NCBI GenBank assembly: GCA_016183025.1
Contig: JACPFL010000097.1
Location: forward strand, 1-33,400
Reading direction: 5' to 3'
Source of the DNA: Deltaproteobacteria bacterium
GTDB lineage: Bacteria; Desulfobacterota; JACPFL01
Length of the DNA stretch: 33,400 bases
Shown: positions 1 to 33,400 of the stretch, piece after piece
Layout of the letters: each line of letters opens with the position of its first letter
How positions within the stretch are numbered: the stretch's first letter is position 1
Program-made: the position numbers and the translations under genes
The notes under the pieces: model-generated
What the model saw: only the letters and a program-made list of their open reading frames with translations
Databases searched by the model: none
What the model was told of the DNA's origin: nothing

Positions 1-2000
1 GCGGTGGCCACGTCCTCCAGCGGCAGTCCCAGCGTCTCGGCCGCGATCTGGGAGAGGACCGTGTCCGATCCCTGCCCGATGTCCGACACCCCGGTCATGA
101 GCACCGCGGTGCCGTCCTCGTTCAGCTTCACGAAGGCGCTCGAGGGGAGCAGCCCGCTGATGTGGTTGATGGAGGCCACCCCCCGGCCGCGAAGCTTCCC
201 GGCCTTGGGCCTGTCCCAGCCAATGGCCGCGGCGGCCCGCTTCAGGCACTCCTTGTACCCCACGCTCCCGTAGGGCTGCCCGCCCAGGGCCCGGTCGCCG
301 TGCTCCACGCCGTTTTTCAGGCGGAACTCCACCGGGTCGATCCCGAGGCGCCGGGCCACCTCGTCCATGAGCGACTCGGACGCGAAGGTGGACTGGGGGT
401 TGCCGAACCCCCGGAAGGCCCCGCACTTCACCTTGTTCGTGTACACGCAGATCCCCTCGATCTTCACGTGGGGGATCCGGTAGGGCCCCCGGGCCATCAT
501 GGCGCCGAACCCGGCGATCCCCGGGCCGTCGTCGGCGTAGGCCCCGGTGTCGTAGACGATCCGGGCCTGCTTGGCCACGATGCGTCCGTCTTTCGTCGCC
601 CCGATCTTCATGGAGGCGATGGCCGGGTGGCGGGGGCGCATCGCGATGAAGTCCTCATCCCGGGTCATGACGATCTTCACCGGGGCGCCAGCCTCCCGGC
701 ACAGGGCCAGGGCGATGGGCTGGACCGTGGGCTCGACCTTCCCCCCGAACCCGCCGCCCACCTTGGTGCCGATCACCCGGATCTTCGTCATGGGCAGGTG
801 CAGGGCCTCGGCGATCCGGGCCTGGGTGATGAAGACGGACTGCGTGGTGGTCCAGATGGTGACCTTCCCGGCGGCATCCACGGCCGCCACGGCCCCGCAG
901 GGCTCCAGGTACCCCTGGTGCACCATCTGGGTCCGGAAGGTGTCCTCCAGGACCACGTCGGCCTCGCGCAGCCCCTGTTCGAGGTCCCCTTCCTCGAAGG
1001 TGGTGTGGGAGCAGACGTTCCCGGACCAGACCGGCTGGAAGACCTTGGCGTAGCTGGCGTATTCCTCATGGATGAGCGGGGCCCCCTCCTGCATCGCCTC
1101 GATCGGGTCGAGGAGCGCGGGAAGCTCCTCGTACTCCACCTCGATCAGGTCCAGCGCCTCCTGGGCCACATCCGGGTCCACCGCCGCCACCGCGGCCACC
1201 GGCTCCCCGATGCAGCGGACCTTGCCCCGGGCCAGCACCGGCTCATCGAGGATGAACGGGCCCATCCGGCCGTCGGGGAGGTCCTCGGCCGTGAGCACCA
1301 CCCGGACCCCCTTGACCCGCCGCGCCTTGGAGACGTCAATCGCCCGGATGCGGGCGTGCGGGTACGGGCTCCGGAGGATCTTGCCATGCAGCATCTTGGG
1401 GAGCACGATGTCATCCACGTAGAGCGCGCGGCCGGTCGCCTTGTCCGGGCCGTCCACCCGCACCGCGCTCGTCCCCACCACGCGTGCCCCGTCGCCCGGC
1501 TGGCCGGTGGAAGGGCTTGACGGAAGCGCCTCGCCGCGCACCGTGGAGGCGGCTGCCTGCACGGCCTCCACGATCTTCACATAGCCGGTACAGCGGCAGA
1601 GGTTCCCCGAGAGCCCCTCCCGGATCTCCGCTTCAGAGGGGGCCGGGCGCTGGTCGAGCAGGGCCTTGGCCGCCAGGATCATCCCCGGCGTGCAGAACCC
1701 GCACTGCACGCCCCCGTGCTCGAGGAACGCCTGCTGCAGCGGGTGCAGGCGGCTCCCGTCAGCCAGCCCCTCGATGGTGGTGATCTTCTGCCCCTCGACC
1801 TCCAGGGCCAGCGTGAGGCAGGCGCGCACAGGCGCGCCGTCGAGCAGGACCGTGCACGCCCCGCACTCCCCCACGTCGCAGCCGAGCTTGGTCCCGGTGA
1901 GCCCCAGCTCACCGCGCAGCAGCTCCAGGAGCGTCCGCCGGGGCTCGACGAGCAGCTCCTGCTCCTGGCCGTTGACCGTGCACGCGAGTCGCTCCTTCAC
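1..2000 (-). CDS. Xanthine dehydrogenase-family oxidoreductase, fused [2Fe-2S] domain plus molybdopterin-binding domain (partial; runs off the window start)
   Basis: Minus-strand frame from GTG at 2000 stays open to position 1 (not in the ORF track because it has no stop in the window). Reads VKERLACTVNGQEQELLVEPRRTLLELLRGELGLTGTKLGCDVGECGACTVLLDG...VQCGFCTPGMILAAKALLD...LSGNLCRCTGYVKIVEAV, then in frame GTSAVRVDGPDKATGRALYVDDI...GGGFGGK...CGAFRGFGNPQ. GTGA overlap with the upstream gene stop. Confidence 0.9.
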   Translation of the reverse strand, partial: MKERLACTVNGQEQELLVEPRRTLLELLRGELGLTGTKLGCDVGECGACTVLLDGAPVRACLTLALEVEGQKITTIEGLADGSRLHPLQQAFLEHGGVQCGFCTPGMILAAKALLDQRPAPSEAEIREGLSGNLCRCTGYVKIVEAVQAAASTVRGEALPSSPSTGQPGDGARVVGTSAVRVDGPDKATGRALYVDDIVLPKMLHGKILRSPYPHARIRAIDVSKARRVKGVRVVLTAEDLPDGRMGPFILDEPVLARGKVRCIGEPVAAVAAVDPDVAQEALDLIEVEYEELPALLDPIEAMQEGAPLIHEEYASYAKVFQPVWSGNVCSHTTFEEGDLEQGLREADVVLEDTFRTQMVHQGYLEPCGAVAAVDAAGKVTIWTTTQSVFITQARIAEALHLPMTKIRVIGTKVGGGFGGKVEPTVQPIALALCREAGAPVKIVMTRDEDFIAMRPRHPAIASMKIGATKDGRIVAKQARIVYDTGAYADDGPGIAGFGAMMARGPYRIPHVKIEGICVYTNKVKCGAFRGFGNPQSTFASESLMDEVARRLGIDPVEFRLKNGVEHGDRALGGQPYGSVGYKECLKRAAAAIGWDRPKAGKLRGRGVASINHISGLLPSSAFVKLNEDGTAVLMTGVSDIGQGSDTVLSQIAAETLGLPLEDVAT

Positions 2001-2869
2001 CGCCCCGTCCCCCTCGCCCGCTCCGTCGCCTGCGCGAGCGCGCGGGCTGTCAGCACCCGCACCATGGCTCGCTTGTACTCCGCCCCACCCCGGTGGTCGG
2101 TGGCCGGCTCAGCCCGCTGCTGGGCCAGGCGCCCGGCCTCCTCCAGCTCCGCCGCGCCGAGGCGCGTCCCCCGCAAGACCACCTCGGCCTCCGTCGCCCG
2201 GTAGGCCGCCGCGCTCGCCGCACCCACTCCGATCCGGGCCTCCCGGCAGACCCCCTGCGCATCCAACACGACCAGGGCCGCCACGCAGACCGTGGCCATG
2301 TCTGTCGCCTGGCGGCGGAGTTTCAGGAAGGCGCTCCCGCTGCCGCCTGCGAGCGCCGGGAGGCGGATCTCGGTCAGGAGCTCGTCCGGGTCCATCGCGG
2401 TCTCGTAGTAGCCCCGCAGGAACTCCGCCACCGGCAGCTCCCGGATGGCACCGGCCTTGGCCACGGCCAGCCGCGCGTCGAGGCAGAGCAAGGCTGGCGG
2501 CAGGTCCGCGGCCGGGTCCGCCTGCGAGAGGGACCCCCCGATCGTCCCCATCTGGCGGATGGCCGGGGAGCCGATCTGCGCGGCCGCCTCGGCCAGGAGC
2601 GGGGCCCGCGCCCGGACCAGCGAGGAGGCGGCGACGCTGGCGTGGATGGCGGTGGCGCCCAGGGCCAGTCCGCCGTCCGCCTCGCGGATCGCGCGGAGCC
2701 CGGCCAGCCCGCGGAGGCTGATCACGACCTCCGGCCGGACCACGCCGCTCTTCATCAGGATCAGCAGGGACTGGCCGCCTGCCAGCGGGCGGGCCCGCTC
2801 CCCGTGCTCCCGCAGCAGGCGGCAGGCCTCCTCGATGCTGCCCGGACGCACATAGCGGAAGTTCTCCAT
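1997..2869 (-). CDS. FAD-binding (CoxM/XdhB-like) subunit of xanthine dehydrogenase family
   Basis: MENFRYVRPGSIEEACRLLREHGERARPLAGGQSLLILMKSGVV...IGSPAIRQMGTIGGSLSQADPAADLPPALL; start taken at the internal ATG (2869) of ORF 1997..3001. Confidence 0.9.
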   Translation of the reverse strand: MENFRYVRPGSIEEACRLLREHGERARPLAGGQSLLILMKSGVVRPEVVISLRGLAGLRAIREADGGLALGATAIHASVAASSLVRARAPLLAEAAAQIGSPAIRQMGTIGGSLSQADPAADLPPALLCLDARLAVAKAGAIRELPVAEFLRGYYETAMDPDELLTEIRLPALAGGSGSAFLKLRRQATDMATVCVAALVVLDAQGVCREARIGVGAASAAAYRATEAEVVLRGTRLGAAELEEAGRLAQQRAEPATDHRGGAEYKRAMVRVLTARALAQATERARGTGR

Positions 2870-2898
2870 CGCGCACTCCTCGCCCGACTCCAGGGGTC

Positions 2899-3078
2899 CT
2901 ACGTCATCCGGACCATCTCCCCCTTCAGGTGGACGACCGCGCAGTTCGGGCAGTACCCGGGCGCCTTCCCCCCCTTGTCGACGTAGAGGATGTAGCCGCA
3001 CCGCACGCAGCGGTACCGCGTCTTGCCCGACGCGCCGGCCGCAGCCGCCTCCTTCCGGGTCTGGGTCCGCTTCGCCAT
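2899..3078 (-). CDS. Small (59 aa) zinc-ribbon / rubredoxin-like protein
   Basis: MAKRTQTRKEAAAAGASGKTRYRCVRCGYILYVDKGGKAPGYCPNCAVVHLKGEMVRMT; CxxC...CxxC; lies between UbiD and the XDH FAD subunit on the same strand. Confidence 0.75.
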   Translation of the reverse strand: MAKRTQTRKEAAAAGASGKTRYRCVRCGYILYVDKGGKAPGYCPNCAVVHLKGEMVRMT

Positions 3079-3092
3079 CGCTCCCTCCGCGC

Positions 3093-4733
3093 TCAGCGGG
3101 CCGACGCCGCGCGGCGTGCCGCGCTGGATTGCGGCCGGGCCACCGGTTGATCTTGCGGCCGGGCCTGCCGCTGCAGTGGCGGCCGTGACCGCGACTGGAT
3201 CTGCGCCTGGAGCCGCGCCTGCGCCTGCCGCCAGTCGCCGATGTACTCCTCCAGGTCCACCGTGTGGGTCGGGAAGTAGCAGGCCATGTGGATCATCTGC
3301 GAGCACTCTTTGTCCCGGCCGATCGGCTTCGTGCAGTCGAACCCCATCTTGGTCACCACCCCGTCCCGGCTCGAGGGGTCGAGCGGGATGCCGAGCGCAT
3401 CCTGGATGAAGATGACGTCCTCCTTCCCCCGGCAGCGGGTGGCGAAGGCCCACTCCGTCTGCACCGGGTTCCGGGCGTCGATGTCCTCGTCCACCACCCA
3501 GACGTTCTTCACCGGGTGATAGGAGAGCACCGCCGCGGCCACCTGCTTGCCCCATCCCGGGTAGATCTTCTTGATCCGGACCACGCAGTCGAAGCAGGTG
3601 CACCCGCCCGGCGTCAGGTAGATGTCCAGGATGCACTCGTCGGGGATCACCTGCCGGAGGATCTTCAGGATCTCGCACTGGAAGGCGATGATCATGGGCT
3701 GGTTCTCGTCCGGCGGCGGCCCGGTCACGATGTCGTGGTAGATCGGGGTCGATCGGTAGGTGATGGCCTTGAGGTCGAAGACCGGGGCCAGCCGCTCATC
3801 GCCGTAGTACCCGGTGAACTCCACGAACGGGGCCTCGGGCTTGCGGACGTGCGGCGGGATCTCCCCCTCGAGCACGATCTCGGCGGTGGCCGGGACCTCC
3901 AGATCCACCGTCTCGCACCGCACCATATCGATGGGCCGGCCGCGCTGTGCCCCGGCGAAGCAGAACTCGTCCTCCTCCAGGGGCATGATGGTGGACGCGG
4001 CCATCATCGAGTACGGGTCCACCCCGATCGCGACGGCCATGGGGCAGGCCAGCCCCTTCTCCCAGTACATCATGATGATGTGCCAGAGGTTGAACGGGCT
4101 CATCCACAGCCCGGTCTGGTTCTTCTTGTGGATGTAGAGCCGGTGGACCGAGGCGTTGCGGACCCTCGTCTCCGGGTGCTTGACGATGCAGACCGTCGCG
4201 TCGATGTACCAGCCCCGGTCCTTCTCCGCGTGCCAGGTGATGGGGAACATGTTGAGGTCGACCTTCTTGCCCAGGAGGACGTGCTCCTTGCACGGGCCGT
4301 CCTTGACGAGCTTGGGCTGGAACTCCTTGATCTGCTCGGCCCGGCGCACGTACTCCCGGGTGAACTCCGGGGGGGTCGTGTCCAGCCCCAGGCAGACGCG
4401 CTCCTGGGTCCCGTAGACCGCCACGGCGAGAGGGATGTCGTACCCCTTCACGTTCTCGAACAGCAGCGCCGGGCCGTGCTCCTCGATCGCCTTCTTCGCG
4501 ACCAGGGTGGTCTCCAGGTAGCGGTCCACCGGGCGCTGCACCCGCACCAGCTCTCCCTGGGCCTCCAGGAAGCCCAGGAAGCTCCGGAAGTCCGGGAAGT
4601 CATGTCGCGGCGCGACCTGCTTGCGCACCTTCGTCGCCGTCCTGCCCGAAGGCCCGGACATCGGCGACAGGGCGCCGGGCATCGGTGGCGGCGATGCCGT
4701 CAGTGCGACCTTCTTGTTCGACTTCACCGTCAT
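3093..4733 (-). CDS. UbiD-family decarboxylase
   Basis: 546-aa ORF; FPDFRSFLGFLEAQGELVRVQRPVD, GPALLFENVKGYD, PFVEFTGYYGDERLAPVFDLKAITYRSTPIYHDIV, CILDIYLTPGGCTCFDCVVRIKK, VVDEDIDARNPVQTEWAFATR typical of UbiD. Confidence 0.92.
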   Translation of the reverse strand: MTVKSNKKVALTASPPPMPGALSPMSGPSGRTATKVRKQVAPRHDFPDFRSFLGFLEAQGELVRVQRPVDRYLETTLVAKKAIEEHGPALLFENVKGYDIPLAVAVYGTQERVCLGLDTTPPEFTREYVRRAEQIKEFQPKLVKDGPCKEHVLLGKKVDLNMFPITWHAEKDRGWYIDATVCIVKHPETRVRNASVHRLYIHKKNQTGLWMSPFNLWHIIMMYWEKGLACPMAVAIGVDPYSMMAASTIMPLEEDEFCFAGAQRGRPIDMVRCETVDLEVPATAEIVLEGEIPPHVRKPEAPFVEFTGYYGDERLAPVFDLKAITYRSTPIYHDIVTGPPPDENQPMIIAFQCEILKILRQVIPDECILDIYLTPGGCTCFDCVVRIKKIYPGWGKQVAAAVLSYHPVKNVWVVDEDIDARNPVQTEWAFATRCRGKEDVIFIQDALGIPLDPSSRDGVVTKMGFDCTKPIGRDKECSQMIHMACYFPTHTVDLEEYIGDWRQAQARLQAQIQSRSRPPLQRQARPQDQPVARPQSSAARRAASAR

Positions 4734-4758
4734 CCTCCCTTCGCCCCGGCCAGGGGCC

Positions 4759-5592
4759 TCAGGCCACGAAGCGGGTCTCCCGTTCCCAGAAGATCAGCCG
4801 CCGTCGGGCCCACACGAGCAGGTTGTCGAAGATGAAGCCCACCACCCCGATGCCCAGGATCCCGACGAACATGTCCCGGCTTCGGAACGAGGCCGAGGAG
4901 TAGATGATGAGGTAGCCCAGGCCGTTGTTCGAGCCGATCATCTCGGTGATGACCACCAGGACGAGGGCGATGGGCATGGCGATGCGGATCCCGGAGAAGA
5001 TGTGGGGGGCCGCCGCCGGGATCACCACCCGCCGGAAGATGACCGCCGGCCCGGCCCCCATGTTGCGCGCGGCCCAGAACAGGAGCGGGTTGACCGCGCG
5101 CGTGCCGTAGTACGTGTTGATGACCATCGGGTAGACGCACTCGAGGAAGATCAGGGCGATCTTCGAGACGTTCCCCAGGCCGAAGATGAAGACCAGGATC
5201 GGGTAGATGGAGATCTTGGGGACCGGGTAGGTCACCGCGAAGAAGCGCTCCAGCGCCAGCTCCGCCGCCCGGAACCGGCCCATGAGGAAGCCGATGATGA
5301 CGCCCACCACGGTGGCCAGCAGGAACCCGACCAGGGCCCGGTAGACCGAGTGGCCCACGTGCATGAACAGGCTCAGGTTCCCGGCCATCCTCGCCGCCTC
5401 CTGGAGCACCCCCGCGATCGAGGGGAGCAGCAAGGGGCTCACCCACCCCGAGTGGGCCACCACCTCCCAGGTCCCCAGGATCGCGAGGCACGACGTCGCC
5501 TTCCGGGCGCGGCTCCAGCCACGCCCCTGCACGCCCACGCGCCCGGCCGCCCTCGCCTTCTCCCGCTTCCCCGGCGCCGGCCCGCTGCTCAT
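4759..5592 (-). CDS. ABC transporter permease (NitT/TauT/SsuC type)
   Basis: MSSGPAPGKREKARAAG...FRRVVIPAAAPHIFSGIRIAMPIALVLVVITEMIGSNNGLGYLI; EAA-loop-like motif and TM segments; ATGA overlap with the upstream permease. Confidence 0.88.
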   Translation of the reverse strand: MSSGPAPGKREKARAAGRVGVQGRGWSRARKATSCLAILGTWEVVAHSGWVSPLLLPSIAGVLQEAARMAGNLSLFMHVGHSVYRALVGFLLATVVGVIIGFLMGRFRAAELALERFFAVTYPVPKISIYPILVFIFGLGNVSKIALIFLECVYPMVINTYYGTRAVNPLLFWAARNMGAGPAVIFRRVVIPAAAPHIFSGIRIAMPIALVLVVITEMIGSNNGLGYLIIYSSASFRSRDMFVGILGIGVVGFIFDNLLVWARRRLIFWERETRFVA

Positions 5593-6359
5593 CGCCGCCG
5601 GGCCTCCCAGGTCAGGGCCCGCTGCCGGACGTAGACCAGGAGCCGGTCGTTGGCGAACCCGAGGATGGCGATGGTCACGATGGCCACGAACATGATGTCG
5701 AAGCGCAGATTGGCCTCGGCGAACGAGATCAGGAAGCCGAGCCCCGAACTCGCCCCGATCATCTCGGCGGAGAAGAGCAGGATGAAGGAGAGGGCCAGGG
5801 CCACCCGCAGGCCGGAGAAGATCTGGGGCAGCGCCGTCGGCAGCACGATCCGGCGGAAGATCTGCGCGGGGGTCGCCCCCATGTTGAGCGCCGACCAGAC
5901 GTGGAGCCGGTCCACGGCCCGGGCCCCGTAGTAGGCGTTGATGAAGACCGGGTAGAAGCAGGCCAGCAGGATGACCAGGATCTTGGACGCGTCCCCGATC
6001 CCGAACCACACGATGAGGACCGGGAGGATGGCGATCTTGGGGATGGGGTAGGTCAGGGAGATGAGCGGGTTGAACAGATCCTCGGCGCGGCGCGAGATCC
6101 CCGACAGGAGCCCGAGCCCGATCCCGAGCAGGGAGCCCGCGAGGAAGCCCGCGTACGAGCGCACGAGGCTGGACCTGAGGTGGCCGAAGAGCTCCCCCGA
6201 CGTCACCATCTCGCCGAACTGCGCCACAATGACCGAGGGGCCGAGCAGGTACTCGGGGAGCCACCCGAGCCCGTAGAGCCCCTGCCACAGGACGACGAGC
6301 CCGAGCAGCGAGGCGTACGACTGGGCCGCCCGCCAGACCCGGCCATGACGCCGTTTCAT
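5589..6359 (-). CDS. ABC transporter permease (NitT/TauT/SsuC type)
   Basis: MKRRHGRVWRAAQSYASLLGLVVLWQGLYGLGWLPEYLLG...RRIVLPTALPQIFSGLRVALALSFILLFSAEMIGASSGLGFLI; ATGA overlap with the IclR gene stop. Confidence 0.88.
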   Translation of the reverse strand: MKRRHGRVWRAAQSYASLLGLVVLWQGLYGLGWLPEYLLGPSVIVAQFGEMVTSGELFGHLRSSLVRSYAGFLAGSLLGIGLGLLSGISRRAEDLFNPLISLTYPIPKIAILPVLIVWFGIGDASKILVILLACFYPVFINAYYGARAVDRLHVWSALNMGATPAQIFRRIVLPTALPQIFSGLRVALALSFILLFSAEMIGASSGLGFLISFAEANLRFDIMFVAIVTIAILGFANDRLLVYVRQRALTWEARRR

Positions 6360-7162
6360 CCCCGTCCCCCGTTGGCCCGGCGGACCCCTCGCGCCCCCCG
6401 CGCCCGGACCCCGCCCCACAGGTCGCGGGCGATCTCCCCGGCCGTCGCCTTCAGAAGCTGGACCATCGTCAGGACCTTCACGGCCGCCAGGCGGAAGAGC
6501 GGGCCCGCCACGGTGAGGGAGGCCACTGGGCGACCCACCGGATCGAAGACCGGCACGGCGATCCCCCAGGTCCCACGGGCCAGCTCCTCACGGCTGAAGT
6601 CGTAGCCGCGCCGGCGGATCTCCCGCAGGCGGCGCCCCAGCTCCCGCTTGCCGGTGATCGTGCGCGGGGCCAGCCGGGCCGGCCGCAGGGACGCCACCAC
6701 GCTGCGCTGCTCGGCCTCGGGCAGGTAGGCGAGGAGCACCTTGCCCGAGGCCCCAGCGTACAGGGGGCTGGCGTTTCCGGGCTTGATCCAGTACCGGATA
6801 TGGCCGTGGGGGCTCTCGATGTAGGCGATGCAGATCCGGTCCATCCCCTCCCGGATCGCCAGGTAGACGGACTCCCGGGCCTCATCGGCCAGGCGCTGCA
6901 TCCAGGGGTACGCGGCCCCGACGAGATTGATGCTCTCGGCCGCCACCATCCCGAGCCGGAACAGGGCGACCCCGGGGCTGTACTTGCGGGACAGGAGATC
7001 CTGGCGCACGAACCCCCGCCGCTCCAGGTTGTCGAGGAACCGGTAGAGCGAGCTGCGGGGGATGCGCACAGCCCTGGCGATCTCCTCCAGGCCAAGGGCC
7101 GGGGCCCCGTCAGAGAAGGCGAGCAGGATGTCCAGCCCGCGCGAGAGCGACTTCAGCTCCAT
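6356..7162 (-). CDS. IclR-family transcriptional regulator
   Basis: MELKSLSRGLDILLAFSDGAPALGLEEIARAVRIPRSSLYRFLDNLERRGFVRQD...; C-terminal IclR effector domain (SGKVLLAYLPEAEQR, GTWGIAVPVFDPVGRPVASLTVAGP). Confidence 0.93.
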   Translation of the reverse strand: MELKSLSRGLDILLAFSDGAPALGLEEIARAVRIPRSSLYRFLDNLERRGFVRQDLLSRKYSPGVALFRLGMVAAESINLVGAAYPWMQRLADEARESVYLAIREGMDRICIAYIESPHGHIRYWIKPGNASPLYAGASGKVLLAYLPEAEQRSVVASLRPARLAPRTITGKRELGRRLREIRRRGYDFSREELARGTWGIAVPVFDPVGRPVASLTVAGPLFRLAAVKVLTMVQLLKATAGEIARDLWGGVRARGARGVRRANGGRG

Positions 7163-7181
7163 CCTCGGCCCGGCTCCACGC

Positions 7182-8573
7182 TCACCGCTCGTCCAGGCGC
7201 ACCCCGTAGGACGCCCAGTCGGCCTCGACCTGACGCATGACGGCGTCCGGGATCCGGTTCTGCTCGGGGAACCCCTTGCGGCCCAGCGGCAGGGTCGCGT
7301 CGATCCCCATCTTCGTTCCGATCCCGCTCGGGAAACTCGGCTGCGAGGGGTCCAGCTTCATCCCGGCCGCGTCGGTGACCACGATCAGGTCCCGGTCGGC
7401 CTGGAACCGGGTGGCGATGGCCCACTCCACCATGTGCGGGTCCCGGATGTCGATGTCGTCGTCCACGACGATGGCGAGCTTCGTCTGGTTGGTGCGGAGC
7501 AGGTCCATGAGCACGTTCTTCCCCTGCCCCTCCACCTGCTTCCGGATGGACGCGATGGCGTGCAGCCCCGCGCATCCCCCCGGGGTGAAGTGGACATCCA
7601 CCACGCTGGGGCAGGTCAGGGAGCGGATCTTCTTGAACCACTCGGGCTCCCGCGCCACCGCCTGCATGATGTTGGTGGGCCCCCAGACCGGGTAGCCCTC
7701 GTAGGTGACGGCGTAGATCGGGTCGCGCCGGTGGGTCATGGCCGTGATCTCCACCACCGGTCGCGGGGCCCGCCCGGACATGTACCCCGTCCACTCCCCG
7801 AAGGGCCCCTCGTCTTCCCGGGCCCCGGGCAGCACCCGCCCCTCGATCACGATCTCCGCATGGGCCGGGACCTCGAGGTCCACGCTCTCGCAGCGGACCA
7901 GCTCGAGAGGGGCCCGGCGCAGCGAGCTGGCCAGCACGTACTCGTCCTCGTCGAACCCCATGGGCGCCTGGGTGCAGAGGTAGGCACAGGGCTCGGTGCC
8001 GATGGCGAGGGCGAACTCCAGGGGCTCCCCGCGCGCCTCGGCCTTCTCGATGCAGACCCCCGCGTGCTGCGGCGGCTTGACCAGGAGCCCGGTGCGGCGC
8101 GGCCCCTTGACCTCCATCCGGTAGATCCCGACGTTGCGCACCCCGGTATCGGGGTCCTTGCAGATGAACTGGGCGAAGGTGATGTAGGGACCCCCGTCCC
8201 CCTCGTGCCAGAGGATGGGGACCGGGAAGGTGGTCAGGTCCACGTCCCGGACCCTCACCTCCTTGCACGGCCCGTCCGCGACCAGCACCGGCTCGATCCT
8301 GCGCTCCATCCGGTCGAGCCACACCCGCAGGAGGTCGCGCTCCTCGCACTCCAGGGCCACGGCCACCCGGCGGCGCGTACCGAACGGGTTGTTGAGCACC
8401 GGGGTGCTGCTCCCCTTCACGGACTCGAACAGCAGGACCGGGCCCCGGCGGGCGATGGTCTTGATGCAGACCCCGGCCAGCTCGTACTCCGGGCTGACCT
8501 GGCGCGTGACGCGGCAGAGCTCCCCCTGGCGCTCCAGCGCGGCCAGGTACTCCCGCAGATCGGCGTAGGGCAT
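7182..8573 (-). CDS. UbiD-family decarboxylase (second paralogue)
   Basis: MPYADLREYLAALERQGELCRVTRQVSPEYELAGVCIKTIARRGPVLLFESVKGS...GPFGEWTGYMSG...VDDDIDIRDPHMVEWAIATRFQADRDLIV; start taken at ATG 8573 within ORF 7182..8660. Confidence 0.92.
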   Translation of the reverse strand: MPYADLREYLAALERQGELCRVTRQVSPEYELAGVCIKTIARRGPVLLFESVKGSSTPVLNNPFGTRRRVAVALECEERDLLRVWLDRMERRIEPVLVADGPCKEVRVRDVDLTTFPVPILWHEGDGGPYITFAQFICKDPDTGVRNVGIYRMEVKGPRRTGLLVKPPQHAGVCIEKAEARGEPLEFALAIGTEPCAYLCTQAPMGFDEDEYVLASSLRRAPLELVRCESVDLEVPAHAEIVIEGRVLPGAREDEGPFGEWTGYMSGRAPRPVVEITAMTHRRDPIYAVTYEGYPVWGPTNIMQAVAREPEWFKKIRSLTCPSVVDVHFTPGGCAGLHAIASIRKQVEGQGKNVLMDLLRTNQTKLAIVVDDDIDIRDPHMVEWAIATRFQADRDLIVVTDAAGMKLDPSQPSFPSGIGTKMGIDATLPLGRKGFPEQNRIPDAVMRQVEADWASYGVRLDER

Positions 8574-8590
8574 GCCCCCCCTCCCCCGCG

Positions 8591-9577
8591 CTAGGAGCGC
8601 GGCAGATAACTCAGGTCCACCATCTCGGCGGCGTCGAACTTCTTCTCCCGCTCCAGCCACCCGTTGGCGATGATCAGCTCCACCAGGCGGTTGAGCGGCT
8701 CCACCTCGATCCGCGCATGGGCCTCGCGGTGGTAGTCCTGCAGGTTGAGGTAGATGGCCTCAGGCGTCCGCACGAGCTTCGCCTGGAGCAGGGCCCGCCG
8801 CCCCTCCCTGGGCTGCTCCAGGTAGTGGCTCGTCACGCGGACGAGGTCGCTCAGGAAGTCCCGGACCGGGCCCGGATGCTGGCGGAGGAAACGTTCGCTG
8901 AAGAAGACGAGCATGAGGTCGCGCTCGAAGGGGATGGCCTCCGTGCTCCGGAAGAGCTGGCGCACCCCGCCCTTCTGGAGCTCCGCCGCGTAGAACGGCT
9001 GGGGAAAGACCCCGGCGTCGATCTTCCGGGTCCGCAGGGCATTCCCCATCGCCGGAAATGGGATGACCACGAGCTTCACGTCGCGGTCCGGATCCAGCCC
9101 GGCCCCGCGGAGGGCCTGGCGGACGTACAGGTCCGTGGAGGACTTGTAGTCCACAATCCCGATGGTCTTGCCCCGGAGGTCGGCGGGCTGCCGGATCCCG
9201 GACTCCTCCAAGGTGAGCAGGGCCGACGAGAAGCCCTTCGGGCTCTCCTTGGAGAGGCTCGCCACGAGCTTGAGCGAGATCCCCTGGGCCCGGGCGAAGA
9301 TGGCGGTGAAGGCCGCCACCGTCCCGCCGTCGATCTGCCCGGCGATGAAGGCATTGAAGCGGTCGGTGTTGCCGCGGAACGGCACGAACTTCAGCGTGTA
9401 GGATTTCCCCTGGTTCGGGGTCAGGTCGGGCCGGGCCTTCATCAGCCAGAGCTGTTCCTCGGCCGCAAACCCGTGGCCCAGCCGCATCTCGACCGGCACC
9501 TCGCCCGCCAGGGCGGGCAGGCCCCAGGCCAGCAGCAACAGTCCCAGCGCCGTGAACCGCCATCCCCTCTTCCTCAT
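8591..9577 (-). CDS. ABC transporter substrate-binding protein (NitT/TauT/SsuA-like), copy A
   Basis: MRKRGWRFTALGLLLLAWGLPALAGEVPVEMRLGHGFAAEEQLWLMKARPDLTPNQGKSYTLKF...; signal peptide plus periplasmic fold. Confidence 0.88.
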   Translation of the reverse strand: MRKRGWRFTALGLLLLAWGLPALAGEVPVEMRLGHGFAAEEQLWLMKARPDLTPNQGKSYTLKFVPFRGNTDRFNAFIAGQIDGGTVAAFTAIFARAQGISLKLVASLSKESPKGFSSALLTLEESGIRQPADLRGKTIGIVDYKSSTDLYVRQALRGAGLDPDRDVKLVVIPFPAMGNALRTRKIDAGVFPQPFYAAELQKGGVRQLFRSTEAIPFERDLMLVFFSERFLRQHPGPVRDFLSDLVRVTSHYLEQPREGRRALLQAKLVRTPEAIYLNLQDYHREAHARIEVEPLNRLVELIIANGWLEREKKFDAAEMVDLSYLPRS

Positions 9578-9618
9578 CTCGCCTCCTCCGCGGCCGCGCC
9601 AGCATCTATCGAGGACGC

Positions 9619-10422
9619 TCATGGCGTCTCCGCCGCCACGCCAGGCACGTCCAGGCGGGACTTGAGCACCTCCTCCCGGAGGAGGTCCCAGATGGCATTG
9701 CGGTACGCGATGTACGGCTCCTGCTTCTTCACCTGGATGTCCCGCGGCCGCGGCAGCTTGATCTCCACGACCTCCTTGATCGTCCCTGGCCGCGCCGTGA
9801 GGACCAGGACCCGGTCCCCCAGGTAGATCGCCTCCTCGATGTCGTGCGTCACGAAGAGGACCGTCTTGCCCGTCTGCTCCCAGATCCGGTTGAGCTCCTC
9901 CTGCATCAGCTCCCGCGTCTGCGCGTCCAGGGATCCGAAGGGCTCGTCCATGAGCAGGACCCGGGGGTCGAAGGCCAGGACCCGGGCCAGGGCCACCCGC
10001 TGCTTCATCCCGCCGGAGAGCTCGTGCGGGTAAAGGTCCTTGAACGGGAGGAGTCCCACCATCTCGAGGTACCGCTCGGCCACCTCCAGCGCCTCCCCCC
10101 GTGGGCGCCCCTCGAGCTCGACCCCCCACAGGACGTTGCCCAGGGCGGTGCGCCAGGGGAAGAGGGCGAACTCCTGGAAGACCATCCCGCGGTCCCGGCC
10201 CGGGCCCCCGATCGCCCGGCCATTGACCAGCACCTCCCCTCCGCTCAGCTCCTCGAACCCTCCCAGGATGTGGAGCAGGGTGGACTTCCCGCAGCCGCTG
10301 GGCCCGACGATGGTGACGAACTCGCCCTCGCCCACGGAGAGGTTGAGGTTCTCCAGGGCGACGATCGGCGTCCCCCCTCGCTCGAAGGCCTTGCGCAGCC
10401 CCCGGATCTCCAAGAGCGCCAT
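9619..10422 (-). CDS. ABC transporter ATP-binding protein (NitT/TauT/SsuB type)
   Basis: [16 protein letters not shown] (Walker A), [32 protein letters not shown] (signature/Walker B). Confidence 0.95.
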
Positions 10423-10426
10423 GGCG

Positions 10427-11416
10427 CTATCGCGGCAGGTAGCTCAGGTCCACCAGGTCCCGGACGTTGATCCGCTTCCCCTTCTCCAGCCAGCCGTTGG
10501 CGATGATCATCTCCTGGAGCTTGGTCAGGGACTCCACGTCCACCCGGGCGTCCGGGGTCCGGTACCAGTCCGCCATCTCCAGGTAGATCTTCTCGGGGGT
10601 CCGGACCATCTTGGCGTCGAGGAGCGCCCGGCGCGCCTCCTGGTTCCGCTCGATGTAGAACTTGTTGACGAGGAGGTAGTCGCTCAGGAACGCCTCCACG
10701 ACCCTGCGCTGCTCCCGGAGGAACTTCTCGCTGAAGAAGATCTGCATCAGCTCCTCGTCGAAGGTGAAGGCGTACTTCGAGTCGAAGATGGCCCGGACCC
10801 CGCCCTTCCCCATCTCGGCGGCGTAGAAGGGCTGCGGGAAGACCCCCGCGTCGATCTTCCTCGTGCGCAGGGCGTTGCCCTGGGCCGGGAAAGCGACCAC
10901 CACGAGCTTGGCGTCCCGGTCCGGGTCGATCCCCTCCTTGCGGAGCGCCTCCCTGGCCCAGAGATCCGTCGCGGACTTGAAGTCCACGATCCCGATGGTC
11001 CTCCCGCGCAGGTCACTCACCCGCTGGATGCCGGAGTCCCCCGCGGCCAGAAAGGTCGTCCGGAAGCCCTGGAGGCTCTCCCGGCAGATGCTGGCCACGA
11101 TCTTCAGCGGCACCCCCTCGGACCGGGCGAAGATGGCCGTGAAGCCGGTCACCGTGCCGCCATCGATCTGCCCCGCCAGGAAGGCGTTGAAGCGGTCCGT
11201 GTTCCCCCGAAAGGGGGTGTAGCGCAGCGTGTAGGCCTTCCCCTGGTTCGGCGTCAGGTCGGGCCGGGCCTTCATCAGCCAGAGCTGCTCCTCCGCGGCG
11301 AACCCATGGCCGATCCGGATCTCCACGGGCGCCGCCGTGGCCAGGAACGGGGCTGCCATCGCCACCCCGGCCAGCACCACCGCCACCACCCAGATGCGCC
11401 AGCTCCCTGTTCCCAT
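10427..11416 (-). CDS. ABC transporter substrate-binding protein (NitT/TauT/SsuA-like), copy B
   Basis: MGTGSWRIWVVAVVLAGVAMAAPFLATAAPVEIRIGHGFAAEEQLWLMKARPDLTPNQGKAYTLRYTPFRGNTDRFNAFLAGQIDGGTV; close paralogue of 8591..9577. Confidence 0.88.
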   Translation of the reverse strand: MGTGSWRIWVVAVVLAGVAMAAPFLATAAPVEIRIGHGFAAEEQLWLMKARPDLTPNQGKAYTLRYTPFRGNTDRFNAFLAGQIDGGTVTGFTAIFARSEGVPLKIVASICRESLQGFRTTFLAAGDSGIQRVSDLRGRTIGIVDFKSATDLWAREALRKEGIDPDRDAKLVVVAFPAQGNALRTRKIDAGVFPQPFYAAEMGKGGVRAIFDSKYAFTFDEELMQIFFSEKFLREQRRVVEAFLSDYLLVNKFYIERNQEARRALLDAKMVRTPEKIYLEMADWYRTPDARVDVESLTKLQEMIIANGWLEKGKRINVRDLVDLSYLPR

Positions 11417-11492
11417 GATTCCCTCCGCGTCGGGGCCGCCGCCCGCACTCCGAGCCCTCAGGCCCTCCATCCGTGCCGCTGCCCTCGGCTGC

Positions 11493-12437
11493 CTAGAGGA
11501 GGTCCTCCCGCTTCAGGCGGGCCACGTTGGACTCGTCCACCACCACCGTGTCGATCTCCACGATCTTCGGCAGGGTCTTCCCGTTCAGGTGGTCCACCGC
11601 GGCCTCGACCGCCTTGCGCCCCCAGCTCTTGGGCTTGAGCGCGATGGTCATGGCCAGCTCGCCCTTGCGCACCGCCTCGATCGCGGGCGGCACACCGTTG
11701 AACCCCGTCACGAGCACCCCGGTCTTCTTCTGGGCCTTCACCGCCTGCACCGCCCCCAGCGCCAGCTCGTCGTTGGTCCCGTAAAGCATCGCCACGTCCG
11801 GGTGCGCTGTCAGGATGTCCTCGGCCAGCCGCAGCCCGTCTGCCCGCGTCAGCGGCGAGTGATGCCCCGCCACGACCTGCATCCCCGGCTGCCGCCCCAG
11901 CACCTCCTTGTACCCGCGCTCCATCTCCTGCGCGAACGACGCCCCGGCCGGCCCCAGCAGCATCCCGACCTTCCCCCGTCCCTTGAGCCGTTCCACGGTC
12001 CACCGGCCGATCCGCCGCCCCTGCTCCACCCAGTCCGACCCCACAAACGCCACCTGATGCTTCGGGTCCACCGACCGCGCCACGCTCAAGATCGGGATCC
12101 GCGCCGCCCGCGACGCCTCGTACGCCGGCACCGCCCCCGTTGCCGTGATCGGCGAGATCAGGATCAGGTCCACCTTCCGCTGGATCAGGTCCTGCGCCCC
12201 GTCCAGCTGCCGCACCTGGTCCTCCTCCGCCCGCACCACCCGCAGCTCCACCTGCAGCTCCCGCGCCCGCTCCCGCATCCCCTGCTCCATCGCGATGTAG
12301 AAGGGGTTCGTGGAGGAGGCCAGGGAGACCCCCACCGTGAACTTCCGCTGGGCCCCGCCCCGTCCAGCCACCAATGTCCCCATGACGAGCCCCAGACCGA
12401 GCACCGCCCCGAGTGTCAGCATAGTCGGTCGCTTCAT
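11493..12437 (-). CDS. Sugar-type (RbsB-like) ABC transporter substrate-binding protein
   Basis: MKRPTMLTLGAVLGLGLVMGTLVAGRGGAQRKFTVGVSLASSTNPFYIAMEQGMRERARELQVELRVV...DVAMLYGTNDELALGAVQAV; periplasmic binding protein type 1 fold. Confidence 0.92.
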   Translation of the reverse strand: MKRPTMLTLGAVLGLGLVMGTLVAGRGGAQRKFTVGVSLASSTNPFYIAMEQGMRERARELQVELRVVRAEEDQVRQLDGAQDLIQRKVDLILISPITATGAVPAYEASRAARIPILSVARSVDPKHQVAFVGSDWVEQGRRIGRWTVERLKGRGKVGMLLGPAGASFAQEMERGYKEVLGRQPGMQVVAGHHSPLTRADGLRLAEDILTAHPDVAMLYGTNDELALGAVQAVKAQKKTGVLVTGFNGVPPAIEAVRKGELAMTIALKPKSWGRKAVEAAVDHLNGKTLPKIVEIDTVVVDESNVARLKREDLL

Positions 12438-12470
12438 CGTCGCCCCTCCCTTCTCCGGTCCATCTCTCGT

Positions 12471-12502
12471 CCCTGTCTCTTCACGTCTCTGTCCCGTCAC
12501 GT
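12471..12502. repeat. Imperfect 16-bp tandem repeat between permease and binding-protein genes
   Basis: CCCTGTCTCTTCACGT / CTCTGTCCCGTCACGT, 13/16 identical and directly adjacent. Confidence 0.6.
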
Positions 12503-12557
12503 CCCCGCCTCGCCCCCCTGGCCGGGGCCTGGCCCTTTGCTCCCCTGATGTTCGCCG

Positions 12558-13484
12558 TCACGTCCGCTGCCGGAGCACCTCCAGCGAGGCGGCCCCGATG
12601 AACACCACGCCCACCACCACCTGCTGCCAGTACGAGTGTACGTCCAAGAGGTTGAGCCCGTTCTGCAGGAAGCCGATGAGCAGCACGCCGAGGATCGTCC
12701 CGCCCAACCCCCCCTCACCTCCTCGCAAGGACGCCCCGCCCAGCACGACCGCCGCGATCGCGAACAGCTCCATGAACACGCCGACTGTGGGCTGGCCCGA
12801 GCGCACCCGTGCCGCCACGATCAACCCTCCCATCGCGGCCAGGAGTCCCGAGATGACATAGGTGGCCGTCACGACCCGGTCCACCTTGATGCCCGCCAGC
12901 CGGGCCGCCTCGCGGTTGCCGCCCACGGCATAGACCTTGAGCCCGAACGGCGTAAACCGGAGCAGGACCAACATCACCAGGAAGGCCGCGGCGGTGACCA
13001 GCACCGCGATCGGCACCCCGGCCACCGTGCCCGTGCCCAGGTAGGCGAACTCCTCCGGGACCGTGGCCACCGTGGCACCCCCCGTGATCGCCAGGGCAAG
13101 GCCCCGGGCCACCACGAGGGTCCCCAGGGTGGCGATGAACGGGGAGACCAGGAGCTTGCTCACCAGCAGCCCATTGGCCAGCCCGAAGAGAATGCCTGTC
13201 AGGAGGCCCCCCAGCAGGCCCACGGCGAAGCTCACTTCGGACATGACGAGCGCTGCCAGAGAGCCGGCGAGGGCCAGCAGGGATCCCACCGAGAGGTCGA
13301 ACCCGCCCCCGATGATGACAAAGGTCATGCCGATGGAGACGATGGCCAGGACCGAGGCCTGGTACAGGACGTTCCGGAAGTTGGCCACGGTGAGAAAGTG
13401 CTCGTTGAGCACCGAGAGGACGACCAGGAGGAGCAGCAGGGTGGCGGGGAGGTAGTATCGGTGCCACTGCCGGATCCCCTTCAT
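12558..13484 (-). CDS. Sugar-type (RbsC-like) ABC transporter permease
   Basis: MKGIRQWHRYYLPATLLLLLVVLSVLNEHFLTVANFRNVLYQASVLAIVSIGMTFVIIGGGFDLSVGSLLALAG...; ATGA overlap with the ATPase stop. Confidence 0.94.
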   Translation of the reverse strand: MKGIRQWHRYYLPATLLLLLVVLSVLNEHFLTVANFRNVLYQASVLAIVSIGMTFVIIGGGFDLSVGSLLALAGSLAALVMSEVSFAVGLLGGLLTGILFGLANGLLVSKLLVSPFIATLGTLVVARGLALAITGGATVATVPEEFAYLGTGTVAGVPIAVLVTAAAFLVMLVLLRFTPFGLKVYAVGGNREAARLAGIKVDRVVTATYVISGLLAAMGGLIVAARVRSGQPTVGVFMELFAIAAVVLGGASLRGGEGGLGGTILGVLLIGFLQNGLNLLDVHSYWQQVVVGVVFIGAASLEVLRQRT

Positions 13485-14989
13485 GCCGGCCTGTCCGTCC
13501 CCAGACCGGCTGCGCAGCGCAGGATGGCCTCCTGGGAGGTCGCCCGGGATTGCAGTTCCCCGGCGAGGATCCCCTGGCGCATCACCAGCACCCGGTCGGC
13601 AGCGCCCAGGACCTCGGGGAGCTCCGAGGAGGCCACCAGGACCGACCCTCCCTGCTGCACGAACCGCCCGACGAGGCGGTGGATCTCGGCCTTGGTGCCG
13701 ACGTCGATCCCATGGGTCGGCTCATCGAGGGCCAGGAGGGAGGCGTCGGTGGCCAGCATCCGCGCCATGAGCACCTTCTGCTGATTCCCGCCGCTGAGGT
13801 GCCCCACCGGGGTCGTGAGGCTGGGTGTCTTCACCCCCAGCACGCGGACGAAGCCGGCAGCAAGCCGGGCCATCCGCTGCCGGGAGAGGAACCCGAACCG
13901 GGTCACCTTCCCCAGGCAGGCCAGCGCGATGTTCTCCTGTACCGACAGGGTGGGGATGATCCCCTCCTCCTTCCGGTCCTCGGGGACGTACCCCATGCCG
14001 CGTTCGAGCGCCTCATGGGGCGCCCGGATCTCGACGGGTTCGCCCCCCAGCCGGAGGCGGCGCTCGGGCACCTGGCGTGCGCCGTAGAGGGCCTTGAGCA
14101 CCTCCGAGCACCCGGCCCCCAGGAGCCCGGTGAGGGCGACGACCTCCCCTTGACGCAGCGAGAATCGGAGCGCCGGCTGCCCCTCACGGAGCCGGAGCGC
14201 GTCCACCGCGAGCCGCTCGCCCCCCGGCGCGCACTCCACCCGAGGATAGACCTCCTGCAGCTCTCGCCCGACGATCAGCCGGATCAGCCGCCCCGCCGTG
14301 AGCGCCCGCACCGGCTCCGCCCCCACGACCCGGCCGTCCCGGAGCACCGTGACCCGGTCGGCCAGGGCGAGGACCTCGTCCACCTTGTGCGAGACGAAGA
14401 CCACGGCCACGCCCTCATCCCGGAGCTTGCGGATCAGGCCAAACAGGGCCTCGATCTCCCGGGGGACCAGCGAGGCGGTCGGCTCGTCCATGACCAGGAC
14501 CCGGGCCTCGGTGGCCAGCGCCTTGGCGATCTCCACGATCTGCTTCTCGGCCACGGTGAGGGAGCGGATCGGCCGGTCCGGATCCAGCTCGACCTGCAGG
14601 CGGGCCAGGATCTCGCCCGCTCGGCGCCGGCGAGCCAGCCGGTCCACGATGCTGAGCCCGAAGACCCGGCGGAGGGGCGGGCGGCCGAGGAGGATATTGG
14701 CCGCCACCGACTGAGCAGAAATGAGCTGGGGGTCCTGATAGATGGTCGCGATGCCCCGGGTGTAGGCATCGGCGGGCGTCCGGAGCTCGACCGGACGCCC
14801 GCCCACGGAAATCCGACCTGCATCCGGGCGCGCGGCCCCGCCCAGGACGCGCACGAGGGTGCTCTTGCCCGCCCCGTTTTCGCCGACCAGCGCGTGCACC
14901 TCCCCTTGATCCAGGTCAAAGTCCACCCGATCCAGGGCCTGCACCCCGCCATAACGCTTGGAGATCTCCTGCAGCGAGATCACCGGCAT
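13481..14989 (-). CDS. Sugar-type (RbsA-like) ABC transporter ATP-binding protein, tandem ATPase
   Basis: MPVISLQEISKRYGGVQALDRVDFDLDQGEVHALVGENGAGKSTLVRVLGG...LSGGNQQKVLMARMLATDASLLALDEPTHGIDVG. Confidence 0.95.
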   Translation of the reverse strand: MPVISLQEISKRYGGVQALDRVDFDLDQGEVHALVGENGAGKSTLVRVLGGAARPDAGRISVGGRPVELRTPADAYTRGIATIYQDPQLISAQSVAANILLGRPPLRRVFGLSIVDRLARRRRAGEILARLQVELDPDRPIRSLTVAEKQIVEIAKALATEARVLVMDEPTASLVPREIEALFGLIRKLRDEGVAVVFVSHKVDEVLALADRVTVLRDGRVVGAEPVRALTAGRLIRLIVGRELQEVYPRVECAPGGERLAVDALRLREGQPALRFSLRQGEVVALTGLLGAGCSEVLKALYGARQVPERRLRLGGEPVEIRAPHEALERGMGYVPEDRKEEGIIPTLSVQENIALACLGKVTRFGFLSRQRMARLAAGFVRVLGVKTPSLTTPVGHLSGGNQQKVLMARMLATDASLLALDEPTHGIDVGTKAEIHRLVGRFVQQGGSVLVASSELPEVLGAADRVLVMRQGILAGELQSRATSQEAILRCAAGLGTDRPA

Positions 14990-14998
14990 GGCGCCAGT

Positions 14999-15027
14999 TG
15001 CATAACACAGGCCCCTGGGGCTGTCAA
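14999..15027 (-). promoter_or_regulatory. Predicted sigma70-type promoter of the RbsA-like operon
   Basis: Minus strand TTGACA (15027-15022), 17-nt spacer containing GCCCCAGGGGC, then TGT-TATGCA (extended -10; 15004-14999). Ends only 9 nt before the ATG at 14989. Confidence 0.55.
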
Positions 15028-15154
15028 ACCGTTCAGGCCTGCGCCTGTCAGGCGACAGCCAGCGGGGGAAGATTTTTGAGACAGGGTTCTCAGATTATCT
15101 GGGCCAGAGATCAGCCGAGGGGTCAGTCGCCAAGAAGCCAACGGGCGCGTGCCG

Positions 15155-16201
15155 TCACTCGATGACCTCCCAGTCCTTCTGGTACCGGTCGAGCTGCGCG
15201 ACCGTATACGCGTCCAGGGGGTGCTCCCGCTCCGGGACCTCCACCTGCTTCTCCTCGCCGCACAGGGCGGTGGTGAAGTAGCGCTGGCCGGTGTCGTTGA
15301 TCATCACCACGATCCGCCGCAGCTCCGGGTGCCGGCCGGCCAGCTTCAGCGCGGCCGCCACATTGCAGCCGGAGGAGATCCCGCAGAAGACCCCCTCCTC
15401 CCGGGCCAGGCGGCGGGCCATCGTCACAGACTCCTCGGTGGTCGTGGTGATGATCCCCGTGAGCTGGGAGAGGTCCAGGTCCCGCGGGACGAAGCCGTCG
15501 CCGATCCCCTCGATCCCGTGGGGGCCCCAGCGGCGGTGGGCCAGGATGGGGCACTCCGCCGGCTCGACCGCGTACAGGCGGACCTTCGGGTTCTGCTCGC
15601 GCAGGTACCGGCCGACCCCCGTGATGCAGCCGCCCGTCCCCTGCGAGGCCACAAAGGCGTCCACCCGCCCCTCGGACTGCTCCCAGATCTCCGGCCCGGT
15701 CGTCCGGTAGTGGGCGGCGATGTTGTCCGGGTTCGTGAACTGGCTCGGGACCCAGTAGGCCTGGGGGTCCCTGGCCCGGATCTCTTCGAGGCGCTGCAGG
15801 GAGAGGTCCACGTCGCTCTCCCCGCCCTTCGTGAAGACGAGCTCCGCCCCATAGGCGCGCATGAGCTTCTTCCGCTCCTCGCTCATCCCCTCGGGCATGA
15901 CCACGACGCAGCGGTATCCCTTGATCGCGGCCACGAAGGCACAGGCCGTGCCGGCATTGCCGGTGGAGCACTCCAGGACGGTCATCCCGGGCCTCAGCTC
16001 TCCCCGGCGCTCGGCCTCACCGATCATGTGCAGGTAGATCCGATCCTTCAGACTGCCGGACGGGCTGAACCACTCGACCTTCCCCATGACCTCGGGCCTC
16101 ACGCCCCCGGTCACTCGGTTGAGCCGGACGAGCGGGGTCCGCCCGATCGCCTCGAACAGGTTCTCACAGTACCGTCTGTTCCGGTCCCACCCGATGCTCA
16201 T
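15155..16201 (-). CDS. PLP-dependent cysteine synthase / cystathionine beta-synthase family protein
   Basis: IGRTPLVRLNRVTGGVRPEVMGKVEWFSPSGSLKDRIYLHMI...STGNAGTACAFVAAIKGY...GTGGCITGVGRYLRE...GISSGCNVAAALKLA. Confidence 0.93.
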   Translation of the reverse strand: MSIGWDRNRRYCENLFEAIGRTPLVRLNRVTGGVRPEVMGKVEWFSPSGSLKDRIYLHMIGEAERRGELRPGMTVLECSTGNAGTACAFVAAIKGYRCVVVMPEGMSEERKKLMRAYGAELVFTKGGESDVDLSLQRLEEIRARDPQAYWVPSQFTNPDNIAAHYRTTGPEIWEQSEGRVDAFVASQGTGGCITGVGRYLREQNPKVRLYAVEPAECPILAHRRWGPHGIEGIGDGFVPRDLDLSQLTGIITTTTEESVTMARRLAREEGVFCGISSGCNVAAALKLAGRHPELRRIVVMINDTGQRYFTTALCGEEKQVEVPEREHPLDAYTVAQLDRYQKDWEVIE

Positions 16202-16395
16202 CCGCTCCCTCCTGTGCTCCCCGCCGCCGGCTTCAGCCAGTAGTTATGCGCCCCACCACCTATGCGACGGATTTTCCACGTTAGCGCCAGGCGCTTCCCG
16301 GCTGCGGCACAGTCACGAAGATACAGGTTGATCAGGGTCTGATAGGGAATCCCACACTCCTGCGAGAGGGCCTTGAAGTACCTGATGGTCTGTTC
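16198..16395 (-). pseudogene. C-terminal remnant of a BrnA/CopG-like antitoxin
   Basis: Minus frame reads EQTIRYFKALSQECGIPYQTLINLYLRDCAAAGKRLALTWK..., like the ribbon-helix-helix-type antitoxin C-terminus (YFK.L..E.GIPYQ.LINLYLRD.), with no N-terminal half. Confidence 0.6.
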
Positions 16396-16514
16396 ACGAG
16401 GAGGTCGCTATTCCTGATCGTGGCCCACCCCATCTGGGGTACAGTCCTAACCTCGTGGCCAACGATGTCTCTCGCGAGCCGCCGGTCAACGCAATCGTCC
16501 AGGAGAACCCTCAC
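16332..16514 (-). pseudogene. Truncated DUF5615-like (PIN-like) toxin
   Basis: MRVLLDDCVDRRLARDIVGHEVRTVPQMGWATIRNSDLLV matches the usual N-terminus; then switches into unrelated sequence (the antitoxin remnant in another frame). ATGA overlap with the DUF433 gene. Confidence 0.7.
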
Positions 16515-16723
16515 GACGCAGAGGCGACCATGCGAGCTTTCGCTTCCTCAAGGAAGGCGATCACCTGTTCCCGTTTCACGGTGGGAAAGCCTTCGAGGAA
16601 ATCGTCGATTGTCTCCCCCCCCTCAAGGTAGTCGAGCAGCGTCTGCACCGGCACCCGGGTGCCGGTGAACACGGGGGTACCCCCTAGGATGTCGGGCGAG
16701 CACGTGATAATTGGCTGATTCAT
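16511..16723 (-). CDS. DUF433 family antitoxin
   Basis: MNQPIITCSPDILGGTPVFTGTRVPVQTLLDYLEGGETIDDFLEGFPTVKREQVIAFLEEAKARMVASAS; canonical DUF433. Confidence 0.9.
   Translation of the reverse strand: MNQPIITCSPDILGGTPVFTGTRVPVQTLLDYLEGGETIDDFLEGFPTVKREQVIAFLEEAKARMVASAS
16646..16667. repeat. 22-bp perfect palindrome within the DUF433 coding region
   Basis: CACCGGCACCC|GGGTGCCGGTG. Confidence 0.85.
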
Positions 16724-16774
16724 GAGAAGTAGGTTACGCCATGAAGCCTGATCCATCAAGCGGCATCTAGACAT

Positions 16775-16786
16775 TATGACTTCCGC
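16775..16786 (+). repeat. Left subterminal inverted repeat of the IS
   Basis: TATGACTTCCGC; reverse complement of the right repeat is TATGACTCCCGC (11/12). Confidence 0.75.
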
Positions 16787-16887
16787 GTGGAAAGGCTGAC
16801 CCCCGGCTCATCACGCGGGTTAGCCTAGGGAGGCCAGAGCCGCCATGTGCTCTCGGCACATTCCACACACAAGCACGGAGGTCAGCC

Positions 16888-18003
16888 ATGGACAAGTCTA
16901 GCAGAACCGTTTACGTCGGTCTCGACGTCCACAAAGACTCCATCGCCGTCGCCTACGCGCCTGAGGACCGCGGGGCCGAGGTCGTCTCCCTGGGGACGAT
17001 CGGCACGCGCCAGTGCGACCTCGACAAACTGATCCGCAAGCTCCAGTCCACGGGCGCGGCGCTCGTGTTCGGCTACGAGGCCGGCCCGTGCGGGTACTGG
17101 CTGTATCGGTACCTCACCCGGCTGGGCTTGAGCTGCCAGGTCGTTGCCCCGTCCCTGATCCCGAAGCGGGCCGGCGACCGGGTCAAGACCGACCGCCGCG
17201 ATGCGATCACGCTGGCCCGGCTCATGCGCAGCGGGGATCTCACCTCCCTCTATGTTCCCGAGATTCCCGACGAGGCCATTCGGGACTTGAGCCGCGCCCG
17301 GGAGGATGCCATGCGGGATCTCAAGGCGGCGAAGTACCGGCTGAAGGCGTTCTTGCTGCGGCAGGACCTTCGGGACGAGGGCCGGGCCAATTGGCACGCC
17401 GCTCATCTCCGCTGGCTGGCGGAGGTGGTGTGTCCGACCGCCGCCCAGCAGATCGTGTTTCAGGAGTACGTCCGCACCGTGACCGAGCGGACCGAGCGCC
17501 TGGAACGACTGGAGGGGGAGCTGCGCGAGGAGGTCAAGCGCTGGCGCCTGTCCCCGGTCGTGGAGGCGATCCAGGCCCTGCGCGGCGTCGAGCTCACGGG
17601 CGCCGTCATCGTGATCGCCGAACTTGGGGACCTCACGCGGTTCGACCCCCCGCGGCAGCTCATGCGTGACCTCGGGCTCACCCCGTCGGAGTACTCCTCC
17701 GGGGAGCGCCGGCGGCAAGGGGGCATCACCAAGGCCGGCAACACGCACGCCCGGCGGGCGCTGGTCGAAGGGGCGTGGGCCTATCGGTATCCGGCGAAGA
17801 TCAGTCGGCATCTCCAGCTCCGGCTGGAGAAGCTGCCGGTCGAGGTGCAACGGATCGGCTGGAAGGCGCAGGTGCGGCTGTGCAAGCGGTATCGGCGGCT
17901 GACGGCCCGGGGCACGCATGCGAACCAGGTCGTGGTAGCCATCGCACGGGAGATGGCGGCCTTCGCCTGGGCGATGGCCCGCGCGGTACCGCTCGCGAAC
18001 TAA
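16888..18003 (+). CDS. IS110/IS1111 family transposase (DEDD, RuvC-like plus C-terminal Tnp domain)
   Basis: [19 protein letters not shown]...[15 protein letters not shown]...[19 protein letters not shown]...[36 protein letters not shown]. Confidence 0.96.
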
Positions 18004-18051
18004 CGGAGCGGAGCGCCGGGAACAGCGGAGTTCAAACAGATTGATTGCGAT

Positions 18052-18238
18052 CTCGAGCCATCGGACGAGACGCGGCCCCGGTATCGGCGCAACCTTCGGC
18101 GACGTGACGAGGCCACGACCCCCGACCCTCGAGCGAAGCAGGCGCCGCGACGGACACCAGTCAGGTGGTACCCACCCCACGGATATCAGCATGATCAACC
18201 GTCGCCGTGACAGGCTCCGTCTCGTCCGAGGGTTCGAG
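18052..18238 (+). ncRNA. Candidate IS110/IS1111 bridge RNA (seekRNA)
   Basis: Located between the transposase stop and the right IR. 18052-18077 pairs with 18213-18238 (24 of 26 positions incl. two G.U; two 1x1 mismatches). Nested CGGCGACG (18097-18104)/CGTCGCCG (18200-18207) and hairpin GGTGG-TAC-CCACC (18164-18176). Confidence 0.6.
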
Positions 18239-18295
18239 CACCCCCCATGAAGGGAGAACATGGCCGCCGATCTTGACGTCATCGTCGACTTGACA

Positions 18296-18307
18296 GCGGG
18301 AGTCATA
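18296..18307 (-). repeat. Right subterminal inverted repeat of the IS
   Basis: GCGGGAGTCATA on +; reverse complement TATGACTCCCGC. Directly preceded by TTGACA (18290-18295). Confidence 0.75.
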
Positions 18308-18560
18308 TCAACGCTCGCTGTCAGCGGCGGCGTCCGAGCAGGGCGAAGACGCCGGCCGTTTCACCACGGTGTTAGAGGGCGTCCGTCCCTCGGTCGGTTG
18401 CATGATCGCCAGAGCAGAGATGATGTCCTCCAAGGTCACCTTGGTCATCAGGTTGAGCCCGCTGACGCTCCGTGCAACCTTCGGCGAGCGCGAGGGGGCG
18501 TGAGACCAGCGCGAGCGGGCCGACCGCCGTCAGGTTCACACGGAAGTTACAATAGACGCC

Positions 18561-18854
18561 TCATTCGACACTTGGCTCGGCAGGAAGCTGCGCGCCATGC
18601 CATACCGCGACGACCCAGACGGTCTTCCCTTCAACCCGATAGAAGAACCGATACGGAGGAATCACGACCTCTCGATACGGAAGCTCCGGGAATTCCCGAA
18701 TCAGCCGACCCGACTTCGGATACCGACTCAGCCGTCGAAGCATGCGCTCGGCCCGAAGCCGGAGCTTGCGCGCCGCCTCGGGGTTGTCGCCGTGAACGTA
18801 GGCCAGCGCCGCCAGGAACTGAAGACGGCCCGAAGGCGTGAACCGAACCCTCAC
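18561..18854 (-). CDS. RelE/ParE-family toxin
   Basis: MRVRFTPSGRLQFLAALAYVHGDNPEAARKLRLRAERMLRRLSRYPKSGRLIREFPELPYREVVIPPYRFFYRVEGKTVWVVAVWHG; ATGA overlap with the antitoxin. Confidence 0.9.
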   Translation of the reverse strand: MRVRFTPSGRLQFLAALAYVHGDNPEAARKLRLRAERMLRRLSRYPKSGRLIREFPELPYREVVIPPYRFFYRVEGKTVWVVAVWHGAQLPAEPSVE

Positions 18855-19132
18855 TTCGACGCGCGCGCGAGAAGCGCGTCGGCCTCGTCCAAGACCTTGT
18901 CCAAGTCATAGCCCTGGCCTGCAGCTATCTCCTTTTCCCCCCTGGCCAGCAGTCGCAGCAGCTGACGTTCATGCTCCGCCCTTTCGTAGGCCTCGACGCT
19001 CAGCATGACGGCTGCCGCTCTGCCTCGCTGGGTGATGACAAGTGGCTGCTTGGAGGCCCGTACCCGCTTGAGGGCCGCTGCCGCGTCCTGGCGCAAATCG
19101 GTCACGGGCATGATGTCTGGCACCTTGGGCAT
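18851..19132 (-). CDS. Phd/YefM-family antitoxin
   Basis: MPKVPDIMPVTDLRQDAAAALKRVRASKQPLVITQRGRAAAVMLSVEAYERAEHERQLLRLLARGEKEIAAG; upstream GGAGGG RBS. Confidence 0.9.
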   Translation of the reverse strand: MPKVPDIMPVTDLRQDAAAALKRVRASKQPLVITQRGRAAAVMLSVEAYERAEHERQLLRLLARGEKEIAAGQGYDLDKVLDEADALLARASK

Positions 19133-19158
19133 CTTTAGACCCTCCAGAAGTATTTTTA

Positions 19159-19187
19159 AGTGTACCTCTAAACGTGCCAGATAGCAA
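19159..19187 (-). promoter_or_regulatory. Possible promoter of the Phd/ParE operon
   Basis: Minus strand TTGCTA-N17-TACACT. Confidence 0.35.
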
Positions 19188-19189
19188 CC

Positions 19190-19268
19190 GCTCGCGGCCA
19201 CCTCGACCGTACGCCCGCGTGACCCGTTGGATCCGCGCTCCCCCCTTGCCGCAGATATCACACCTCAT
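19190..19268 (-). pseudogene. N-terminal remnant of a YgiT/MqsA-type zinc-finger antitoxin
   Basis: MRCDICGKGGARIQRVTRAYGRGG..LL resembles the YgiT-type zinc-finger N-terminus; the second CxxC and the rest are missing. Confidence 0.55.
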
Positions 19269-19286
19269 GGTGCCTGTCATCCCCTC

Positions 19287-19337
19287 TCAATCCGGGTCCA
19301 GCGTAACGATGACCATCTTCCCCGTGGGACTCAAGGC
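19287..19337 (-). pseudogene. Possible C-terminal remnant of the partner (DUF4258-like) toxin
   Basis: ALSPTGKMVIVTLDPD* directly upstream of the YgiT-like start; only 16 residues. Confidence 0.3.
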
Positions 19338-19484
19338 ATCCTCCCCCCCTCTCGCCGGGGCACGCAGGGACCGAGCCCCTGCCGTCGGAAGAAACGGGCG
19401 CCGCAGGACCGATCAGAAGTATCGGAGGCTGGCCGGTGAGACGGAGAGCTCGATCCGGCTGGCCAGCCAGCCCTGCCCGGGCTG

Positions 19485-20096
19485 CTAGGCCAGGAGGGCG
19501 GGGTGGCCGGCCCCGCAGACGATCTCGTAGCCCTGCTTGCAGCGGTTGGCCACGGCGATCGACTCGTCACAGCGCAGGTCGGGGCAGTGGACCAGAGGGA
19601 GGTGCTCCATCTCCCGCGTGGGCAGGGGCGTCCCCTCGGGGCTGCCCAGGAAGCGCGCATAGGTCTTCCACCAGAGGTCGTAGAGGAGGACCTTGTCCTC
19701 CTTCTTGAGACGAGGGTCAGGGAAACTGATGATCCGCTGCCACTTGGCCTGGCTGTCGGTCGGGCGGCCGATGTACAGGTCCAGCTTGGCCAGGACGCCC
19801 TTGTCCTTGAACTCCACGGCGCCGAAGAAGTGGTTGTTGGAGCACTTCGCCTCATACCCCTTGCCGAGCTTCGTGTTCGTCAGGATGACCCGGTTCTTGC
19901 AGTAGTGCTCCGGGCACTCCTCGGGCAGGCCGTACAGGCGCTGATGGAGCCAGAAGCGGTTGGTGTCCAGCAGGAAGATTCGGCGCGCGATCAGTCGCCG
20001 GATGATCGAGCTGATGAACTCGCACTCCTCCTTCGAGCGCGGGCGCGTGCGCTCTCCGCTGGGCGGCACGGTGAGGAGGATCTCCCACTTATCCAT
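19485..20096 (-). CDS. Uncharacterised protein with two C-x4-C-x17/18-C-x3-H putative zinc modules, in XDH operon
   Basis: MDKWEILLTVPPSGERTRPRSKEECEFISS...CPEHYCKNRVILTNTKLGKGYEAKCSNNH...CPDLRCDESIAVANRCKQGYEIVCGAGH; overlaps the upstream [2Fe-2S] subunit gene by 8 nt. Confidence 0.8.
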   Translation of the reverse strand: MDKWEILLTVPPSGERTRPRSKEECEFISSIIRRLIARRIFLLDTNRFWLHQRLYGLPEECPEHYCKNRVILTNTKLGKGYEAKCSNNHFFGAVEFKDKGVLAKLDLYIGRPTDSQAKWQRIISFPDPRLKKEDKVLLYDLWWKTYARFLGSPEGTPLPTREMEHLPLVHCPDLRCDESIAVANRCKQGYEIVCGAGHPALLA

Positions 20097-20544
20097 CGCC
20101 GGCCCGGAGCACCGCCTGGATGATCTCCACGTAGCTCGTGCAGCGGCAGATGTTCCCCGACATGAACTCCCGCACCTGCGCCTCGCTGGGGCGCGGGGTC
20201 CGGTCCAGCAGGGCCTTGGCCATCATGAGCATCCCCGGCGTGCAGTAGCCGCACTGGAAGGCCCCGTGCTCGATGAAGGCCCGCTGAAGCGGGTGGAGCC
20301 CTCCGTCCCTGGCGAGCCCTTCCACCGTGGCGATCTCGCTCCCCTCGGCGTAGGCCGCCAGGAGGAGGCACGAGCTGATGGGGCGTCCGTCGAGCAGGAC
20401 CGTGCAGGCCCCGCAGACTCCTTCCCCACAGCCATCCTTCGGGCCGGTCAGGTTCAGGCGATCCCGGAGCACGTCGAGGAGCAGCTCGTAGGGCTCCACC
20501 TCCACGGGATGGGTCTGCCCGTTGACGCGGAGCGCGAGCGTCAT
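20089..20544 (-). CDS. [2Fe-2S] subunit of xanthine dehydrogenase family
   Basis: GPKDGCGEGVCGACTVLLDGRPISSCLLL...FQCGYCTPGMLMMAKALLD...MSGNICRCTSYVEIIQAVL. Confidence 0.95.
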   Translation of the reverse strand: MTLALRVNGQTHPVEVEPYELLLDVLRDRLNLTGPKDGCGEGVCGACTVLLDGRPISSCLLLAAYAEGSEIATVEGLARDGGLHPLQRAFIEHGAFQCGYCTPGMLMMAKALLDRTPRPSEAQVREFMSGNICRCTSYVEIIQAVLRAGDG

Positions 20545-22859
20545 CTGCCACCATCCTGGAGGCCGGCGAGGGCCCGGAGCACGCGTTCGGTCGTGAAGGG
20601 GAGGTCCCGGAGGCGGACGCCGACCGCGCGGCGGATGGCATTGCCGACAGCCGGGGCCACACAGGCGATCGTGGACTCGGCGATCCCCTTCGCCCCGTAC
20701 GGGCCGTTCCGGTGGGGGGTCTCCACGATGACCGTGTCGAATAGCTCGGGGATATCCTTGAACGAGGGAAGCACGTACTGAAGGAAGGTCGCGTTCACCG
20801 GCTGGCCGCCCTCGAACACCATCTCCTCGAAGAACGTCTGACCGATCCCGATCGTCGCGTCTCCGCGGAGCTGCCCGCCGGCCAGCAGGGGGTTCAAGGC
20901 CTTGCCCGCGTCGGCCCCCGCGACGTACCGGAGCAGCCGCACCTGCCCGGTCTCGGTGTCCACCTCCACCTCGGCCGCCCCGGCACCCACGAGGTAGAAG
21001 GACGGGATGGACACCGGTTCCTCCCCATGGGGCTCCTTGGCCTCAAAGACCCCCTCGGCCTGGAGCGGGCTCCCCTGCTCCCGGGCTCGCCGGGCGAGGT
21101 CCCCGAATCCGAAGCCCTTGTCCGGGCTCCCGCGCACCGACACTCGGCCCCCCTCCACCACCAGATCGTCCGGCCGCACCTCGAGGAGCTGGGACGCCAG
21201 CGCCACCAGTTGCCGGCGCGCCTCGGCCGCTGCCCGGACCATCGCATTTCCCATGAAGAACGTCGAGCGGCTCGCCGTGGTCATCGTGTCGAACGGGGTC
21301 ACATCCGTGTCGGGCTGGTGCACGCGGACCGCCTGGAGCGGCAGGGCTAGCTCCTCCGCCACGATCTGCGCCAGCATGGTCCTGGGCCCCTGGCCCATCT
21401 CCACGGTGGAGGTCAGCACCGTGACCGTCCCATCGTCGTTGACCTGAAGGCCGCAGCGCGAGGTGGACTCCATGTTGGAGCTCTTGATCATGATGGCCAG
21501 CCCCTTGCCCCGGCGCCTCGTCCCCCCCGCCTTTGGGTCGCCTGCCCCTCCCCGTTCCGCCTTCTTCTCGCCCGCCGTTCCCCCCTCCGCCTTGCCCCAG
21601 CCGATGGCCTGGGCCACCTGCACGAGCAGCGGCTTGAACCCCACGCTGTGCAGCGCCTCGCCGGTGGCAAACCGGCTCCCCTCCTCCACCACGTTCTTCA
21701 GGCGCAGCTCCAGCGGGTCCATGCCGAGGACCTCGGCGATGCGGTCCATCTGGGACTCGTAGGCGAGCGCCACCTGCGGCACCCCGTAGCCCCGGAACGC
21801 GCCGGCGGAGGGCTTGTTTGTGTAGATGCAGTAGGACTCGGTCTTGACGTGCGCCAGCTTGTACGGCCCGGCCGCGAGCGTGGCGGCCTTCTTCGCCACG
21901 AGCGGGCCCCCCTCGGCATAGGCGCCGGTGTCGTAGAGGATCTCCACCTGGCGGGCCACCAGCGTCCCGTCGCGCTTCACCCCGGTCTTCATCCGGGTCA
22001 CGGCCCCGTGCTTGGTGATGGTGAAGAAGACCTCCTGACGCTTCAGCACGATCCGGACCGGCGCCCCGCTCTTCCAGGCCAGGAACGCGGCGATGGGCTC
22101 GATCTTGAGGTGGCTCTTCGCCCCGTACCCACCACCCACGTAGGGGACGATCACCCGGACCCGCTCAGGCTCCAGACGGAAGAGCTCCGCCAGGTTCATC
22201 TTCACGCCATAGGGCGTCTGCGTGCCGCTCCAGACCGTGACCCGGCCGCTGGGGTCGAAGGCGACGATGCAGCCGTGGGGCTCCAGGTGGCAGTGCTGCG
22301 TCGTGGCCGAGGTGTAGGTCTCTTCGACGATGAGGTCGGACTCGCGCCACCCCTGCTCGACGTCGCCACGGACAGTGGTGCTGAGGGAGCAGACGTTGCG
22401 CTGCTTCCCCAGGGCCTCGTGCAGCAGCGGCGCATCGGGGGCCATGGCCGCCACCGGATCGAAGACCCCCGGCAGCTCCTCGTACTCCACCTCGACGAGC
22501 TGCAGCGCCTCCTCCGCGGTCTCCCGGTCCACAGCCGCCACCGCCGCGACCGGGTCACCTACGTACCGGACCCGGTCCAGGGCCACCACTGACTGGTCCT
22601 TGTAAACCCTGCCGTACCTCCGCTCGACCCGGTCCCCACGCAGGATGTCGTCCCGGGTCAGCACGGCCCGGACGCCGGGGAGCTGCGCCGCCTTGGCGGC
22701 GTCCACATGCAGGAGCCGGGCATGGGGGTAGGGACTCCGCAGGATTCGCCCGTGGAGCATCCCGGGGACCTTGAGGTCAATGGCATATCGGGCCTCTCCC
22801 CGGACCTTCTCCTCGCCGTCGATCCGGCCGACTGGCTGGCCCACGGTTCGCAGCGTCAC
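20541..22859 (-). CDS. Molybdopterin-binding (large) subunit of xanthine dehydrogenase family
   Basis: Start GTG 22859 (VTLRTVGQPVGRIDGEEKVRGEARYAIDLKVPGMLHGRILRSPYPHARL...GGGYGAKSHLKIEP...GAFRGYGVPQVA); GTGA overlap with the FAD subunit and ATGA overlap with the [2Fe-2S] subunit. Confidence 0.93.
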   Translation of the reverse strand: MTLRTVGQPVGRIDGEEKVRGEARYAIDLKVPGMLHGRILRSPYPHARLLHVDAAKAAQLPGVRAVLTRDDILRGDRVERRYGRVYKDQSVVALDRVRYVGDPVAAVAAVDRETAEEALQLVEVEYEELPGVFDPVAAMAPDAPLLHEALGKQRNVCSLSTTVRGDVEQGWRESDLIVEETYTSATTQHCHLEPHGCIVAFDPSGRVTVWSGTQTPYGVKMNLAELFRLEPERVRVIVPYVGGGYGAKSHLKIEPIAAFLAWKSGAPVRIVLKRQEVFFTITKHGAVTRMKTGVKRDGTLVARQVEILYDTGAYAEGGPLVAKKAATLAAGPYKLAHVKTESYCIYTNKPSAGAFRGYGVPQVALAYESQMDRIAEVLGMDPLELRLKNVVEEGSRFATGEALHSVGFKPLLVQVAQAIGWGKAEGGTAGEKKAERGGAGDPKAGGTRRRGKGLAIMIKSSNMESTSRCGLQVNDDGTVTVLTSTVEMGQGPRTMLAQIVAEELALPLQAVRVHQPDTDVTPFDTMTTASRSTFFMGNAMVRAAAEARRQLVALASQLLEVRPDDLVVEGGRVSVRGSPDKGFGFGDLARRAREQGSPLQAEGVFEAKEPHGEEPVSIPSFYLVGAGAAEVEVDTETGQVRLLRYVAGADAGKALNPLLAGGQLRGDATIGIGQTFFEEMVFEGGQPVNATFLQYVLPSFKDIPELFDTVIVETPHRNGPYGAKGIAESTIACVAPAVGNAIRRAVGVRLRDLPFTTERVLRALAGLQDGGR

Positions 22860-23743
22860 GGGATCTGCACTCCATTGGCACGGGCCCGGCGGAGGGTCTC
22901 CTCCAGGGCCCGTCGCACAAAGACCTCCACCATGCGCTTCTTGTACCAGGTCGAGCCCCGGGCATCCGCCGGGGGGTCCACCAGCCGCGCGGCACGGCGC
23001 CCGGCCTCCGTCATCAGGTCTGCCGTCAGAGCCTGTCCGACGAGCATCGCCTCGATCTCCGGGAGCCGCTGCGGCACGGCCGTCACCGACCCGAGGGCCA
23101 GCCGTGCCTCCTGGACCCGGGCGTCCTCCCCCAGCCGGAGCATGCACGCGGCCCCGAGGGTGGGCCAATCGATCGAGGAGTGCCCCGAGAACCGGACGTA
23201 GCACCCTGCCAGGCGCGGCGGGGCCGGGGGGATGAACACCTCGGTCAGCAGCTCGTCCTCGGCCAGCACGGTCTGATAGGTGTCCACGAAGAACTGCGCG
23301 AACGGCACCTCTCGCGACCCCCGCGCACTCACTGCCCGGGCCCGAGCGTCCAGGACCAGCAGGACCGGCGCGGGGTCCGAGTGGTTGTCGGCATGGCACA
23401 GGTCCCCGACGAGCGTCCCCATGTTCCGGATGCGCAGGTTGGCGACGTGCGCGGTCGCCTCGGCGAGCACAGGGGCGCGCCGATGCACGACAGGGGAGAG
23501 CTCGACCTCGTGGTGGGTCGCCATGGCCCCGAGGCGGACCCCGCCTCCCTCCGTCTCCTGCACCCCTGCCAGTCCCCGGATCCGCTTCAGGCTGATCAGG
23601 CGGCGAGGCCGGTACAGGCCGTGCTTGACCAGGATCATGAGCGCCACGCCCCCGGCCACGATCCGGCCGTCGCTGCCGTCCTGCGCCAGGGCCTGGCAGG
23701 CCTCCTCCACCGTCTCAGGAAAGCTCAGATCGAATCGCGCCAT
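22856..23743 (-). CDS. FAD-binding (CoxM-like) subunit of xanthine dehydrogenase family
   Basis: MARFDLSFPETVEEACQALAQDGSDGRIVAGGVALMILVKHGLYRPRRLISLKRI...NLRIRNMGTLVGDLCHADNHSDPAPVLL. Confidence 0.92.
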   Translation of the reverse strand: MARFDLSFPETVEEACQALAQDGSDGRIVAGGVALMILVKHGLYRPRRLISLKRIRGLAGVQETEGGGVRLGAMATHHEVELSPVVHRRAPVLAEATAHVANLRIRNMGTLVGDLCHADNHSDPAPVLLVLDARARAVSARGSREVPFAQFFVDTYQTVLAEDELLTEVFIPPAPPRLAGCYVRFSGHSSIDWPTLGAACMLRLGEDARVQEARLALGSVTAVPQRLPEIEAMLVGQALTADLMTEAGRRAARLVDPPADARGSTWYKKRMVEVFVRRALEETLRRARANGVQIP

Positions 23744-23782
23744 CCGGACCCGGTTCCCTTCCAGCTTCCGCGCCGTCCGGTC

Positions 23783-23812
23783 ATTCTAGCGGACCGCTGC
23801 TCGGCGGGTCAA
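23783..23812 (-). promoter_or_regulatory. Predicted sigma70 promoter of the second XDH operon
   Basis: Minus strand TTGACC-N18-TAGAAT; -10 ends 39 nt before the ATG at 23743. Confidence 0.6.
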
Positions 23813-23817
23813 CGAAG

Positions 23818-23844
23818 CGGGCGTCGCGGCGTCGCGGGCGTCGC
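23818..23844. repeat. Short tandem repeat GGCGTCGC / GGGCGTCGC x3
   Basis: GGGCGTCGC-GGCGTCGC-GGGCGTCGC in the divergent intergenic region. Confidence 0.7.
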
Positions 23845-23977
23845 GTTCTTTTCCTGCACACGTTCAATGCACGGATGCCAGATCCGCACCACGGCCGGAG
23901 CAGGGGATCTCCTCGGACCTGCACGGTTACCCCAAAATCTCTAATAATTGAATGAGGGGGGCGCAGGGTGGGCAGCG

Positions 23978-23993
23978 TGGCACGGTTCCTGCT
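23978..23993 (+). promoter_or_regulatory. Predicted sigma54 (-24/-12) promoter of the amidohydrolase gene
   Basis: TGGCACGGTTCCTGCT versus consensus TGGCACGNNNNTTGCW: one mismatch, correct GG/GC spacing. Confidence 0.6.
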
Positions 23994-24085
23994 AGATCCA
24001 CACCGAATCGGTTTGCCCTAACCCGGTGGTGCGGGTGGGGTCCCGAACCCACATAGGGGGCAAGTCCCCGGGAGGTGATCTGGCG

Positions 24086-25309
24086 ATGACCTATGATCTC
24101 CTGCTCAAGGGCGGGCGGATCGTGGACCCTGCCCAGGAGCTGGACTGCATCGCACACCTGGGGATCTCGGGCGGCCGGATCGCCGGGATCAGCCCCGACA
24201 TCGGGGCGGGCCAGGCACGGCGCACCCTGGATGTCACCGGCCTGCTGGTCCTCCCCGGCCTGATCGATCTGCACGTGCACTGCTACCAGCATGTGCTCTC
24301 CTCGGGACTCCAGCCGGACTCGGTGGGGGTGCACGCGGGGGTCACGAGCGTCGTCGACCAGGGGAGCGTCGGGGTCTACACCTTCCAGGGCTTCAGGAAG
24401 TTCATCGTCGAGCCCGCCTCCACGGCGGTCTACTGCTTCCTCTCCGCCACCTGCATGGGCGCCCCCACGCAGATCTTCCGGACCCCCGCCCTGTTGGGGC
24501 CGGAGCTGATCGACGTGGAAGCCACCGTCCAGCTCATCCAGGCCCACCGCGACATCATCCGGGGCGTCAAGGTCTTCGGAGAGACCGGCAGCTTCTCCCG
24601 CTGGGGCGGTGAGGTCGTGGCCCTCGGAAAGCGGATCGCGGCCATGGCCGGGGTCCCCCTCTACGTCCACACCGGCAGCCTGCTCCCGGTCCGCGAGCCC
24701 TTCGCCCTCAGCCCCGAGGACGTGCTCCCCAAGCTCCTGCCCATGCTGGGCCCGGGCGACATCCTGGCCCATCCCTTCAGCTTCGCTCCCGGCGGGATGA
24801 CGACCCCCGACGGTCGGGTCCTGCCGGCGGTTTTGGATGCCATGGAACAGGGGGTCCGGGTGGACGTGGGGCACGGGCTCCACTTCAGCTTCGAGGTGGC
24901 GCGCAAGGTCCTGGACCAGGGGCTCATCCCCTTCACGATCGGCTCGGACCAGCACGGCGATCTGGACATCCCCGGCATGTCCACCCGCAGCGACACCAGC
25001 CTCACCCTGGCGATGTCAAAGCTCCTGACCTTGGGACTGGCGTTCCCCCAGGTCCTGGCCATGGCCACGGTCAAGCCCGCGACGGCCCGCGGGCTCGCGG
25101 ACCGGGCCGGCGGCCTGAAGCCCGGGATGCCTGCGGACATCTCGGTGATCGCCCTGCAGGAGGGGCGATGGACCTACCGGGACTGCGTGGGTGGGACCCT
25201 GGAGGGGCGGCAGCGGCTTGTCCCGGTCATGGCCATCCGGGGCGGCCGCGTCTATCCGGTGAACTCGGCCTTCCTCCCCTCGCTGGAAGCCCTGCAGGAG
25301 GGCGAGTGA
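24086..25309 (+). CDS. Amidohydrolase / dihydroorotase-like metal-dependent hydrolase
   Basis: MTYDLLLKGGRIVDPAQELDCIAHLGISGGRIAGI...LLVLPGLIDLHVHCYQH...VKVFGETGSFSR...GSDQHGDLDIPG...LKPGMPADISVIAL; SD GGGAGGTGAT upstream. Confidence 0.9.
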   Translation: MTYDLLLKGGRIVDPAQELDCIAHLGISGGRIAGISPDIGAGQARRTLDVTGLLVLPGLIDLHVHCYQHVLSSGLQPDSVGVHAGVTSVVDQGSVGVYTFQGFRKFIVEPASTAVYCFLSATCMGAPTQIFRTPALLGPELIDVEATVQLIQAHRDIIRGVKVFGETGSFSRWGGEVVALGKRIAAMAGVPLYVHTGSLLPVREPFALSPEDVLPKLLPMLGPGDILAHPFSFAPGGMTTPDGRVLPAVLDAMEQGVRVDVGHGLHFSFEVARKVLDQGLIPFTIGSDQHGDLDIPGMSTRSDTSLTLAMSKLLTLGLAFPQVLAMATVKPATARGLADRAGGLKPGMPADISVIALQEGRWTYRDCVGGTLEGRQRLVPVMAIRGGRVYPVNSAFLPSLEALQEGE

Positions 25310-25323
25310 CGGCTGCTCGCCTG

Positions 25324-25974
25324 TCATGGGTCACCTTCGATCCGTGCGCGGACGAAGGAGGCCAGCGCGGCGGTCACCTCGTCCAGGCGTCCTTCGAAGA
25401 AGTGGTCAGCCCCCTCGATCCAGGCCAGCGCCTTTGGCCCCGGCGCAGCCTCGTAGAGACTCTGTAGCGCTGCTGGGTCCCCGAACTCATCCTGGCTCCC
25501 CTGAACCAGCAGCACGGGTTTCCGGCAGTCCCGGAGGAAGCTGAACTCCGCGGTCTTCGTGGGAATGCCGATCCCGACAAGGGTGGAGACCCGCGGGTCC
25601 GCGCACCCCACGCGCAGCCCGACCCAGGCCCCGAACGAGTACCCTGCGACCCACACGTCCCGCATCGGGAATCGGCCTGCCAGGTAGTCCAGCGCCGCCC
25701 GGACGTCCTCCTGCTCACCTTCGCCGTGGGCAAAGCTCCCGGTGCTCCGCCCCACGCCACGGAAATTGAAGCGCAGGACCCCGAAGCCCGCCTCCCTCAG
25801 CGTGCGGGCCGCGTAGTAGACGACCTTGTTGTGCATGGTCCCGCCGTACTCGGGGTGCGGATGGCAGAGCACCGCGAGCCGGTCCGGTGGTCCCCCCTCG
25901 GGGAGCTGGAGGATCCCCTCCAGCTGCCCGTCGGCCTTTGGAATCGTCAGGCTCGAGGTGTGGGGCGCGTCCAT
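25324..25974 (-). CDS. Alpha/beta hydrolase
   Basis: LAVLCHPHPEYGGTMHNKVVYYAARTLREAGFGVLRFNFRGVGRSTG...VAGYSFGAWVGLRVG...WIEGADHFFEGRLDEV. Confidence 0.9.
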   Translation of the reverse strand: MDAPHTSSLTIPKADGQLEGILQLPEGGPPDRLAVLCHPHPEYGGTMHNKVVYYAARTLREAGFGVLRFNFRGVGRSTGSFAHGEGEQEDVRAALDYLAGRFPMRDVWVAGYSFGAWVGLRVGCADPRVSTLVGIGIPTKTAEFSFLRDCRKPVLLVQGSQDEFGDPAALQSLYEAAPGPKALAWIEGADHFFEGRLDEVTAALASFVRARIEGDP

Positions 25975-26438
25975 CAGAGCGGCTCGTCCAGGGCCAGGAT
26001 CTCGTCGAACGCATAGCGGAGCGCCCAGGCCCTGGCTGCCATCCCCGGAACCCGATCCGCCTCGGTCCTCCCTCCCAGGAGCCGGGTCCGGGCGCGGGTC
26101 ATAATCGCGGAGGGGTGCTTGCAGTGGCTGATCTCCTCAATGAGGAGTTTCGCCAGGGCATCGTAGATCTCGAAGGTCTCCCGGTGATAGCCGATGTTGT
26201 AGAGCGGCGCCATCCGGTTGATGATCTCGACGATGGCTTCCTGCACCTCACCCAGCGTGACGCAGGCGGGCTCGGGAGCCCCCGGCGGGGAGGCGCGATC
26301 CGGATCCCCTGGCCGGACGGCCTCTGGCCTTCCGGGCTCCGTGGAGAGCTGGGCCAGGCCGCTGACGACCCCGGGCAGACCCAGGATCACGACCCCCAGC
26401 CCGAGGGCCCTCAGGATCAGGAGGGACCGACCGGCCAC
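25974..26438 (-). CDS. Uncharacterised exported protein
   Basis: Proposed GTG start at 26438 gives MAGRSLLILRALGLGVVILGLPGVVSGLAQLS (signal peptide-like), then ...VQEAIVEIINRMAPLYNIGYHRETFEIYDALAKLLIEEISHC...; SD-like GGGAAGGG upstream. The longer ORF start (26537) would run through a terminator hairpin. TGATG overlap with the hydrolase. Confidence 0.65.
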   Translation of the reverse strand: MAGRSLLILRALGLGVVILGLPGVVSGLAQLSTEPGRPEAVRPGDPDRASPPGAPEPACVTLGEVQEAIVEIINRMAPLYNIGYHRETFEIYDALAKLLIEEISHCKHPSAIMTRARTRLLGGRTEADRVPGMAARAWALRYAFDEILALDEPL

Positions 26439-26457
26439 GCGCCCTTCCCGCAAAACG

Positions 26458-26494
26458 CGAAGGCCGCCCCGGCGTCCTGCCGGCGCGGCCTTCG
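26458..26494 (-). terminator. Rho-independent terminator of the downstream-ending amidohydrolase gene
   Basis: CGAAGGCCGC-C-CCGGC-GTCCT-GCCGG-C-GCGGCCTTCG: 10-bp plus 5-bp stem, 5-nt loop, followed on the minus strand by CGTTTTGC; 40 nt past the stop at 26534. Confidence 0.8.
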
Positions 26495-26533
26495 AGGCAC
26501 TCCTCATTGGCTCGCCCGGTGGCGGGCGATCTA

Positions 26534-27541
26534 TCACGAGAGCTTGAAGAACCGCTTCGCGTTCTCGCTCAGGATCCTCCGCTTCAGCCCGTCCGACAGG
26601 TCGGACCGCTTCTCGATCATGTGCGCAGAGTCGAAGGTCATGTCCCAGTGCGGGTAGTCCGAGGCGTAGAGGATCTGCGTCTCGCCGACCCGCTCCGCGA
26701 CGTAAGCGATCATCTCCTCATCCGGCTCACACCCAAAGTAGAGCTGCCCCGTCTTCAGGTACTCGCTCGGCTTCCGCTTCAGCACCGGCGCCTCCACCCG
26801 CCCCCGCATCTCGTACTCCTCATCCATCCGCTCGAACCAGAACGGCACCCACCCCACCCCCGCCTCCAGGAAGCCGATCTTCAGCCGCGGGAACAGCTCC
26901 GGGATCCCCCCGAAGATCATCCCCGCGCACTGCCGCATGATCGGAAACGGGTGCGCGCAGGTGTGCAGCGCCAAGAACTGCTCGAAGATCTCCAGCCCCG
27001 GCTCCTCACCCCCGCTGGCGTGGATGCAGATCGGCACGTCCAGCCGCTGCGCCTCCGCGTAGATCGGCCAGAACTCCTTGTGCCCCAGGTTCTTCCCGTG
27101 CCCGTGCGCGGCCAGCATCCCTCCCAGCAACCCCAGCTTCGTCACAGCCCGGTTCAGCTCCTTCGCCGCCTCGGGGACGTCCTGCGTCTGCAGCAGCGCC
27201 ACGCCCTTCAGGCGCGGCGCCTGCCGCCCCACGTCCGCCAGGAGTTCGTTGTACGCCCGGCACAAGCGCACCGCCCACTCCGGCTCCCGCACCCGGCCGA
27301 TGAAGAGCCCGTTGGTCGGGAACAGGACCGAGATGTCCACCCCCTGCAAATCCATGTCCTTCAGCCGGGTCTCGATGTCGAACGTCCGCCTCCCCATGGT
27401 GCCGTAGATGTGGCGGTCCCAGTTTTCCTGGGGGTAGTACGGCTTGCGGCGCCGGTTGTAGGGTTCACCGAGGTAGCGGTCGAGATCTTCGTCGCGTTCC
27501 AGGATGTGCCCGTCGGCATCAATGACCGTCAGCCCTTGCAT
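26534..27541 (-). CDS. Amidohydrolase family protein (ACMSD-like TIM barrel)
   Basis: MQGLTVIDADGHILERDEDLDRYLGEPY...IETRLKDMDLQGVDISVLFPT...CIHASGG...FLEAGVGWVPFWFERMDEEY...ILYASDYPHWD. Confidence 0.92.
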   Translation of the reverse strand: MQGLTVIDADGHILERDEDLDRYLGEPYNRRRKPYYPQENWDRHIYGTMGRRTFDIETRLKDMDLQGVDISVLFPTNGLFIGRVREPEWAVRLCRAYNELLADVGRQAPRLKGVALLQTQDVPEAAKELNRAVTKLGLLGGMLAAHGHGKNLGHKEFWPIYAEAQRLDVPICIHASGGEEPGLEIFEQFLALHTCAHPFPIMRQCAGMIFGGIPELFPRLKIGFLEAGVGWVPFWFERMDEEYEMRGRVEAPVLKRKPSEYLKTGQLYFGCEPDEEMIAYVAERVGETQILYASDYPHWDMTFDSAHMIEKRSDLSDGLKRRILSENAKRFFKLS

Positions 27542-27594
27542 AGCCTTCCCCCTCCCTCAGGCAGATCCGCCCTCGGACCTGCGATTAAGGTAGG

Positions 27595-27623
27595 ATTATA
27601 GGGCGAAGAGGCGGGCGCTTCAA
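27595..27623 (-). promoter_or_regulatory. Sigma70 promoter of the ACMSD-like amidohydrolase
   Basis: Minus strand TTGAAG-N17-TATAAT (perfect -10), SD GGGAGGGGGAAGG before the ATG at 27541. Confidence 0.8.
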
Positions 27624-27668
27624 GGCCTTCCCCCCCACGCTTCTCGACTCAGAGAGGGTCAGCCGACG

Positions 27669-29372
27669 CTATGCCCGACGGGCCTGGGCCGCGCGGTGGA
27701 AGGCCAGGTGGGAGCGGGCGAAGCGCTCCATGAGGGCGCTGCACTCCTCCCCGTCCAGGAGGATCTCCACCACCGTCGGCTTCTGGCCGAGCCCCACCTC
27801 CTTGAGGGCGCCCTCCAGCTCCGCCTCCCGGCTAACCCGCCGGCCCTCGGCGCCGAAGGACGCCGCCAGGGCAGCGAAGTCCGGATTGGTGAGATCCACG
27901 CCGATGTAGCGCCCGCCATAGCGCTGCCGCTGGTGGTCCTTGATCCCGAGGAACCCCATGTTGTTGAACACCACCACCCCCACCCCGAGGCCGCAGCGGC
28001 AGGCCGTCTCGAGCTCCCCCAGGGTCATGGCGAAATCGCCGTCCCCGACCAGGGCGACCACCTGACGCCGGGGGAAGGCCAGCTTGGCGCCGAGCGCCGC
28101 CGGGAACGCAAACCCCATGGAGGCGAGCCCCGTGGAGTGGAGGTAGCGGCGAGGCCCCTTCACCGGAAGCTTGCTGAAGAAGGACGTGTGTTGCCCGGCC
28201 CCCACACAGAGGAGCGCGTCAGGATCCAGGCCCTCCATGAGGGCCTTCACGAGCTGGTCCGGCCGCACTCGCCCACCCCGGGGGACGTCCGCAAAGAGGG
28301 CTGCCTGCTCCTTCTCCCACGCCCGCTTCAGCTCCCCCGTCCGGTTCTCCCAGCCCAGGCCAGGCCGGGCCCCCCGGTGGTCCATCTCCGTCTGCAGGGC
28401 TTCGAGAAACGCCAGGATGTCGCCGGACATGGCGAGAGCCGCGGGATACGGGACACCGAGGCGTGCCGGATCGATCTCCACCTGGATGATCCGGGCTACC
28501 TGGGGAATGAGCGTCCAGTTCAAGGTCGCCGTATCGGAGAAGCGGGCCCCGAGGGCCAGGATCAGGTCCGCGCTGGCCAGGGCCCCGGACGCCGTTTCGC
28601 TCCCCATCTGTCCGACCGGCCCGAGAGCGCAGGGGTGATCCTCCGGGAGGATTCCCCTCCCCATCCCCGTCGTCAGGACAGGGAGCCGCAGCCGCTCGAC
28701 AAGGCCCCGGAGGGCCTCGCCGGCCCCGGAGCTGACCGCGCCTCCTCCGGCAAGGACAACGGGCGCCCGGGCTTCGAGGAGGAGGGCGACGGCGGCCTCG
28801 ACTTCTTTCCGGGACGGGGAAGGGCGATGGAGGGGGAGGGTGAGCGGGCCAGGCCCGGGGTCATTCCCCTCGACCGCGGCCTGCTGAACATCCTTGGGGA
28901 TCCCGACGAAGACCGGTCCTGGCCGCCCGGAGACGGTGGCGGTGAGGGCCTGACGCAGGCTCCTCGGAAGCTCCCCTGCCGTGGGCGCACGGACCGCCCA
29001 CTTTGTGATGGGCCGGAACAGAGAGAGCAGGTCCACGATATGGCGACCGTCTCGCGGGAGCCTCCAGCTCTCCTCTTCGCCGGCGATGACCAGCAGGGGG
29101 ACCGAATCTTTGAAGGCAGAGGCGACTCCACAGACGACGTTGCAGGCCCCCGGCCCGCCCTGCACCAGACACGCGGCGAGGGAGCCGGTGGCCCTGGCGT
29201 ACCCGTCCGCCATGGCCGCCGCCCCATGCTCGTGGCGGGCCGAGAGGTAGGTCACCTCCCCCTGGGCGTGCAGGGCGTCGAGGATGTCGAGGGTGGTCGT
29301 GCTGGACACGCCGAACGCGTACCGCACCCCGGCAGCGGCCAGGAACCGGACGGTCAGCTCCGCCCCGGTCAT
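27669..29372 (-). CDS. Thiamine pyrophosphate-dependent enzyme (acetolactate synthase / benzoylformate decarboxylase-like)
   Basis: MTGAELTVRFLAAAGVRYAFGVSSTTTLDILDALHAQGEVTYLSARHEHGAAAMADGYARATG...GDGDFAMTLGELETACRCGLGVGVVVFNN. Confidence 0.92.
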   Translation of the reverse strand: MTGAELTVRFLAAAGVRYAFGVSSTTTLDILDALHAQGEVTYLSARHEHGAAAMADGYARATGSLAACLVQGGPGACNVVCGVASAFKDSVPLLVIAGEEESWRLPRDGRHIVDLLSLFRPITKWAVRAPTAGELPRSLRQALTATVSGRPGPVFVGIPKDVQQAAVEGNDPGPGPLTLPLHRPSPSRKEVEAAVALLLEARAPVVLAGGGAVSSGAGEALRGLVERLRLPVLTTGMGRGILPEDHPCALGPVGQMGSETASGALASADLILALGARFSDTATLNWTLIPQVARIIQVEIDPARLGVPYPAALAMSGDILAFLEALQTEMDHRGARPGLGWENRTGELKRAWEKEQAALFADVPRGGRVRPDQLVKALMEGLDPDALLCVGAGQHTSFFSKLPVKGPRRYLHSTGLASMGFAFPAALGAKLAFPRRQVVALVGDGDFAMTLGELETACRCGLGVGVVVFNNMGFLGIKDHQRQRYGGRYIGVDLTNPDFAALAASFGAEGRRVSREAELEGALKEVGLGQKPTVVEILLDGEECSALMERFARSHLAFHRAAQARRA

Positions 29373-30382
29373 CGACCGCCCTCCGGCACGGCGAAGAGCT
29401 CGACGGCCTTCGCGGGCTTGTCCATGGCCCTGACCTCGTACATCCGGTCATAGAACGTTTGGACCTTGCCGAGCATCTCGGACGTCAGCGGCTGATTGAT
29501 CCAGTTCCGCCGCTGCGCCTGGAGGACCTCCCGGGCCATCGCCTCGTCCAGGCGGAATTGCTTGTTCGAGGCAAACCGCTTCGCCACCGCCTCCGCGTTT
29601 TCCTCCAGGAGCCCCGCGGTCTCGAAGATCGCCCGGACCAGGCTCCAGATCGCCTGGGGCTGACGCCGCAGGGTCTCGGCTTTGGCCACGAGGGCCGTGT
29701 GGAACCATGGGGTGCCGAAGGCCTTCTCGTAGATCTCCTGCGGCGCCCCCAGGGCCCGGAACCTGCCGCTCTTCAGGGCCCTGAAGGTATGAGGCTCGAA
29801 GAGCGTCCCTCCCGCCAGGTCTCCCCGCTCGAGGGCGGCCACGAGGGTCGGCGGCGGGAGGGACTTGAGCTGGAGGTCCTTTTTCACATCGATGCGGACG
29901 GCCCGGAACGCGAAGTCGGTGATGTAGTACCCGGTCCCGCTGAGGGTCGTCACCCCGAACGGTTTCCCCCGGAACTCCTCGATCCTCGTAATGGGGGACT
30001 CCTTCCGCACCACGATCATGTAGTCCGCTTTGCTGGCCAGGGCGACCCCTCTGACCGGGATCCCCTCGGCCACCATGACCGCCAGGGGGAGGACCCCGAA
30101 GTTCACGTCGATGTCAACTGCGCCGGCCTTGATGGCGTTGTACTTGTCTCCGGCTGCCATGAACGCCTTCACGGTGATCTCGATCCCGTACTTCTTCCGG
30201 TAGTCCCCATACCGCGCCTGATACTCCGGAGAGGTGAGCAGCTCCAGGGCCTGGATCTCAGCGTTCGTGGCGACGATGTACACGACGTTGAGTTTGACCT
30301 GGCCGTGGCTCACCGATGGCGCACCCCCGATGAGCACGAGGACGAGGACTGCGGCGAGAAGAATCCCTGCTCGAGGTGCCAT
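29369..30382 (-). CDS. ABC transporter substrate-binding protein (NitT/TauT/SsuA-like)
   Basis: MAPRAGILLAAVLVLVLIGGAPSVSHGQVKLNVVYIVATNAEIQALELLTSPEYQARYGDYRKKYGIEITVKAFMAAGDKYNAIKAGAVDIDVNFG; ATGA overlap with the TPP enzyme gene. Confidence 0.88.
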   Translation of the reverse strand: MAPRAGILLAAVLVLVLIGGAPSVSHGQVKLNVVYIVATNAEIQALELLTSPEYQARYGDYRKKYGIEITVKAFMAAGDKYNAIKAGAVDIDVNFGVLPLAVMVAEGIPVRGVALASKADYMIVVRKESPITRIEEFRGKPFGVTTLSGTGYYITDFAFRAVRIDVKKDLQLKSLPPPTLVAALERGDLAGGTLFEPHTFRALKSGRFRALGAPQEIYEKAFGTPWFHTALVAKAETLRRQPQAIWSLVRAIFETAGLLEENAEAVAKRFASNKQFRLDEAMAREVLQAQRRNWINQPLTSEMLGKVQTFYDRMYEVRAMDKPAKAVELFAVPEGGR

Positions 30383-30443
30383 GGTCACTCCCTCCTTTTC
30401 CTGCTCCCGGCTTGCCAACCTGACGCCCTCCGCTCTCCTGCCC

Positions 30444-31337
30444 TCATCGCGAAGGGCCGACGCGCATGAACCCTGCATGGGCCAGGCGCTCGACGAAAGC
30501 CGTGAGACGGCCCTCCCCTCCCCCGGGTGGGAGCTCGCCAAGCCGGAGGGCGGCGATCCCCCGGAGCAGGGCCCCGGTCGCCGGCGCCATGATCGCCCTG
30601 AGGCCGGCCTCCTCGGCCATGGCCTCGTACTGGTCCATCTCCTCGGCCCGGCGGGCTGCGTGATACCCGAGACTCGGCAGGAACGGCTCCATGGTTCCCA
30701 TGAGCCCCGCGAAATCCTCCCGGAACTTCTCCAAAGCCGCCTCGAAGACGCCGACCGCCTGGGCCGTCACCAGGGCCTCCGTGAGCTGGGCGGCCAGCCC
30801 CTTGTTCAGACCGGCGTAGACCATCTTGAGCGCCGAGGCCTGACCGATCCTCTCCCCGAGGAAGCCGAGGCGGAGCCCGCAGCCCTCAAGCGGCTTGATC
30901 CGATGCGCCTCGGGACCCGACAGGTAGACGACACACCCCCCTGGAAGAGTAGCAGCAGCGCCGATGATCGCGCCATCCACGCAGCTCCCCCCGGCCTCTC
31001 CGATGGCCTCCCCGATCTCCCTGGCGACGCGCGGGGAGATGGCATTGGCCTCGAGGAAGACGGGCGAGGCCCCGGAACCCCTCATCGCCCGGGCCACACT
31101 GGAGGCGACCAGGGGGGCCGCCGTGGGCGGGACCAGGGAGACGATGAGGTCCGCCTCCTCGACCACCTGGGCGATCCCCGGCAGCTCCTCCACCCCCGCC
31201 TCATCCCGAAGCCGGCGGGTCCGCTCCCCCCTTCCCCCGCTATGGGTGACCACCCGAATGCCATGCGCCCGCAAGAGCCTGGCCCAGGCCGCGCCCATCT
31301 GGCCGATGCTGAAGATCCCTACGGTCCTGAAGGCCAT
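30444..31337 (-). CDS. NAD(P)-dependent dehydrogenase, 6PGDH-like N-terminus with DUF1932-type C-terminus
   Basis: MAFRTVGIFSIGQMGAAWARLLRAHGIRVVTHSGGRGERTRRLRDEAGVEELPGIAQVVEEADLIVSLVPP...LKMVYAGLNKGLAAQLTEAL. Confidence 0.85.
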   Translation of the reverse strand: MAFRTVGIFSIGQMGAAWARLLRAHGIRVVTHSGGRGERTRRLRDEAGVEELPGIAQVVEEADLIVSLVPPTAAPLVASSVARAMRGSGASPVFLEANAISPRVAREIGEAIGEAGGSCVDGAIIGAAATLPGGCVVYLSGPEAHRIKPLEGCGLRLGFLGERIGQASALKMVYAGLNKGLAAQLTEALVTAQAVGVFEAALEKFREDFAGLMGTMEPFLPSLGYHAARRAEEMDQYEAMAEEAGLRAIMAPATGALLRGIAALRLGELPPGGGEGRLTAFVERLAHAGFMRVGPSR

Positions 31338-32116
31338 TCCTCCTTCTCCCCTCTGTGCTGGACCCTCGTCTCCTCAAAGGCCTCGAGGATCACCCGTTCC
31401 ACCTCGAACAGCTCGGCGGAGCCATACCGCCTGGGCCGCGGCAGGCCCACGGGGATCTCCCGGGCCACCCTGGTGGGCTTTGGCGTGTACAGGAGCACGC
31501 GATCCGCCAGGTAGGCCGCCTCCGTGATGTCGTGGGTCACAAAGAGAACCGTGACCCGGTTCTTCATCCACGTCTGAACCAGCTCCGCCCGGAGATGCCT
31601 GGCCGTGATCTCGTCGAGGCTGCTGAACGGCTCGTCCATGAGCAGGAGGGCCGGCTCGCGGCAGTAGGCCCGGGCCACCGCCACCCGGTGTTGCATCCCC
31701 CCCGAGATCTGATGCGGGGAGTAGTGGCGGTACTCAGCGAGGTTGACCAGGTCGCGGACCGCCTGGATCCGATCCTCCTCCCCCTGGACCCATCGCCCGG
31801 TCTCGGCCCGCAGGGCGAATCGGAGGTTCTCCTCGACCGTCCGCCACGGGAACAGTCTCGGCTGCTGGAAGACGTACCCGTAGCGCAATGGTGTCTGCCG
31901 GAGAGGCCGGCCGTCCAGGAGGATCTCCCCTCCGCTCGGCGGGAGCAGGCCGGCGATCAGGTTCAGGGTGATGGACTTTCCGGAGCCGGAGGGGCCGAGA
32001 AGGCAGAGGAACTCTCCCTCTCTCACGGTGAAGCTCACCCGGTCGAGGACCAGGAGGGGCCCGCCATCGGCGCGGCGAAAGGTCCGGCTCACCTCCTGAA
32101 GGGCGATCGTGCTCAC
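31319..32116 (-). CDS. ABC transporter ATP-binding protein (NitT/TauT/SsuB type)
   Basis: GPSGSGKSITLNLIAG; ISGGMQHRVAVARAYCREPALLLMDEPFSSLD. Confidence 0.94.
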   Translation of the reverse strand: MSTIALQEVSRTFRRADGGPLLVLDRVSFTVREGEFLCLLGPSGSGKSITLNLIAGLLPPSGGEILLDGRPLRQTPLRYGYVFQQPRLFPWRTVEENLRFALRAETGRWVQGEEDRIQAVRDLVNLAEYRHYSPHQISGGMQHRVAVARAYCREPALLLMDEPFSSLDEITARHLRAELVQTWMKNRVTVLFVTHDITEAAYLADRVLLYTPKPTRVAREIPVGLPRPRRYGSAELFEVERVILEAFEETRVQHRGEKEEWPSGP

Positions 32117-32119
32117 CGA

Positions 32120-32944
32120 TCAGGCCCTCCTCCACCGCATCAGCGCGCGGTCCAGGGGGCGGATCAACCCGTACTCCGTGGCCCACATGAGGCAGACCAG
32201 CCAGAGGGTCCAGGCCAGGAGCTCAGGAGTCTCGACATTCTGCCAGGCCCGGTAGAGGCTCAGCCCGACCCCCTCCAGCCCCGTGATCAGCTCGGCCAGG
32301 ACACTGATCTTCCAGGCAAACCCCACCATGATCCGCACGCCGCCGAGGAGGTACGGGGTCAGGCTCGGGACCACTACGTGGCGGAGGACCATCCCGCGCT
32401 TCGCATTCACCGTCCTGGCCACCTGGAGGTACTCCGGGTCAAGGTTCTTCAGCCCCTCCCAGGTGTTCATGGCGATGATCGGGAAACAGACCACCTGGAT
32501 GACGAACAGGGCGGCCACCAGGGTGACCCCGAACCAGATCACGGCGAAGAGCGACCAGATGACCGGAGGGATGGTCTGGAAGAAGTGGACGATGGCGAGG
32601 AAGGTCGACTCGCGCCATCTCAGGAGAAACCCGAAGAGGAGGCCGGTGAACAGGGCGAAAAGGCTCCCGATGGCCACGGTCCTCACCGTCGAGAGCGTGG
32701 CCGACAGGACCTCCCCGGTCAGGAAAGTCCCCCGGAGGGCCCGGAGGACCATGGGGAGGGAGGGGAACAGCGAAGGCGGGCTCAGATGGGCCAGGAAGCT
32801 CCAGACCGCCACGATCACCCCGCCGGCGACCGCCAGGGCCGCCAGCCGTCGCAGCGGCGCCCCTGAACCCCCCGTCCGGGATCTCCCCGACCCCCGGGCC
32901 CACCGTGGTGGCAGATGGCCAATCTGCGACGGCGACACCGTCAT
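32120..32944 (-). CDS. ABC transporter permease
   Basis: MTVSPSQIGHLPPRW...GGVIVAVWSFLAHLSPPSLFPSLPMVLRAL...AMNTWEGLKNLDPEYLQVARTVNAKRGMVLRHVVVPSLTPYLLGGVRIMVGFAWKISVLAELITG. Confidence 0.9.
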   Translation of the reverse strand: MTVSPSQIGHLPPRWARGSGRSRTGGSGAPLRRLAALAVAGGVIVAVWSFLAHLSPPSLFPSLPMVLRALRGTFLTGEVLSATLSTVRTVAIGSLFALFTGLLFGFLLRWRESTFLAIVHFFQTIPPVIWSLFAVIWFGVTLVAALFVIQVVCFPIIAMNTWEGLKNLDPEYLQVARTVNAKRGMVLRHVVVPSLTPYLLGGVRIMVGFAWKISVLAELITGLEGVGLSLYRAWQNVETPELLAWTLWLVCLMWATEYGLIRPLDRALMRWRRA

Positions 32945-32979
32945 GGCGTCCTGCGGCCCGGCGATCAGCCTGTCGCGGC

Positions 32980-33400
32980 TCACGCCCGCCTCCAGCGGGT
33001 CATCCGAAGCTCGAGCGGACGGATCAGGAGGTACTCGGTGGCGAACATGAGGCCGACGAGCCACACGGTCCACCCGAACACCTGGGCGATGCGGGCCTTC
33101 TCCCAGGCATCGAAGAGGGCCTGGCCGATGCCGCGGTTCCCGGTGATCAGTTCCGCGAGGACGCTCACCTTCCACGAGAACCCCACCATGACCCGAACCG
33201 CCGCGAGCAGGTAGGGGAGGATCGAGGGGAGGGTGAGGTGACGGAAGGTCATCGACCGCGAAGCATTGACCGTTCGGGTCATCTCGACAAGCAGCCGGTC
33301 TACCCCCTTGAGCCCTTCCCAGGTGTTCAGGGCCACGATGGGCGTGCCGACCATGAGGATCACGAACACGACCGAGAACGAGGACAGCCCGAACCAGACC
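32980..33400 (-). CDS. ABC transporter permease (partial, runs off the window end)
   Basis: ...VWFGLSSFSVVFVILMVGTPIVALNTWEGLKGVDRLLVEMTRTVNASRSMTFRHLTLPSILPYLLAAVRVMVGFSWKVSVLAELITGNRGIGQ; paralogous to 32120..32944. Confidence 0.9.
   Translation of the reverse strand, partial: VWFGLSSFSVVFVILMVGTPIVALNTWEGLKGVDRLLVEMTRTVNASRSMTFRHLTLPSILPYLLAAVRVMVGFSWKVSVLAELITGNRGIGQALFDAWEKARIAQVFGWTVWLVGLMFATEYLLIRPLELRMTRWRRA

What the first reader, a model, noticed from the sequence alone, without database searches (positions are those of the whole stretch)
18052..18238. Candidate bridge RNA/seekRNA in the 3' non-coding region of the IS110/IS1111 element
Seen: the transposase stops at 18003 and the right repeat starts at 18296, leaving ~290 nt without a credible ORF. 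In it, 18052-18077 (CTCGAGCCATCGGACGAGACGCGGCC) pairs with 18213-18238 (GGCTCCGTCTCGTCCGAGGGTTCGAG) at 24 of 26 positions, with two single mismatches and two G.U pairs, including a 12-bp perfect core (18061-18072/18218-18229). Nested inside are an 8-bp stem (18097-18104/18200-18207) and hairpin 18164-18176. Knowledge: IS110-family recombinases use a structured RNA from their non-coding ends to specify donor and target; in IS1111-type members it lies downstream of the transposase. Inference: this 187-nt segment is that RNA. The internal segment GGATATCAGCATGATCAACC shares short words (ATATCA, ATCAAC) with the RE boundary CATATCAACG, but this is too short to count as guide evidence.
Basis: partly seen in the sequence, partly recalled or inferred. 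Interest (0 to 1): 0.85.

Follow-up and report, generated by a model that had tools for sequence, protein, structure and literature searches.

The report
Guide RNA of an integron-targeting transposon
The hairpin is a real, evolutionarily conserved guide RNA (seekRNA/bridge RNA) of an IS1111-type insertion sequence whose relatives jump into integron attC sites; it is a new member of a system described in 2024, with one oddity: this copy's guide no longer matches the site it sits in.

Summary
In detail: 24 of 26 positions paired, 12-bp perfect core, exact coordinates. The window holds a 1541-bp IS1111-group element (16769-18309) with a transposase (16888-18003) and a structured RNA (about 18046-18244) in its 3' non-coding region. 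In 31 homologues the long stem and target-loop stem pair in 93.7% of cells, with two-sided changes at 25 of 27 pairs (0/500 shuffles). A covariance model of 10 relatives finds the RNA in elements not used to build it (E to 1e-21). Over 39 distinct guide/flank pairs each RNA fits its own flank far better than others' (0/20,000 permutations), including natural retargeting. Relatives sit in integron attC sites; one empty site was found intact. The nested 8-bp stem is not conserved. This copy has the poorest guide-to-flank match (3.5 of 8) although its transposase is intact. No expression data exist. New member of a known kind.

The parts
16769..18309 (+). IS1111-group insertion sequence (AGACATT...ATC, 7-bp left / 3-bp right extensions outside the subterminal repeats)
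   Evidence: same ends in homologues; boundary fixed by the intact empty site of the Klebsiella relative L100
16776..16786 (+). left subterminal inverted repeat ATGACTTCCGC
   Evidence: 10 of 11 complementary to 18296-18306; conserved in homologues
18296..18306 (+). right subterminal inverted repeat GCGGGAGTCAT
16888..18003 (+). DEDD transposase/recombinase, 371 aa, intact
   Evidence: Pfam PF01548 + PF02371, NF033542 257 bits over a cutoff of 140; one departure from near-invariant residues
18046..18244 (+). conserved structured RNA (seekRNA/bridge RNA); extent of the model match
   Evidence: covariance model R1; covariation
18052..18077 (+). 5' arm of the closing stem
18213..18238 (+). 3' arm of the closing stem
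18086..18146 (+). target-binding domain: stem 18086-18090/18142-18146 and inner stem 18094-18098/18134-18138
   Evidence: 100% and 96% of cells paired in the close group; all six outer pairs have two-sided changes over 31 sequences
18099..18106 (+). T-guide (pairs with top strand of right target), GCGACGTG in this copy
   Evidence: position by alignment; guide-flank match test
18125..18129 (+). B-guide (same sense as left target), ACCCT in this copy, followed by C
18148..18204 (+). donor-binding domain, stem 18148-18153/18199-18204
   Evidence: 98.3% of cells paired in the close group but nearly invariant, so little covariation support; one position unpaired in the distant group
18183..18189 (+). 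likely donor guide ATATCAG reading the RE|LE circle junction ATATC|AG
   Evidence: co-varies with the right-end sequence, Fisher p 8.6e-5
18290..18295 (+). outward -35 box TTGACA; with CATTAT (16772-16777) would form a promoter with 17-bp spacing in the circle
   Evidence: sequence; TTGAC conserved in homologues
18310..18380 (-). interrupted attC-like site (minus strand: CTCTAAC ... GCGTT, completed by AGATGCC at 16762-16768)
   Evidence: hairpin of this copy weaker than in L006, L012 and L017

Best explanation
The 3' non-coding region of this IS1111-group element encodes a guide RNA. A long stem closes two domains. In the target domain one segment (T-guide, 18099-18106) pairs with the top strand right of the insertion point and a second (B-guide, 18125-18129) pairs with the bottom strand on the left. 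[quoted passage not shown] The DEDD recombinase bound to this RNA would form a circle with abutted ends, whose junction makes a promoter, and insert it without duplication between T and AAC of the attC core (RYYT|AACGC in element orientation). Shown here: anatomy, covariation, guide-target and guide-donor correspondence in the family, exact insertion point in a relative. Inferred from published experiments on relatives: RNA production, binding by the transposase, circle, chemistry. This copy's guides have drifted from its own site, so it may be stranded unless served in trans.
For: Transposase family. 3' RNA with the same fold in homologues: two-sided changes at 25 of 27 pairs, 93.7% of cells paired, 0/500 shuffles, slid controls 31-43%; close group 93.9% paired. 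The model finds the RNA in elements outside its training set (E 2e-21 to 5e-10). Guide versus own flank: mean 6.44 of 8 against 4.74 permuted, 0/20,000; B-guide 2.76 of 4 against 2.09, 0/20,000. Natural retargeting (flank/guide): L029 AACTTCC/GGAAGTT, L064 AACACCC/GGGTGTT, L083 AACGTTTT/AAAACGTT, L114 CCAT|AGTATCT/AGATACT and CCAT, L116 TTTTA|AGTGGAA/TTCCACT and TTTTA, L010 AGTCCTT/AAGGACT. Donor guide: RNA C never faces right-end T (0 of 14) while RNA T faces right-end C in 9 of 25, as G.U wobble predicts; divergent L118 has ATGAG in both places. Empty site of L100 intact at 100% in another plasmid. Published mechanism for attC-targeting ISKpn4/ISPst6 seekRNAs (PMC11187229) and for IS1111 bridge RNAs (PMC11208160).
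Against: No expression or transposition data. The window copy's own T-guide matches its flank worst of all (3.5 of 8), so for this copy the guide-target link is not shown. Homologues are related, so permutation tests overstate independence. The donor-domain segment that should face the left end was not identified. Folding energy of the single sequence is ordinary.
Confidence: 0.93

Rival explanations
1. The stem is a chance or merely structural feature (for example a transcription terminator or an end-proximal palindrome) with no guide function.
For: Single-sequence folding energy is ordinary; high G+C makes stems common.
Against: Compensatory changes throughout the stem and target loop in 31 sequences; loops co-vary with genomic flanks and with element ends; no run of T follows the stem.
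Confidence: 0.03
2. Real seekRNA family, but this copy is a stranded relic: the guides mutated after insertion and the element no longer moves by itself. (A refinement of the best explanation, not an alternative to it.)
For: T-guide matches its own flank at only 3.5 of 8, the lowest of 39 distinct pairs; one full copy plus one 5' fragment in the genome.
Against: Transposase has one departure from near-invariant residues against 13 in the decayed L012; ends and RNA fold are intact.
Confidence: 0.5
3. This copy's RNA has been naturally retargeted: both guides now specify T|C instead of T|A, with a cognate target of about ACCCT|CACGTCGC.
For: T-guide ends in G and the B-guide is followed by C: both changes name the same base; transposase intact.
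Against: L014 also has C after its B-guide while its T-guide is unchanged; A-to-C and T-to-G changes are frequent in this copy generally (17, against 5 the other way); CCTCACGTCGC is not enriched in the genome (1 hit; reversed-pattern controls 1 and 2).
Confidence: 0.15
4. IS110-group rather than IS1111-group element, with its RNA at the left end.
For: NCBI and Pfam names say IS110.
Against: Long subterminal repeats; 119 bp before the start codon against 306 bp after the stop; the covarying RNA is downstream.
Confidence: 0.02

Closest known systems
IS1111 elements that target attC (ISKpn4, ISPst6, ISPa25) and their seekRNAs (PMC11187229)
   Same: 3' non-coding region, top-strand match precedes bottom-strand match in the RNA, 7/3-bp extensions, insertion without duplication at one end of attC sites
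   Different: reference sequences of ISKpn4/ISPst6 could not be compared directly; here in uncultivated bacteria; this copy's guide deviates from the attC consensus; a separate donor guide is indicated, which the text read of that study does not describe
IS1111-group bridge RNAs predicted by Durrant et al. (PMC11208160; ISPa11 and others)
   Different: there by inspection of a few elements; here supported by correlation with the right end across one family
IS621 / ISCro4 recombinases (PDB 8WT6, 9T56)
   Same: same superfamily; only the C-terminal stretch aligns by sequence
   Different: IS110 group, RNA upstream of the gene, short subterminal repeats

Membership tests
IS110/IS1111 superfamily | DEDD (RuvC-like) domain plus Transposase_20 domain | tested here: met
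   PF01548 and PF02371 over cutoff; NF033542
IS1111 group | subterminal inverted repeats of about 11-13 bp with 7-bp/3-bp extensions | tested here: met
   16776-16786/18296-18306, 10 of 11; extensions AGACATT and ATC
IS1111 group | long non-coding region downstream of tnp | tested here: met
   18004-18309 against 16769-16887
seekRNA / bridge RNA | conserved structured RNA in that region | tested here: met
seekRNA / bridge RNA | segments matching top and bottom strand of the target, top-strand match first | tested here: met
   met for the family
seekRNA / bridge RNA | guide matches the flanks of this very copy | tested here: not met
   3.5 of 8 for the T-guide, 2 of 4 for the B-guide; a property of this copy, not a condition for belonging to the family
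seekRNA / bridge RNA | RNA made, bound by the transposase and needed for movement | not testable with these tools
   needs experiment; published for relatives (PMC11187229)
IS1111 elements that target attC | insertion of relatives at a fixed position of integron attC sites | tested here: met
   L100 in a class 1 integron with intact empty site elsewhere; attC-type flanks in L006, L012, L017 and many Alteromonadales
IS1111 elements that target attC | this copy lies in a genuine attC site | tested here: inconclusive
   core GTTAGATGC and CTCTAAC present, neighbouring toxin-antitoxin-like genes, but imperfect hairpin and no complete integron integrase found

The most novel reading that the evidence does not exclude
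This element was caught while changing target: an intact recombinase whose two guide segments now agree on a new core (T|C instead of T|A) while it still sits in the old attC-like site. That would show how guide drift seeds new IS1111 target specificities.
Probability: 0.15. Interest if true: 0.55.

Novelty: new member of a known kind. Interest (0 to 1): 0.38.

Why it matters
It extends RNA-guided, attC-targeting IS1111 elements to uncultivated soil and groundwater bacteria, places the guides by covariation, and collects natural guide-flank pairs that record retargeting within one transposase family. That helps define programming rules of compact RNA-guided recombinases. It also gives evolutionary support for a separate donor guide in IS1111 RNAs. 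No Rfam 15 family covers this RNA at gathering score.

Tried and rejected
Rfam: nothing at gathering score, only a chance-level Guanidine-III match at E 0.59. The nested 8-bp stem was tested and rejected. Folding energy alone is not significant. Searches of the family and class returned only the own genome, so no closer copy and no natural empty site of the window element was found. The predicted new target CCTCACGTCGC was not enriched. Two enterobacterial plasmid elements fetched in the hope of ISKpn4 (L124, L125) gave only marginal model matches. The original IS1111-attC paper is not held. A donor-domain guide facing the left end was looked for by eye and not found.

Full report
The element. 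The window carries a 371-aa DEDD transposase at 16888-18003 (Pfam PF01548 and PF02371; NF033542 at 257 bits). Eighty homologues were fetched; the nearest full-length ones (81-84% aa identity) are in Candidatus Rokubacteria MAGs and one Betaproteobacteria MAG. Aligned ends show subterminal inverted repeats ATGACTTCCGC/GCGGGAGTCAT and common sequence from AGAC at the left to ATC or ACC at the right. The boundaries were fixed with a relative (L100) inserted between the arr-3 cassette and qacEdelta1 of a class 1 integron. Its joined flanks GTGCATCT|AACGCC match an intact record at 100% over all 89 nt in one piece. This gives a 7-bp left and 3-bp right extension and no duplication, as published for IS1111 elements (PMC11187229). 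The window element is thus 16769-18309, with flanks GCGGCATCT|AACGCTCG.

The observation. The stem exists exactly as described and exceeds shuffles, although the overall folding energy does not.

The RNA. Of its cells 93.9% are standard pairs, 19 pairs have changes on both sides, and 0 of 500 shuffles are as high. In 31 sequences including Alteromonadales, 25 of 27 pairs of the closing stem and target stem have two-sided changes and 93.7% of cells pair; slid controls give 31-43%. The structures were derived from these same alignments, which favours them over the slid controls. The donor stem is nearly invariant in the close group and has a mismatched position in many distant ones, so it rests on conservation more than on covariation. 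A covariance model of the ten finds the same RNA, at the same place, in elements not used to build it, some of which sit at unrelated targets (E 2e-21 for L114, 1e-13 for L118, 3e-11 for L127).

The guides. Alignment places an 8-nt T-guide right after a conserved CG and a 5-nt B-guide in the partner strand of the target domain. In almost all homologues the T-guide is the reverse complement of the right flank, and the B-guide resembles the left flank. For 39 distinct T-guide/flank pairs the mean score is 6.44 of 8 against 4.74 when flanks are permuted (0/20,000); for 34 distinct B-guide pairs it is 2.76 of 4 against 2.09 (0/20,000). A few distant elements were placed by hand, and relatedness was not corrected for. 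The strongest evidence is natural retargeting: L029, L064, L084, L083, L074, L010, L114, L116 and L121 each have altered flanks and matching altered guides. The order (top-strand match first) is that reported for IS1111 seekRNAs.

The donor guide. Over non-redundant elements, right end ATATC goes with RNA ATATC in 14 and ATACC in 0; right end ATACC goes with RNA ATACC in 16 and ATATC in 9 (Fisher p 8.6e-5, not corrected for relatedness). Four further ATATC elements have other letters. RNA U opposite bottom-strand G is a wobble pair, whereas RNA C opposite A is a mismatch, so the asymmetry is what pairing predicts. A divergent relative, L118, reads ATGAG in both places. Durrant et al. suggested donor-binding nucleotides in IS1111 multi-loops. 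The partner guide for the left end was not found.

The target. Relatives lie in attC sites: L006, L012 and L017 have good attC hairpins, and Alteromonadales copies lie in superintegron-type sites (recognised from general knowledge of attC structure). The window site reads, on the minus strand, CTCTAAC...GCGAGCGTT|AGATGCC, with a Phd/RelE-like gene pair upstream and a DUF433-like gene about 50 nt downstream (gene names by eye). The hairpin is imperfect, so attC here is likely, not proven. The genome has an integron-integrase-like fragment (177 bits, under the cutoff of 265, at a contig end and with one TGA) and a 5' fragment of a second copy of the element, also beside a DUF433-like gene.

The oddity. 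This copy's T-guide GCGACGTG matches its flank AACGCTCG with only 3.5 of 8, the lowest of all, and the B-guide fits 2 of 4. Both guides have changed at the base next to the insertion point in a way that would name T|C. Against true retargeting: L014 shares one of the changes alone, A-to-C and T-to-G substitutions are common in this copy (17 against 5 the other way), and the named site is not enriched in the genome. The transposase is well conserved. A stranded copy is therefore judged more likely than a retargeted one, and a consensus error of the metagenome assembly cannot be excluded.

Known or new. Mechanism and membership rest on published work on ISEc11, ISKpn4, ISPst6 and ISPa11 (PMC11187229) and on IS621 and IS1111 bridge RNAs (PMC11208160). 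This is a new member of a known kind, with useful natural retargeting data.

Noticed in passing
L012:1891-3433: Decayed homologue in Rokubacteria GWA2_70_23 with a strikingly one-sided substitution spectrum: 54 of 95 differences are A>C or T>G (3 the other way), with 13 changes at near-invariant transposase residues. Mutator signature or sequencing error.
   Followed up: partly
L010:127-1640: Homologue apparently retargeted away from attC: guide AAAGGACT|TA and flank TA|AGTCCTTG both changed.
   Followed up: partly
L098:5832-6323 (G000 contig C304): Integron-integrase-like fragment (TIGR02249, 177 bits) at a contig end with an in-frame TGA: remnant or contig-end piece of an integron in this genome.
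   Followed up: partly
L099:661-917 (G000 contig C305): 5' fragment of a second copy (86% identical), broken off after about 45 codons, also next to a DUF433-like gene.
   Followed up: partly
window 16332-16774 and 18580-19130, minus strand: Small toxin-antitoxin-like gene pairs (DUF433/DUF5615-like; Phd/RelE-like) on both sides of the element, as in integron cassettes; names by eye, not searched.
   Followed up: no
window 16882-18306, minus strand: 474-aa open frame antisense to the whole transposase and RNA; probably a high-G+C shadow frame.
   Followed up: no
L100:2889-4480: Relative of this element inserted at the arr-3/qacEdelta1 boundary of a class 1 integron on a conjugative IncC plasmid that also carries blaNDM-1.
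   Followed up: partly
L067, L024, L022 non-coding regions: Extra sequence inserted inside the RNA (in L067 at the T-guide, in L024 at the donor guide), possibly breaking it.
   Followed up: no
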